57,124 nucleotides of DNA from positions 1 to 57,124 of the forward strand of contig NZ_MSCV01000043.1 of assembly GCF_002005105.1 (NCBI RefSeq), in the 5' to 3' direction. Below the pieces are notes generated by a model. That model had not been told where the DNA came from. It saw nothing but the letters and a program-made list of their open reading frames with translations, and did not search any database. This DNA comes from Methylocaldum sp. 14B. Its GTDB lineage: Bacteria; Pseudomonadota; Gammaproteobacteria; Methylococcales; Methylococcaceae. The stretch's first letter is position 1, and the number at the start of each line of letters is the position of its first letter. This document shows, in pieces, positions 1 to 57,124 of the stretch. Both the position numbers and the translations under genes were made by a program.

Positions 1-2
1 TT

Positions 3-3000
3 AAGGCTAAGGAGCAGGACAAGACACCGCGCACCCGTGCCATCGTCATCTATCCGATGAACGCGCTGGCAAATAGTCAGCTCGAAGAACTCGATAAGTT
101 TTTGCATGATTACCCGGATGGACAGCGGCCGTTCTCGGTAGCCCGTTACACTGGACAGGAGACACAGACCGAACGCACCGCCATTGCCGATAACCCGCCG
201 GACATTCTTCTGACCAATTTCATGATGCTGGAGCTCATCCTGACGCGTTTCGACGAGGATGACCGACGCGTGGTCGAACATTGTCATGGCCTGGAGTTCC
301 TGATCCTCGATGAGTTGCATACATACCGCGGTCGGCAGGGGGCGGATGTCGCATTGTTGGTTCGTCGCCTGCGAGAGCGTTTGCAAGCCGATGCCTTGGT
401 CTGTATCGGCACCTCGGCAACCATGTCGAACGCAGGTAGTCACGCCGACCGCAACAAAACCGTAGCAGAGGTGGCCAGCAAGCTCTTCGGTGTCAGCATT
501 ACCGAGCAGGATATCATCGGAGAGACATTAGAGCGGGTAACGGACCCTCTCAAGGACGTGTCTTCCATACAGGCGCAACTCTATTCGGCAGTGACTCGGC
601 AGGTTTTTGAGTGGGGTGATTTTGACGCGTTTCGATCCGATCCCCTGGCAATTTGGGTAGAACTCAATCTGGGCATTGAACTCCCGGACGATGAGCCACC
701 GCGCCGCGCCAAGCCCATGACGCTGCAAGCAGCCAGCCAGAAACTGGCCCAGGACTGCGGAAGCACCGTTGAAGAAGCGCGTAATGGTTTACAGCGTTTT
801 CTGATTGCCGCACACGAGGTCCAGACCCCGCAAGGCCGGCCACCTTTTGCCTTCAAGCTCCATCAGTTCATCAGCGGCCCCGGTAAAGTGCTCGCCACGC
901 TCGAAGCGCAAGGCAAGCGCCACATTACGCTGGATGCCCAACGCTTTGCGCCGGGCCGCCAAGACGAAGGCGTTCAGCTGTACCCTGTGCATTTCTGCCG
1001 TGACTGCGGTCAGGAATACCACCCTGTCTGGAGGTCAAGGCAAGACCCTGCCCGCTATCGGCCGCGAGAGATCGACGACATCGCCTCGGAGGACCGGGAC
1101 GACATGGCGTATGGATTCCTATGTCCCGTTCGGGCAAGCCAACAGTACCGGGGGCAATTGGAGGACTTGCCGGAAACCTGGCTGGATCTCAGTCGAGCCG
1201 AACCCAAAGTCAAACAGAATTACAAGAAAGCCGTGCCATATCGGGTAACGGTCGATACGCAAGGCAGCGAAGGCGGCGGCGAACAGTACTGGTACATCCC
1301 CGGCAAATTCCGCTTCTGCCTGAGCTGCGGTCAAGTTCACGAAGCCCACGGCAAAGACATCAACCGCCTATCCAGCCTCTCGGGTGAAGGCCGCTCGTCT
1401 GCAACCACCATCCTCACACTCAGCGCACTACGTCAGCTCTTTACCGAGACCGAGTCCGCACTCCCGGGACAACCCGATCCACGCAAGTTGCTCGGCTTTA
1501 CCGACAACCGCCAGGATGCTGCCCTGCAAGCCGGGCACTTCAATGACTTCGTTTTCCTGCTGACTTTGCGCTCCGGACTGATCGGCGCTTTACAGGTCAG
1601 CAACGGCGAGTTGAATGAGGAGCAACTGGCGGATGCGGTCTTCAAGGCGCTGGGCTTTGACCAACTCGATGAAGCGACCCTCGTCGAGTACCTGCGCACG
1701 CCAAAGCTCATGGGTCTAGCGCGGCAGGAAGCACAACGGACGCTGCGCTTCATCATCGGCTATCGGCTGCTGCGCGATCTCCGCCGCGGTTGGCGATTCA
1801 ACAACCCGAATCTCGATCAACTCGGCCTGCTCGCCATTCGCTACCGTAGCCTGGACGAGTTTTGCGCCGACGATTCGGCATTCACCAAGAGCGCCACGCT
1901 CGCCAAGCTGAGTGCTGGCCATCGTGCGGCTTTGTGTCAACTCATCTTCGATGCCATGCGCGGCAGTCTCTGTCTGGAAAGCCGCTATCTGGATGCCGTC
2001 GAGCAGGATAAGGCCCGCACCAGCGCCTATTCCTACCTGAACGACCGTTGGGCTTTTGCGCCGGACGAACAACTGGAAACCGCGAAGTATCTGATTCTCG
2101 GTAAACGCCCGGAGTACAGGGGTAAGCCACGGACCGACCTCGTTACCGGAGGGCCACGCTCGCGCCTGTTGCGCCGAATAAAATCGGCCGGCTTTTGGAA
2201 ACAAACCGCCTTCGCCGGCCAGATTCCGCTATGGAAAGATCCGGAGTGGACTGAACTGGTTGAAGCCTTGCTTCAGGCTGCCAACCTATATGGCTATGTG
2301 CAAAAACACCCGATCGAGCAACAATTGGTCGGTTGGCGTCTGAATGCGGCGGCGCTGGACTGGCGCCTGACCGCCGATGAGATGCCGGTCGAAGACAGCC
2401 GCGTCAATTTATTCTTTCGCGAACTCTACCTGAATGTCGCTGATTTGCTGCGCCGGCCCGGCCACCCTCTGTTTGATTTCGAAGCGCAGGAGCACACCGC
2501 GCAGGTCGATGCGTCCCGCCGCCAATGGCTGGAGCAGCGTTTCCGCTACACCGAAAAGGATCGCCAGGACTGGGCCAGTAATCCGGCGCACGAAGCCCCG
2601 CTGGAACGGCTTCCCGTCATGTTCTGCTCGCCCACCATGGAACTGGGCGTCGACATTTCCGCGCTCAACACGGTCTATCTTCGCAATGTGCCGCCCACAC
2701 CGGCCAATTATGCACAACGCAGCGGCCGGGCCGGGCGTTCCGGCCAGCAAGCCCTGGTCATTACCTACTGTGCCTCGTTGAGTCCGCACGATCAATGGTT
2801 CTTCCACCATGCCGACGAGATGGTGCATGGTGTAGTACGGGCGCCTACACTGGATTTGGTCAACCGCGATCTGGTTGAAAGTCATCTTCACGCGGTCTGG
2901 CTGGCATGCGCGCAAGTCGAACTGGATTCCAGCATCGCGCCCATGCTCGACCTCGATCAGCCGGACAAGCCGCTGATCAAGCATTACTACGACTGCCTCA

Positions 3001-4907
3001 ATGACCCAGCGGTGCAGGAGCGGGCGCAAGAAGCTGCGGCCCGCGTTATCGATCAGCTTCGAAATGAACTCGATGGCAGCGACTGGTTCTCGCCGGCCTA
3101 TGTTCGGCAGGTGATCGAACAAGCACCGCAACGTTTCTCCAAAGCCCTGGAACGTTGGCGTGTGTTATTCGATGCCACCCGCACGCAAATGAGCATGGCC
3201 GATCAGATCGTCAAGAGTCACACGGCTTCTCACAGCGAGAGGCAAAACGCCCAACGTCGTTATAGTGACGCAGCACGTCAATACGCCGTGTTGCTCAAGA
3301 GCGGTAATACCCAGAATTCTGATTTTTACACCTATCGCTACCTGGCCAGCCAAGGATTCCTGCCTGGGTACAATTTCCCCCGCCTGCCGCTGATGGCCTG
3401 GATTCCCGCCACTGGCAGCAAGGGTGGTACGGGCCAGGATGACGAAGGCAGCATGGTCAGTCGCCCGCGTTTTTTGGCGCTTTCCGAGTTTGGCCCGCGC
3501 AGCCTCATCTACCACCAGGGTCGGACGTACCGCGTGGTACGAGCCAAGCTCAACGTGGGGTCGGCCGACCACATCTCCGGCAACAGCCAGTTGGCCACCA
3601 TCTCATCATTGATTTGCAGCCAATGTGGCTACGGCCATCTGGGCGAACCTGGCGGCGCTCACCCCGTGGTCAACACCTGTGAAAACTGTGATGCTCTGCT
3701 GACCGAGCACGACTGGGTACGCGAGCTTTACCGCATCGAGACCGTCGAAACCGTGCCCGTCGAACGTATTTCCATCAACGACGAAGAGCGGCAGCGCCAA
3801 GGCTTCGAGCTCCAGACCACCTATCGTTTCCTACCGGGGCCGGATGGGGTCGTCCAAAAGCGCAAGGCAATCGTCACAAGCGGTGACGAGATATTAGCCG
3901 AGCTGACTTATGCGCCGGCTGCACGCCTGTGGCGGATCAATCGCGGCTGGCGCCGCCGCAAGGACAAGGAACAACTCGGTTTTTACATCAATCCGATCAC
4001 CGGCACTTGGAGCAAGCAGGATGCTCCCGACGACAGTGACGAGGGCGGTAACGATGAAGCCCTGCTCGACAAAGTGCCTAATCAGCGCATCGTTCCATTC
4101 GTCGAGGATCACCGTAACCTGCTGATCCTGGCGCCGCTGCATCCATTACCAATTGAGACCATGGCCACCTTGCAGGCGGCGCTCAAGCGCGGCATCGAGA
4201 TGACGTTTCAGATCGAGGAATCAGAACTGGTGGCGGAACCGTTGCTCAAGGCCGACCAGCGTCAGGCACTTTTGTTCTATGAAGCGGCGGAGGGTGGCGC
4301 AGGTGTTCTCACCCGGCTGGCCAGCGAGCCCGCCAGCCTGGCGCAAGTCGCTAGCAATGCCTTGCAGCTCATGCACCACAGAGCGCCGCAAGGGCTGTGG
4401 CAGCTGGACGAGTTATCGAGCTTGGAGCAGACCGACACCCTGGGCAACCGCATCTGCGAGGCCGGGTGCTATCAGTGTCTGCTCTCTTATTTCAACCAGC
4501 CGGACCACGAGCACATCAACCGCCGCGATACCGATGCGCTCAAGCTGTTGGTGGCGCTTGCCAATGCCGAGGTGCAACCGCCCAAGCCGGCGCAAAGCGC
4601 CGAACCGGCCGTCACGGCCCGAATTGGAGACAATGGCCGACTCGACCAGTGGCTGCAGGCACTTGCGGATGGCGGCTTGAACCCGCCGGACGCGACCCAG
4701 GTTACCGTCAATCAGGGCGCCGCCACTGCCGCCGGCCAGTACAAAGCTACCCGAGCACTGGTTTTTCTTGAACCAATATCGCCCGAGCTACAGAGCCTGC
4801 TGACCGATAAAGGCTGGCAAGTGCTCGACTTTTCCGATCCGGGCCAATGGCCCGCTCAATTTTCCACCCATGCCGACGTGTTCGGCCCGCACGAAAAACA
4901 ACAATGA
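3..4907 (+). CDS. DEAH-box helicase with C-terminal DUF1998 (DISARM/Druantia-like), 5' partial
   Basis: The reading frame is open to the left edge, so the N terminus and Walker A lie outside; about 1,634 residues are visible. Superfamily 2 helicase motifs appear in order: motif Ia (YPMNALANSQ) at the very start, a DELH box (ILDELHTYRG) near residue 110, motif III GTSATMS, and motif VI (QRSGRAGRSG) near residue 905. Several cysteine pairs suggest zinc binding (CRDCGQEY, CLSCGQVH, CSQCGYGH with CENC), and the C terminus has the DUF1998-type block CEAGCYQCLLSYFNQ. Helicases with DUF1998 are parts of DISARM (DrmA/DrmB) and Druantia (DruE); here both parts sit in one chain. The stop overlaps the next start (ATGA), so the SNF2 helicase is probably co-translated. 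Role as an anti-phage nucleic-acid translocase is inferred. The exact system name is uncertain. Confidence 0.85.
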   Translation, partial: KAKEQDKTPRTRAIVIYPMNALANSQLEELDKFLHDYPDGQRPFSVARYTGQETQTERTAIADNPPDILLTNFMMLELILTRFDEDDRRVVEHCHGLEFLILDELHTYRGRQGADVALLVRRLRERLQADALVCIGTSATMSNAGSHADRNKTVAEVASKLFGVSITEQDIIGETLERVTDPLKDVSSIQAQLYSAVTRQVFEWGDFDAFRSDPLAIWVELNLGIELPDDEPPRRAKPMTLQAASQKLAQDCGSTVEEARNGLQRFLIAAHEVQTPQGRPPFAFKLHQFISGPGKVLATLEAQGKRHITLDAQRFAPGRQDEGVQLYPVHFCRDCGQEYHPVWRSRQDPARYRPREIDDIASEDRDDMAYGFLCPVRASQQYRGQLEDLPETWLDLSRAEPKVKQNYKKAVPYRVTVDTQGSEGGGEQYWYIPGKFRFCLSCGQVHEAHGKDINRLSSLSGEGRSSATTILTLSALRQLFTETESALPGQPDPRKLLGFTDNRQDAALQAGHFNDFVFLLTLRSGLIGALQVSNGELNEEQLADAVFKALGFDQLDEATLVEYLRTPKLMGLARQEAQRTLRFIIGYRLLRDLRRGWRFNNPNLDQLGLLAIRYRSLDEFCADDSAFTKSATLAKLSAGHRAALCQLIFDAMRGSLCLESRYLDAVEQDKARTSAYSYLNDRWAFAPDEQLETAKYLILGKRPEYRGKPRTDLVTGGPRSRLLRRIKSAGFWKQTAFAGQIPLWKDPEWTELVEALLQAANLYGYVQKHPIEQQLVGWRLNAAALDWRLTADEMPVEDSRVNLFFRELYLNVADLLRRPGHPLFDFEAQEHTAQVDASRRQWLEQRFRYTEKDRQDWASNPAHEAPLERLPVMFCSPTMELGVDISALNTVYLRNVPPTPANYAQRSGRAGRSGQQALVITYCASLSPHDQWFFHHADEMVHGVVRAPTLDLVNRDLVESHLHAVWLACAQVELDSSIAPMLDLDQPDKPLIKHYYDCLNDPAVQERAQEAAARVIDQLRNELDGSDWFSPAYVRQVIEQAPQRFSKALERWRVLFDATRTQMSMADQIVKSHTASHSERQNAQRRYSDAARQYAVLLKSGNTQNSDFYTYRYLASQGFLPGYNFPRLPLMAWIPATGSKGGTGQDDEGSMVSRPRFLALSEFGPRSLIYHQGRTYRVVRAKLNVGSADHISGNSQLATISSLICSQCGYGHLGEPGGAHPVVNTCENCDALLTEHDWVRELYRIETVETVPVERISINDEERQRQGFELQTTYRFLPGPDGVVQKRKAIVTSGDEILAELTYAPAARLWRINRGWRRRKDKEQLGFYINPITGTWSKQDAPDDSDEGGNDEALLDKVPNQRIVPFVEDHRNLLILAPLHPLPIETMATLQAALKRGIEMTFQIEESELVAEPLLKADQRQALLFYEAAEGGAGVLTRLASEPASLAQVASNALQLMHHRAPQGLWQLDELSSLEQTDTLGNRICEAGCYQCLLSYFNQPDHEHINRRDTDALKLLVALANAEVQPPKPAQSAEPAVTARIGDNGRLDQWLQALADGGLNPPDATQVTVNQGAATAAGQYKATRALVFLEPISPELQSLLTDKGWQVLDFSDPGQWPAQFSTHADVFGPHEKQQ

Positions 4908-7690
4908 CCACTCTCGAACACGACTTCATGCCCGGTAATCTCGTTCGCGCCCGGGGCCGCGAATGGGTGGTGCAAAGCGAATCGCGTCGCGACTGGCTGC
5001 GCCTGCGTCCCTTGGGCGGTGCCGACGACGACATCGTTGCCCTGATTCCCGAACTGGAATTGCAACCGGTCGAGCCCGCCACATTTCCCTGGCCGGAGCC
5101 CGATCAAGCCGGCAATCACGCCGCCGCCTTGCTGCTCCGCGATGCCCTGCGCCTCAAACTGCGCGCCGGCGGCGGGCCGTTCCGCTCATTCGGCAATATC
5201 GCCGTCGAGCCGCGCGGCTACCAATTGGTGCCGTTGTTGATGGCCTTGCGCCTGACAACTGTGCGTCTGTTGATTGCCGACGACGTGGGCATCGGCAAAA
5301 CCATAGAAGCCGGCCTGATCGCCCGCGAATTGATCGATCGTGGCGAAATCGCCCGTCTGGCCGTGCTCTGCCCGCCGCATCTGGTCGAGCAATGGCAAAG
5401 CGAGCTGGAAACCCGCTTCAATCTGCATGCGGTAGCGTTGACGGCCAGTTCGGCTTCGCGCATCGAGCGCAACCTGCCTCATGGCATCAGCCTCTTCGAT
5501 CATTACCCCGTGGTAGTGGTCAGCCTGGACTACATCAAGAGCGAGCGTCACCGGGAACATTTCCTCGCCATCGCGCCGGAATGCATCATCGTCGACGAGG
5601 CCCACACCTGCGCCGCCAGTGGGCAGGGCAAACAATTGCGGTTTGAATTACTGCAACGGCTGGCGCAAGATTCGCACCGCCACCTGCTGCTACTGACGGC
5701 CACCCCGCACTCCGGCGACGAAAGCGCGTTCTACAACCTGTTATCGCTGCTCGATGCGCGCTTTGCCGCGCTGCAAGGCCGCCTATCCTCCGGCGATCCA
5801 CTGCGCCAGGAACTGGCCCGTCATTTCGTGCAGCGTCGCCGCAAGGACATCGCCGAATGGCAAGCGGAAACCGGCGACGGCCGAGGTTTCCCACGCCGCA
5901 TGAAAACCGAGGTCACCTACCCGCTCAGCGGCGACTGGGGGGCATTCTTCGATAATGTACAGAGCTACTGCCGCGAGCTGGCCGAAAGCATCGAGCAGTC
6001 CGGCGGCGGCAGCGCCCGCCTGATCTGGTATGCCACGCTCGCCCTGTTGCGCTGTGTCGCTTCCTCGCCGGCGGCTGCGGTCAAAGCCCTGACCACCCGC
6101 CTGGAAGGCGGTGTGGAAACCGACGAACTGCTCACCGATGAGCGCCTGCACGATGGCCAAGCGGACGATCTCGGTAGCAGCGACCTCGAACCCCCGGCCC
6201 AATTGCAGGACGCCAGCCGCCTGCAAGCCCTGATTGCCGAGGCGCAGCGCCTCTCCGGCAAAGCGGGCGATCCCAAGCTCGCCGCGCTGATCCGGCATCT
6301 CGAAGCCCTGCTGGAAGACGGCTACCAGCCGGTGGTGTTCTGCCGCTACGTCGCTACCGCCCACTATGTGGCCGAGCACTTGCGCAAAGCCTTCCCGAAA
6401 ACCGGCGTGGAAGCCGTGACCGGCGAATATACCCCGGAGGAACGCCGCGAGCGGGTCGAGGCGATGGAGGAAAACGAATCGCGCATCCTGGTCGCCACCG
6501 ACTGCCTCTCCGAAGGGATCAATCTCCAACACCTGTTCACCGCCGTCATCCATTACGATCTCGCCTGGAATCCCACCCGCCATGAACAACGCGAAGGCCG
6601 TGTCGACCGTTTCGGCCAGCGCGCCGGCGAAGTACGCTGCACGCTGCTCTGGGGCCAGGACAATCCGGTGGATGGCTTCGTGCTCAACGTGATTCTGCGC
6701 AAGGGCGAGGCTATCCAGCGAGAGCTTGGCGTGTTGGTGCCGCTGCCCGAAGACGAAGTGCGCATCAACCAGGCCTTAGTCAAGGCCGCGCTGATGAAAC
6801 GTAGTGAAACTCAACGCCAGGGGCCGCAGCAGATGAGTTTCGACTTCGGCGAGCCCGAGCGGATCCTCGCGCCGCTGGAAGCCCAGTGGAAGGACGCGCT
6901 GGAAAAAGCCAAGGCCAATCGCACGGTGTTTGCCCAGCGCCGCATTCGCCCTGACGAAGTGTTGCCGGAATGGCAAAAGCAACAAGAAGCCCTCGGCACC
7001 CAAGCGGATGTTCGGCGCTTTGTGCAGAGCGCCTGCGCCCGCTTGAATGCCCCGCTGGAGCCGGCGCCCAGGCAGCAATTCCGGCTATTGCCCCAGCATC
7101 TGCCTGAAGCGCTGAAGCAGCGCCTGGCCGACGAAGGCATTACCAAGCCGCTGCTCATCGATTTTCACGAACTGCACCGCAGCCATCCGCTGGTCTCAAT
7201 ACTGGCCGAACATTTGCTGGAAGACAGCCTGACCGGCGAACGCCCGGTCGCCGCCCGCTGTGCCGCCACCCTGACCGAGGCGGTGGACGTGGTCACCACG
7301 GTGTACCTGCTGCGCCTGCGCCACCAACTCGGCTACGTGCGCCGCCGCGAACCCTTCCAGATGATGGCCGAGGAAACCGTGGCGCTGGCCGTGCGAGGCC
7401 GCAGCCAGCCGCAATGGCTCAGCGACGACAGCGTGGCCCGGCTGCTCGAATGCACCCCCAGCGGCAACCTGCCGGCGGAAACCCTGCGGCGCGAAATCCG
7501 TACCGCGCTGGACTTTCTCGCCGGCCACCCGCGGCAGCTCCAAGCGCTGGCCGAGCAGCGCGCCAAGGCCCTGCTGGAAGATCACCAGCGCGTGCGCGAA
7601 GCCGCCCGCGATATCGGCCAATACAGCGTCCAGGCCTGCCTGCCGGTGGATGTGATGGGCGTTTATGTATTGTTACCGGACGCGCTGTGA
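4904..7690 (+). CDS. SNF2/HepA-type DEAH helicase (DrmD-like)
   Basis: A 928-residue SNF2-family ATPase. Walker A is GIGKTIEAG near residue 130, the DEAH box is IIVDEAHTCA, motif III is LLLTATPHSG, and the C-terminal lobe has VATDCLSEGINLQ (motif V) and REGRVDRFGQ (motif VI). The ATG at 4904 overlaps the upstream stop by four bases, which is why I prefer it to the longer frame starting at 4847. This arrangement, DUF1998 helicase, SNF2 helicase, then adenine methyltransferase, matches the logic of class 1 DISARM, where DrmD is the SNF2-like subunit. The stop codon lies at the edge of a GGCGAAT-type repeat, so the last residues may have been altered by its insertion. Likely DNA translocation in defence; function is inferred from family and context. 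Confidence 0.85.
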   Translation: MTTLEHDFMPGNLVRARGREWVVQSESRRDWLRLRPLGGADDDIVALIPELELQPVEPATFPWPEPDQAGNHAAALLLRDALRLKLRAGGGPFRSFGNIAVEPRGYQLVPLLMALRLTTVRLLIADDVGIGKTIEAGLIARELIDRGEIARLAVLCPPHLVEQWQSELETRFNLHAVALTASSASRIERNLPHGISLFDHYPVVVVSLDYIKSERHREHFLAIAPECIIVDEAHTCAASGQGKQLRFELLQRLAQDSHRHLLLLTATPHSGDESAFYNLLSLLDARFAALQGRLSSGDPLRQELARHFVQRRRKDIAEWQAETGDGRGFPRRMKTEVTYPLSGDWGAFFDNVQSYCRELAESIEQSGGGSARLIWYATLALLRCVASSPAAAVKALTTRLEGGVETDELLTDERLHDGQADDLGSSDLEPPAQLQDASRLQALIAEAQRLSGKAGDPKLAALIRHLEALLEDGYQPVVFCRYVATAHYVAEHLRKAFPKTGVEAVTGEYTPEERRERVEAMEENESRILVATDCLSEGINLQHLFTAVIHYDLAWNPTRHEQREGRVDRFGQRAGEVRCTLLWGQDNPVDGFVLNVILRKGEAIQRELGVLVPLPEDEVRINQALVKAALMKRSETQRQGPQQMSFDFGEPERILAPLEAQWKDALEKAKANRTVFAQRRIRPDEVLPEWQKQQEALGTQADVRRFVQSACARLNAPLEPAPRQQFRLLPQHLPEALKQRLADEGITKPLLIDFHELHRSHPLVSILAEHLLEDSLTGERPVAARCAATLTEAVDVVTTVYLLRLRHQLGYVRRREPFQMMAEETVALAVRGRSQPQWLSDDSVARLLECTPSGNLPAETLRREIRTALDFLAGHPRQLQALAEQRAKALLEDHQRVREAARDIGQYSVQACLPVDVMGVYVLLPDAL

Positions 7691-7711
7691 ATGGCGAGTG
7701 GTGGTCGAATG
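7687..7711 (+). repeat. Short copy of the GGCGAAT-type repeat at the end of the SNF2 gene
   Basis: The sequence TGAATGGCGAGTGGTGG is the same unit that recurs inside the methyltransferase gene downstream. The TGA stop of the helicase gene is the first three bases of this copy. Only one arm is present, with no complementary arm nearby. Confidence 0.6.
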
Positions 7712-7753
7712 CGCTATAAATGTGACCATTCTAGTCATGCACGGGAGGCTATC

Positions 7754-8002
7754 ATGCATACCTGGCCGCTCAATGAAGCCAAAGCCAAAATGTCGGCGCT
7801 GCTCCGGGAAGCCCAGCACAGCCCGCAGGAAATCACCTCGCACGGCAAATCCGTTGCTGTCGTGCTCTCGCGCGAGCAATTCGACCAACTGGCCCAACGA
7901 CAAAAATCCCTCGTCGAGTTCATGCGTCAATCCCCCCTTTGGGGCGATGAAGATCTTGCTCTGGAGCGGGACCGCAGTCTCACGCGAGAGGTCTCGTTTT
8001 GA
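7754..8002 (+). CDS. Phd/YefM-family antitoxin
   Basis: An 82-residue protein starting with HTWPLNEAKAKMSALLREA, the typical Phd/YefM N-terminal DNA-binding fold, followed by ITSHGKSVAVVLSREQFDQL. The ATG at 7754 is chosen because a GGGAGG ribosome site lies just upstream (7743-7748); the frame extends further upstream without such a site. It overlaps the toxin start by four bases (TTGA). Such antitoxins neutralise the partner toxin and repress their own operon. It sits between the SNF2 helicase and the methyltransferase, in the same direction, so it may act as an addiction module that stabilises the defence operon (inference). Confidence 0.85.
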   Translation: MHTWPLNEAKAKMSALLREAQHSPQEITSHGKSVAVVLSREQFDQLAQRQKSLVEFMRQSPLWGDEDLALERDRSLTREVSF

Positions 8003-8415
8003 GCTATTTGATCGATACCAATGTGCTCTCCGAACTGCGGCGCAAGAATCCCAACCCGCGACTGGTCGACTGGCTGGCCGCCAAACCCGCCAGCCAGTTA
8101 TACCTCAGCGTGTTGACACTGGGCGAAATACGCAAGGGCATCGAGGCATGTCCCGATGCCTTCCGTCGTCAAATTCTGCTCGACTGGCTGGAAACCGAGC
8201 TTCCTGCATTTTTCTTCGGCCGCGTTTTACCCATCGACGCGGCGATTGCCGATCGCTGGGGGCGCGTGCTCGCCCGGGCAGGCCGGCCCTTGCCGGCCAT
8301 CGACAGCCTGATCGCCGCGACGGCCCTTGAACATGACCTGACGCTGGTCACACGTAACATCCGCGATTTTGAACAGATCCCCGTCGAACTGTTCAATCCC
8401 TGGGATAGTCCCTGA
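7999..8415 (+). CDS. PIN-domain toxin (VapC/FitB type)
   Basis: A 138-residue PIN-domain ribonuclease. The first acidic residue is in SYLIDTNVLSELRRK, and the C-terminal acidic cluster is in AIDSLIAATALEHDLTLVTRN followed by RDFE, the standard VapC/FitB pattern. Translation begins at a TTG that overlaps the antitoxin stop (TTGA), which implies coupled translation. Toxins of this family cleave RNA in the cytoplasm when the labile antitoxin is lost. The methyltransferase start follows 22 bases after the stop, so the pair sits inside the defence operon and does not interrupt its direction. Confidence 0.88.
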   Translation: MSYLIDTNVLSELRRKNPNPRLVDWLAAKPASQLYLSVLTLGEIRKGIEACPDAFRRQILLDWLETELPAFFFGRVLPIDAAIADRWGRVLARAGRPLPAIDSLIAATALEHDLTLVTRNIRDFEQIPVELFNPWDSP

Positions 8416-8437
8416 TCTTTACCCACCGCCCTCCAAC

Positions 8438-11400
8438 ATGAAGCGCACCCGCAAGACCGCCGGCGCCCTCAGCCTGCCGACGCTCACCCTCGAAGGCGGC
8501 CTGTTCCTCCCCGACCAGTTGGAAAAAGCCGCGCTCGGCGTCGCCCAGCACCAGACCGAGGCCGATTACGCCATCCCGAAAGGGCTCAAGCTCAAGGATG
8601 AATACGGCCGCGCCTTTCAGATCGCCTGTGCCGAGTGGAAGCACTTCGCCGTCCAGATGGAGCGAGCCGATCTGGACACGGCCGCTATCACCCAGAACTT
8701 TGTGCGCGAACTGCTGCGCGATGCCTTCGGCTACACCCAAATCCAGCCTGTATCCGATATCGCCGTGGCAGATCGCCGCTACCCGGTGTCGCTGCTCGCG
8801 GGCCAGGTGCCCATCGTCGTCGCCCCGCACCCGTTGGGGCTGGATGAGGCCGACCCGCGCTTCGCCGTGATGGCGAATGGTGAATGGCGAGTAGCGAATG
8901 GTAAGAAGGAAGACCATTCGCCACTCGCCATTCGCCACTCGCCGACTTCCCATTCGCCACTCGCCACTCGCCATTCAGCCACGAAGGGCAACGCCCGCAA
9001 ACTAACCGGCAGCTACTACACCCCCGACAGCCTGGTGCAAGAGCTGATCCAATCCGCGCTTGATCCCGTGATCGAACAGCGCCTCAGTGAGGCGGGGCGA
9101 ATGGCGAACAGCGAATGGTCAATGGTTTCTCCCCAATACCGTGAGGTGTTTATCCACTATGCAAATCCAAAGTTACCGGAATCTGGAGGTTTGGCAGCGC
9201 GCGCGCAAACTGGTCACGGAAATTTATCGGTTGACCGAAGCCTTCCCGACGAGCGAGCGGTTTGGGCTGATCGCCCAGATGAGGCGGGCGGCGGTGTCGA
9301 TTCCGAGCAACATTGCGGAAGGATGGGGGCGGCATTATCCGGCGGAGTTCACTCAGTTCCTCAGAACCGCCAACGGGAGCAGGGTCGAATTGGAGACACA
9401 ACTGATTTTATCGACCGATCTGGGGTTCAGCACGGAGACCGACCTAACGCCGCTGTTGGAACAAACCACGATTCTCGGCAAACAGCTACTGTCACTGGAA
9501 CGCCGCTTGAAGGGGCGAATGGAGAATGGCGAACGGTAAATGGAGAGAACAGTGACCATTCGCCACTCACCACTCGCTATTCGCGATTATGGGAAGAAAC
9601 GCCTTCCTCCATTCGCCATTCGCTATTCGCCACTCACGCACTACTGAGTCTCCGCGTGATCGACCCTGCCTGCGGCAGCGGTCACTTTTTGCTCGCCGCC
9701 GCCCGCCGCTTGGCGGAAAAGCTTGCCCAGTTACAAAGCCCGGAGGGTGCAGTTACACCTCAGGACTACCGTCATGCCTTGCGCGAAGTCGTGGCACGCT
9801 GCATCTTCGGGGTGGACCGCAACCCGATGGCGCTGGAACTGGCCCGCACCGCCCTGTGGCTGGAAGGCTACGAGGAAGGCCGGCCGCTGTCCTTCCTCGA
9901 CCACCATTTGCAATGCGGCGATGCGCTGCTGGGCCTGACCGATCTGAAGGCGCTGGAACAGGGCATCGCCAAGGACGCCTACAAGCCGCTTTCGGGCGAT
10001 GACAAGGACGTGTGCAAGCGGCTGGCCAAGGCCAACGCCGTCGGCCTCAAGCAACTGGAACGCGACCTCAAAGGCAAGCAAACCCGGCTGCGCTTCGACG
10101 ACGCGGATAGCCTGGCCGCCTTGCAAATCCTCGAAGCCCTGCCGGAGAACAGCACGCAGGACATCGCCGCCAAGGAAACTGCCTACCGCGATTTCTTGCA
10201 GCAGGCGAAGGAGAGCCGTCTCGCCCACGCCGCCGACCTCCTGCTGGGCGCCTACCTGCTGCCGAAAACGGCGAATGGCGAAGATGAGGCGAACAGTGAG
10301 TGGCGAATGGCGAATGGTGGGGAAGAAGCGAATGGCATTCACCACTCGCCATTCACCATTCACCACTCGCCCGTCCCTACCAGCGCCACGCTGTATCTGG
10401 CCCTGTTGACCGATACCCTCGACGCCGGCCACCGGCGGCAATTGGCCGCGGCGCAGGCCGTTTGCCGCGAAGCCCGCGTGCTGCACTGGCCGCTGGCCTT
10501 TCCGCAGGTGTTCGCGACGGGGGGCTTTGACTGTGTGTTGGGCAATCCGCCCTGGGAACGGATCAAGCTGCAAGAGGAGGAATTCTTCGCCACCCGCCAC
10601 CGCCACGTGGCCGAGGCGAAAAACAAGGCCGAGCGCGCCCAGCGCATCCAATGGCTCTCGGAGGGCATGCTGGCCCGCCATCTCTATCCGCAAATGGATC
10701 ATCCGCCCCACGAGTGCGAGGCGGAACAGCGCCTGTACGCCGAATTCATTGGCGCCCGCCGCACCGCCGAAGCCGCCAGCCTGTTCGCCCATGTGAAGGG
10801 GGAAGACGGTGGTCGCTATCCGTTGACCGGAGTGGGGGATGTGAACACCTATGCCTTGTTTGCCGAAACCATCAATCAGATAACGGCGCCTCGGGGCCGT
10901 GCAGGTTTTATCGTGCCAACAGGCATCGCCACAGACGACAGCACCAAAGCTTATTTTGCCAATATCACCCAAGCTGGACGCTTGGTGAGCCTGTACGACA
11001 TTGAAAATCGTGAAGCAGTGTTCGAAGACGTGCATCGCAGTTACAAATTTTGCCTCCTTACGCTAGGGGCTGCCGAGCAGGCGGAGTTCGTCTGCTTTGC
11101 CACGCAAGTCGATCAGTTGAAGGATTCTCGCCGCCGCTTCCGTCTCACTCCGGACGAATTCCGCCTCATCAACCCCAACACGCTCACCTGCCCGGTGTTC
11201 CGCAGCGAGCGCGATGCCGAACTCACCAAGAAGCTCTACCGCGCCGCGCCGGTGCTGATCGAGGAGGGCCAGCCCGATGGCAATCCGTGGGGAATTTCCT
11301 TCATGCGTATGCTGGACATGGCCAACGATAGCCACCTGTTTGCCGATGCCCCCAGCCCCGGCCTGCTGCCGCTGTACGAGGCCAAAATGATCCACCAGTT

Positions 11401-12346
11401 CGACCACCGCTGGGCGAGCTACGGTTCCGACGGAAACAGCGGCGATGTCACGCTCGACGACAAAAATGATCCGAGTTTCACCGTCACCCCGCGTTACTGG
11501 GTCAGCGAGGCGGAAGTCGAACAACGTCTGAGCGATAAGAACTGGTCACGCGGCTGGCTGATGGGCTGGCGGGATATTTGCCGGGCGACGGACGAACGCA
11601 CGGCGATTGCGTCGGTGGTGCCGAGGGTTGGGGTGGGACATACCATGCCGCTCTTCATGACTACTGCGGAACCGATGAGGGTGGCGGCGCTACTGGGTAA
11701 TTTCGGCGCATTGGTACTGGATTTCATTGCCCGTGTGAAGGTAGGCGGCACACACCTGACATACTCCTGCCTCAAGCAATTCCCGTTCATTCCGCCCGAC
11801 CGCTACACAGAAACCGATCTCGCCTTCATCGTCCCCCGCGTCCTCGAACTGACCTACACCGCCCACGATCTGCAAGCCTGGGCCGAAGACCTGGTGAGCG
11901 AATGGGGCGCGGCGAATGGTGAATGGCGGATGGCGGGGGTGGCGGGGATGGCGAATGGTGAATGGCGAATAGCGAATGGTAAGAAAGAAGACCGTTCGCC
12001 ACTCGCTACTTACCGTTCACCGTCTTCCCATTCGCCACTTACCATTCGCCATTCGCCCGAAAACCCACTCGCTATTCGCCACTCGCCACTCACCCCTTTC
12101 CCCTTCGACCCCGAACGCCGTGCTCACCTCCGCGCCGAACTGGACGCCTATTACGCCCGCCTCTACGGCCTGACCCGCGACGAACTGCGCTACATCCTCC
12201 ACCCCGCCGACGTGATGGGCGAGGACTACCCCTCCGAAACCTTCCGCGTGCTCAAGAACAACGAAGTGCGCGCATTCGGCGAATACCGCACCCAACGCCT
12301 GGTGCTGGCGGCGTGGGATCGATTGGAGAAGGGCGAATTGTCATGA
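8438..12346 (+). CDS. Eco57I/PglX-type adenine-specific DNA methyltransferase carrying repeat insertions
   Basis: A 1,302-residue gamma-class N6-adenine methyltransferase. The pre-motif region is LTGSYYTPDSLVQELI; motif I is DPACGSGHFLLAA near residue 407; motif IV is LGNPPWERIK near residue 700; a specificity region follows. In defence operons with two helicases such an enzyme marks self DNA (DrmMI in DISARM). The ATG at 8438 is chosen because the earlier frame only overlaps the toxin gene. The protein is inflated by four in-frame repeat insertions (8871-8976, 9096-9640, 10271-10371, 11911-12092), read as peptides such as MANGEWRVANGK and HSPLAIRHSP. The frame stays open through all of them. 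Whether the enzyme folds and works with these insertions cannot be told from sequence. Confidence 0.85.
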   Translation: MKRTRKTAGALSLPTLTLEGGLFLPDQLEKAALGVAQHQTEADYAIPKGLKLKDEYGRAFQIACAEWKHFAVQMERADLDTAAITQNFVRELLRDAFGYTQIQPVSDIAVADRRYPVSLLAGQVPIVVAPHPLGLDEADPRFAVMANGEWRVANGKKEDHSPLAIRHSPTSHSPLATRHSATKGNARKLTGSYYTPDSLVQELIQSALDPVIEQRLSEAGRMANSEWSMVSPQYREVFIHYANPKLPESGGLAARAQTGHGNLSVDRSLPDERAVWADRPDEAGGGVDSEQHCGRMGAALSGGVHSVPQNRQREQGRIGDTTDFIDRSGVQHGDRPNAAVGTNHDSRQTATVTGTPLEGANGEWRTVNGENSDHSPLTTRYSRLWEETPSSIRHSLFATHALLSLRVIDPACGSGHFLLAAARRLAEKLAQLQSPEGAVTPQDYRHALREVVARCIFGVDRNPMALELARTALWLEGYEEGRPLSFLDHHLQCGDALLGLTDLKALEQGIAKDAYKPLSGDDKDVCKRLAKANAVGLKQLERDLKGKQTRLRFDDADSLAALQILEALPENSTQDIAAKETAYRDFLQQAKESRLAHAADLLLGAYLLPKTANGEDEANSEWRMANGGEEANGIHHSPFTIHHSPVPTSATLYLALLTDTLDAGHRRQLAAAQAVCREARVLHWPLAFPQVFATGGFDCVLGNPPWERIKLQEEEFFATRHRHVAEAKNKAERAQRIQWLSEGMLARHLYPQMDHPPHECEAEQRLYAEFIGARRTAEAASLFAHVKGEDGGRYPLTGVGDVNTYALFAETINQITAPRGRAGFIVPTGIATDDSTKAYFANITQAGRLVSLYDIENREAVFEDVHRSYKFCLLTLGAAEQAEFVCFATQVDQLKDSRRRFRLTPDEFRLINPNTLTCPVFRSERDAELTKKLYRAAPVLIEEGQPDGNPWGISFMRMLDMANDSHLFADAPSPGLLPLYEAKMIHQFDHRWASYGSDGNSGDVTLDDKNDPSFTVTPRYWVSEAEVEQRLSDKNWSRGWLMGWRDICRATDERTAIASVVPRVGVGHTMPLFMTTAEPMRVAALLGNFGALVLDFIARVKVGGTHLTYSCLKQFPFIPPDRYTETDLAFIVPRVLELTYTAHDLQAWAEDLVSEWGAANGEWRMAGVAGMANGEWRIANGKKEDRSPLATYRSPSSHSPLTIRHSPENPLAIRHSPLTPFPFDPERRAHLRAELDAYYARLYGLTRDELRYILHPADVMGEDYPSETFRVLKNNEVRAFGEYRTQRLVLAAWDRLEKGELS
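8871..8976 (+). repeat. In-frame palindromic GGCGAAT repeat R1
   Basis: Forward copies of the unit are followed by their reverse complements. The strongest hairpin pairs 8882-8901 (gaatggcgagtagcgaatgg) with 8914-8933, 20 pairs with one G-T mismatch, around a purine-rich 12-base loop (taagaaggaaga). The loop recurs almost unchanged in R4. The length keeps the methyltransferase frame open. Confidence 0.85.
9096..9640 (+). mobile_element. Composite insertion R2: GGCGAAT repeats flanking a four-helix-bundle gene
   Basis: About 545 bases inserted in frame just before methyltransferase motif I. The left side has forward units (9097-9125); the right side has forward units that run into the end of the inner gene (9513-9545) and then reverse-complement units (9557-9637). 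Between them lies a complete 126-codon gene in a different frame. The methyltransferase frame across this stretch (for example PESGGLAARAQTGHG) has no family resemblance, as expected for overprinted DNA. I call it an element because the same repeat also occurs alone at other sites in the gene; its mobility is inferred. Confidence 0.7.
9159..9539 (+). CDS. Four-helix-bundle protein (23S rRNA intervening-sequence / S23 type)
   Basis: A 126-residue protein starting QIQSYRNLEVWQRARKLV, with the family hallmarks LEVWQ, FPTSERFGLIAQMRRAAVSIPSN (read in two parts), NIAEGWGR and a helical C terminus LLSLERRLKGR. This family was first seen in intervening sequences of 23S rRNA genes and also includes the Avd accessory protein of diversity-generating retroelements; it forms basic four-helix bundles that may bind nucleic acid. 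A GAGG lies about ten bases before the ATG. The last residues (GRMENGER) are encoded by the GGCGAAT repeat. The gene lies wholly within the methyltransferase reading frame in another phase, so one DNA segment encodes two proteins if both are translated. Confidence 0.85.
   Translation: MQIQSYRNLEVWQRARKLVTEIYRLTEAFPTSERFGLIAQMRRAAVSIPSNIAEGWGRHYPAEFTQFLRTANGSRVELETQLILSTDLGFSTETDLTPLLEQTTILGKQLLSLERRLKGRMENGER
10271..10371 (+). repeat. In-frame palindromic GGCGAAT repeat R3
   Basis: Forward units (10271-10317) then reverse-complement units (10335-10369). The arms 10298-10317 and 10349-10368 pair over 20 bases with only G-T type mismatches. It lies between methyltransferase motifs I and IV and is translated as NGEDEANSEWRMANGG followed by HHSPFTIHHSP, with no frame change. 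Confidence 0.85.
11911..12092 (+). repeat. In-frame palindromic GGCGAAT repeat R4
   Basis: The longest simple copy, near the 3' end of the methyltransferase gene. A 28-base forward arm around 11953-11980 faces a 28-base reverse arm (11992-12019); all differences between the arms are transitions, and the loop aagaaagaaga is almost the R1 loop. Further reverse units continue to 12092. The reading frame remains open and resumes with the family C terminus (FDPERRAHLRAELDAYYARL). Confidence 0.85.
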
Positions 12347-12373
12347 AGGCTTTGTCACCTCCTTCGGATAGCC

Positions 12374-12838
12374 GTGGCGAAACCTATAGACATACTTACC
12401 ATCATGGTAAATACTAGGAAAAACCTGAGCGCTTATGCCGGTACGCCGCCGTCGGACGATCAGGCCGACCGCCGCATCCCCGGCGGCCCGCTGTACACAA
12501 GGGAGGAAGTGCTGGCCATACTGGCTACAGGCGAGGCGGCAATTAAGCTTTGGACGCAAAAGTGCATGCGTGATGTCCAAAAATACGATATGGAGCCCGC
12601 CGATGTCGTCGATCTGGTGAAAATCGCTTTGAATGGTGGAAAGTTCAAAGGGAGCCAGTGGTGTACCAATAAACCGGGCGGCGCCTGGGCGGCTTGCGAC
12701 AGTTACCAACTGTTCTTTCGGCAATGGATAGAAACCGCCAACAAGCACATGGATGTTGAATATTATGTGAAATTTGCGATTGGGCGCTCCGGCAACATGA
12801 TGTTGATCATCTCTTGCCACCCGCCCGAGGAGAGGTAG
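12374..12838 (+). CDS. MqsR-like toxin of a toxin-antitoxin-chaperone cassette
   Basis: A 154-residue protein with a C-terminal stretch that resembles MqsR (RelE-like mRNA interferase): YTREEVLAILATGEAA, then DVVDLVKIALNGGKFKGS, ending VEYYVKFAIGRSGNMMLII. The match is remote, so the assignment leans on the next gene, which is clearly MqsA-like, and on the SecB-like gene after it. The GTG at 12374 or the ATG at 12404 could start it; neither has a good ribosome site. MqsR-type toxins cleave mRNA and stop growth. The gene order toxin, antitoxin, chaperone is that of MqsRA-type TAC systems, which have been reported to act against phages. Confidence 0.68.
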   Translation: MAKPIDILTIMVNTRKNLSAYAGTPPSDDQADRRIPGGPLYTREEVLAILATGEAAIKLWTQKCMRDVQKYDMEPADVVDLVKIALNGGKFKGSQWCTNKPGGAWAACDSYQLFFRQWIETANKHMDVEYYVKFAIGRSGNMMLIISCHPPEER

Positions 12839-12843
12839 CCAGT

Positions 12844-13416
12844 ATGAACCCTCAAACCCAACTTTGCCCGCTATGCGAAGAAGGACAACTGCATGAGCGC
12901 ATGGACTTCAGCGAGGTTGAATACAAAGGACAACACGCATCGTTGCCTCTGTACTTTGCCGAGTGTGATGCTTGCGGATCGGAGCAGGGTAGCGCCGAGC
13001 ACATTCGCCGTAACAAACGCGCCATGATTGCCTTCAAAAAGCAGGTGGACGGTCTGCTGCCTGGTGCAGAGGTGCGTGCGATCCGGGAGCGCTTGGGTAT
13101 TACCCAGGCGCAGGCCTCGCAGATTTTCGGCGGCGGGCCGGTGGCGTTTTCCAAATACGAAGGCGACGATGTGATGCAATCCGAAGCCATGGACAAGTTG
13201 CTGCGGCTGGCGTCTGAGGTGCCCGAGGCATTCGCCAAGCTGGCGCGTGATGCGGGCGTGGAGATACCTGCGGTCGCCGCGCGTTCGGCCGACTGGCAAG
13301 CCGTGGATTGGCAGCCGGATCAGTCCAGCCTGGCGACGCCGCGAAAAACGCCCCGCCTGCGCGTGGTTCACAGCTCGAAACCCGAACCCGCCGCACACTA
13401 CGAAAACGCCGCATGA
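12844..13416 (+). CDS. mqsA: MqsA-family antitoxin with zinc finger, HTH and extended C terminus
   Basis: A 190-residue protein. The N-terminal zinc site is formed by C8/C11 (LCPLCEEG) and C41/C44 (ECDACGSE); the helix-turn-helix is IRERLGITQAQASQIFGGG with FSKYEGDD after it. This is the MqsA layout. A GAGGAGAGG ribosome site precedes the ATG at 12844. Compared with E. coli MqsA (131 residues) it has about 50 extra C-terminal residues rich in W and P (SADWQAVDWQPDQS). In TAC systems such a tail is the chaperone-addiction (ChAD) segment that makes the antitoxin depend on its SecB-like partner; here that role is inferred from position and from the SecB-like gene that overlaps the stop (ATGA). 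Confidence 0.85.
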   Translation: MNPQTQLCPLCEEGQLHERMDFSEVEYKGQHASLPLYFAECDACGSEQGSAEHIRRNKRAMIAFKKQVDGLLPGAEVRAIRERLGITQAQASQIFGGGPVAFSKYEGDDVMQSEAMDKLLRLASEVPEAFAKLARDAGVEIPAVAARSADWQAVDWQPDQSSLATPRKTPRLRVVHSSKPEPAAHYENAA

Positions 13417-13895
13417 TCAGCGCCGACCTGCAAAAAGCTATCGATGGCCTGAAGATTGAGGACGTCTATCTGCGCGGTGCTTTTGCCCATTGCAGCGACG
13501 ATTTCGACCCGAAATACGCTCCCGACCTTGCGGCATTGACGGTACAGCAGATGCATGCGGTCAAGCAGTCCACCCTCGTCGAGGTGGAGGGAGAAGGGCG
13601 GTTGCTGCGCGTGTTTATGGTGCTAGGCACGCGTTGGATTGAGCCATTACGAGAGGCCGAGGACCCCAAGGTTCTCGCGGTCATCGAAGCCGAGTTCGTA
13701 GCCGAGTATCGCCTGCAAACCGAACTCGCCCAGAGCTGCATCGATGAGTTTGCGCTGAAAAATGCCAGCTACCATGTCTGGCCCTATTGGCGCGAATACC
13801 TCGCCTCGCAATGCGAGCGCATGCGCCTGCCGCGATTGGTGCTGCCTGCAGTTCAACTGCCCCATCACCGCCATAATGATCCAGCGGCAGAGTAA
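13413..13895 (+). CDS. SecB-like chaperone of the TAC cassette
   Basis: A 160-residue protein whose C-terminal half has the SecB-like signature: EAEFVAEYRLQTELAQSC, then HVWPYWREYLASQCERM and LPRLVLPAVQLP. The ATG overlaps the MqsA stop by four bases. SecB-like proteins in TAC operons bind the exposed C-terminal tail of the antitoxin and protect it; loss of the chaperone, for instance when phage proteins occupy it, frees the toxin. A general secretion role is less likely because the gene is coupled to a toxin-antitoxin pair. Confidence 0.82.
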   Translation: MISADLQKAIDGLKIEDVYLRGAFAHCSDDFDPKYAPDLAALTVQQMHAVKQSTLVEVEGEGRLLRVFMVLGTRWIEPLREAEDPKVLAVIEAEFVAEYRLQTELAQSCIDEFALKNASYHVWPYWREYLASQCERMRLPRLVLPAVQLPHHRHNDPAAE

Positions 13896-13909
13896 GCCGC
13901 CTTGATGTA

Positions 13910-14725
13910 TTGGCCGTGAACCCGCTGCAACGCGCCCTAATCGAAAAAGTCGGCGTTGACAACGGCTTCGAACACACCCTGGTAGCCGACGAGCATGACG
14001 TCACACTTGCATCAGCGCGGCATCCCACCCGTTCCACCATCTCTGTGCTGGACGCCGGCTTCGGAGTCCGTTTCACGTCCGGTGCCGCCGCGTTGTTACC
14101 GGAGTTATCGCGTGGCTTCCCCCAAGCTGTCCGGGATCGGGGCGACTTCGTAGTGGGCAATGAGGCTGCGCTCGCCGCGCTGTTGCGCCGAGCGGCAAGT
14201 TTGTCACGCGCATTGCCCACTCAGGCCGCAACCAGCTATCAGAAGGCGCTGGATGAGGAGTTGTCGGCTTTGCCCCCGGGATTGGCCGGGACGGAAATCG
14301 AACGCATGGTTCGCCAGCGTGTGGGGCAACAGAAGTTCCGCGAAGCAATGCTGGAATATTGGGGAGGGGCCTGCGCGGTAACAGGAGTGGCTGTCCCTGA
14401 AGTTCTGCGCGCCAGCCACGCCAAACCTTGGGCGGAATGCGAGTCCGATGCCGAGCGTCTGGATGTGTTCAACGGCTTTCTGCTGACCGCCAACCTCGAT
14501 GCCTTGTTTGACCGATTCCTGATCAGTTTCGATGAAGGAGGTCGGTTAGTGCCATCGCCTTCTCTTGCGGAGACCGATTTAAAGCGACTCGGAATCGTGC
14601 CGGGCTTGGAACTGCGCTGGGTGGCTCCCGAGCATCAAAGCTATCTAAGCTTTCACCGCGCCCGATTCTTGCTTTCTGTCAACCAAACAGCTGATTGCCA
14701 AGCGCTCGCTTCTGCGACGCAATAA
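13910..14725 (+). CDS. HNH endonuclease (HNH_2 type)
   Basis: A 271-residue protein with a C-terminal HNH nuclease domain: YWGGACAVTGV, then LRASHAKPWAE, LDVFNGFLLTANLDALFD and LISFDEGG. The histidine of SHAKPW and the asparagine of NLDALFD are the expected HNH residues. The N-terminal 120 residues are not recognised and could be a sensor or DNA-binding part. The TTG at 13910 or the GTG at 13916 may be the start; there is no strong ribosome site. It follows the SecB-like gene by 14 bases in the same direction and may be read with the TAC genes. HNH proteins of this family are common in defence regions and probably cut DNA. Confidence 0.8.
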   Translation: MAVNPLQRALIEKVGVDNGFEHTLVADEHDVTLASARHPTRSTISVLDAGFGVRFTSGAAALLPELSRGFPQAVRDRGDFVVGNEAALAALLRRAASLSRALPTQAATSYQKALDEELSALPPGLAGTEIERMVRQRVGQQKFREAMLEYWGGACAVTGVAVPEVLRASHAKPWAECESDAERLDVFNGFLLTANLDALFDRFLISFDEGGRLVPSPSLAETDLKRLGIVPGLELRWVAPEHQSYLSFHRARFLLSVNQTADCQALASATQ

Positions 14726-14958
14726 TGCAGGGCGGGGTTGAGGTGAGTTATGCTCGAAAGTTGACGGGGCGGCAAAAAGTCCTTGGCCACCGCTCCGAGC
14801 AACGTGGTCAAGATCATGTTTCCGGGCTTGTTCGGAGAAATTTGAGGGTTCGAAGAATTCAGAAGCGTTGAATTCATGAGTCACGGATAGAGATCGGATA
14901 GTTAAATGGTTTTAGGTCGCACAAATCTGATCTGAAGAGTATTTTTGCGAGAGGCTCT

Positions 14959-16743
14959 ATGCCTGCTAACGGCATGGTAGCCCTTGGAGTTTTCACCATG
15001 AAGCTTCCGATCTTTGGATGGTTCATGCACCGGTCGCCAGCAGCCCCGGCTGCGCTGTCGCCTGAACCAACTGATTGCCGGCCAGCCGGCGCTTTGCCGG
15101 TTTTGTCTCCCCAGGAACTGCTGCTCAGTCGCCGACAGCATGTCAACCTTATCGAGGAGTTGGCGGGAGCAACTCGGCATCATTTTCAAGTCTATTACGT
15201 CGCGGCCATCAACCGATTTGCCGAATTCGTGCAGCAGCTCCCCGCCTCGGAAGCTCACCATCATGCCTATGCCGGCGGCCTGCTCGATCATGGATTGGAG
15301 GTCGCTACGATCGCGCTGAAACTGCGACACGCCTACCTGTTGCCGCCCGGCGCTGTGCCGGAGGACATAAACCATAAGCGCGATCTTTGGACCTATGCCG
15401 TTTTTACGGCGGCCTTGCTGCACGACCTGGCGAAACCGGCCGTCGACCAGGTTGTTACAGTGTTCGACGAACGCGGCAAAGACTCCGGGCAGTGGGACCC
15501 CTGGATAGGCAGTCTGACGGACGATCCCCATGCTCGGTGGTATCGCACGGCATTCGTGCCGAAGCGGCAGTATCGATTGCATGAAAAAGCTTCGCTGCTA
15601 TTGGTGAATCGAATCATCCCCGCCGAAGGCTTGACTTGGCTCGCCGGCGACCGCGAGGCGTTTTCGGCCTGGCTTTCCTGCCTTGGTGGAGATACGGCGG
15701 AGGCCGGAGTAATGGGCGAGATCGTCAATAAGGCCGATTCCGAATCGGTGGCGCGGAATCTGGGAGCGGAGCCGGGGCAGCGCGCAGCATCCAGCGCCGT
15801 CGTTCCGTTGCATGAAAAGCTGATCGCCGCCTTGCGGTTTCTGATCGACGAAAAGGAACTGCCGCTCAACCGAAACGGCGCAGCCGGATGGCGAGTCGGT
15901 GACGATCTCTGGATGGTCAGCAAGCGCACCGTCGATGCCATACGTTTGCATCTCGTGCAATCAGGACACACCGGCATTCCGACCCAGAACGACCGCATCT
16001 TCGATGTCTTGCAGGAACACGGCGTTCTGGTGGCCTGCAACGATCGCGCGATCTGGCGTGCGATGGTCAATGGCGAAGGTTGGGGGCATGAGTTGACGCT
16101 GATTCGAATTCCGGTCCCCCGGCTTTGGCCGAATCGGGATCGCTGGCCCGACGAATTCCAGGGTACCGTCACGCCGGATTCCCCGCCTCAATGCCAGCCG
16201 CCGGTGCAGGTGGATAAAACTCCGGAAGGCACGGTTTCCGGCGAGCCTCGACCCACTCCAATCCCAGAGATCCCGGAATCCGTGACTGCCCCGGTGAATG
16301 CCAGCCCCAACCCACCCGGCCATTCAGCCGAGCATCAGCACTACGAGCTAAAGTCGCCTCTGTCTTTCGCTTCTCCCGATGATCTCGGTGAAGCCTTCCT
16401 AGCCTGGCTGGTTGCGGGAATTGCCAGCAAAAAACTGGATTACAACAATCCGGGCACCCGGATTCATGTCATACCGGAAGGCGTGTTACTGGTCAGCCCG
16501 GGTTTATTTCAGGATTTCGCCAAAGAGCCCGATGCATCCGATGGCTCCTGGGACAAAGTGCAGAAGCGTTTCCTGAAGCTGGGCTTGCACGAACGGACCG
16601 CGAACGGCATGAACGTCCACCGCTATATCGTGACCGGACAGAACCGTTCGACGGCGATCAACGGGATTCTGGTGAGGGACGTGGGACGAATCTTCAGGAC
16701 CACCAATCCCCAGCCGAACCCGCATTTACGGCGAGCGTCTTAA
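14959..16743 (+). CDS. traI: MobH-family conjugative relaxase (TraI_2, PFGI-1 ICE type)
   Basis: A 594-residue relaxase of the MobH family. The N-terminal HD-like domain has the family HHH motif in EAHHHAYAGGLLDHGLEVA and the HD pair in ALLHDLAKPAVDQ; the C-terminal TraI_2_C part begins near SFASPDDLGEAFLAWL, after a proline-rich linker. MobH relaxases nick and pilot DNA of integrative conjugative elements such as PFGI-1 and SXT/R391. GAGAGG lies ten bases upstream of the ATG at 14959; the ATG at 14998 is an alternative. No other transfer gene is adjacent, so this is either an ICE boundary, with the gene close to attachment sites, or a remnant. Confidence 0.88.
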   Translation: MPANGMVALGVFTMKLPIFGWFMHRSPAAPAALSPEPTDCRPAGALPVLSPQELLLSRRQHVNLIEELAGATRHHFQVYYVAAINRFAEFVQQLPASEAHHHAYAGGLLDHGLEVATIALKLRHAYLLPPGAVPEDINHKRDLWTYAVFTAALLHDLAKPAVDQVVTVFDERGKDSGQWDPWIGSLTDDPHARWYRTAFVPKRQYRLHEKASLLLVNRIIPAEGLTWLAGDREAFSAWLSCLGGDTAEAGVMGEIVNKADSESVARNLGAEPGQRAASSAVVPLHEKLIAALRFLIDEKELPLNRNGAAGWRVGDDLWMVSKRTVDAIRLHLVQSGHTGIPTQNDRIFDVLQEHGVLVACNDRAIWRAMVNGEGWGHELTLIRIPVPRLWPNRDRWPDEFQGTVTPDSPPQCQPPVQVDKTPEGTVSGEPRPTPIPEIPESVTAPVNASPNPPGHSAEHQHYELKSPLSFASPDDLGEAFLAWLVAGIASKKLDYNNPGTRIHVIPEGVLLVSPGLFQDFAKEPDASDGSWDKVQKRFLKLGLHERTANGMNVHRYIVTGQNRSTAINGILVRDVGRIFRTTNPQPNPHLRRAS

Positions 16744-16760
16744 TGAAGGTCTGATTAAGT

Positions 16761-16817
16761 CCTTCGACAGGCCTGTCCTGAGCCCTTCGACTGGGCTCAG
16801 GACAGGCCTGTCGAAGG
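16761..16817 (+). repeat. Perfect 25-bp inverted repeat downstream of the relaxase gene
   Basis: 16761-16785 is the exact reverse complement of 16793-16817, with a 7-base loop (ttcgact). It contains the CCTTCGACAGG/CCTGTCGAAGG motif common in dispersed repeats of environmental bacteria. No T tract follows, so it is more likely a REP-type repeat than an intrinsic terminator, although it could stall transcription 20 bases after the relaxase gene. Confidence 0.85.
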
Positions 16818-16877
16818 GCATGAGCGGAATCCACTTATTCAGAGCTTCCTTAACGAATCTACTGTTTGGATTGAATG

Positions 16878-17048
16878 TTGTGCGGTCGATTTGCGCTGAT
16901 CAGTTCGCCGGACATCCTCGCCGAGTTTTTCCGCCTGGAGGAACGTCATATCACCGATCTTCTCCGGCTCTTCCTCCTGCACGCGGGGGCGGAGCAGGAA
17001 GTACACGTTGCCCTCGTCGAGTACGGTCGACTTGCACCCCTGTCATAA
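16878..17048 (+). pseudogene. SRAP (HMCES/YedK-type) gene remnant
   Basis: Starting at the TTG the translation is CGRFALISSPDILAEFF after the initiator, the N terminus of SRAP proteins, which use Cys2 to crosslink to abasic sites in single-stranded DNA. Homology stops after about 22 residues (FRLEER); a stop occurs at 17046, where a complete protein would have over 200 residues. The rest reads better on the minus strand as VLDEGNVYFLLRPRV, which looks like a piece of another gene. The remnant therefore seems to be a junction of two broken genes. Confidence 0.6.
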
Positions 17049-17190
17049 GCCCCTCCGGAATTTGATATATCGCAACTCATTGGGCCGGATGATAGGGCCG
17101 GTGTTGCTAGTAGGTCCGCAAACGAAATCGTACCGCTTCAAGCCGGTCTAATATTGTACCGACCGAATTCGGCCTATCTCGAACGCAACG

Positions 17191-17703
17191 ATGATGCCTA
17201 CTCTGGTTCTGGTGGCGCTCACCGTGTTCTTCTTGGCCGGCTGCGATTCCCTTCCGCGCGACAGTGCCGGGGCGCTAAACCGCGTGCGCGGTGGCGAATT
17301 GCGTGTCGGCGTGGCGGACAACCCACCCTGGGTACGCTTCGAGGGCGGCCGCGTCACGGGACTCGAACCCGAGCTGATCGAGGCTTGGGCGAAAGGCCTC
17401 GGTGCCCCCGTGACCTGGCGGAGCGGCGCAGAAGCGGAACTCATTGAAGCGCTGCATCGCCGAGAGATCGATGTACTGGCGGCGGGGCTCGACAGCGAGA
17501 CGCCTTACAAATCCAAGCTCGGTCTTACGCAGCCTTACATTGAGATCGAGGATCGATACGGAACCGAGAAGAAACACGTGCTCGCCGTGACGCCGGGCGA
17601 GAGCGCGCTGCTTTTTTCGCTGGACCGATTCCTTGCCGCCCAGGACAAAGCCATGTTGCGACGCCGTGCTCAGCAGGCGCAGCAGGAGAACGCGCAGCCA
17701 TGA
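17191..17703 (+). CDS. Short solute-binding lipoprotein (SBP_bac_3-like)
   Basis: A 170-residue predicted lipoprotein: hydrophobic N terminus and a lipobox at LAGC, then GELRVGVADNPPWVRFEGG and VTGLEPELIEAWAKGLGAPV, the first lobe of a family 3 periplasmic binding protein. It is shorter than usual for the family (about 220-250); the second lobe is reduced to TQPYIEIEDRYG and KKHVLAVTPGESALL. It would sit at the inner or outer membrane facing the periplasm. The stop overlaps the next start by four bases (ATGA), so it is coupled to the CDF transporter. It may be an accessory protein of that transporter, with no ABC importer of its own (inference). Confidence 0.7.
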   Translation: MMPTLVLVALTVFFLAGCDSLPRDSAGALNRVRGGELRVGVADNPPWVRFEGGRVTGLEPELIEAWAKGLGAPVTWRSGAEAELIEALHRREIDVLAAGLDSETPYKSKLGLTQPYIEIEDRYGTEKKHVLAVTPGESALLFSLDRFLAAQDKAMLRRRAQQAQQENAQP

Positions 17704-18650
17704 GGCCCCTCGATGCTTTTGACCTGCCGCCCGAAAAGGAACGCGACCTAAAAAAGGCGCGGCGGTTGGAAACGTGGACATTGATCTATATCGCCTCGTC
17801 CACGACCTTTCTCGGTCTCACCATGGGCACCTCGCAAGCCATGCGGACGAGCTTCTTTGAAGACGCGTTTTCATCGGTGCCGGCGATCGCCTTTCTCGTC
17901 TGCACGCGCATCGCGCGCCGCAGAGCGAACGAGGATTTCCCTTACGGTTACCATGGCGTCGTCTCGATCGGCTATCTCACCGCCTCGCTCTCGCTCGTCG
18001 GTCTGGGCGGGTTTTTGCTGGTTGAAGCCGTGACCAAGCTGATAGCTGTCGAACGCACGACGATCGGCGGGATGACGCTTTTCGGCCATACGCTCTGGGC
18101 CGGCTGGCCTATGCTCGCGGCAATCGCTTACACGGCGATACCGAGCGTCTTTTTCGGTCGCGCGAAACTCAAGCTCGCACCCCAAATCCATGACAAAATC
18201 CTTTACGCCGACGCGAAGATGATGAAGGCCGACTGGATGGCGGAGACGGCGACGGCCGTCGGCGTGCTCGGTGTCGGCCTCGGTCTGTGGTGGCTCGATC
18301 CGGTGGCAGCCGCGCTGGTTTCCGCCGATATTCTCAAGGACGGCGTGGTCAACGTGTACGTGGCCGTACACGACCTCATGGAGCGCCGCCCGATGAAAAC
18401 CGATCGCTCGGGTCCCGAACCGCTCCCCGATGAGTTGCGCGCATGCATCGAAAGGCTCGACTGGGTCGCCGGCGCCACGGTCAGGCTGCGCGAAGTCGGG
18501 CACGTATTCTTCGGCGAAGTGTTCGTGACGCCGCGCGGTTCGCCCGAGGACTTGCCCGCGAAGATTCGTCACGCTGTGGCGGATGCGAAGTCGATCAACT
18601 GGCGGCTCCACGACGTGACAATCACGGTGCTGGACCGGCCGCCTGAGTGA
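17700..18650 (+). CDS. Cation diffusion facilitator (CDF) family transporter, atypical
   Basis: A 316-residue membrane protein with about six membrane spans and a C-terminal cytoplasmic dimerisation domain (INWRLHDVTITVLDR). The spans and the FPYGYH motif after TM2 support CDF membership, a family that exports divalent metal ions in exchange for protons. The usual metal ligands are not all obvious: TM2 reads EDAFSSVPAIAFL where a D/HxxxD pair is expected, while TM5 has ADWMAETATA. Metal specificity cannot be assigned. It is translationally coupled to the lipoprotein upstream. Confidence 0.78.
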   Translation: MRPLDAFDLPPEKERDLKKARRLETWTLIYIASSTTFLGLTMGTSQAMRTSFFEDAFSSVPAIAFLVCTRIARRRANEDFPYGYHGVVSIGYLTASLSLVGLGGFLLVEAVTKLIAVERTTIGGMTLFGHTLWAGWPMLAAIAYTAIPSVFFGRAKLKLAPQIHDKILYADAKMMKADWMAETATAVGVLGVGLGLWWLDPVAAALVSADILKDGVVNVYVAVHDLMERRPMKTDRSGPEPLPDELRACIERLDWVAGATVRLREVGHVFFGEVFVTPRGSPEDLPAKIRHAVADAKSINWRLHDVTITVLDRPPE

Positions 18651-18751
18651 GCCTGACGCTTGCCGGAGGAGGAGATTGCATGTCGAGGGCAGCGCCACTT
18701 TCGGAATTTCGGCGCCCTCGCGCAATTTTCGCCCATCCTAGAAATCTAGGA

Positions 18752-19004
18752 TGCGGCCAGCCAGATACGTAGGTCGGCAATCCCTTGCCGACAAAGCCCT
18801 TCGCCGAGCCGATACGTCGGCAAGGGATTGCCGACCTACGTTCTCCCCTCCTGGCACGAATCCGTACACCGGGATGGAAAACGCTCTAAGTACATTCAGG
18901 GAAGTCTTGCGGCATAGGCAACCTGCAGGACAACCCCGCCAATCAAGCCAAACAGTCGAGATTCCGCAAGTATTTGCGGAATGTACTTAGGTGCGGCCAG
19001 CCAG
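18752..19004. repeat. Palindrome-rich segment bounded by 13-bp direct repeats
   Basis: The direct repeat tgcggccagccag occurs at 18752-18764 and 18992-19004. Between them are a perfect 26-bp inverted repeat (18767-18792 with 18816-18841, core ggtcggcaatcccttgccga), a perfect 12-bp inverted repeat (ctaagtacattc at 18886-18897 with 18979-18990) and a 9-bp hairpin (18961-18969 with 18974-18982). No gene is seen. It resembles inserted REP/MITE-type DNA with a target duplication. A further small palindrome (atcctagaaatctaggat, 18736-18753) precedes it. Confidence 0.65.
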
Positions 19005-19043
19005 CTTTTGTCCGTCTGCTGTTGTTTTTCCGAGATGATCAGA

Positions 19044-19670
19044 TCAAATCAAGTCATGCTCGACGGCATACCGGATCAGGTCGGCGTTATTTTTGACGCT
19101 GAGTTTCCGCATCAGGCGCGTTTTGTGGGTGCTGACGGTTTTTTCGCTGAGGGATAACGCGTCGGCGATGTCCTGAACTCGCTTGCCCGAAGCGAAAAGA
19201 CGGAGAATCTGCCGCTCTCGCTGCGAAAGTGCCGCGTGAGGAAATTGGTCCGGCACCATAGTGAAAACGATTTTTTCCGCCAGCGAAGACTCTATGAAGC
19301 GTTGACCGCTCGCTACTCTTCTTATGCCGGCAACCAAGATGCCCGGTTCGCAGTCCTTGGTGATGTAACCCGCGGCGCCGGCTTTGATCGCTTCTGCGGC
19401 GATCTGTTCCGAGGTATGCATGGTCAGGATCAGTATGGGAAGCGATGGTCTGATCTGCTGGACGCGTCTAATCAAGTCGACGCCTTGAGTGCCCGGCATG
19501 GACAAGTCCAAAACCAGAACGTCGATATCGGTACAGCGGCACTTGTCCAAGACTTCGGACGCATCCGCGGCTTCATCCACGACCGAGAAATTGACGGTTG
19601 AAGACAAAATATGAGTTATTCCATGGCGAATGATAGGGTGGTCGTCGGCTACCAGGATCTTGATCATCAA
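19044..19670 (-). CDS. NarL/FixJ-type LuxR-family response regulator
   Basis: A 208-residue two-component regulator. The receiver domain has ILVADDHPIIRHG and the phosphoacceptor aspartate in LVLDLSMPGTQG; the C-terminal LuxR helix-turn-helix is LSQRERQILRLFASGK and LSEKTVSTHKTRLMRKL. Phosphorylation by the histidine kinase encoded just upstream (12 bases away) would change DNA binding. The UvrY/NarL-like layout fits global control of gene expression; targets cannot be read here. It closes a minus-strand run that starts with the chemotaxis operon. Confidence 0.9.
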   Translation of the reverse strand: MMIKILVADDHPIIRHGITHILSSTVNFSVVDEAADASEVLDKCRCTDIDVLVLDLSMPGTQGVDLIRRVQQIRPSLPILILTMHTSEQIAAEAIKAGAAGYITKDCEPGILVAGIRRVASGQRFIESSLAEKIVFTMVPDQFPHAALSQRERQILRLFASGKRVQDIADALSLSEKTVSTHKTRLMRKLSVKNNADLIRYAVEHDLI

Positions 19671-19682
19671 TCATTCCGATTT

Positions 19683-21215
19683 TCAAAAAGGAGAACTTCT
19701 AGGAGGAAGCCGAATCGCAAGCCGGGTGCCTTTCCCGGGTGTACTATGGATGTCGAACTTGCCGCCCAATGCCGACACCCGTTCCCGTATTCCCAAAAGG
19801 CCAAAGGACTTGGGTTTGTGCTCGGCCGTCACATCGAAGCCGCAGCCGTCATCCTGTATTTCGACGCGAATATGATCATTCCGGGAAACCAGGAGTACGG
19901 AAGCGTGGCGGGCATTGGCATGCTTTGCCACATTGTTCAGCGATTCCTGGGCGATACGGAATATCGCGATAGCCAGTTGTTCATCAAGGACGATATCGCT
20001 CATTGTGGTTAAGACACATGGGATACCGGTGCGGGTCTCAAACTCTTTGACCAGCCATTCCAGTGCGGCTGCAATGCCGAAGTCGAGTGCGCTGGGGCGC
20101 AAATCGGTCGATATGTTGCGTACGACCTGAACCGCTCTATTTACCAGGACGCCCAAGGCCTGGATCTTTTTTGCCAATTCGGAGTGGTTTTGAAGAAAGT
20201 TCATTCGTATGAAGGAAATATCCATCTTCATGGCCGTCAGGATCTGGCCCAGTTCGTCATGGATTTCCCGAGCGATCCGTTTTTTCTCTTCTTCCCTCAA
20301 ATTTTCCCTGTGAGCGGCCAGGCGTTGCAAAAGTCGCCGGGAGTCGCGGATTTCTTGCTCCCGTTCCCGCAGCATGAATTCTGTTTTCTTGAGGACCGTG
20401 ATGTCTCGGCAGTTCAACAGCACGCTGTGCACTGTGCCATCGGGCGAGAGCTCAGGTACATGGCGGGACTGAAAGTGCTGTTCGCCGTCAGGGGACGGCA
20501 GGACGAACTCGGCGATTTGTTCCTTACCGCTGGCGAAAACGTTTTTTAGCGGCGACTGTAGGCATCTCACCAGATCGTCAGGTAATTCGAGGTCTTGATA
20601 CGTCTTGCCCGGAAAGCTCGACGCCGGTCGGCCCAGAACGCGTTCTATGGCCGGGTTGACATAAATAAAGCGCAGAGCTCGATCGAAGCGAGCGATGATA
20701 TCCGGCGAATTTTCCACGAGTGCCCGGAATTCTCGCTCGCGCCTATCCAATTCGCTTTTTAGGTACGCTCTCTCGGTAATGTCCCGTGCAATGATCAGGA
20801 AATGCCGCTCGTCCTTCGATTCGAGTTCGTCGATGGCCATTTCAACCGGAAAGAAGGTGCCGTCCTTACGCTTGCCTTGCCAAGAGCGGAATCCGGAGCC
20901 GTGAACTTTGCGCATCTCGGAATTCCGATGATTTTGGATAGGAGCGTAGTGTTTTTCGGCCTGTGTTTCCGACATCAGTTGATCGGTGCTGAGCGGCAGC
21001 ACTTCGTTCAATCCGTAACCGAACATCCGGGTTGCAGCCGGATTGACGATCTCGATTCGTCCGTACCGGTCGGTGACGATCACTCCTGATGGCACACGGT
21101 CCAGAATTTCGTGTAAATAGAGCTCGGCTCGCAGCAAGCGTTTCGACAGTAGCCGCATCCGATGTCCGAATAGAGCGAAGAGCCCTAAAGTGGCTATGAC
21201 GAGAGTGAGATTCAC
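19683..21215 (-). CDS. PAS-domain histidine kinase (HisKA_3, NarX-like)
   Basis: A 510-residue kinase: one N-terminal membrane segment (LTLVIATLGLFALFG), two PAS domains (residues about 35-150 and 160-280), then the dimerisation box KRIAREIHDELGQILTAMK with the predicted phospho-acceptor H319, and a HATPase_c domain with ESLNNVAKHANARH and DDGCGFD. The HisKA_3 box pairs with NarL-type regulators, and such a regulator follows directly. PAS domains suggest redox, oxygen or small-ligand sensing in the cytoplasm; the ligand is unknown. Confidence 0.9.
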   Translation of the reverse strand: MNLTLVIATLGLFALFGHRMRLLSKRLLRAELYLHEILDRVPSGVIVTDRYGRIEIVNPAATRMFGYGLNEVLPLSTDQLMSETQAEKHYAPIQNHRNSEMRKVHGSGFRSWQGKRKDGTFFPVEMAIDELESKDERHFLIIARDITERAYLKSELDRREREFRALVENSPDIIARFDRALRFIYVNPAIERVLGRPASSFPGKTYQDLELPDDLVRCLQSPLKNVFASGKEQIAEFVLPSPDGEQHFQSRHVPELSPDGTVHSVLLNCRDITVLKKTEFMLREREQEIRDSRRLLQRLAAHRENLREEEKKRIAREIHDELGQILTAMKMDISFIRMNFLQNHSELAKKIQALGVLVNRAVQVVRNISTDLRPSALDFGIAAALEWLVKEFETRTGIPCVLTTMSDIVLDEQLAIAIFRIAQESLNNVAKHANARHASVLLVSRNDHIRVEIQDDGCGFDVTAEHKPKSFGLLGIRERVSALGGKFDIHSTPGKGTRLAIRLPPRSSPF

Positions 21216-21345
21216 TTGAGGATTGACTGGAGAAAGCGAGTTTCAGGCATGTTCGGAGTTATAGCTCGCGTTTGCTTGCTTGCGATAGGCGATGGAGAAA
21301 CGTCTGTGGACGTTGATGGATTGCCATACGGTCGAATATCGGCCG

Positions 21346-24309
21346 TCAGGCCGACGCGGTCAGCGGCGACAGCGATTTCGGAACCGTAAACTCGAGCGTT
21401 TTGCCGGTCCGCAGCATCGCTTCGACTTCATCGGCGGGCGTCGGTTTACTGAAGTAATACCCCTGTATTTCGTCGCAATGGCGGGTCTTCAGGAACTCGG
21501 CTTGTTCCGGCGTTTCGACACCTTCTCCGATCACCCCGAGATTGAGGCTATGGGCCAGAACGATGATGGCTTCGACGATGCGTGCATCATCGGGATCCTT
21601 GGCTAGATCGCGTATGAAAGACCGGTCTATCTTGAGATAGTCCAGCGGAAACTGTTTCAGATAGCTCAAGGAGGAGTAGCCCGTTCCGAAGTCGTCGACC
21701 GCCAACGAGATACCGAGTTGCTTCAACCGGCCCAGCACATCGGCCGCTATGGACCGGTCGCGCATCAGCATGCTTTCAGTGATTTCCAGTTCTAGGGTCT
21801 GCGGCGGAAGACCCGTTTGTTCGACGACGGCGGTAACGACCTCGACCAGATCCGGCTGTGCGAATTGGCGTGCCGATAGATTGACGGCCATTCGGTTGAA
21901 GGCCAGCCCTTTATCGCGCCATACTTTTGCTTGCGCGCAGGCAGTGCGGAAAACCCATTCGCCGATCTGAGCGATCAGACCGGTTTCCTCCGCGATCGGG
22001 ATGAATTTGGCCGGTGCAATGAAGCCTTTTTGGGGATGCTGCCAACGTATCAGCGCTTCGACACCGCAGATTCGACCGGTGACAAGACTGACTCTGGGCT
22101 GATAATGCAAGGTGAATTCGCTTCGGTCCAAAGCCGTGCGCAGGTCGTTGACGATGTCCAGTCTTTCCCGAAGACAAGCGCCCATTTCGGCAGTGTAGAA
22201 CCGGAACTTGCTCCGTCCTTCGTCCTTAGCCTTATACATGGACATGTCGGCATTGCGCAACAGTCCGTGAACATCGTCGCCGTCGCCGGGATAAACGGTA
22301 ATACCGATGCTGGCGCTGATAAGAATATGGTGGTGCTCGATCCTGCAGGGCTGCGCAATGGCGTCCAGCAGTAATTGCGCCTTTTGCGCCGCGCACGAGG
22401 AATCGGTGATGTGGGGCAGGAGTACCGCGAATTCGTCGCCGCCCAGCCGCGCTACGGTATCTTCCTCGCGCAGGGCTTCTCTAAGGCGGCCTCCGATCAG
22501 CTTTACCAACTCGTCGCCGAAATCGTGTCCCAAGGTATCGTTCACATCCTTGAAATTGTCCAGATCGACCAAAAGCACTGCGACCAAGCTGCCATTGCGG
22601 AATGCTCTCAGCATCGCCTGCTCCAGCCGCTCGCGAAACAGGAAACGATTGGGCAATGCGGTTAGAGGATCGTGGGTGGCCTGAAATTTCAGCATCGTCT
22701 CGTACTGTTTCTGATCGGCGATGTCGCGAGCCACCGTCGACCAGTAAGCGACCCGCCCGTCGTTCCCCTTGTGGGCTATGATGACCTGGGAGAGCGGGAT
22801 TTTGTTGCCGAACCGGTTGACCAGTTCCGTCTCGCCCCGCCAGACGCCGCTCTTCTCCGCCTCCGCAAGTCCTCCCCTCAGTAACGTATTGAATACTTGA
22901 GGCGGGTGAAACTGTTCGATATGCAGGGCGGAGATGTCTTCCTCCCGGCCGAGTCCCAGCATCGCGCGTCCGGCCTGATTGATGTAGATCGGTTTGTAGT
23001 CGGCGTTGACGATACCGATAAGATCCGAGGTCCCTTCCAGAATGGCCACGAGTCGGTCTCGCTCCTCCTCGCGTTGTTTTCGTTCGGTGATGTCGCGTAC
23101 GGCGACGATGGTCATCAATCCTTGTTCGGTATGCAATGGACCGAGCGTTACTTCGGCGGGAAAATCGGATCCGTCGTTGCGGCGTCCCCATACTTCCCGT
23201 CCTACCGATAAGGTTTGCTTTTCCTTGCGATGAGTGTGCCATCGCGCTGAGTGCTTTGCCCGGCAAATCTCAGGAATCAATGTTTCTATCGACCGGCCGA
23301 TGAGTTCCGCTCGCGGACAGGCGAAAATGGCCTCCGCTTTGGCGTTGGCCATGGCGATGCGACATGCGCTGTCGGCCAGCAAAACCCCGTCCGGCTCGAA
23401 TTCCAGCAGATCCTGAAAACGTGCCTCGCTTTTCCGAAGCGCCTCGCGGGAGGCCTGGAGCCGCAGATAAGGTTCGTGCACGCCTTCGACGAAGATTCCC
23501 CGGTAGACGAGAAAATAGGCGATCGCTTTGTAAACATGACCGACAAAATTGCACAGATCGTCGACCGCCCGATATCGCGAGAAACACAACTCGCTCAAGG
23601 CCGTAACCGCCGAGGCGCCCATCAAATACGCCAGAACCCGGGGCTGCGGTCGGCGCAAGCGATAGAGCAGAACGAGAGTGACAGTGAAATAGATGAGCGT
23701 CAGCGCATATTCCGCCTTCATTTTGAAAGGCGTTAAGCCTTGTCCTGACAGAAACGTCCGCGGCCAAAAATCTTCCCGGAATAGGCCAAGCCAAACGATG
23801 AGCGAAGTGAACGCCAGGCATCCGGCCAGTATGGCGCATCGAAATGAAAGCCGCTTCATCGGGCGCCAAGGCAGCAAGCCGGCGGCCAGGAACGTAACGG
23901 CAGCCAGGTAGCGTGCGGACAGCCAGAAATTGATGGCTTTTTCCGGGCTGCTCGGCGTAATGAAATTCGGCATTCCCGGAAACGACAGTACGTGCATCAG
24001 GTCGAGCAAACCGACGGTCAGAAAGCCGCAGGCGAGGATCGGCAAGGTCAACGGACGATTCTCCTCGTAGGCGTTCCAGCCGATGCCGAATACCATTGCG
24101 GCGATCACGATGGCGGGAATCTCCACAAGCGTGTGAAGAGCGGAATAATCGGCGAAACGGACGCCGTGTTCCTGTACGCACAGCCAGAGTCCGAAGGAAA
24201 ACAGGCCGAGAGGAAGGAGCAGCAATACAATCTGCCTTACCGTCTTCTCCGTATCGGTACCGAATACGAATACCGAGTGCCCGGACCGATCAAAGTCTAT
24301 GTCTGTCAT
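21346..24309 (-). CDS. MASE3-PAS-PAS-GGDEF-EAL cyclic-di-GMP protein
   Basis: A 987-residue membrane protein. The N-terminal 260 residues form seven or eight membrane spans of MASE3 type (LPILACGFLTVGLLDLMHVL). Two PAS domains follow (about 295-410 and 420-540), then a GGDEF domain with intact RLGGDEFAVLLP near residue 622 and an EAL domain with VEALIRWQHP near 751, then NLSARQFAQPDLVE and DDFGTGYSSL. Both catalytic signatures are intact, so it could make and degrade cyclic di-GMP. Its place next to a chemotaxis operon suggests control of motility or surface behaviour. Confidence 0.92.
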   Translation of the reverse strand: MTDIDFDRSGHSVFVFGTDTEKTVRQIVLLLLPLGLFSFGLWLCVQEHGVRFADYSALHTLVEIPAIVIAAMVFGIGWNAYEENRPLTLPILACGFLTVGLLDLMHVLSFPGMPNFITPSSPEKAINFWLSARYLAAVTFLAAGLLPWRPMKRLSFRCAILAGCLAFTSLIVWLGLFREDFWPRTFLSGQGLTPFKMKAEYALTLIYFTVTLVLLYRLRRPQPRVLAYLMGASAVTALSELCFSRYRAVDDLCNFVGHVYKAIAYFLVYRGIFVEGVHEPYLRLQASREALRKSEARFQDLLEFEPDGVLLADSACRIAMANAKAEAIFACPRAELIGRSIETLIPEICRAKHSARWHTHRKEKQTLSVGREVWGRRNDGSDFPAEVTLGPLHTEQGLMTIVAVRDITERKQREEERDRLVAILEGTSDLIGIVNADYKPIYINQAGRAMLGLGREEDISALHIEQFHPPQVFNTLLRGGLAEAEKSGVWRGETELVNRFGNKIPLSQVIIAHKGNDGRVAYWSTVARDIADQKQYETMLKFQATHDPLTALPNRFLFRERLEQAMLRAFRNGSLVAVLLVDLDNFKDVNDTLGHDFGDELVKLIGGRLREALREEDTVARLGGDEFAVLLPHITDSSCAAQKAQLLLDAIAQPCRIEHHHILISASIGITVYPGDGDDVHGLLRNADMSMYKAKDEGRSKFRFYTAEMGACLRERLDIVNDLRTALDRSEFTLHYQPRVSLVTGRICGVEALIRWQHPQKGFIAPAKFIPIAEETGLIAQIGEWVFRTACAQAKVWRDKGLAFNRMAVNLSARQFAQPDLVEVVTAVVEQTGLPPQTLELEITESMLMRDRSIAADVLGRLKQLGISLAVDDFGTGYSSLSYLKQFPLDYLKIDRSFIRDLAKDPDDARIVEAIIVLAHSLNLGVIGEGVETPEQAEFLKTRHCDEIQGYYFSKPTPADEVEAMLRTGKTLEFTVPKSLSPLTASA

Positions 24310-24414
24310 AACTTCCGTTTCCGAGAATGATGCTAATCACGATGTAGGGTTCTAAAGACCAATCGTTCAGAAAATACCGCGGTGATGGCGATGTTCGTGT
24401 ATGGAGCGAGTAAC

Positions 24415-25488
24415 TTACCTGCTCGCGCCATAATCCAGGATCGCTGACGGGATATCCGAAAGCGCGATGCTGCGTTCCACCGCTCCGAGTCTCACGGCCT
24501 CTTTCGGCATGCCGTACACAACACAGGTTTCTTCGTCCTGAGCCAAGGTTCGGCTCCCGGCCTCGCGCATCTCCTTCAGGCCGCGGGCGCCGTCGTCGCC
24601 CATGCCGGTCATGATCACCCCGAAAGCATTTTTTCCGGCGGTATTGGCCACGGAGCGGAACAACACGTCCACCGACGGGCGGTGCCGATTGACCAGCGGG
24701 CCGTCAATCACGTCCACGTAATAAAGAGCGCCACTACGTTTGAGCAGCATGTGGCGGCCGCCGGGTGCTATCAGTACCCGGCCGGGCAAGACCCGGTCGC
24801 CGTTGGCGGCTTCTTTGACTTCGACCGCGCTGAGCTTGTCCAGGCGGTTGGCAAAAGCGGTGGTGAATTTTTCCGGCATGTGCTGAACGACGACGATGCC
24901 GGGACAGACCCGAGGCAGAGCCGTGAGCACCGCTTCCAGAGCCTGCGTGCCGCCGGTGGAGGCGCCCAGGGCGACCACTTTGTCGGTTGTCTGCGTGAGA
25001 GGGCGATGAGAATAGGACAGCACGGCATCGGCTGTATGCTTGGGTTCGGCCTTGTGCGGCAGGCCCGCGAGCGTCAGCCGCTTGAGATCGGCCAGGGCCG
25101 CGGACTTGACGGCGTGGATCAGTTCTGCGGCGATGCTTTGCAGATGTTGCTTGATTCCCAGCTTGGCTTTGGCGACGACACCCACCGCGCCAGCGGACAA
25201 GGCTTGCAAGGAGGTTTCTGCGCCTTTCTCCGTGAGCGAGGAACAAATCACGACCGGGGTCGGGTGTTCCATCATGAGCTTCTTCAAAAAGGTGATTCCG
25301 TCCATGCGGGGCATTTCCACATCCAGGACGATGACGTCCGGCCACCGCCGTTTCATTCGCTCCATGGCGAAGAGGGGATCGGAAGCCGCGCCGATGACTT
25401 CCAGGGCGGGATCCTGGCTCAAGATATCACTGATGACCTGGCGCACTACGGCCGAGTCGTCCACGAGCATGACGCCTATTTTTTTCAT
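24415..25488 (-). CDS. cheB: Chemotaxis response regulator protein-glutamate methylesterase CheB
   Basis: A 357-residue CheB: receiver domain with phosphoacceptor in [13 protein letters not shown], linker, and methylesterase domain with the catalytic serine in [12 protein letters not shown], histidine in VVQHMPEKF and aspartate in [10 protein letters not shown]. It removes methyl groups from chemoreceptors and deamidates them, resetting the receptor array. Its start overlaps the cheD stop by four bases. Last gene of the chemotaxis operon. Confidence 0.95.
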
Positions 25489-26021
25489 TTAGATTCGTTC
25501 TTTCTTCTCGTCGTGGAAAATTCGATGAGCTCCTGGCGATGTTCGAGGCGGGTCTCGCCGCTCCAAAGTTCGAATGCCAGCTTCCTATACCCAACGCCAC
25601 CCAAGTGTGCCTCGTCGATCCGGGAACCGAGGCGATTTGCCAGGTTTCTTGCGGCTTCCACGTTGCGTGCGCTCACGTTCAGGACGGCGGGTACGGAACG
25701 GTTCGAAAACATGTTTCCGCCGCCGAACAATCGAGCACGGTATTCGGACGACGGCGCTCCGGCGCGCAAGATTTCCCGGCGAAAGAGTTCCATAGCCTCG
25801 TCGGCATAGCGTCCGTCCGGTTCCGACGCCCGCCCGTGGCCGCGGGCCGGCAACATGTAATGGCACATGCCGCCGAGGCAGAGGCGCGGATGCCATAGAA
25901 TCACGGCCACGCAGGAACCGAGCAGGGTAACCAGGCGCACTGCTCCTTGCCCGAAGTAGAAGTCGCCCGGACGCAAATGGATTTCCTGAAATCCGGGGGG
26001 CGAAACGGCGATGCATCTCAT
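25485..26021 (-). CDS. cheD: Chemoreceptor glutamine deamidase CheD
   Basis: A 178-residue CheD with the catalytic cysteine in [15 protein letters not shown] and histidine in [12 protein letters not shown]. It deamidates receptor glutamines and can interact with CheC/CheY systems; no cheC is seen here. The gene overlaps cheR upstream and cheB downstream by four bases each, so the three receptor-modifying enzymes are co-translated. Confidence 0.92.
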
Positions 26022-26824
26022 GGTTTGCGGTAAATGGTGGGGGCGACGGGTTTCAGAGTTTCATCGACACCGTTCAGGGTTTCCGCATGGCCGACGATAA
26101 AATGGCCGCCGGGTTTCAACGTCTGGATCAGACGGGCCACTATCCGTCGTTTTGCCGCCAGGTCGAAATAGATCATGACATTGCGCAGAAAGATGGCGTC
26201 AAACTCGCCGATCTTGGGGAGCGGTCCGTTCAGATTGATCTGAATGAATCGCATGCGGCTCTTCAGCGGGGTGTCGATGAGAAAAGTGCCTTTCTGAGAG
26301 CCGACTCCCTTGAGGCAATAGCGGGTCAAATGATCCTTGGGGATGTGTCTGGCCCGCTCCATGGAATAATGGCCGAGCCGGGCTTTTTCGAGGACGCGCC
26401 GACTGATGTCGGAGCCCAATACTTCCCAGGAACCGCTACCCAATCGATCGGCCAGCACCATGGCGATGCTGTAAGGCTCTTCGCCGCTGGAACAGGCCGC
26501 ACTCCAGACCCGGAAGGTTTGAGCCCGGCGGTGGGAGCCGAGGATGTGGTTCTGCAAAAAATCGAAATGCCCCGGTTCGCGAAAGAAATAGGTCTCATTG
26601 GTGGTCAGTAGGTCGAGCGCGTGCTGAAGCTCCTCCGCCTCCCGTCGGTCGGTCAAGAGGCGAAAATAGTCCCCGTAACTGGTCAATCCGTGCTGGGCGA
26701 GACGCCGGGCTAATCGTCCGCATACTAGGGCTTTTTTCGCCGGCGACAGATGGATGCCGGCGATGTCGTAGAGGAGCTTTTGGTATTGGCGGAATTCATG
26801 ATCGCTGAGGGTCAAAGCGTCCAT
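26018..26824 (-). CDS. cheR: Chemotaxis protein methyltransferase CheR
   Basis: A 268-residue CheR: N-terminal helical domain (LSPAKKALVCGRLARRL), then the SAM-binding motif VWSAACSSGEEPYSIAM and IFLRNVMIYFD near the C-terminal part. It methylates glutamates of the receptors encoded in the same operon, using S-adenosylmethionine. The end overlaps the cheD start (ATGA). A gap of about 100 bases without a gene separates it from cheW. Confidence 0.95.
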   Translation of the reverse strand: MDALTLSDHEFRQYQKLLYDIAGIHLSPAKKALVCGRLARRLAQHGLTSYGDYFRLLTDRREAEELQHALDLLTTNETYFFREPGHFDFLQNHILGSHRRAQTFRVWSAACSSGEEPYSIAMVLADRLGSGSWEVLGSDISRRVLEKARLGHYSMERARHIPKDHLTRYCLKGVGSQKGTFLIDTPLKSRMRFIQINLNGPLPKIGEFDAIFLRNVMIYFDLAAKRRIVARLIQTLKPGGHFIVGHAETLNGVDETLKPVAPTIYRKP

Positions 26825-26930
26825 GGTTCAAGAACGGTCGTTTTTCGGATAGACGATTTTGGTTTTGCGGCTCGCTCCTGCCGCCGGGAAGTTCGATGGC
26901 CGATCCGGACCGACTGGGCCGTCTTGCCGC

Positions 26931-27473
26931 CTATTCCCCGTTTCCATGGTCTCCTTGTCCCATCTCGGCGAGCAGAGCCATCTCGTCCACGGACAGCACC
27001 TTGGCGAGATCCAGCAAGATGACGAAGCGGCCGTCGAGTTTGCCCATACCGGCGATGAAATCGGTGCGGATCTTGGCGCCGAAGGCCGGCGCCGGCTCGA
27101 TTTCGGCCGGCGGAAGCTCAACGACCTCGTTCACGGCATCGACGGTCACCCCGATGTCGTGGCGTTCTTCCTCGTGTTGCACCTCCACGATGACGATACA
27201 GCTTCGCCGGGTCACCTCGGCTAGGCCGCGGCCGAAGCGCGCATGGAGATCGATGACCGGCACCACCGCGCCGCGCAGATTGATGACGCCGCGGATAAAG
27301 GTCGGGGTCATGGGTACCGGCGTGACGTGGCCGTACTCGAGGATTTCCTTGACGTGAAGAATATCTAGGGCGAACAGCTCTCCGCCCAGTTGAAAAGTCA
27401 GGTATTGCTGTGCGCTGTCCGATTCGTGGTCGATCTGCGGCGACGACTTTTGGTGCGCAATGATATTCGCCAT
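26931..27473 (-). CDS. cheW: Chemotaxis coupling protein CheW
   Basis: A 180-residue CheW-domain protein: QYLTFQLGGELFALDILHVK, then TPTFIRGVINLRGAVVPVID and IGVTVDAVNEVVEL. It links receptors to CheA. It has short extra N- and C-terminal tails. It lies 29 bases after the MCP gene in the same direction. Confidence 0.94.
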   Translation of the reverse strand: MANIIAHQKSSPQIDHESDSAQQYLTFQLGGELFALDILHVKEILEYGHVTPVPMTPTFIRGVINLRGAVVPVIDLHARFGRGLAEVTRRSCIVIVEVQHEEERHDIGVTVDAVNEVVELPPAEIEPAPAFGAKIRTDFIAGMGKLDGRFVILLDLAKVLSVDEMALLAEMGQGDHGNGE

Positions 27474-27502
27474 AGCGGCTCCTCGTTATTCGGATGCTTG
27501 TC

Positions 27503-29134
27503 TCAAAATTTTTCGAATTCGTGCTGGCTCATGGCGTAGGTTTCCAAGAGACGTGGCGCTTGGGCGGGTTTGGGTTGACGAACGGAGGGCTTGGCCGGCG
27601 CGTCCCGGTTCTCGCCTTGTGCCAGCCTGAAGAATTCCATGAGCTGTTGCAATTGCTCGGCTTGGCTGCTCATTTCCTCGGCGGTGGCGGCAAGCTCTTC
27701 CGAGGACGAGGCGTTCTGCTGCGTGATCTGGTTGAGCTGCATCATCGCCGTGGCGATCTGGTTCACGCCGGCGGATTGTTCGTTGGAAGCCGCGGTGATC
27801 TCCTGCACCAGATCGGAGGTCTTGGCGATGGAGGGCACGATATCATCCAAGAGCTTGCCGGCTTTCTCTGCCAGTTTCACGCTGCTGTCGGCCAATTCCC
27901 CGATCTCCTGGGCGGCGACTTGGGAGCGTTCGGCCAATTTCCGCACTTCCGCCGCCACCACGGCGAAGCCCTTGCCGTGATCGCCGGCGCGGGCGGCTTC
28001 GATAGCGGCGTTCAGGGCTAGGAGATTGGTTTGGTAGGCGATGTCGTCGATGATGCCGATCCTCTGGGCGATCTGGCGCATCGCTTCGACCGTGGACTGA
28101 ACCGCCTCGCCGCCTTCCTTGGCCTCGGTGGAGGCTTTGCCGGCCATGCCGTCGGTGACCCGAGCGTTCTCGGCGTTCTGGTTGATGGAGGCGGACATCT
28201 CTTCGACGGCGGCGCTGGTTTCCTCGACGCTGGCCGCTTGTTCGCTGGAGGCTTGGGACAGGCTCTGGGCGGTTGCCGAGACTTCTTCCGAGGCGCTCGA
28301 CAACTGGCCTGCCGCGCCGCGCACATCGGTGATGATGGCCGAGAGCTTATCCACCATGAACTTCATGGCGGCAACCACGCTGGTGGTATCGCCGTGCCGG
28401 GTCTCGACGGTGGCGGTAAGATCACCACCCGCCACCCGGCGCGCCACCTCCGCGACATAGCCGGGCTCGCCGCCAAGTTGCTTGGCGAGGTTGTTGACGA
28501 GCCACAAGCCGACCAGGGAGCCGATGAGAATGCTCGCGACGATCGTACCGATGGCAAAACTGAAGACGACGCGATAGCTTTCTTGCGCTTTGTCGAACTC
28601 CTGTTCGGCGACGGTCAATTGCAGATTGGACAGATCGGCGATCTTATCGGTGACCGGATCGATCACAGCGTAGAGCGGGCCATCGAATTCGCCGAGTTGT
28701 CCCACGATATTTCCGGTCTTGGCATCCAGTACCTCGAGCAGACGATCGATCTTTCGGTCGGACTCGCTAAACATCGACTTGACCGCGCTGACCAGTCTGC
28801 TCTCCTCTTCGGTCATGCGGGTAGCGGCGTAGGCGTTCCATTCCGTCCGGATGCGTTCGTTGGCACTGCGTATCCGCTGCCGGGCGTCTTCTGCGGTAAT
28901 CAATCCGGCATTGGCCTTGTTGACCGCATCTATGATGTGGACGGCATAAGCGTCGGAAATCCTCTTCAGCTTTCTGAGAGGCACGACGCGGTCGTTATAG
29001 ACGGTATGGAGCCCGGCGTTGCTTTGCTTCATGCCGGACAAACCGTTCCAGCCGATCATGATCTGAAAGGCGCAGAGCAGGAAAACCAGTCCGAGTAACC
29101 GGGTTCTGACGGTGAATCGATGGAATGCAGTCAT
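27503..29134 (-). CDS. Methyl-accepting chemotaxis protein (4HB-type sensor)
   Basis: A 543-residue transmembrane receptor: TM1 ([17 protein letters not shown]), a periplasmic four-helix-bundle sensor (about 30-190), TM2 ([20 protein letters not shown]), a HAMP domain, and a signalling hairpin tip with [20 protein letters not shown]. Methylation helices flank the tip. No C-terminal pentapeptide tether for CheR is evident. The ligand is unknown. It is probably the main input of this chemotaxis system. Confidence 0.93.
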
Positions 29135-29241
29135 TTTTGTTCTTCCTTTTTGTCGTGTGGGAAGTGATCGTTGTGTGTTTGCGTATTGCCTTCTCGTGCT
29201 TCTGAGCTGTCGTTTGCCGTTGGCTAGAGAAGGGTTCGCTT

Positions 29242-31404
29242 TCAGGCTGCTTTTTGAGCTTCCAGACCGGCGGCATACTGGATCAGCGAAAGCACATCCA
29301 GAATCAGCGCCACTTCGCCGGAGCCCAGGATGGTGAAGCCGCTGACGCCGCGCACCTTGCCGAATAGCTTGCCGAGCGGCTTGATCACGGTCTGGAACTC
29401 GCCCATTAGTTCGTCTACCAAAAGCCCCGCCTTTTGCCCGCCGAAGTGCGTCACGACGATGTTCTGACGGCGGGAGGTTTGGCCGTGTATCTTGAAGTGT
29501 TCGCGCAGGTTGAGGATGGGCAATACCTCACCCCTAAGATTCACATAGCAGCCGTGGCGCTGTTCCCGTTCATCAAGCTCTACGCATTCCGATACCACTT
29601 CCAGGGGAATCACATAGGAGCAGCCGGCGACGCTCACCAGGAAGCCGTCGATAATCGCCAGGGTCAAAGGCAGGCGAATGCGTACGGTCGAGCCTTGGCC
29701 CTGACGACTGTTGATTTCCACCATGCCGCGGAGCGCTTCGATATTGCGCCGCACGACGTCCATGCCGACGCCGCGTCCGGACAGGTTGCTGATCGTGTCG
29801 GCGGTGGAAAAACCGGGCTCGAAGATCAAGTTGTAAATCTCTTGCTCGCTCAGGTTTTGGCCGGCGTTCACCAGTCCCCGCTCTATTGCCTTGCTCAATA
29901 TTTTGTCGCGATTCAATCCTCCGCCGTCATCGGTCACTTCGATGACGATGCTGCTGGATTCGTGATAGGCGTTGAGCCGAACCGTGCCCTTTGCCGGCTT
30001 GCCGGCAGCGACACGCCTATCGGTAGACTCGATTCCATGGTCGATCGCATTGCGCACCAGATGCGTCAGGGGATCGCCGATCTTTTCCACCACGGTTTTG
30101 TCCAGTTCGGTTTCAGCGCCGCTGATCTGGAGTTCGATGTCTTTGCCGAGTTCTTTGGAAACATCCCGGACAATGCGATTGAAGCGGTTGAAGGTTTCGC
30201 CAATCTGCACCATGCGCAACTGAAGGGCGCCGCCGCGGACTTCCTCGACCAGGCGCAGAATGGTGGAAAGCGCTTCTTGCAGTTCGCTGTCGTTCGTTCT
30301 CTGCGCCAGCAGGGATGCCGTCGCGCCGGCAATGACCAATTCGCCCACCTGATTGATGAGTTGGTCCAGCTTTCCGGAATCGACACGGATGAATCGGGAT
30401 TCGCCGATTTTTGCGTCGCGGATTTTCTTTTGTTTTTCAAGAGCCGCTTCGACGACCGGTTGTTGCAGCATGCCTTCCTGCACCAGTATTTCGCCCATGG
30501 GCGGATGTCTTTGGGTTCTGGCGTCAATCTCGTTTTGCAGGGCCAGCGCCTCTTCGATTTCCCGAGGGGTGACGGCATCGGCTTCGATCAGGATCTCGCC
30601 CACCTTGTCCGCTTCTGCTTTGAGAGCTTCGATGCGTTCAATGGCGACTTCGGCGAAAGCGGGCGGCGGGGTGATGCGGATATGGCAATCCTCCCGTACG
30701 AACTCGAAGACGTTTTCGATGGTTTGTTTGTCCGCAGCGCTTCTGAAGTCGATTTCGAAACCGAGGTAACAGCTCTCCGGATCCATGAGCTCGGCGGGCG
30801 GAAGCCGTTCCGTTTTGGTTGCGAGATGAACGATTTCCCCGAGATTGCAGAGGTAGCGTATAAACGATGCCGGGTCGAAGCCGTTGCGCAGGACGTTTTC
30901 GCCGAAATCCACGACGATGCGCCAGCAGTCGCCGGACACGGCAGCTTCGCCGCAAACCTCTACCGGTGGGGGCGCTTTGGCCGGTAGGTGACCGGCATCG
31001 CTGCTAGCATCGGATGTCTCAAGATAGGCGCGTAATCGATGGAGCAGCCCGACGCCGTTGGACGTTGGGTCGACGTCTGATTCGGAGCCCGCCGCTGCAG
31101 CGTCGATGAGCACCGAGATTTCGTCGCACGATTGAAGTAAGAGGTTGGTCAAATCCGGCTGAGTCAGGATTTCGCCGGCGCGCATCCGATCCAGCACGTT
31201 TTCCACGACATGGGTGAAGGAGACGATGCCGTCAAGACCGAACAAGCCTGCCGAACCTTTGATGGTATGGGCAGCGCGAAAAATCGCGTTCAGGATATCC
31301 GGATCGTCCGGCGTCTGTTCCAGCCCCAGGAGCCCTTCTTCCATTTCTTGGAGTAGGGCGCGACCTTCTTCGATGAAGACCGGTAGTGCTTGATCCAGGT
31401 TCAT
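29242..31404 (-). CDS. cheA: Chemotaxis histidine kinase CheA
   Basis: A 720-residue CheA: Hpt domain with the phosphorylatable H46 ([18 protein letters not shown]), a middle region of about 250 residues, dimerisation helices ([20 protein letters not shown]), the ATP-binding domain ([34 protein letters not shown]), and a C-terminal CheW-like domain ([17 protein letters not shown] is approximate; the block starts near residue 590). It phosphorylates CheY and CheB. Its start overlaps the STAS gene stop by four bases, so the two are co-translated. Confidence 0.95.
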
Positions 31405-31736
31405 GACGACCGTCCTCCCGCACCGTGCGCGGCGGTGATGACCAGCGGATCGCCGAAGAACCCCGCCAGGTTATACAGCTCGATCAATTCCAGAACAGCC
31501 GGGCTGTGCGAGGTCAGGCGAAGATTGCCGCCGGTACGATCGGTTTCCCTCTTGGCCAGCATGAGAAGTTGAAATCCCGCTGTGTCGATTTCGCTGATGC
31601 CGGATAAGTCGATTTCCAGTTCGTTTCCGGATTGCAGCATCGTCAGGAGTGGCTGTTTGATCTCCGCGGCATGATAGATGGTCAGTTCGCCGGAGAGACG
31701 CAATGCGCCGCCGTCTTCTGTGAATTCGATGGCCAT
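31401..31736 (-). CDS. STAS-domain protein in the chemotaxis operon
   Basis: A 111-residue stand-alone STAS domain: RLSGELTIYHAAEIKQPLL, then ELEIDLSGISEIDTAGFQLL, which carries the serine/threonine region (the usual SS is DTAG here, with Thr at the phosphorylation position). STAS proteins act as anti-anti-sigma-type switches. Placement between cheY and cheA is known in other proteobacterial chemotaxis operons, where its role is not settled. Overlaps cheA by four bases. Confidence 0.85.
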   Translation of the reverse strand: MAIEFTEDGGALRLSGELTIYHAAEIKQPLLTMLQSGNELEIDLSGISEIDTAGFQLLMLAKRETDRTGGNLRLTSHSPAVLELIELYNLAGFFGDPLVITAAHGAGGRSS

Positions 31737-31749
31737 GGCTAACGCTCTC

Positions 31750-32118
31750 TTAGGGTGCGATCAATTTCGATACGGCATCCAGCATTTGGGCAGGCTGGAA
31801 TGGCTTGACGACCCAAGCCTTGGCGCCGGCCGCCTTGCCTTCGGCCATCTTGCTTTCTTGAGACTCGGTGGTGAGCATGATCACCGGAGTGAACTTGTAA
31901 GCTGGGAGCTGTTTCGCTTCTCTGACGAAGCTTATTCCGTCCATATTGGGCATGTTGACATCGCTGATGATCAGGTGGATTCGTTGCCCGTTCAGCTTGG
32001 TCAGGGCGTCTTGGCCGTCGCGGGCTTCGACGACGTCATAGCCCGCTCCTTTCAGGGCGATGCTCACGACCTGGCGAAGCGAAGCCGAATCGTCGACGAT
32101 GAGAATGGTTTTGGCCAC
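31750..32118 (-). CDS. cheY: Chemotaxis response regulator CheY
   Basis: A 122-residue single receiver domain: ILIVDDSASLRQVV, phosphoacceptor D53 in LIISDVNMPNMDG, the switch threonine in PVIMLTTESQ, and the lysine in AWVVKPFQP. CheA phosphorylates it; the output is normally the flagellar motor or type IV pili. No motility genes lie in this window, so the target is unknown. Confidence 0.93.
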   Translation of the reverse strand: MAKTILIVDDSASLRQVVSIALKGAGYDVVEARDGQDALTKLNGQRIHLIISDVNMPNMDGISFVREAKQLPAYKFTPVIMLTTESQESKMAEGKAAGAKAWVVKPFQPAQMLDAVSKLIAP

Positions 32119-32136
32119 GGAGCTACTCCTTATGGA

Positions 32137-33015
32137 TTAAAAGAAGGTAATGTTTGCGGATCGATCGGAACTGACAGGCTGTACGCCGGGGTGGTGCCGG
32201 CGTTGCTCTTCGGTGGTATAGGTTTGCGCCAATTCCTTGAGCCAAAGCTTGGCATCGATCGTTTCTTTTCCGGATGCTTCGGAAATACATGCATGGAGCT
32301 TTTCCAAATCGTCGCGCACGTGCCCCAGAATTTGGCTAACCCGGTCTTGGAATTGCAGCGAAACCAGAATGTCCGATAGCTCGTTCTTGATCTCTACGCT
32401 TTTTCCTTGAAGGATCTCGGCGGATTGGCACAAAGCGCCGCCCGCCTTGCTGAATTGGTCGAGAACACGGTTGATCGCGGTCTCGGAATCGGTCAGCAAT
32501 TTCACGTCTTGATTGGCAGTTTTTTCGGAAAGCTCCAATGCCGAGGTGATGGCCTCGTTGACGACATTCACCCGTTCGCTGATCCGTTTTCCGGTTTCTC
32601 CGGAAAACGTCGACAATTTCCGTACTTCATCCGCGACGACCGCAAATCCTCTTCCGGCCTCCCCCGCGCGTGCGGCTTCGATGGCCGCGTTAAGGGCCAG
32701 CAAGTTGGTCTGCCCGGCGACATTGGCGACTTCCGCTGCCATCTGTTTCAACTCTTCCGTGAAGTGGGACAGTTGCAGGATTTCCTGCATCGCCATCCGC
32801 CTCATGTCGAGAGCGGTCTTTAAAGAGGCGAGAACTGAGTTCAATTCGTTTTGGCTCTGCGTTAGAAGCGAAACCATGCCGCTGTCGCCCGCTTGTCCAC
32901 CGATATCCAAGGCCGCTTCTTGCGAAGCGATCACCGTGGTTTGTAGGTCGTGCGCAATATCGGCAAAGCGGTCGCTGAGTATGACTATGGCCTCTTCCAT
33001 CTGCGACCGCCCCAT
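32137..33015 (-). CDS. Soluble MCP-like signalling protein
   Basis: A 292-residue protein with the conserved MCP tip ([20 protein letters not shown] and [13 protein letters not shown]) but no membrane span and no recognisable sensor. It should be cytoplasmic. The C-terminal 100 residues contain [19 protein letters not shown], a pattern seen in proteins related to chemotaxis-linked type IV pili or flagellar regulators. The start at 33015 gives the full domain; the ATG at 33000 is possible. First gene of the chemotaxis operon as far as seen. Confidence 0.8.
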
Positions 33016-33649
33016 CTCGATACATGCCGGCTCTTGTCACGTCCTAGAACCGTTTTCATTAGTCAAAATAAAGCTCGCACCCTCGGTAACTGCATAGCGG
33101 TTAAAGAGGGCGTTATTTGGGTAAGGTTGTTATTTCAGTGCTGGGGATAAGAGGATTCGCGGCAAACTGCCACTATGTATCCCTAAAGGTCGACACTATC
33201 GGCACTCCTTATCGAGTCGGATATGTGGCCATGCGTGCATATGACACGATTGTCTATGACGCTGAGCACAGCCGTTTGTGTCGGCGGGAAGAGTCCAAGA
33301 TGGCCCGTGCTGGGGCTGCTGTTCGAAAATTTTCCCGGTACATCGACTTGCGGCCGCAGCCTTGATTTCCGTGACGATTCCGGGGCTATATTCAAACTAA
33401 TCAGACCAGGCGGTCGTAGCCATTAGCAATTGAAACTTTCCCGAGCATTTTTCCAGCGAATGTAAGTCTGGTACGGATATCACAGAATGAAAGTAAGAAA
33501 ATTCTGATTTTTTTGTAGGAAAAACGGAATTAGATGTAGGGGTGTCGGATGCTTGCCGTCTCGAAGGTATGGTTCGCCAAAGCGTGCAGGCTAAGGGAGG
33601 GAGAGAGGGGGTGAGTCCGTCAAGGTGGTGTAAATTCCGAGGGTGAACT
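33016..33649. other. Gene-free stretch upstream of the chemotaxis operon
   Basis: No convincing gene, RNA or repeat family is seen in about 630 bases. The base composition is less G+C-rich than the neighbours around 33440-33540. The promoter of the chemotaxis operon should lie at the left end of this stretch, but no clear sigma-70 or sigma-28 elements were recognised. Confidence 0.5.
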
Positions 33650-34009
33650 CCGGTTCACTCTCACAACTGGATTGCAGCGTGCGTCCATCCAAAATCGCAG
33701 CCTTCGGCTGCGGTTTTCGCCCCTGAGCCAGGCGCAAACCTTCGCGGAGATCGTGCACGATCGCGTCGAAGCAGCCCGCCGCGAGCCAACGCCGGGTCTG
33801 CCGATAGACGGCTCCCCACGGCGGCAAGTCATGCGGCAACATCATCCGCAGGGCTCACCGGTCCGCACCAACCAACGCAAGCAATTGACGATTTCGCGCA
33901 GATCGTGCTGGCGTTGGGGCGCGGCCGCCTTCATCAAGGTTAAATAAGGGACCGCGAACGTCCATTCGTCGTCTGAAACATCGCTGGGGTAAGGTTTTCG
34001 AGTAAGCAT
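33650..34009 (-). pseudogene. IS5-family transposase remnant
   Basis: From the ATG at 34009 the minus strand reads LTRKPYPSDVSDDEWTF, then LREIVNCLRWLVRTGEP, the DUF4096 N terminus of IS5-family transposases. Near 33850 a base is missing (the codons for WRM are shifted), and the next frame continues MLPHDLPPWGAVYRQTRRW, then ILDGRTLQSS before homology stops near 33655. The DDE catalytic part is absent. It is both frameshifted and truncated, so it is dead. Confidence 0.85.
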
Positions 34010-34140
34010 CCCTGCAGTACCTTGCCCACAGCAAAAAGTTCATAACACGCTCTGGAGTGTCAGACAGGAAACTGACACATTATTCGACAATAAGCACGCA
34101 AATCAGGAAAGCCGCGGGCTGTAACGTTTCTTTCACAATC

Positions 34141-34175
34141 TTATCCACGGACTTTTCCACCCGAACTGTGGATAA
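34141..34175. other. Pair of inverted DnaA-box-like 9-mers
   Basis: TTATCCACG at 34141-34149 and TGTGGATAA at 34167-34175 (exact reverse complement of TTATCCACA). They face each other 17 bases apart in the gap between the IS5 remnant and abiEii. This may be chance or part of an old plasmid/ICE replication site; no initiator gene is nearby. Confidence 0.3.
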
Positions 34176-34217
34176 ACGGATGCATTCCGAGGCTCTTGCC
34201 TTCCTCACTTTTTTATG

Positions 34218-34907
34218 TCAAATGGTTGTGCGAAGTCTGGGCGAATGGACGTGAGAATAACTGGGGTAGGCTGATTCCAGCACGGTCGATGCGTCTTCGT
34301 AGATTCGGTCCTGGTTACCCGCCTCGTGATACCGACGGAGTAGTGTGAGCAGATCGATGGCGTCCTTGGGATCTTCTCGGCCACGGTCAACCCAAGCAAA
34401 GAGTTTGAGGATGACAATCCCAGCGATGGAAGCTACCGATACGATAAGTCTAGGTTCAACTTCAACTGGCACCGCGGATACCAAGGCATCTCGGTAGCCG
34501 GCGACGTTCATTAGGATACTCATGTCCGGCGGCCAAGCGATGGTATTTTTTTCGACTTCGAGCCCACCAAACGGGATTAAATCCACGACGAATTTACGCC
34601 TACAGCCTGCTGGTTGGTAAAGCAGCCGCTGCATTACCCGCTCCATTTCTTGAAAACCGGAGCCGGTGACAAGATATCTCTTGATTGCCTTAAACTGGTC
34701 CCAGTTTTCAACCGCAAAAGCAAAATCGATATCGCGGGTAGCACGTTCAGCCTGCAGCCCGAATACGTGCTCAAGCAAGATGATTCTGGCGGTTGCTCCT
34801 ACCAGGAAGGCTTCCAGACCCAGAGCAACTGATGCATTCTGAATTTCTCTCAGGACCGCGAGGGTAATGGGGTCGATCGGGCGCTCAGCCCTGGGTGCCA
34901 GAACCAT
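34218..34907 (-). CDS. abiEii: AbiEii-type nucleotidyltransferase toxin
   Basis: A 229-residue nucleotidyltransferase: AFLVGATARIILLEHVFG, then the metal-binding pair in ATRDIDFAFAV, and a C-terminal helical part (VILKLFAWVDRGREDPKDA) that is also typical of AbiEii. Toxins of this family transfer nucleotides to tRNA or other targets and stop growth; the system causes abortive phage infection and is a type IV toxin-antitoxin system. The start overlaps the abiEi end by 23 bases, so the two are translated together. It is shorter than many AbiEii proteins (about 300). Confidence 0.82.
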   Translation of the reverse strand: MVLAPRAERPIDPITLAVLREIQNASVALGLEAFLVGATARIILLEHVFGLQAERATRDIDFAFAVENWDQFKAIKRYLVTGSGFQEMERVMQRLLYQPAGCRRKFVVDLIPFGGLEVEKNTIAWPPDMSILMNVAGYRDALVSAVPVEVEPRLIVSVASIAGIVILKLFAWVDRGREDPKDAIDLLTLLRRYHEAGNQDRIYEDASTVLESAYPSYSHVHSPRLRTTI

Positions 34908-35979
34908 CGATGCTCTGCTCGTAGATCATGTGCGCCGTTTCAAGATTCCGCGGATCGAGGGTGGCGAGAAGGTCCGCGTAGACGAGGATCGGTGGCACGG
35001 TTTCGGACAGGGTGTCATCGGCTGGAAAATTCCAGAAGGCATCCAATACCTCGATCTCACCTTTAGGATCAGCACGCAGCTTGTTTTCGACCACTAGCTT
35101 CGTGAGATTTTGACGAACGTTTTCGGGTCGGAAATACAGAGTGAAGGTGTTGGGCCTCAAATAGCCGGTCAGCTTGTCGGCCGCGACTTCGCCGCCCCAT
35201 TGGGCTCCGTACCGGGTGACATCGACTTGCCGCCACCAGTCCGGAGTCGGAGCATGAAACCGTCTTGGGTTTAACTTCGGACGGAGCTTGATGGGGTAGT
35301 TGGTCACCCATTCGTCAATCAATCGCTTGCGCTCCAGAATGCGTCGCTCGCCCATTCCCTTGCCGATTATGGCGTAACCCCTGTTATTCAGATCTAAAAA
35401 AACCTCTCCCACCGTCCCCAGCGCAACGCCGGCCGCTCGATTGATCTCGCGATAAGGTGCATTGACCAACTCGGGACGGCATAGCAGGACGAATATCACT
35501 CTAAGGGCAGTTGCAGTACCTGCACGAGGTGGTTCCGCAGTTGTGATATCCATCCCCTCCTTGGCTCGAGGGCGCAGTCCTTTCACGAATATAAACAGGC
35601 CTAGGTCATGAAGATAGGCGTTGCCGTTGGCATCGATGAACTGCACGTCCAGTTCACGGCATTTGTCGGCCATTTCAGCGGTGATCCGCGGGGCCACGAG
35701 TAAGCCGGGCTGCTGAAATGAATCGAATTGGTTCCTGACTTGGCCGATCGCGGTAAAGCGATCGATTCGTTTGATTTCAGCCCTATAACGATGGGGCTGA
35801 CCGGCTACGTCGATTTCCACGGCTGCATCGACTCTGACTCCCTGTTCCAATAAGGGCTCCGCGGCGATGATTTTCCCGGTCAAGCCAGTGGTTTCCTGCA
35901 GTGCGGCTAAGGCACGCTCTAGAAGGGCTTGCTCTTTGTGATGCAGGGATTCTTCTCGATAGCGAAGCGGCATGTTCAC
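34885..35979 (-). CDS. abiEi: AbiEi-type antitoxin/regulator
   Basis: A 364-residue protein: N-terminal region with a nuclease-like fold (YRAEIKRIDRFTAIGQV, then ELDVQFIDANGNAYLHD), a winged-helix part (YREINRAAGVALGTVGEVFLDL), and a C-terminal domain (WGGEVAADKLTGYLRP, FTLYFRPENVRQ). This is the layout of a large AbiEi antitoxin family. AbiEi proteins counter the AbiEii toxin without direct binding and repress their own promoter. The GTG at 35979 lies inside a TGTTCAC half site; an ATG follows at 35973. The palindromes upstream fit autoregulation. Confidence 0.82.
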   Translation of the reverse strand: MNMPLRYREESLHHKEQALLERALAALQETTGLTGKIIAAEPLLEQGVRVDAAVEIDVAGQPHRYRAEIKRIDRFTAIGQVRNQFDSFQQPGLLVAPRITAEMADKCRELDVQFIDANGNAYLHDLGLFIFVKGLRPRAKEGMDITTAEPPRAGTATALRVIFVLLCRPELVNAPYREINRAAGVALGTVGEVFLDLNNRGYAIIGKGMGERRILERKRLIDEWVTNYPIKLRPKLNPRRFHAPTPDWWRQVDVTRYGAQWGGEVAADKLTGYLRPNTFTLYFRPENVRQNLTKLVVENKLRADPKGEIEVLDAFWNFPADDTLSETVPPILVYADLLATLDPRNLETAHMIYEQSIDGSGTQG

Positions 35980-35990
35980 ATTTAATCATT

Positions 35991-36093
35991 TGTTCACGTA
36001 ACGTGAACATTATAAGACAGCGAACACAAGATCAAGCGAAATGTTCACGTAATGATCATGTTCACGATGCATGAACATGATCATTACGTGAAC
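35991..36093 (-). promoter_or_regulatory. Palindromic operator upstream of abiEi
   Basis: Two linked palindromes built on TGTTCACGTAA. A perfect 19-base palindrome lies at 35991-36009 (tgttcacgtaacgtgaaca), and a perfect 22-base inverted repeat pairs 36043-36064 with 36072-36093 around a 7-base centre. A further half site overlaps the start codon (35973-35979). AbiEi antitoxins are known to bind inverted repeats at their promoter, so this is the likely autoregulatory site. Confidence 0.8.
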
Positions 36094-36692
36094 GTCGCGG
36101 GCAATCAGAAGACGGAGTATCTATGAACTGAAAATCGCGTCGGCGCCCGCCTCGATAGAGCCAAGCATGAGTTCAGATAGATTTCCGATAGCCACGGAAG
36201 AGCCCTATATGGCCAGAAATAGAGGCTGCTCTCATTGTCTGAAATTCGGCCATTTGCGGCCATTCAGTCTGTCCAATACCTGTCGGTCACGAACGACTGC
36301 TTTCCTCAACGTCGAGCGAGCAGCACGTGCCCGAATGAGCCACTCGGCCAGGGACTCCGAACAGTAGCAAACCGAGACAAAGCGGATGTTTGGTTGTGAC
36401 AGGAAACCGTCCAAAGCTAGCGCAATGATGACGCGCTGCACGAGGGGGTGTCACTTTCGCCGTTCAGTCTTTTTCACGGGCCGGCCTCCGCTCGACCGAC
36501 GCGCCTCAACCTTACATTGCTCACGCCCAGCAGGCTTTCCCTTTCTATGGTGGACAAATAGGGCGTGGCGGGGGCGGCTTACTGGATCTAGCGAGAAGAT
36601 TGGACGGCGCCTACAGTCCGGGCAGCCAGTTGTGCGCCTCACTCTGGCAATGCGGCACTAGGCATAGTGACCCAGTGATTGTGGAGGCGTCT
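36094..36692. other. Gene-free stretch between abiE and the chromate-type cluster
   Basis: About 600 bases without a gene I can support. Short frames exist on both strands (for example minus-strand 36232-36441, with RFVSVCYCSESLAEWL), but none is recognised. It may hold decayed sequence. No repeat or RNA was seen. Confidence 0.45.
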
Positions 36693-37694
36693 TCACCACC
36701 GCTTTAACCAGGGCTGGATGGCTTGTAGCTTTCGGGCCACCACCCCGTAATCGACGGGCATGGTTCTGAGCTGGTCGAGCTTCGGCACGTCGGGCGGGGT
36801 TTCCACGCCAGGGTGCAGTGGAATTTGGGCGCAGTCGGCGAAAGCCAGCTTGCGCTCGGTGTCCGGAGACAGGAGGTAATCGACGAGCTTGCGGGCGGCC
36901 TCCGGGTGCTGCGCGCCCCGGATCGGCACGACGGCGTTGGGCAGGATCAGGCAACCCGGTTCGCCCTCGCCCTGGTCCGGGCAGATCATCTCGACGGGTT
37001 TGCCCTGGCGCATGCGGTTGACCGCGTCATCGCTGTCCACCAAACTGAACTCGAATTCCCCGGCGGCCACCAGGTCCGCGCTTTCGCCATTGCTGGTGGA
37101 AATCTTGGTGCCGTTCCTTTTTAGGGCGTCCATAAACCCTTTGGTCCGCTCATCGCCCCACAGCGTGAACAGGGCCGCCACATGGGTGGCGGTCGTGCCG
37201 AACAAGGGATTGGCAATAACGCCTTTGCCCGCCCACTTGGGATCGGTATAGGCGGCGAGGCTTTGCGGCTTGAGGCGGGCCTTGTGGTGGACGATAAACA
37301 CCCGCGCCCTTGCGGAAAAGCCGGTCCAGTACCCTTCGGGGTCCTTGAAGACCTTAGGGATGCCTTCGCCATTGGGGGACCGGTAAGGCGCCGAAACACC
37401 CCGCTGCTTCAGGACTTCCGCCCGGATCGGTTCGTTCGCCCAATAGACGTCCGCCTGCGGGTTGTTCTTCTCGGCGAGCAGCCGGTTCATGACGCCGGTA
37501 CCCTTGGTTTCCTCGGTGTCGTACACCGCTTTGACGCGGATGCCGGTATCCCGCTCGAAATCCCTGAGGATCGGTTCCGAGAACACTTGATCCTCGCTGG
37601 CATAAACCACGACCGTGGCTTCCGCGCCCACGGCAGTCCGGACGAGCGCCAGGCTCAGCAGCAGCGATAGCCATCTGTAGGATTGCATTGTCAT
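36693..37694 (-). CDS. Iron-type ABC transporter substrate-binding protein (FbpA-like)
   Basis: A 333-residue periplasmic protein: signal peptide (LSLLLSLALVRTAVGA then EA), and the family pattern VVVYASEDQVFSEPILRDF, DVYWANEPIRAEVL, and KGVIANPLFGTTATH. This is the FbpA/ferric-iron binding class, which also includes binders of thiamine, phosphonate-like and other ligands. AAGGAGG lies seven bases before the ATG at 37694. It is the last gene of a ten-gene minus-strand run whose permease and ATPase (41515-43092, 40757-41518) are clearly its partners. Coupling to chromate-type genes suggests an oxyanion or iron-linked role; the substrate is unknown. Confidence 0.85.
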   Translation of the reverse strand: MTMQSYRWLSLLLSLALVRTAVGAEATVVVYASEDQVFSEPILRDFERDTGIRVKAVYDTEETKGTGVMNRLLAEKNNPQADVYWANEPIRAEVLKQRGVSAPYRSPNGEGIPKVFKDPEGYWTGFSARARVFIVHHKARLKPQSLAAYTDPKWAGKGVIANPLFGTTATHVAALFTLWGDERTKGFMDALKRNGTKISTSNGESADLVAAGEFEFSLVDSDDAVNRMRQGKPVEMICPDQGEGEPGCLILPNAVVPIRGAQHPEAARKLVDYLLSPDTERKLAFADCAQIPLHPGVETPPDVPKLDQLRTMPVDYGVVARKLQAIQPWLKRW

Positions 37695-37704
37695 CGTTGC
37701 CTCC

Positions 37705-38463
37705 TTAAGGGTTTGGCGAAAACAGCAGATTCAGGCCGATGAGCAAAGTCAGTTCCGGCTCGTCCCGGAACGAGCGGCCGGCGGACACCATCAACACCCG
37801 GCCGGGGGCCATGACCCACTTTCCGCCCAGGTTGAAGCCGGCGTTGGGCTCGCCGCCGGGGGATGGGGACGTAATGGCGAACACCTCGCCGCCGAGCTTG
37901 AGCCGCTTGCCCACGGCGTGCTCCAAGGCCAAACCGAAAAACCAGTAACTTTTGCCCTCGGCCCCGGCCCACAGCTTGTAACGCGCATCGCCGTAGATCA
38001 CGGTGTCGCCCCACTGCTTCTGATAGAGCAGCGGCAATTGCAGGGTCGCGCGCCCGGCACCGAGGCCCCTTTTCTCGTCTCCCGTGGGCAGGGTGAGCTG
38101 GGGGTTGATGCCGAAATACCCCGCTTCGGCGTCGAGGCCGAAGCGCCGCTTGTACTCGAACAGCACATCGCCCACGCCGGAGCGCAATCCGCCTTCGGCG
38201 GGGAGCCTGTAGGGCGCGGGCAGCTCGATGCTGAGCTGGGTGTAAGGGTCGTAGCCGTAATTGACGTCCACGCGCACGAATTCGCCGATCGCCGAACCAT
38301 CCCGGCTGCGTTCCATGAACCAGGGCAGGTTGATCTCCCACTGGCCCGGTTCCGGCGGGTCGGGATCGTTGGTGAAGAAGGGCGGGCCGCCGAAGGCGGA
38401 GGCCGATCCGGCCAAAACCAAAGAGAAGACCCACCGAGTGGACGCCGGCGTGCCACGGCCCAT
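37705..38463 (-). CDS. Predicted outer-membrane beta-barrel protein
   Basis: A 252-residue exported protein with a signal peptide (WVFSLVLAGSASAFG) and repeated amphipathic strands ending in aromatic residues (VRVDVNYGYDPYTQLSIEL, GAGRATLQLPLLYQKQW, LFSPNP at the C terminus). It looks like a transporter or channel-type outer-membrane barrel of the MetA/COG4313-like kind. It lies between the DUF1080 gene (4 bases upstream) and the solute-binding protein gene (11 bases downstream), and may be a porin for the ligand of the ABC importer. Function is not established. Confidence 0.6.
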   Translation of the reverse strand: MGRGTPASTRWVFSLVLAGSASAFGGPPFFTNDPDPPEPGQWEINLPWFMERSRDGSAIGEFVRVDVNYGYDPYTQLSIELPAPYRLPAEGGLRSGVGDVLFEYKRRFGLDAEAGYFGINPQLTLPTGDEKRGLGAGRATLQLPLLYQKQWGDTVIYGDARYKLWAGAEGKSYWFFGLALEHAVGKRLKLGGEVFAITSPSPGGEPNAGFNLGGKWVMAPGRVLMVSAGRSFRDEPELTLLIGLNLLFSPNP

Positions 38464-38466
38464 CGA

Positions 38467-39153
38467 TTATCGGGCGGTCACCACCAGATCGTCGAACGAA
38501 CTGGCCGCATCCGCCTTGCTCCAAAAGCCGATCCCGCCCGCCTTCATAAAGGTTCTATCGGTAGTCTCCAGATATTTCCGGTCGTTCAAATAGGCTTCGA
38601 TCTTGTCTCCCTGCTGAACGATCTTCAACCGGAACCATTCGCCGGATTTCACGCCGGAGATGTTCGCGCTGTCCAGTTGCTTGCGCCGCCCGTCCTTCAC
38701 GAAGTACAGGCGGATGTTGTCTTCCAGGGGGTTATAGCGGGCGACGTAATAGTTATTGGCGTCCTGCACCCGCCAGATGAGACCACCCCCCTGATCTTCC
38801 TTGCCGCCGTCGGCGCGGAGGCTGACTTCGATGGCGCCGTCCCGGAATTTCACCGCGTTCGTCCAGCACAAGTTAAAAACATCCCCGGAATCGTCGTGAA
38901 TCTTCGTGATCGCCAGAACATGGGGCGCGCTCGGCGCCTTGGGATCGGCCTTGACTTGCCACTCCGCCGGGGGACCGCCGGGATTCGTGGCCGCGATGGT
39001 CCAGCCGGGCGGAATGCCGCCCGGCGTCAGTTCATCGAAGCTCAGCCGGGATACCGCGGGACTCGTAGCCGCTTTCTCCTCGGCCGAGACCAGACCGGTG
39101 AATGTGCACAGCCCGAGGCACACAGCCAAATGGATGAGTTGTTTTGTCGCCAT
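38467..39153 (-). CDS. DUF1080 (3-keto-disaccharide hydrolase-like) exported protein
   Basis: A 228-residue secreted protein: signal peptide (LIHLAVCLGLCTFTGLVSA), then a concanavalin-like beta-sandwich (GAIEVSLRADGGKEDQGGG, VARYNPLEDNIRLYFV, WFRLKIVQQGDKIEAYLN). Such domains bind or cut carbohydrates. The ATG at 39153 follows GAGGAGAAACC; the longer frame is antisense to neighbouring sequence. The same DUF1080 family is often found next to DUF1259 and ChrB-domain genes. Its part in metal or oxyanion handling is unclear. Confidence 0.7.
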   Translation of the reverse strand: MATKQLIHLAVCLGLCTFTGLVSAEEKAATSPAVSRLSFDELTPGGIPPGWTIAATNPGGPPAEWQVKADPKAPSAPHVLAITKIHDDSGDVFNLCWTNAVKFRDGAIEVSLRADGGKEDQGGGLIWRVQDANNYYVARYNPLEDNIRLYFVKDGRRKQLDSANISGVKSGEWFRLKIVQQGDKIEAYLNDRKYLETTDRTFMKAGGIGFWSKADAASSFDDLVVTAR

Positions 39154-39155
39154 GA

Positions 39156-40079
39156 TCAAGGGTTTCTCCTCTGGGTTTCCAAGGCGGATTGGAGCGCCCG
39201 CGCCAAATCGACCGTGGGGCCGACGCCCCAGTAGTGCAGGAAGACCGTTCGTGGCGATTCCATGGTCATGTGGCTGTGGATCGCTACGATCTGGATGCCG
39301 GCGCGGCGCAGCGCTTTGAGCACCGGCTGCAGTTCGTCCTCGCACATGACGAAGTCACCGTCGACGACCGCTTGCTCGTCGCTGCCTGCGAACGCGGCCC
39401 AGGTGTTGACGCCCATCGTGCTGCCGAGGGTGTTACCTTCCATGGTCGTGGTTCGCCCGAGGGTGATCTTGAAGACGCCTCCGGCCAACTCGCCTTTGGC
39501 GCCGATGACCGCCTCGATTTTCTTGGGATCGAGCGAGGTTTGGGCGGGGTCGATGGCAGCGAAGGGTACCTCGCCTCGGCCGCCGCGGGTCTCCTCGACT
39601 TTGGCGAATACCTCGCCCACGGCGGCCGCCAGCTTTTCTTCATCCCCCGTGCCGCCGATGTGCATGAACATCACCTTGGGGGAATCCCAGAAGAAATGGT
39701 TGTGCAGGGCGGTGATTTCGAGGCCGTTGTCGAGGGCCACGCTCATGACCGGATTCACCTGATCTTCGAGCAGGACCATGTCGCCCATGACCAGGGTTCG
39801 GCCCCCCGCCTTCATGAACGCGGCCCACGAGGTCAGCCCCAGGGGCGGCGTCATTTTGACGCCCGCCGCGGTCACCCGGAGATCGGCGCGTGGCTGGCTG
39901 ACTTTGAATACGCCCTCCTTTTCGTCCAGTTTCCCTTTGACGCCGGTCAGCCGCTCGATTCTTGCCGTATCGAGCCCTTGCCCGCCGCTGGGGGCCTCCG
40001 CCGCAGCCGGGCCGGGCAAGAGGTTCAAGAGCGTTATCATGAAGATGGCGGTCAAGCGGTAAATCGTATCTCTGTTCAT
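39156..40079 (-). CDS. DUF1259 (LpqO/LppY-like) periplasmic protein
   Basis: A 307-residue exported protein with a signal peptide (YRLTAIFMITLLNLLPGP). Two copies of a DUF1259 module are visible: GVKMTPPLGLTSWAAFMK with ALHNHFFWDSPKVMFMH, and STMGVNTWAAFAGSDEQA with AIHSHMTMESPRTVFLH. Each ends in a histidine-rich segment, HNHF or HSHM, that could bind a metal. ATG 40079 is chosen over the longer frame because of GAGG upstream. These proteins often accompany chromate-resistance genes. Confidence 0.78.
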   Translation of the reverse strand: MNRDTIYRLTAIFMITLLNLLPGPAAAEAPSGGQGLDTARIERLTGVKGKLDEKEGVFKVSQPRADLRVTAAGVKMTPPLGLTSWAAFMKAGGRTLVMGDMVLLEDQVNPVMSVALDNGLEITALHNHFFWDSPKVMFMHIGGTGDEEKLAAAVGEVFAKVEETRGGRGEVPFAAIDPAQTSLDPKKIEAVIGAKGELAGGVFKITLGRTTTMEGNTLGSTMGVNTWAAFAGSDEQAVVDGDFVMCEDELQPVLKALRRAGIQIVAIHSHMTMESPRTVFLHYWGVGPTVDLARALQSALETQRRNP

Positions 40080-40099
40080 GGAGAATACCTCGATCGGTC

Positions 40100-40537
40100 T
40101 CACAGTGTGTTCACCGTTTGCCGGCAATAGGCATAAAGGGCCTCGTAGACGATGAATTCCTTTTCCAGAATCTCCCCATCATCCTTCAGTCCCAGGTGCT
40201 GAAATCCCTCGGCGATGGCCTTGAGCCCCGCGGCTTCCGGCCGCCCGTAGAGGTCCTGTTTCACGTCCGCGCCGTGCACGATTCTCGCGAGCAGGGCCAC
40301 GGCGGGATCGTCGATCCGGTACTTGGCCACGACCGCCTCGAAACTGCACCGGCCCTCGTGGTGCCCGAGTTCCACGCCGGGGACATCGAAAGGAATAGCG
40401 CCGTGTCGCTCGGCCACCGCCAGGACCTGGTCGGCCGGAACGAACAAGAACTCGGCCTCAGGGTCAATGAACTTTTTGATGAGCCAGGGGCAGGCCACCC
40501 GGTCCACCTTAACGTTCTCGCGCGTGATCCACTTCAT
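40100..40537 (-). CDS. ChrB C-terminal-domain protein (chromate resistance)
   Basis: A 145-residue cytoplasmic protein consisting of the ChrB C-terminal (Chrome_Resist) domain: VDRVACPWLIKKFIDPEAEF, LGHHEGRCSFEAVVAKY, and LARIVHGADVKQDL. The full ChrB protein lies upstream in the same run (44570-45514); this copy lacks the N-terminal PaaX-like regulatory part. The domain's enzymatic role in chromate stress is not established. Confidence 0.85.
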   Translation of the reverse strand: MKWITRENVKVDRVACPWLIKKFIDPEAEFLFVPADQVLAVAERHGAIPFDVPGVELGHHEGRCSFEAVVAKYRIDDPAVALLARIVHGADVKQDLYGRPEAAGLKAIAEGFQHLGLKDDGEILEKEFIVYEALYAYCRQTVNTL

Positions 40538-40756
40538 GATGTTTGACCTCCAGTGAGTTATGGAAGCAGTTTTTTATCGGCGCCTTTCTCGGTATGCGTG
40601 AGCACGCCTGCCGCGGCGAAGGCCGCGTAAACAGGTAGCACGCGCCCATGGCATCCAAGAGATCCACGATGAGGACCTTGCGGACGGGTTCGTCCACCTC
40701 TTGAGTTCTAACCACTTCGCCACGCGCGCTATCCCGTTGACCGATGCCATTCCGTC

Positions 40757-41518
40757 TTATCCCTTTACACCGGCCGATTCCGCCGTCCCGTCAGTACCCG
40801 AGGCGAGGAGTCCCCGGCGAACCTGGTCGAAGTGGGCGCGGATTTCCTCCACCGACCCCTGGCGGACGATGGCGCCCGCGCGCATCACCACGATCCGCTG
40901 GGCGATGGCGAACGCCTCGTCCAGATTGTGGGTGACGTAGAGCAGGGTGAATCCGAGTGCTTCCTGGAGCGCCAGAATCTCGCGGCGCAGTTCGAGGGCC
41001 AGTTCAAAGTCCAGGCTGGACAGGGGTTCGTCCATGAGCAGCAGGCGGGGTTGGGTGACGAGGGCACGGGCCAGGGCGACACGCTGCTGCTCGCCGCCCG
41101 AAAGTTCGCCGGGGCGCGCGTCCGGCCGCGATTCCAGGCGCACCAACCGCAGGGTTTCCCGGATGCGCCGTTCCCGCTCCGCCCTGGCAACGCCCTGCGC
41201 CTTCAGGCCGAATTCCAGATTCCCGCGCACCGTGAGATGCGGCCACAGGGCCAGGTCCTGAAACACCATGCCGAGACCCCGCTGTTCGGGTTCCAGGTCA
41301 AGGCGGCCGGCTTCCGCCGCGACCGCCCCGTCCAGCAGTACGGCGCCCCGCTCGGGCACGCGGAAACCGGCGGCGAGGCGCAGCACCGTGGTCTTGCCGC
41401 AGCCGGAAGGGCCGAGCAGCACGACCCGCTCGCCGGCTTCCACGTCCAGGGAAAAATCCCGCACCGCCGGCTTGCCCCGATAGGACGCCCAAACCTGCCG
41501 GAACTCGACGGCGCTCAT
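40757..41518 (-). CDS. ABC transporter ATP-binding protein (iron-type importer)
   Basis: A 253-residue ATPase: Walker A LGPSGCGKTT, Q-loop MVFQDLALWPH, signature LSGGEQQRVALARALV, Walker B LLLMDEPLSSLD and H-loop YVTHNLDEA. It energises import by the permease encoded just upstream; its ATG overlaps the permease stop (ATGA). The frame extends further upstream but that part is antisense-like and rejected. About 220 bases downstream (40538-40756) hold no gene. Confidence 0.92.
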   Translation of the reverse strand: MSAVEFRQVWASYRGKPAVRDFSLDVEAGERVVLLGPSGCGKTTVLRLAAGFRVPERGAVLLDGAVAAEAGRLDLEPEQRGLGMVFQDLALWPHLTVRGNLEFGLKAQGVARAERERRIRETLRLVRLESRPDARPGELSGGEQQRVALARALVTQPRLLLMDEPLSSLDFELALELRREILALQEALGFTLLYVTHNLDEAFAIAQRIVVMRAGAIVRQGSVEEIRAHFDQVRRGLLASGTDGTAESAGVKG

Positions 41519-43092
41519 GGCGAGTGCGCCTCTCTGCGAAGGCCAAGTCCAGTCAGGATGAGCGGCGGCAGTGCCGCGGCCACCAACAAGGCGCACAGCG
41601 CCGCCACCAACCCGAACGGGCTGTTGGCCATCACGGTGAAGATGCGCACCGGCAGGGTGTCCCCGCCGGGCGGGTACACCAGCAGGGCGAGTCCGGTATC
41701 GCGCAGGCAAAAGAGGTAAGCGACCAGCCAGGCGGTCAGGAGTCCTCGCCGGCTCAGGGGCAGCGCGATGAACAGGATCCGCCGCCACCAGCCAGCCCCG
41801 GCCACGGCCGCCGCCTGCTCCAGGGACGGCGGGAGGCGCGCCAGAGCGCTGTGGGCGATGCCCCCGGACAATGCTCCATACTGGATGAGATACCCCAACA
41901 GCAGGAGACCCGGCGAGGCGTAGAAGCCGGCAGTCGCAGGTTGGTTCCACAGTCCGATCAGGCCGATGCCTACAACTGAGCTGGGCAGGATCAGGAGCAG
42001 CAGGGCGGCGAATTCGGTGAGGCCTGCGCCGCGCGTCCGCTCGCGCCACAAAAGCCCCAGAAAAAATCCGAAGGCCGTCAAAAGGCTCGCCCCGAGCGCA
42101 GCGTACAACAGGCTGCGCCCGAGGGCATCGCCCGCCCGACGCCACGCGTCGCCGAAGTCCGCCGGGGCGGCTTGAAGCAGTAGTGCGCCGAGCGGCAACA
42201 CCACGAGCATCAAAAGCAGACTGGATACGCCGACCGTCCATAGCCATTTGCAAGCGCCCAGGCGGATGGAAAGCGAGGTTCCCGCCGGCCGAAGATCGGG
42301 TGCCGCGAAGCGCCGCGAGCGCCATTCCGCCGCCAGCGGCAAGCCCACGACCAGCGCCAGCGGAGCCGCTGCCGCGATGGCCGCGTCGAAATCGTAGAAG
42401 GCCGCGAACTGGGTCAGGATTTCCACCGGGTACACGTCATAGCGCAGGAACATGGGCACGGTGAGTTCGCCCAGGACCAGCAGAAACACCAGGACAGCGC
42501 CGAATAGAACGCCCGGCCCAACGGCCGGCAGGGTGATGCGGCCAAGCACTTTCGGCCAGGCGGCGTACAGCCTCGCAGCCTCCTCCAGGCGGGGATTGAC
42601 GCTATGGAGGAGGGTCGCCGTGAGTAGCACGATCAGGGGCAGAAACACCGTGGCCAGCGTTACGGCACAGCCCGGCAGTCCGAACAGCCATTCTGAGAGA
42701 GTTCCGGCCACTGAAGCGGGCAGCAGGCGGGCGAGCCAACCCTCCCGCCCCAGCAGGGCGAACCAGCCGAGCGCGAGGAAATAGGGCGGGAGCAGCAGGG
42801 GCAGGATGAACCCCGCGGCGAACAGGCGCCGCCCCGGCAGATCGGTCTTGCCGAGCAGCAGGCCGAGCGGCACGCCGAGTCCCAGCGCGCCCAGGGTGGC
42901 CAGTCCCGCGAGCAGCACGCTCCGACCGAAGAGCCGAGGCAGGCGGGGCGATGCCCACAGGTCCCGATAGCGATCCAGGCCGAACATTCCGTCCACGGTG
43001 AGACTCGATGCGAACATGACCACGAGCGGCGCCAATCCCAGCCCCAGAAACAAGGTTGCCGCAAGGGTCAGGGTGAGGCGTCTCGAACCCAT
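41515..43092 (-). CDS. ABC transporter permease, fused double unit (FbpB-like)
   Basis: A 525-residue permease with about twelve membrane spans and two copies of the binding-protein-dependent transport module, each with an EAA-type loop (LEEAARLYAAWPKVLGRITL and LEQAAAVAGAGWWRRILFIA). This is the fused form typical of ferric-iron and similar importers. It is followed by its ATPase and, five genes later, by the solute-binding protein. The gene lies 12 bases after the 63-residue exported protein. Confidence 0.92.
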   Translation of the reverse strand: MGSRRLTLTLAATLFLGLGLAPLVVMFASSLTVDGMFGLDRYRDLWASPRLPRLFGRSVLLAGLATLGALGLGVPLGLLLGKTDLPGRRLFAAGFILPLLLPPYFLALGWFALLGREGWLARLLPASVAGTLSEWLFGLPGCAVTLATVFLPLIVLLTATLLHSVNPRLEEAARLYAAWPKVLGRITLPAVGPGVLFGAVLVFLLVLGELTVPMFLRYDVYPVEILTQFAAFYDFDAAIAAAAPLALVVGLPLAAEWRSRRFAAPDLRPAGTSLSIRLGACKWLWTVGVSSLLLMLVVLPLGALLLQAAPADFGDAWRRAGDALGRSLLYAALGASLLTAFGFFLGLLWRERTRGAGLTEFAALLLLILPSSVVGIGLIGLWNQPATAGFYASPGLLLLGYLIQYGALSGGIAHSALARLPPSLEQAAAVAGAGWWRRILFIALPLSRRGLLTAWLVAYLFCLRDTGLALLVYPPGGDTLPVRIFTVMANSPFGLVAALCALLVAAALPPLILTGLGLRREAHSP

Positions 43093-43104
43093 GGAACCGG
43101 TGGT

Positions 43105-43296
43105 TTAATGCCTGACGGCAATACCTTCAGGCATTTTGGAGAAGGGAATGGTCTTCACCGCCTCGTCCCGCTTGGCGTCGATCACCCCCTGAACCGGGTC
43201 GAAAGGCGGCGGTGCTTCCGCGCGGGCCGGCAACATGGCGCACATCAGGAAAAGGAAAGTTCCTAGCGTAATCCTCGGAAAGACGATGCGGTTCAT
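43105..43296 (-). CDS. Small exported protein (63 residues) in the chromate-type operon
   Basis: A 63-residue protein with a signal peptide (RITLGTFLFLMCAMLPARA then EA) and a mature part of about 36 residues (PPPFDPVQGVIDAKRD, then IPFSKMPEGIAVRH). The ATG overlaps the chrA stop (ATGA), which supports it as a real gene. No family is recognised. It should lie in the periplasm. Confidence 0.65.
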   Translation of the reverse strand: MNRIVFPRITLGTFLFLMCAMLPARAEAPPPFDPVQGVIDAKRDEAVKTIPFSKMPEGIAVRH

Positions 43297-44573
43297 AACA
43301 GCACTCCCGCCTGGGCCAACCAGGGTTTGAGGAAGGTGAACAAGAAACCGACCAGGCCGCAGACGCCGATGACCGGGATGACGCCGACCCGGCAACGGAA
43401 CAGGATCAGCAGCGCACCCAGGCCTACCAGAGCCGAAACGCCATCGAAGCGCCCAGAGAAGCCCTGCGGCCAAAATACGTGGTAGGCGAAAAACACAGCG
43501 AGGTTGAGGATGACACCCACCACGGCGGCGGTAATGCCGGTCAGGGGCGCGGTGAACTTGAGATTGCCGTGGGTGGTTTCGACCAGGGGGCCGCCCGCCA
43601 GGATGAACAGGAAACTGGGCAGGAAGGTGAACCAGGTCACCACGGCCGCGGCTGCGGTGCCTGCCAGAAAAAGCTGATCCGGTCCGAACAGTTGCTTGGC
43701 CCAGCCGGCGACGAAACCGACGAAGGTCACCACCATGATGAGCGGCCCCGGCGTCGTTTCGCCCAAGGTCAGGCCGTCGATCATTTGATGCGGAGCGAGC
43801 CAGTGGAAATGCTCGACCGCGCCCTGATAGACGTAGGGCAGCACCGCGTAGGCACCGCCGAAGGTGAGCAGGGCCGCCTTGGTGAAGAACCAGCCCATCT
43901 GCGTGAGCGCGCCGTGCCAACCATACTGCGCGTATAGGAAGCCGATCGCGCCACTCCATAGGATCAGGCCCGCTAGAATGATCTTGAGCAAGCTGGCCCA
44001 GGTGAAGCGGGCATGGGCGGGAACCGGCGTATCGTCGTCGATCAGCGCCGGACCGTAGCTTTGCTTGGCCGCACCATGGCCTCCGACCACAAATTTGCCG
44101 GGTGCAAACTTGCCGCCGATGCCGCCCAGAATCGCCGCTACCAGCACGATCAAGGGAAACGGCGCTTTGAAAGCAAAAATGGCCACGAACGCCGAGGCTG
44201 CCATGGCCCACAGCACCCAATTTTTCAGCGCCCGCGAGCCGATGCGCCAGGCTGCGAACAAAACGATGGCGGTCACCGCCGGCTTGATGCCGTACAGCAC
44301 GCCGGCCACGGCGGGCACCTGGCCGAACGCCAGGTAAATCAAGCCCAGTCCGATCAAGATCAAGAGCGAAGGCAACACGAACAGCCCTCCCGCGATGATC
44401 CCGCCCCAGGTGCGGTGCATCAGCCAGCCGATATAGGTCGCCAGTTGCTGCGCCTCCGGCCCCGGCAGGAGCATGCAGTAGTTGAGTGCGTGCAGGAAGG
44501 CGGCCCAAAAACCTACGGCGACCGGGCGAACATTGTTCTTAGTGGGTGCGGTGACGTGGGAAGTTTCGCTCAT
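43293..44573 (-). CDS. chrA: Chromate transporter ChrA, missing its first conserved segment
   Basis: A 426-residue CHR-family protein with about ten membrane spans: FLHALNYCMLLPGPEAQQ, LATYIGWLMHRTWGGI, the second-half FGGAYAVLPYVYQG and LTLGETTPGPLIMV. The family uses proton-coupled export of chromate. The N terminus is unusual: after GFW the chain goes straight to AAFLHALNYC, so the first half lacks the span with the SFGGPAGQ motif and about 35-40 residues. The second-half FGG motif is intact. The gene is coupled to chrB upstream (ATGA) and to the small exported protein downstream. It may be inactive or altered. Confidence 0.85.
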   Translation of the reverse strand: MSETSHVTAPTKNNVRPVAVGFWAAFLHALNYCMLLPGPEAQQLATYIGWLMHRTWGGIIAGGLFVLPSLLILIGLGLIYLAFGQVPAVAGVLYGIKPAVTAIVLFAAWRIGSRALKNWVLWAMAASAFVAIFAFKAPFPLIVLVAAILGGIGGKFAPGKFVVGGHGAAKQSYGPALIDDDTPVPAHARFTWASLLKIILAGLILWSGAIGFLYAQYGWHGALTQMGWFFTKAALLTFGGAYAVLPYVYQGAVEHFHWLAPHQMIDGLTLGETTPGPLIMVVTFVGFVAGWAKQLFGPDQLFLAGTAAAAVVTWFTFLPSFLFILAGGPLVETTHGNLKFTAPLTGITAAVVGVILNLAVFFAYHVFWPQGFSGRFDGVSALVGLGALLILFRCRVGVIPVIGVCGLVGFLFTFLKPWLAQAGVLL

Positions 44574-45514
44574 GGCGCGGAATCCTTTTCAAATGCGGCC
44601 AGTAGCCCGTCAAACAGAACGCTGGCGGCCGTGAACAGTTGATCGTCATTGGCGCTGGTTTCACGCAGGCCCGCCAATACGCGCTCAATGCCTTGGGCCT
44701 CCGGAGGTTGGATGCCGCCGACGTCGAGGAAGTGCACGATGCCGGCGAGTCGCGCGAGCGGTGGCGACTCCAGGCCGAATCCGGCGAGGAGGGTCTCGAA
44801 GGTCACCTTGCCGCCCACATGGGAAAAGGCGGCACCGTCGAAGTCGAACCCCAACGCGTCCTCCGGGCAGTCGGCGGGTGAAGCCAACCAGAGAATGCGG
44901 GCGTCCGGGTCGATGAAGCGGCGAATCAGCCAGGCGCTCGCGAGTCGATCCACCCAGGGGCGGGCACGAGTCGCCCACACGCGGCCGCGATAGTCGGCAA
45001 TATCCAAGCGTGGGATCGCACCGGCCGCCGCATGCGGTTCGTCGGGGGACAGGCAGCGGCTGACCGAACTTTCCAGCTCCTGCAAGGCGGCATCGGCTTG
45101 TTTCTGGGCTTCCCCCGGGAAAAAGTCGATGGCGGCCAGTTGTCCAAATGTCTTGCGGAGCTTTCTGGCTTGTTTCAGTGTCGCCGGCGCGGTTTCGCTC
45201 GTCAGCTGAGAGCCGCATTGGGCAATCTCCGCCAGCAATTCGCCGAATTCGGATGAACGGTCAAACAGACCCGAAAAACCGTCTTCACCTTTTCCTTCAG
45301 CCGTCAGCAAATAGGCCGTGCCGCCGTTCTCACGGAGATCGTCGGCGACCTCGGCCAGAATCTCTCGACAGCCGTCCTGTTCGGGCAGCAAATAGACGCC
45401 ATCCCGGAGCACCGCGGCGCCCGAGGCTTTGAGCGCTCGCCAGGCCCGCATTCGGGCCGTGGCGTTCTCCGTCGGCAGAGTCAGTATGAGCAAAAGCCAA
45501 GACATGTGTAGCAT
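44570..45514 (-). CDS. chrB: ChrB, PaaX-like N-terminal and Chrome_Resist C-terminal domains
   Basis: A 314-residue protein: N-terminal region (SWLLLILTLPTENATARM, RAWRALKASGAAVLRDGVYL) of the ChrB/PaaX-like type, and a C-terminal Chrome_Resist domain (TRARPWVDRLASAWLIRRF, FSHVGGKVTFETLL, GIVHFLDVGG). ChrB acts as a chromate-responsive regulator of chrBA in other bacteria. The ATG at 45514 lies in an inverted repeat; the ATG at 45505 (start of SWLLL) may be the true start. It overlaps chrA by four bases. Confidence 0.88.
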   Translation of the reverse strand: MLHMSWLLLILTLPTENATARMRAWRALKASGAAVLRDGVYLLPEQDGCREILAEVADDLRENGGTAYLLTAEGKGEDGFSGLFDRSSEFGELLAEIAQCGSQLTSETAPATLKQARKLRKTFGQLAAIDFFPGEAQKQADAALQELESSVSRCLSPDEPHAAAGAIPRLDIADYRGRVWATRARPWVDRLASAWLIRRFIDPDARILWLASPADCPEDALGFDFDGAAFSHVGGKVTFETLLAGFGLESPPLARLAGIVHFLDVGGIQPPEAQGIERVLAGLRETSANDDQLFTAASVLFDGLLAAFEKDSAP

Positions 45515-45541
45515 TCTCTACAGTAATGTAGATTATGCTAC
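45508..45541 (-). promoter_or_regulatory. Nested inverted repeat at the chrB start (candidate ChrB operator)
   Basis: An outer pair, gtagcat (45508-45514) and atgctac (45535-45541), encloses an inner pair, ctaca and tgtag (near 45518-45531). The site overlaps the presumed chrB start and promoter, where an autoregulator would bind. No experiment on this site can be inferred. Confidence 0.6.
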
Positions 45542-45579
45542 TCATTAAGCTGAAGGGCTTCAAGTTGCGTAAACGCCTT

Positions 45580-45909
45580 TTAAAACAGGTTTCTCAGCAA
45601 TAAGACCAAGCCATAGCACACGCTGGTAGCTATCGCCGCGAGGCCGAGTGCCAGCCAGAAATTCAGCGACCGTTCCAGCAGCAGGGGCAAGATCCAAAAG
45701 AAGGCCAGTGAAGGTATCACCAGCCAGACGATTTGCCGCGAAAGCTCAGTTATCAGTTCGGTGTCCCCGGTGTCGACATAGAGCCAGATGAAGGCCAGAA
45801 TCGATGTGATCGGCAGTGATGCGATGAGGGCGGCAACCAGGCTGCTACGTTTCGCCGTTTCGGAAATTACTGCGATCAACAGCGCGGATATCAACACTTT
45901 GAGGTACAT
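45580..45909 (-). CDS. DUF3147-family small membrane protein
   Basis: A 109-residue protein with four predicted membrane spans (VLISALLIAVISETA, LVAALIASLPITSILAFIWL, IPSLAFFWILPLLLER, ALGLAAIATSVCYGLVLLL). It matches the DUF3147 pattern. The ATG at 45909 is preferred, because the frame before it lacks membrane character. It lies 40-70 bases upstream of chrB on the same strand. Function unknown. Confidence 0.75.
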   Translation of the reverse strand: MYLKVLISALLIAVISETAKRSSLVAALIASLPITSILAFIWLYVDTGDTELITELSRQIVWLVIPSLAFFWILPLLLERSLNFWLALGLAAIATSVCYGLVLLLRNLF

Positions 45910-46276
45910 GGCCGTTTGTGTTATTTGCTTGCCGGCTTGCAGCGGAGGTTGGTACGCCAAGATCGTACCCATTTTCTCGTTATGGTTTGCGCTTACGCTC
46001 GTAGGTGTTCATACCGACTCGTCTGCATTCAAGTCCTTCTGAATCTTTCAGAATAAATCAGACGTCTCGGAGCGGGCGTGCTTTATTCATGCCTATCAAT
46101 AGACCGTAGCGCATTCGAAGTCGTTGGCCCAATCACCATGGGAATATGAAAGGGGACGCATGTCATGAGAATAGGCTCTGCTCTCTCCGAACATACGAGG
46201 GCTTACACTGAGCGGACTTTCAGGGCGAGTCTGCTCATGCTATCCGTGGTAATCGACCGCTCGGAGTTCAGTCCAT
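45910..46276. other. Gap between the membrane-protein gene and the zinc-type operon
   Basis: About 370 bases with no gene, RNA or clear repeat. It separates the end of the WD40 gene (transcribed leftwards to 46277) from the DUF3147 gene. A transcription stop would be expected here but no strong hairpin with a T tract was recognised. Confidence 0.45.
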
Positions 46277-47308
46277 CTACCGTACGCTTAACAGGCAGAC
46301 CTCGCCCTCTGCCGAACCGACGGCCAGCATGTTGCCCTGAGGACTCCAGGCCAGCCGGGTCAGCGGATTTTTCAGGATACAAAGATCCTTCATTATGCCT
46401 TCGGGGATATTCCACAGGATCAACATTCCATCCTGCCCGACCGTGGCGAGAACATCCCGCTTCGGATGAAACCTGAGGTCGGCGATGCGGTCGATGTGGC
46501 GGCTGAGCACAAAGGGCTCCCGATTGGCCGGACCCGGTCCCGAGAAATTCCACAGCACCGCCTCACGGTCCGCGCCGCTGGCCAGATATCGGGATGAGGC
46601 ATCCCAGTTCAATAGGCTGATCTTGCCGGGATAGCCCGACATGCCGACGTTCTTGGCGGTCTTTACATTCCAAACCAACAGGCTGGCATCCTGGCAGCCG
46701 GCAGCGAGGTGTTCGTCGTTCGGCGAAAGGCTCAGGGAGAGAAACGAGCCTTTCCACTGGAAATGCTTTTTCGCTTGCACGGCGTCTATCCGCCACAGCT
46801 TGACCCCGCCGTAACACGCGGTGGCCAATCGGCGTCCGTCGCGCAGCCAGGCCAAGCCCGTCACCGTGCTGGCATGATCGCCGTAGACTCGACACAATTC
46901 GCCGTCATTCTTCCACAGCTTCACGAACTTGCCGGCCGCCGAGGAGAGGAGATCGCCGCGCGGCGACCAGGCCACGTGTTCCACCCAGCCGCTGCCGCCA
47001 TCCAGTACCATGGCCTCTGCACCGGTACCGGCATCCCACACCCGCGCCTTGCCGTCCTGTCCGCCGCTGGCGAGCCAACGTCCGTCGCAGGACCAGTCCA
47101 GCGCCAGCGTTCCCAGGCCGTGACCGGGCAGTTCATGAACGACCCCGCCGGTTTCTCCCACGAGCAGCAGGATCGGACCGCCGGCCGATGCCGCTGCCAG
47201 CGTAGATCCATCAGGCGACCAGGCCAGAGCGGTGATGTAATCGTCGCCCACGACCCGCCATTGCGGCTCGATCAGCTCGAACGGTGCTTTCTCATTCAAG
47301 CCAGACAT
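46277..47308 (-). CDS. WD40-repeat beta-propeller protein
   Basis: A 343-residue protein built of about eight WD40 blades with lines such as AWSPDGSTLAAAS, DWSCDGRWLASGGQDG, AWSPRGDLLSSAA and AWSPQGNMLAVGS. It has no signal peptide, so it should be cytoplasmic. WD40 proteins of this kind often follow the zinc-type COG0523 GTPase in Zur-controlled operons, and here the start overlaps the GTPase end by 13 bases. Likely a scaffold or partner of the GTPase; the exact job is unknown. Confidence 0.85.
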   Translation of the reverse strand: MSGLNEKAPFELIEPQWRVVGDDYITALAWSPDGSTLAAASAGGPILLLVGETGGVVHELPGHGLGTLALDWSCDGRWLASGGQDGKARVWDAGTGAEAMVLDGGSGWVEHVAWSPRGDLLSSAAGKFVKLWKNDGELCRVYGDHASTVTGLAWLRDGRRLATACYGGVKLWRIDAVQAKKHFQWKGSFLSLSLSPNDEHLAAGCQDASLLVWNVKTAKNVGMSGYPGKISLLNWDASSRYLASGADREAVLWNFSGPGPANREPFVLSRHIDRIADLRFHPKRDVLATVGQDGMLILWNIPEGIMKDLCILKNPLTRLAWSPQGNMLAVGSAEGEVCLLSVR

Positions 47309-48645
47309 TGCCGAAATCCCTCGTTCAAAGCGTGCCGGTCCAGATTGCGGCCGATGAACACCAGCTGGTTGCGGCGCGGCTCGTCGCCCCAGGGTTTATC
47401 GGCCTGCATGTTGAACAGCATATGCACGGCATGGAACACCAGCTTCTTTTCCATGCCTTTCAGGCTGACGATGCCTTTGGTGCGGAAGATATCCGCCCCT
47501 TTTTCCCGGAGCAGCTCGCCGATCCAGTTGTTGAAGCGGCTGTAGTCCAGATCGCCGGGCTCGCTGATGCCCACCGACGTCACGTCATCGTCATGTGTGT
47601 GCCCGGCCTCCCATTCACGGGTCATCACCGGTTCGACCCCTCGATCCCCGCGCAGGAAGGTCATGCCGAACTCATCGGGATGATGCTGGGTGAAGCAGGC
47701 GTAATGCCCGTCCCGCTCGACCGAAACCCGAATTTGCTTTATGCCGCCGGCGCTCAGATCCAGCTCGTGCAGGCATTCCTCCGTTAGGCCGGCATCGGGC
47801 GCGAGCCGCTTGGGAGGGTCCGAGAACAACCGGACCATGCGCTCTTGCAGACCCATGAGGCAACTGTCGCTGGCATCGGCCACCGGCAGCCAAATCAAGC
47901 GGATGGCGGGATCGGGGCCGTCTTGGATAATCCAGCGGTAATCCCCGGCGGCGAGATGGAACAGCCCGGCCCATTCGAAGGGATATTCCGGATCCAGGAA
48001 ACCGGGCTTGACCGTCAGCGCCCGATCGAGGTCGAACCCGCCGACGTCCAGTACCTCGGCCAGATCCACCTGGCCGTTCACCGTACGATGGATTCGGGCC
48101 ATGGCATTCATGCCCCGCACCCGCTTTTCCAGGGCGGCCAGCTCCGGTTCCGAGACCAGGTCGGCCTTGTTGAGGAGAATCACGTCGGCGAAGGCGATTT
48201 GTTCCTTGATCTCCTCGCTGTCTTCGATATGCAAGTGCACATGTTTGGCGTCCACCACGGTGATCACGCCGTCCAGCCGGAGCTGCGAGGCGATTTCCTC
48301 GTCGACGAAGAAGGTCTGGGCCACCGGGGCGGGGTCGGCAATCCCCGTGGTCTCGATCAGGATGGCGTCGAACTTGTCGCGCCTCCGCATCAGATTGCCG
48401 AGGATGCGGATCAGGTCGCCCCGGACCGTACAACAGATACAACCATTATTCATCTCGAAAATTTCTTCATCGGCATCGATGACCAGGGCATTGTCGATGC
48501 CGATTTCGCCGAACTCGTTTTCGATCACGGCGATGCGTTTGCCGTGGTTTTCGCTCAGGATTCGGTTCAAGAGGGTCGTTTTGCCTGCACCCAGGAAACC
48601 TGTCAGCACGGTGACGGGGATGCGGTTCGAAGTGATGGCGGTCAT
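47296..48645 (-). CDS. COG0523 metal-chaperone GTPase (ZigA/ZagA-like), intact
   Basis: A 449-residue GTPase of the CobW/COG0523 family: Walker [15 protein letters not shown], the metal motif [27 protein letters not shown], a histidine cluster (EAGHTHDDD) and a CobW C-terminal domain ([17 protein letters not shown]). Members in zinc-starvation operons deliver zinc to client enzymes. The ATG at 48645 overlaps the folE2 stop (ATGA). It is the only complete COG0523 protein of the three in this cluster. Likely clients encoded nearby are not proven. Confidence 0.9.
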
Positions 48646-49466
48646 GTCATGGCTCCGTTTTGTTGGGGAGATGAGTGGTGTAGATCGCGATCGATCCGCG
48701 CATAGGCAGAATGGTTGTGGATGGATTCGAAGTTCTCCGCTTCGACCGTGTAGGCCAGGATGCGGGGCTCCGCGTCCATCCGGGCGGCCACGTCGCGCAC
48801 CATGTCCTCGACGAACTTGGGATGGTCGTAGGCGTATTCGGTGACATACTTCTCGTCGGGACGCTTGAGCAGTCCGAAGATCGGGGAGGAGGCTTCGGCC
48901 TCCACCCACTCGATCAATTCTTCGATCCACACGAAATCAGCGGTCGTCACGGTCACGGTGACGTGAGAGCGCTGATTGTGGGCGCCCCGTTCGGCAATCG
49001 TCTTGGAACAGGGACAGAGGCTGGTGACCGGCACCGCGACCCGGATTCGGGTCGTGACTTCGCCTTCGGCGATTTCGCCGACCAGGGCCACTTCGTAGTC
49101 CATCAAGCTGCGCACGCCGGTGACCGGCGCCGCCTTTTCGACGAAATACGGAAACCGCATTTCGATGTAGCCGGACTGGGCTTCCAGTCGCCGAATCATC
49201 TCGGCCAGCATGTCGCCGAAGGACTCCACGCCGATTTCGCGTTCGTAACCGTTGAGTATCTCCACGAAGCGGGACATGTGGGTGCCCTTGAAGCCGTGGG
49301 GCAGGTTCACGTACATGTCGAAGCGGGCGATGGTGTGCTGCTCGCCCTGGCTGAGGTCCCGGACCCGCACCGGATGCAGGATGTCCTTGATCCCGACCCT
49401 GTCGATGGCGATGCGGCGGGAGTCGGCCCGGCCCTGCACGTCTTCGATGCCGATCGGAGCGCTCAT
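48642..49466 (-). CDS. folE2: GTP cyclohydrolase FolE2 (type IB)
   Basis: A 274-residue GTP cyclohydrolase of type [21 protein letters not shown], the active-site cysteine in [20 protein letters not shown], and [19 protein letters not shown] (abbreviated). FolE2 makes dihydroneopterin triphosphate and works with other metals when zinc is short; it is a common Zur-regulon member. The related archaeal MptA starts tetrahydromethanopterin synthesis. The ATG at 49466 has GGAGG upstream and overlaps the queD stop (ATGA). Confidence 0.93.
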
Positions 49467-49897
49467 CGATCCTCCTCCGTATAGCGGACGCACGACGTGT
49501 CGGTTTCCCACAAGGTCACGGCGCTGACCCGGGCGAATTCCCCGTCGATCCGTTCGGCGAGCCGGCGGTAAAACCAGCCGGCCAGGTTCTCCGCCGTCGG
49601 ATTGATCCGGTCGAACGGCTCGATCTCGTTGAGATAGCGGTGGTCCAGGCTGTCGGCAAGCGTTCGGGCTTCCGCCTTGATGGTCTTGAAATCCAGGGCG
49701 ATGCCCAGCGCGTCCAGGATGCGCGCGGAGACCTCCACCTCCAGCTTCCAGTTATGCCCGTGCAGGCGGCGGCAATCGCCGGGATAATCGCGGAGCGAGT
49801 GCGCGGACGAGAACTGGACCTGCACGCGAAGCCTATAAAGGCTGCGTTTGCCTGAGGCGGCCGCGGCGAGGGACGAGTCGTTGCTATGGATGTCCAT
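49463..49897 (-). CDS. queD: 6-carboxytetrahydropterin synthase QueD
   Basis: A 144-residue QueD/PTPS-family enzyme: [21 protein letters not shown], with the catalytic cysteine and the zinc-binding [24 protein letters not shown], and the terminal WETDTS. It converts dihydroneopterin triphosphate to 6-carboxytetrahydropterin in the queuosine pathway, or feeds other pterin routes. It sits directly before folE2, so the two supply pterin precursors together. QueD is itself a zinc enzyme, which is notable in a zinc-starvation cluster. Confidence 0.9.
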
Positions 49898-49918
49898 GGG
49901 TTGCGATAGGATCGTTAG

Positions 49919-51198
49919 TCAATGCAGGCGGATCGCATCCGGAACCGCGATGCCACCCACGGCCGCCATCAGTTCCTCGGCGAGTTCGTGAACGGCGCCT
50001 GCGGCGATGAAGACCAGGCGTCCGAGCCCGTCGTCGGATGCTCGGGCCGGCAAGGGAACCGGCGGATACAACCGGCCCGTCGCGGCTTGCACGATGACGG
50101 GCTCGGACCGGTCGGACAGGCGAACCACTCCCTTCACCCGCACCAGACGGGAACGATGCTGGGCCAAAAGGTCTTCCAGCACGGTTTGCAGGCGCGGCCA
50201 GGGAATCGGCGCGCTCAGGTAGAGGGACACGCTGCGGAAACCGTGATCGGGCAACTCCTGGCCCTGTGGCAGTCGGCGATTATCGGGAGCCACCGGCGCC
50301 AGAACGGTTTCCGGATCGATGACTCCCTGTACTGCGACCAGCCTGGGCGTGGCCGGCGCGAGTTCGTCCAGCCGGACAGCCAAGCGCACCATCTCCTCCG
50401 CGTTTGCCTGATCGGTGTGGGTGAGCACCAGGACATCCGCCCAAGCCACCTGGGCGCGGGCTTCGGGAAAACGGCCCAATTGTTCTTCGGCTGCCGGTAC
50501 TGACACCATCGCGATCACCGCTTGCAGATGGTAGCGGGATGCCAGCCAGCGGTCCCGCAGCAGCGTGTCCAGAACGGGTTCGGGGCTGGCGACGCCGCTC
50601 GCCTCGATGACGATCCGGTCGAACCGCGGCGAGCGGGGATTCTCCCAGGCCAGCCGGAGGTTTTTGAGCACCGGCGCCAAGGCGCCCCGCATCTGGCAGC
50701 ACAAACAACCGCCGGACCGATTGTGTCGCCATTTTTTGCAAAACCTTTTGGGACTTCCGAGTCACCAAAAGGAGCAAAAACTTGGCGACAAGTTATTGCC
50801 TGCGGCGCCCCGGACGCCCTGCGTTCGACCGGTCCCGACCCGACAAGGGGTCGGAACCTGGCTCCACAATGGCTCGACGCCCGGTCGCGATGCCTTGTGG
50901 ATGGCCTACGACCGTTGCTAACGCAACGACCTTCGGCCATCCACCCGGCGCTCGGGCTTCCGGGGACTACTCGACTCGCTCGCATTCGCATCGCTCCATG
51001 TCTCGCAGCGAGGGTCATGAGCGGGATGTCCTGACGCTCGATCAGGGCCTGGTCCACCGGGGTGGAGCCGAACTCGTTGATCAGCACCGCCGTACGCGGT
51101 CCCTGATCCAGCAAACGATTCAGCAGCGTGGTCTTGCCGCTGCCGAGAAAGCCCGTCAGAACGATGACGGGAAGCGGGGTTTTGGGGCTTAGCGACAT
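49919..51198 (-). pseudogene. COG0523 GTPase gene broken by a structured insertion
   Basis: The N-terminal part (from 51198) has [20 protein letters not shown] and VLINEFGSTPVDQALIERQD; the C-terminal part continues, in another frame, GGCLCCQMRGALAPVLKNL, VIEASGVASPEPVL, VLTHTDQANAEE and a CobW C-terminal domain down to 49919. Between them (about 50713-51008) is a non-coding insertion exactly where the GCxCC metal motif should follow LMTLA. The two parts are in different frames, so no complete protein is made unless a frameshift or RNA event restores it. The gene overlaps fhcA-like end by ten bases. Confidence 0.85.
50713..51008. mobile_element. Hairpin-rich non-coding insertion of about 295 bases
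   Basis: The insertion has three strong hairpins. The first pairs 50724-50731 (tgtcgcca) with 50783-50790 and continues inward with TTTTTGC/GCAAAAA and CCTTTTGG/CCAAAAGG. The second is formed by ggtcccgaccc and gggtcggaacc near 50840-50865. The third pairs 50899-50906 with 50935-50942, plus gttgc (50914-50918) with gcaac (50923-50927). It encodes no protein I can recognise. It resembles a MITE- or REP-type element or a structured RNA gene. The boundaries are estimated from where the GTPase homology stops and resumes. Confidence 0.6.
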
Positions 51199-52865
51199 GT
51201 TTGCACCGGTGCTGGCCGGTTCGAAACGGGAACCGCCCGAAAACGTTCCGCATCCTTGAGGGCGAAGTCCACGTCGTTCACTTTGAAGTGATCGAGGGAC
51301 AGGCTGTGGAAGCGGTCGAAATGAACTTTGACGGATCGCTCGATGCGGCGGTCGTATCCGGGTTGAATCACCTGCGCCGTCCCGTGGACGCGCTCGACCA
51401 CTTCGCCGTCCCGCACCACCACGCGCCCGTTTTTCAACACCAGCGCGGCGTCGGCGAACATGGCGCGCCGGTCGGGTTGCGGCCGATAAACGGCGATGTC
51501 GGCGACGGCGCCGGGGGCGAGATGGCCGCGGTCGCCAAGACCCAGCAAACGTGCCGGGGCGGCGCGGGTCATGATCGCGATTTCAGGGAGCGAAAACTCC
51601 CGCTTCAGCTCCGGCAAGAGGGTCAGCGCCAAGGCTTCCTGATTAAGCCGTGCCATGCAGGACTGGCGATAGTCGGCGTCCATGAGCAGGCGGATCAGTT
51701 CCGGATAGGCGGTGAAGGGCGCGCCGTTGGGATGATCGGTGGTGAAGAACACCCGCCAGGGATCTTCCGCCAGCAGGAAGATTTCCAGGCCGATGGCCCA
51801 CTGTAAGGTGTTGACGAAGCTTTTTTCCCGGTAGCGGTAGGGCACGATGCCGCCCGCACCGTCACATTCGGCGTCCCACATCACCCATTTGCCGGGGCTG
51901 GCATCGTCCCGGCGGCTGTATTGAGCGGTGACATCACCGGAAATCGTCACGGTCCGGCCGAACAGTACCTGGCCGACGTCCATCGTGATATTCGGATGGC
52001 GGCGGAAGGCTTCCATCAGGCGCGCCGCGCCCGAGGAAAAGCCTTTGGCGCCCTCCTGTCCGTAGCCGTAGAACTGGATGTGCGCCAAGTGCATGGGCAA
52101 GCCTTGCGCGGCTTCCATGGTGGCGACGGCGGTGTCCACGTTGCCCGGCATCCCCAGGTTGTTGCAGTGGACATGGACGGGATGCGGAATGCCCAGATCG
52201 CACACCGCACGCTGCAGGGCTTGCAGGATATGCCGGGAACTCACGCCGTAGAACGGCACCACATCATCCAGATCAAAACACCGCACATTCCATTTGAAGG
52301 CATTGGCCCCGCCGGCGTTGATGACCTTCAGGCCCAGGCAGCGGGTGGCGTTCAAGGTCCAGGCCACGTAATCGTCGACTTGCGCCTGGCTGGCCTTGTC
52401 GCGCAGCAGCCGCAACAGGAAATCGTCGCTGCCGAGGATGGCCAGGCCGGCCGTGTCGATGATCGGAATATCCGCCATTTGTAAGTGGGCATCCAGGGCG
52501 TTGGCCGGCAACACCGCCGGTTCGACCACGGTGGTGTAGCCCATTCGGGCGTAGCGGTAGCCGGTGTCCGTGCTCGACCATTTAGCCGTGCTGAACGGGT
52601 GGCCGAACCGTCGGGCCATGACATTGCGGTGCTGTTCCGGCAGCAGCACGCGGGCGGTGTTGACGTTGCCGCCCGCAATGTGGCTGTGGATGTCGATGGC
52701 CCCGGCCATGACGATATGTCCGGAGATGTCGTGAACCGTGTCGACTCGCGCGCCGGGACCGGGGTCGGAGACGATAAGGCCGTCCCGCACGAACAAGTCG
52801 CGGATTTCTCCCGCGAGCCCTTGGGTTGGGTCGTAGATCTCGCCGCCCGCCAATTTGATCAGCAT
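51189..52865 (-). CDS. fhcA: Formylmethanofuran dehydrogenase/hydrolase subunit A-like amidohydrolase (FhcA-type)
   Basis: A 558-residue amidohydrolase closely resembling FhcA/FwdA: MAGAIDIHSHIAGGNVNTAR with the metal-binding HxH, GIPHPVHVHCNNLGMPGN, and FFTTDHPNGAPFTAYPEL with the late aspartate. FhcA forms part of the Fhc complex that hydrolyses formylmethanofuran to formate in bacteria with the tetrahydromethanopterin C1 pathway. The zinc ligands appear intact. The other fhc genes (B, C, D) are not here; the neighbours are zinc-starvation genes. It overlaps the broken COG0523 gene by ten bases and follows DUF1826 by ten bases. It could be a paralogue used when zinc is scarce. Confidence 0.85.
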   Translation of the reverse strand: MLIKLAGGEIYDPTQGLAGEIRDLFVRDGLIVSDPGPGARVDTVHDISGHIVMAGAIDIHSHIAGGNVNTARVLLPEQHRNVMARRFGHPFSTAKWSSTDTGYRYARMGYTTVVEPAVLPANALDAHLQMADIPIIDTAGLAILGSDDFLLRLLRDKASQAQVDDYVAWTLNATRCLGLKVINAGGANAFKWNVRCFDLDDVVPFYGVSSRHILQALQRAVCDLGIPHPVHVHCNNLGMPGNVDTAVATMEAAQGLPMHLAHIQFYGYGQEGAKGFSSGAARLMEAFRRHPNITMDVGQVLFGRTVTISGDVTAQYSRRDDASPGKWVMWDAECDGAGGIVPYRYREKSFVNTLQWAIGLEIFLLAEDPWRVFFTTDHPNGAPFTAYPELIRLLMDADYRQSCMARLNQEALALTLLPELKREFSLPEIAIMTRAAPARLLGLGDRGHLAPGAVADIAVYRPQPDRRAMFADAALVLKNGRVVVRDGEVVERVHGTAQVIQPGYDRRIERSVKVHFDRFHSLSLDHFKVNDVDFALKDAERFRAVPVSNRPAPVQTCR

Positions 52866-52875
52866 GGTTCGGCGC

Positions 52876-53547
52876 TCACAGCAGATCCAGGGTCAATAGG
52901 AGACGGCGCGGTTCCGCCGGCGTCGGCTTGGGCGAGCGGTGCACCAGCCCGTGGCCCTTGTTGCCCTCCCACTTGCCGCCTTTCATCAGCCCGACCGCAT
53001 AGGGCGGCATGGCGTGGATCGCGGTTTCATCCAGAATCAGCCCGGACTCCTCGTCGGGCAACCCTTGCGCACCGGGTCCCAGCTTGGTCCGGTCCACGCA
53101 GTCATCCGGCAGCCACTGGGTGCCGACGCCGCCGTAGGTGCAGACCAGACGAGCGGGCACATGATCGACGTGGAAGCGCGGACACATGGGCCTGGCCAGG
53201 GTGCGAAGGCGGAGGCCCGCCCGCTCGGATTCGAACAAGTCGCAATAGGCGCCGGTCAAGCGGGCGACATCGCGCCACCAGTCGTCATGCCCCGAAATGT
53301 GCTTGCACTCCGGCAACAGCGAGCCGAAATCGAAATGCTCGAAACGAATTTCTTCGGCCAGTTCGATTTCAATCGGGCTTCGCAGGAGTTCGGTAACAAA
53401 CCTCCGAAGCGGCTCCTCGGGTTGCCGGTGAATCAGGCACAGGCTCACCCCGGGCTCGTAGATGCGGGCGAGGTCGGCCAGATCGTTCGACTGGACGGCG
53501 AAAGAAACGTTTTGAGCGGGTTCGATCCGGTGGGCGGATGCGGTCAT
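52876..53547 (-). CDS. DUF1826-family protein
   Basis: A 223-residue protein of family DUF1826: DLARIYEPGVSLCLIHRQP, CPRFHVDHVPARLVCTYGG, GTQWLPDD and KGHGLVHRSPKP. The conserved HxD and terminal histidine could bind a metal, as in dioxygenase-like folds. The family is repeatedly found next to COG0523 GTPases in zinc-limitation operons, as here. The biochemical function is unknown. Confidence 0.88.
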   Translation of the reverse strand: MTASAHRIEPAQNVSFAVQSNDLADLARIYEPGVSLCLIHRQPEEPLRRFVTELLRSPIEIELAEEIRFEHFDFGSLLPECKHISGHDDWWRDVARLTGAYCDLFESERAGLRLRTLARPMCPRFHVDHVPARLVCTYGGVGTQWLPDDCVDRTKLGPGAQGLPDEESGLILDETAIHAMPPYAVGLMKGGKWEGNKGHGLVHRSPKPTPAEPRRLLLTLDLL

Positions 53548-53556
53548 GGAACCTCC

Positions 53557-54339
53557 TTATCCGGGTAACAACAGGTTTTCGAAAACGACGATGCCTTGCA
53601 TGAAGCCGATCCCGAGGCCGAAGGTGGTCGCTTGTCCGACCAGGCCGGGCAGGGTGGGAATTTCGTGCAGGGCGGGAATCAGGTCGGAGCCGGCGATATA
53701 GATGAAACCGCCGGCGGCGAGGGGCAGCAGCAGGATCAGGGAGGACTCGGCCGCCTGACCCAGGGCCAGGGTGAAAACGACGCCAGCCATTACCGTCAGC
53801 GAGCAATAAAAGTTGTAGAGCACGGCCTGCCGCGGAGTGTAGCCGCCGTAGACCAAGGCGCCCACGTCGCCTAATTCCTGGGGGACTTCATGGGCCACGA
53901 TGGCGAAGGTGGTGGTGAAGCCGAGGATCGGATCGGCCAGGAAGCTGCCGGCAATCAGGATGCCGTCGACGAAGTTGTGGATGGCATCGCCGATCAGGTT
54001 CATTCTGGCCAGGGGCCGAATATCTTCGGAGCCGGTATCGAGCGCGAAACGATGGTCATGGCGCCAGCGCACCGCTTTCTCCAGCAGGAAAAAGACGAAT
54101 ACGCCGACGAGGGCGGTCATGCAGACCGTCGACACCGAGCCGTGGCGCGCGGCCGCATCGGGAATCAGATGGATGAAGGCATCGCCCAGCAATACGCCCA
54201 CCGCCAGGGAGACCAGATTAGGCACTATGGCCGCCAGCCGTTCCGGCTTTATCCACAGGACGAACAACCCGCTGAACGAGACCAGGCTGACCGTCAGTCC
54301 CGCGGCCAAGGCATAGATCGCGGTGACCCAGTCGTTCAC
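53557..54339 (-). CDS. ZIP-family metal ion transporter
   Basis: A 260-residue membrane protein with about eight spans. The conserved TM4 and TM5 metal-binding motifs are present: [19 protein letters not shown] and [22 protein letters not shown] proteins import zinc or other divalent ions. The GTG at 54339 overlaps the upstream remnant's stop (GTGA), which decides the start; the frame before it is not membrane-like. Import of zinc in a Zur-type operon is the simplest role. Confidence 0.9.
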
Positions 54340-54809
54340 GCGTCCGCCTCGTCCTGAGGCCACGCCGGGAAACGGTCTTCGCAGGCTCGCCAGACCTCGG
54401 AGCCGACGTCAGCCACCGTGACCAGCGTAGCGGATCGCGCCATGGCGGAGAGGCTTGCGCCGTCCTCGCCGCGAAAGGTGAATGCCGCGTCGGTGGGCAA
54501 CGGTCCTGCGATACCTGCGGACCGATCACACGCATTCTTGTGTTTCATTCTGCGGGCCTCCATGCCCCCAAATTCGCTCCGGGCGAATTTGTCGATCGCC
54601 GGGTAGCCGAAGCGCCTCTCGTGCGGCAGTCGTCCGACCTCGCGTCGGTCGTTGACGATCACCGCCACCAGGCGCTTTTCCCGATTGGACAGAAGGTGAT
54701 TGAGCAGGGTTGTCTTGCCAGGTCGAGCGAAACCCGACAATACGGTAACGAGCAGTTTGCGCGGCAAGTGATCCGAGTTGGCTGTACGCATCGACGACTG
54801 AAAAGTCAT
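54336..54809 (-). pseudogene. Degenerate COG0523 GTPase gene
   Basis: The 157-residue translation starts like COG0523 ([31 protein letters not shown]) and ends with the family segment [19 protein letters not shown]. The P-loop is altered (GFARPGKTT for GFLGAGKTT), the GCxCC metal motif and switch region are deleted, and the chain stops after [10 protein letters not shown]. It keeps an ATG and the Zur-like box, so it may now act only as the operon's leader. As the first gene it directly overlaps the ZIP gene (GTGA). Confidence 0.75.
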
Positions 54810-54812
54810 ATA

Positions 54813-54832
54813 AAATGTTATAGCGTTACATT
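54813..54832 (-). promoter_or_regulatory. Zur-like box upstream of the zinc-type operon
   Basis: On the minus strand the site reads AATGTAACGCTATAACATTT. It matches the known gammaproteobacterial Zur consensus form AATGTTATAATATAACATTT at 16 of 20 positions and is near-palindromic. It ends four bases before the ATG at 54809, so a bound repressor would block the promoter or translation start. Regulation by Zur is inferred from this site plus the gene content. Confidence 0.75.
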
Positions 54833-55035
54833 ATTTGGAAATGAGGCGCACGTTACTCCGTTGGTTCCGGGACTTAAGGGCTTGTTTGCGTCAACAGCTG
54901 AAACGATCGCCGCTTTCCACGCAGCTGTTCGGCGGGGATGGCCCGGTTGCGACAGCCAGCGTGGTAGGTATGGGAGGATGAAACAGTTCCATGGGCGGCG
55001 AAACAGGGGTTGACATCATGGATCGATCACGTCCT

Positions 55036-55078
55036 GCCCAGATCAATGATGTGACTATATAACATAACTGATCTGGGC
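55036..55078. repeat. 10-bp inverted repeat in the gap before the CDF-domain lipoprotein
   Basis: gcccagatca (55036-55045) and tgatctgggc (55069-55078) are exact inverted copies around an A+T-rich 23-base spacer (gactatataacataac within). The gap 54833-55129 has no gene. The site could be an operator or terminator for either neighbouring transcript; no T tract is evident. Confidence 0.45.
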
Positions 55079-55129
55079 CGCAAGCTCATAGATCTATGTT
55101 GCGGCTACTGGCCGGCGTCAAGGCGGATG

Positions 55130-55531
55130 TCATCCTCGGATGACTCCGCCGAGGAGGGCCTCTGCATTCTTGAGTAGCCTGGGCCAGGAGTCACTGCTGG
55201 CCTCGACCGTGACATGAACCAGCTCCTGGTGAACGCGTAATAGCCCTCTGAAGTACTCCGGGTGAATATCCTCTTCCATGGCCAGGTTGCCGATGCAAGC
55301 GAACTTGCCTTTGCCGACGCGCCAAATGTGAAGATCGCAAATTTCGGCCTGGATCGGGCTTGCTTCTATGATCGCGCGGATTTCCGCCGTCACCGGGGCG
55401 TCCATTTCGCCATCGAGCACCGGACGGGTGGGCTCCTCGGGTTTTTGGCCGCAGGCGACCGCTAGCATCGCCGTTCCGACCCATACGATCCACGCTGAGA
55501 TGGGGACCCGGCCCTTCAGTGATGCGTTCAT
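55130..55531 (-). CDS. Lipoprotein made of a CDF-type C-terminal domain
   Basis: A 133-residue predicted lipoprotein: N-terminal hydrophobic stretch with a lipobox (AMLAVAC), then a domain that matches the cytoplasmic dimerisation domain of DmeF-type CDF transporters: AEICDLHIWRVGKGKFACIG, HPEYFRGLLRVHQELVHVTV. Such a domain normally sits at the C terminus of a metal exporter inside the cell and binds metal. Here it stands alone with an export signal, so it would be periplasmic. Its ATG shares one base with the pilL stop (TGATG), so it is read with PilL. Confidence 0.75.
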   Translation of the reverse strand: MNASLKGRVPISAWIVWVGTAMLAVACGQKPEEPTRPVLDGEMDAPVTAEIRAIIEASPIQAEICDLHIWRVGKGKFACIGNLAMEEDIHPEYFRGLLRVHQELVHVTVEASSDSWPRLLKNAEALLGGVIRG

Positions 55532-56070
55532 CAGAGACCTCCCGTCTCATCGTTCGGGAGGAGTTCGTAGCTGACGACCCGGTGGACCGGATCCACCTGG
55601 AGGCGAAAGGCCGGCCCACCGAGGACCCGCAAGGCGTCCTGCACGGTGAGCGGTCCGAGATGGCGCTGGACATCGGGAACCGTCTGATTCAGCAGCACCT
55701 GCACCTTTGGGCCGTGTTCATCGGGATCGGCAAGCCGATACCCGGAATGCCGCAACAGATACTCCGCCGCGTCCCTGACCGTAAAAATGTCCCGCGGGAG
55801 GCGGACATCGATGACCATGAGAAGCGGATCGATCTGTTCCGCGCTGGGCCTCGCCGTCACCACCGAGTAGCGCCCGGTTTGGACCCGGATCGGTTCGAGG
55901 GTCTTCACCGGACGGTTCCCGGAGGCTACCGGATTCGCTTGGGCGTCAGAACGATTCGCTACCGGTCTTGCAGGCGGCCCGGACAGACGCTTCGTGTGTC
56001 CGGCACAGCCGGTTAACGTCAGGCTGAGCGCCAGGATCGGAAGCAGTGTCTGGTAGGGAAGCTGTCGCAT
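55531..56070 (-). CDS. pilL: PilL-type lipoprotein of a PFGI-1-class ICE
   Basis: A 179-residue lipoprotein: signal and lipobox (LPILALSLTLTGC), then a region typical of ICE PilL proteins, YSVVTARPSAEQIDPLLMVI and TVRDAAEYLLRHSGYRLA. PilL belongs to the type IV pilus set of PFGI-1-class integrative conjugative elements and helps mating pairs. The ATG at 56070 is preferred because the longer frame is not hydrophobic. Only this pil gene is present; the next gene is unrelated, so it looks like a remnant or an edge of the element. Confidence 0.78.
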   Translation of the reverse strand: MRQLPYQTLLPILALSLTLTGCAGHTKRLSGPPARPVANRSDAQANPVASGNRPVKTLEPIRVQTGRYSVVTARPSAEQIDPLLMVIDVRLPRDIFTVRDAAEYLLRHSGYRLADPDEHGPKVQVLLNQTVPDVQRHLGPLTVQDALRVLGGPAFRLQVDPVHRVVSYELLPNDETGGL

Positions 56071-56340
56071 CGGCGGCCCGTATCGATGGTGTTGCGCCGA
56101 TGGTGCAAGCATTATCCGGTGGATTCAAACGGAAACCGTTCATCGATTCGTGGGCGGTTTGGCTACAGGCGTTTCCATATTCCAATTCCATTTGTTGGAG
56201 GACGGGTACCCTTTCCATTCAAGCCCTGTCCGGTACCTTTTTCCCTTCTTTTCCGGACCTTTTGGCTCTTTACCGTTTGTTTTGTCGAACATCCTATTGG
56301 TCGGTAAGGTGTGATTGTATTTTCAAGATGGGTGAAGCCT

Positions 56341-56615
56341 ATGCCTATTTCGGTCAGACTCGATCCGGCGTTGGAGGCGCGGCTGGATCAGGAAGTCCGG
56401 CGCCTCGGCGTCACCAAGTCGGAATTCGTCAAGGATGCGCTTGAGCGGGTTTTAGGGCTCAAGAGCCCGGCAAGCCTGTTGCAACAGGTCAGGAGCGGCA
56501 CTCCGACGGGCGTTCCAGCGTGTCGGAAGACGTCTCAGCCAAAGTGAAGGCCAAGTTGCGCGCGAAGCGTTCTGATTGATGCCGGTCCGCCAGTGTACCT
56601 TTTGCGGTGAGCGAA
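56341..56615 (+). pseudogene. Decayed RHH antitoxin / PIN toxin pair
   Basis: The frame from 56341 gives PISVRLDPALEARLDQEV, LGVTKSEFVKDALERVLG, a ribbon-helix-helix antitoxin. After SLLQQVRSG the frame is shifted: the usual C terminus (SVSEDVSAKVKAKLRAKRSD) is found in another frame up to 56577. Overlapping its end, LIDAGPPVYLLR is the start of a PIN toxin that stops at once. Both genes are therefore broken. The remaining bases to 56745 hold no gene. Confidence 0.75.
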
Positions 56616-56745
56616 GCGCGTTTTCAGGAATGACTGGTTATCGGCAACTTGTGGTCGCACAACATCTGTCCCCACATTGAAATTCTTTTCGGTGCCACAT
56701 TTGAAGAATCGCTAAAAAGCCTTCGCGAGAGTCAACGGGATCCAG

Positions 56746-57123
56746 TTAAAGCCTCGGATCGACCGGTTCCGACTCCAGCGCCAGCACGCCGAACACGCAT
56801 TCGTGTACCCGCCTTAGCGGCTCTCCTGCGACGAAGCGTTCCAAAGCCTCCAGCCCCAATGCAAACTCCCGGACGGCCAGCGCCCGTTTGCCGGACAGGG
56901 CGCGTCTGCGTAGCCGCTGGAGATTGGCCGGTTGGGTATATTCCGGACCATAGATAATGCGCAGGTAATCCCGGCCGCGGCATTTCAGTGCCGGCTGAAC
57001 CGGTTTGCCGGAAAGCTTCGGTATGAAGTCCACCGGTTTGACGACGATGCCTTCGCCCCCTTCATCGGTGAGTCCGAGCCACCAGTCCTCCAGACCTGCA
57101 CGGGCAGCGTCGTCGCTCAGATC
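56746..57123 (-). CDS. Polynucleotide kinase-phosphatase (Pnkp) C-terminal ligase domain, 5' partial
   Basis: The frame is open to the right edge; 125 residues of the C terminus are visible. It contains the nucleotidyltransferase/ligase motif GGEGIVVKPVDF, PALKCRGRDYLRIIYGPEYT, REFALGLEALERFVAGE and the terminal RVHECVFGVLALESEPVDPR. This matches bacterial Pnkp, whose C-terminal domain works with Hen1 to seal and methylate broken RNA. Such RNA repair can counter ribotoxin damage. The kinase and phosphatase domains lie outside the window. Confidence 0.85.
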   Translation of the reverse strand, partial: DLSDDAARAGLEDWWLGLTDEGGEGIVVKPVDFIPKLSGKPVQPALKCRGRDYLRIIYGPEYTQPANLQRLRRRALSGKRALAVREFALGLEALERFVAGEPLRRVHECVFGVLALESEPVDPRL

Positions 57124-57124
57124 G

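Follow-up and report, generated by a model that had tools for sequence, protein, structure and literature searches.

S23 proteins fall in the same broad family as Avd of diversity-generating retroelements, which has a four-helix fold. For the intervening sequence (IVS) in Coxiella 23S rRNA, the retrieved passages of PMC4990558 describe tandem heptamers (GACAGAT, two or three depending on the strain) before the S23 start codon and an RNase III site at the first heptamer; they also report that the X. campestris family member is a homopentamer and that the function of S23 proteins is not known. Heptamer repeats have been described in Xanthomonas and Nostoc (GGGAATC/GGGGATT) and in Beggiatoaceae (TAACTGA), and the retrieved parts of the same papers give no agreed reason for their over-abundance in bacteria (PMC4692102, PMC4679880). 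The Rickettsia palindromic elements, of about 150 bp, appear in the excerpts of PMC10969869 as sequence families spread over unrelated metabolic genes.

The window, a stretch of 57,124 nucleotides, is contig C43 (NZ_MSCV01000043.1) of the 5.62 Mb genome of Methylocaldum sp. 14B. It carries a gene for a DNA adenine methyltransferase (MTase), with DrmMI and type IIG as closest PADLOC models, in an open frame spanning 8369-12346 whose ATG is likely at 8438; upstream lie a DpdE/DrmD-like helicase and a Phd/PIN toxin-antitoxin pair. The peptides DPACGSGHF and NPPW we take to be MTase motifs I and IV. The frame contains four blocks of heptamer repeats, R1 to R4, one of which encloses an S23 gene (Table 1), and Pfam gives no Intein/Hint match in the host ORF. 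Around the gene we also note the Phd/YefM-PIN pair at 7691-8415, between helicase and MTase, an MqsA-like antitoxin gene at 12814-13416, directly 3' of the MTase, and strong short inverted repeats, unrelated to the heptamers, at 16750-16828 (86% complementary), 18767-18841 (100%) and 36043-36093 (100%).

Table 1. Features of the window, in window coordinates, and the host genes of in-gene S23 elements
Feature	Position or loci	Strand	Remarks
Host DNA adenine methyltransferase gene	8438..12346	+	Pfam Eco57I, MmeI_Mtase, N6_Mtase
R1, heptamer palindrome without a gene	8864..8980 (also given as 8870-8986)	+	Homologues have ~970 nt there
R2, in-frame S23 insertion preceding motif I	9096..9640	+	Absent from homologues
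Left-hand GAATGGC-type heptamer array of R2	9095..9125	+	
S23 / 23S_rRNA_IVP gene	9159..9539	+	126 aa, frame +1 to host
Right side of R2	9514..9639	+	Direct array across S23 stop, then inverted GCCATTC arrays
Presumed MTase motif I, DPACGSGHF	9662..9688	+	Shortly 3' of R2
R3, heptamer palindrome	10288..10379	+	Variable linker of host protein
Presumed MTase motif IV, NPPW	10544..10555	+	
R4, heptamer palindrome close to the C-terminal end of the host	11911..12095	+	113 nt 86% identical to R1
Eco57I/MmeI/N6-type hosts	window, L150, L171, L146, L293, L247		PADLOC on 4 of 6: DrmMI, IIG or PglX
N6_N4 hosts	L148, L089		L148 PADLOC type III
DUF1156 hosts	L092, L306, L330, L412		Pfam: unknown function
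DnaE host	L243		

R2 is a 545-nt element with GAATGGC arrays at its borders. A preliminary description of this DNA had proposed that a complete four-helix-bundle gene is overprinted within the MTase frame and that this frame stays open across the whole insertion, and both statements hold: the S23 ORF (9087-9539) has a probable ATG at 9159, giving 126 codons and a stop, its product matches PF05635 at E=1.3e-36 (125.5 bits against a curated cut-off of 33.8), and the MTase ORF is unbroken. The sole PDB relative found is 2gsc (XCC0516; E=3.4e-25). A purine-rich GAGGTG precedes the ATG at 9143-9148, and the final codons of the gene fall within the repeat. RNA folding yields a hairpin on the right side of R2 (z -5.1), which also pairs with the left array; the z-score is -3.2 for R2 as a whole and -5.1 to -7.1 across R1, the 3' part of R2, R3 and R4. 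The S23 ORF is thus enclosed, as in the 23S rRNA IVSs, by inverted repeats that form a stem in these folds. The gene itself sits in the MTase ORF, with no rRNA match at 8000-13000, where Rfam gives only sub-threshold matches to unrelated families.

MTase alleles without the insertion, a comparison that the preliminary description had called for, are available in three homologues. By this comparison R2 lies between ..EQRL (helix ..VIEQRL) and LSLRVIDPACGSGHF (strand leading to motif I), an interval of ~570 nt in the window against 42-45 nt in L025 (an A. caldus plasmid) and L049 (genome G030), so that R2 adds ~525 nt relative to these two; the L047 protein (genome G092) likewise has no R2. R3 and R4 occupy positions that are short linkers in L025 and L049. 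R1 replaces ~970 nt (~320 codons) kept in all three homologues and would mark a deletion, for which true loss and assembly collapse between repeats are both possible. Because these ~320 codons are gone, the activity of the window's own MTase is doubtful, and it may not be fully active. In genome G030, the close homologue of the window MTase (L049, L050), which is split over two contigs, carries other in-frame repeats, of the SPRPVGEGMGGG type.

With one mismatch allowed, the GAATGGC unit pattern matches the genome 22 times, always inside this MTase gene, and the reversed control pattern has no match in the genome; the arrays of the window are not due to chance. Transposition of the unit through the genome was rejected on the same 22 matches. 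Since R1 and R4 share 86% identity across 113 nt, copies appear to have multiplied within the MTase gene. The same genome holds a sister S23 gene on contig C12 (L002), as the preliminary description expected, flanked on either side by a heptamer of another sequence. This GCTGAAA-type element (1393-1895 of L002, G000 C12:37068-40382) is situated between two co-directional genes that by eye resemble contractile-tail genes.

S23 genes were collected from Pfam matches in the same phylum and family (those fetched), from named genomes and from viral contigs (36 genes). Named-genome genes were recognized by a conserved motif and ordered by their similarity to an alignment with the window's S23 at its head, the best 80 of 577 confirmed genes being kept. 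An array was called at a score of at least 12 within 300 nt of S23. Loci without an S23 match were left out (7 of 205 in the first batch, 7 of 30 in the second), as were six re-fetched loci (L294-L299) and L414, a repeat of L330; removal of six further exact sequence repeats took the sample from 245 to 239 S23 genes, near-identical viral copies being retained. ParE loci served as controls, 22 of them after eight of 30 were left out as too short.

In the first sample, 149 of 198 S23 genes have a period-7 array beside them and 17 a period-8 array; period 14 (126 of 198) is a harmonic of 7, and every remaining period from 4 to 13 is found at no more than 6 of the 198 loci. The period-7 count is 60/82 for the same phylum and family, 59/80 for the best 80 of 577 and 30/36 for viral contigs. 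Control windows 1200-1500 nt away have such arrays at 15 of 88 loci, and the ParE controls at none of 22. A cyanobacterial sample gave period 7 in 16 of 29 and period 8 in 11 of 29; many of the latter loci are in genomes of ~2 Mb. (Octamer arrays surround S23 at L071, L085, L106, L144, L145, L186, L326, L328, L329 and others.) Over all samples, period 7 occurs at 171 of 239 different S23 genes, period 8 at 30, either or both at 200 and neither at 39 (before repeat removal: 175 of 245, 30, and 204 with either or both). The proposal that gene and repeats make up a single element, like the rRNA intervening sequences, is supported and generalizes across phyla, while the thought that related genes might never carry repeats fails at the 200 genes with period 7 or 8; the repeat rule is broader than the preliminary description saw.

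Where arrays lie on both sides, their units are reverse-complementary at no fewer than 5 of 7 positions in 86 of 97 loci (7/7 in 43, 6/7 in 30, 5/7 in 13), against 18% of mismatched unit pairs that reach 5/7. The units themselves are diverse, with 117 distinct ones among 149 loci. They differ even between S23 copies of one genome, which rejects a unit fixed by the genome, and unit similarity follows S23 protein identity only above about 50-60%, so that a unit fixed by the S23 protein was rejected as well, being common to closer relatives only. As in a transposon or MITE the inverted ends match within each locus; with 117 units at 149 loci, no terminal inverted repeats common to the family were found, and no target-site duplication is evident by eye against empty homologues, which are diverged. 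We infer that the elements are probably mobile. The upstream array is purine-rich in 98 of 122 loci and has G over C in 109 of 122. An enrichment of Shine-Dalgarno-type motifs before S23 starts was not convincing, the 87 of 210 observed being not clearly above shuffles (mean 74, maximum 93).

S23 might be a passive passenger, sitting where it is tolerated among palindromes that arise by replication slippage or foldback. Array-only copies (R1, R3, R4 and L056) would fit, as would the general over-representation of heptamers in bacteria (PMC4679880, PMC4692102, as far as their retrieved text goes), but arrays accompany S23 at a rate far above background, symmetrically about the gene and with units that match, and we regard the passenger reading as unlikely. 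The L056 copy (L056:1413-1511) is a gene-less palindromic heptamer element with an AGTGGAT unit, in frame in a host that looks by eye like an NRPS adenylation domain; its centre is GAAGAAG-like, as in R1 and R4.

Many of the S23 elements that are not in genes start a few bases from the stop codon of the upstream gene and end close to the start codon of the following one. For the 149 array-bearing loci of this kind that have enough flank, a set different from the 149 period-7 loci and counted here with no baseline, both neighbours are co-directional with S23 in 58, both opposite in 9 and mixed in 5, at least one neighbour being uncallable in the other 77. Of 76 co-directional upstream genes, 34 terminate no more than 9 nt from where the array starts; the array border is uncertain by one unit, and some of the upstream stops may come from the array itself. 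Two of 15 loci tested, L133 and L134, are inside 23S rRNA genes; they come from one genome, share the same S23 sequence and have inverted heptamers on both sides. S23 relatives were absent from 50,697 phage records at E 1e-5, and a phage origin was rejected on this absence; 36 uncultivated viral contigs do carry S23. Among 37 plasmid records, no match was annotated as methyltransferase.

On the host strand and within an open host frame (open for at least 100 nt beyond both S23 ends), we count 13 distinct elements among the 239, all with S23 at +1 to the host. By source these are 3/82 in the same phylum and family (including the window), 4/80 in the best 80 of 577, 2/36 in viral contigs, 1/29 in cyanobacteria, 2/17 among copies in genomes chosen afterwards, and one met during MTase fetching; L293, L306 and L412 came from looking where matches were likely. 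The preliminary description had asked for other genomes with this family flanked by the same repeat inside coding genes: array-flanked S23 genes inside coding genes were indeed found, but the unit proved private to each locus. Open frames on the opposite strand at L122 and L194 (GC 0.70 and 0.64) were dropped from the count as likely chance.

The hosts are 12 DNA MTases and one DnaE. All six hosts run through PADLOC match defence-methyltransferase models, among them L171 of Phormidium sp. FACHB-1136, which is below the Pfam cut-off (20.6 against 27 bits) and matches a IIG model at 9e-214. For L092 there are two further matches, one to D12 methylase and one to PADLOC HmaB (DNA-adenine methylase), and L306, L330 and L412 were assigned as MTases by DUF1156 and similarity. 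Insertion sites recur: 15-25 residues before motif I in the window, L150 and L171, and at one loop of DUF1156/HmaB in L092, L306, L330 and L412. This loop, readable in few of the fetched loci, is empty in L413, L416, L417 and L418, and in L415 it holds another palindrome (REP). On a tree of 237 S23 rows the 12 in-gene rows require 10 changes (shuffles average 11.8, with 7 of 500 as low), so most of the in-gene insertions would be independent and the DUF1156 group related; three S23s of that group are 72-77% identical. Since DNA MTases make up only a small fraction of the genes in a genome, their share among the hosts is probably above chance. A general load of arrays in MTases was rejected: starting from the MTase side, arrays were found in none of 30 top-scoring Eco57I loci and in 3 of 30 loci for DUF1156, S23 being present at two of the latter three. 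The preference may come from loops that tolerate inserts, from selection that preserves the enzyme, or from mobile defence genes with which the elements travel.

No stop falls in the MTase frame within R1, R2, R3 or R4 (0, 0, 0, 0); for the other two forward frames the counts are 2+2, 2+8, 0+2 and 1+3, 20 in total. The S23 frame is at +1, (9159-8369) mod 3 being 1, and codon resampling gives P=0.12 for an MTase frame open through the window's S23. Taken alone, the window is mildly surprising and weak evidence, and the strength comes from the other loci. One could suppose that the window MTase is decaying, its insertions unconstrained and its open frame luck in GC-rich DNA; R1 in place of ~320 conserved codons and this P value speak for it. 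Set against them are the contrast of 0 with 20 stops and the S23 frame likewise open in 12 other hosts, most with recognizable domains, and we find such decay quite improbable.

Across the census, 13 of 13 in-gene cases keep the host frame free of stops along S23, against 7 of 220 other S23 genes, a comparison that is partly circular because in-gene status is defined by the open frame; that frame has 6.5 stops on average among the others. None of 233 S23 genes has the third forward frame open (0 of 233), which explains the single +1 offset: apart from their own frame, S23 genes are seen open in the forward direction only in the host-side one. For the first nine in-gene cases, synonymous shuffles gave an expectation of 0.7 open frames; among S23 genes not in genes, 5 of 162 have this frame open against 1.5 expected from such shuffles. 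That heptamers are stop-free in all frames was rejected as a general reason, since it is true for GAATGGC and not for most units: of the 149 units, 48 (32%) contain no stop on either strand, below shuffled units (43%). Hydrophilic residues (G,S,D,N,E,Q,R,K,T,P,H) make up 72% of the host-frame translation in-gene, 63% in the others and 56% in S23 itself, a composition as should be expected of a surface linker if the element is translated.

The preliminary description had suggested that the element is spliced or cut out of the RNA through its hairpins. As an mRNA intervening sequence, the paired arrays would be an RNase III stem and the element would be removed with or without rejoining; the arms do pair around S23, the 23S rRNA insertion has the same architecture, and RNase III excision of the Coxiella IVS is reported in the retrieved passages of PMC4990558. 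However, rRNA IVSs are cleaved without ligation according to the part of PMC11270868 seen, which would kill an mRNA, and the host frame is open in 13 of 13 cases, the MTase frame alone being stop-free in R1-R4. Plain translation through the element (dual coding), with no processing, is favoured on these reading frames, because an excised insert need not keep the host frame open. Nor was any MTase split by S23 with a closed host frame seen among 250 loci with the halves of 11 host proteins as queries, where the only other match was a PglX-like fragment ~3.4 kb from the L164 S23; a wider scan for genes interrupted by closed-frame elements returned 115 rows for 209 loci and is too permissive in GC-rich DNA. 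Excision at the RNA level thus seems very unlikely to us.

DNA MTases are a class known for phase-variable repeats, and a heptamer is not a multiple of three, so one-unit slippage would shift the host frame. The arrays could then be a phase-variation switch that turns the MTase on and off, with S23 tuning it. They are in frame within DNA MTases and some are near-perfect (GGGAGTC in L171), but those of the window and most other in-gene arrays are imperfect and short, little slippage is expected of them, and a switch is improbable.

We think it likely that R2 is a member of a widespread, apparently undescribed class of S23 elements with inverted arrays, read through in MTases and unspliced. Such an element would consist of one S23 four-helix-bundle gene between inverted heptamer (sometimes octamer) arrays whose sequence is private to the locus, and would settle where little breaks: (i) 23S rRNA, (ii) the stop/start junctions of co-directional genes, and (iii) in-frame protein loops, the hosts in this last case being nearly always DNA MTases. 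There, the host mRNA would remain unspliced and the ribosome would read through the element in the host frame, making a linker that is hydrophilic and roughly 135-220 residues long; S23 synthesis would start at its own internal ATG. The arrays may join into a stem, either in RNA or in single-stranded DNA, as RNA folding suggests, and S23 may bind these stems or hairpins, helping the element to persist or spread. A possible route is that one arm serves as the template for the other; units that match within a locus yet are private to it would then be explained. The anatomy of the elements, their generality, fixed frame and recurrent sites can be read from the sequences compared here; a role for S23 and the activity of the host MTases we infer.

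More tentatively, and with slightly less than even confidence, one may see here a pan-bacterial class of selfish S23 genes with locus-private arrays that accounts for much of the heptanucleotide-repeat excess and has nested repeatedly in anti-phage DNA MTases, one stretch of DNA coding both a selfish protein and a host linker. The link between S23 and heptamers makes both puzzles, the function of S23 and the abundance of heptamers, testable by asking whether S23 binds or copies heptamer hairpins, and recurrent fixed-frame residence in defence-type DNA MTases would give a clear example of convergent dual coding. In the open-access literature, with subscription papers and preprints outside the search, we found neither a general link of S23 to heptamer arrays nor S23 inside MTase frames.

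A different in-frame passenger is found at L415, where a DUF559 nuclease-like insert with REP-like flanks (reverse strand, ORF residues 307-411) lies downstream of the loop that S23 elements use elsewhere. Like the S23 elements it has palindromic flanks and resides in a DUF1156 MTase, and another REP occupies the very site used by S23 elements; DUF559, however, reads in the host's own frame, and the repeats are REP-like, not heptamers.

The elements share with the heptamer repeats of Xanthomonas, Nostoc and Beggiatoaceae a 7-nt unit, a mostly intergenic location and some inverted pairs; an S23 or four-helix gene is mentioned 0 times in the retrieved texts of those reports (PMC4692102, PMC4679880). 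Like the 23S rRNA IVSs with an S23p ORF in Coxiella and Leptospira (retrieved passages of PMC4990558), they place an S23 ORF in a stem-forming element within a transcribed host, and those passages do not describe arrays as general to S23 genes. Here, in contrast, the host is a protein frame kept open, in which excision is unnecessary and disfavoured. The Rickettsia palindromic elements also put palindromic repeats in frame in coding genes, and theirs are translated (PMC10969869, in the excerpts seen); R1-R4 are likewise in frame and without stops, as far as their reading frames indicate. Unlike those dispersed families, the GAATGGC unit is confined to one gene of its genome (22 of 22 matches), R2 holds a conserved gene in another frame, and the hosts of in-gene S23 elements are mostly DNA MTases.
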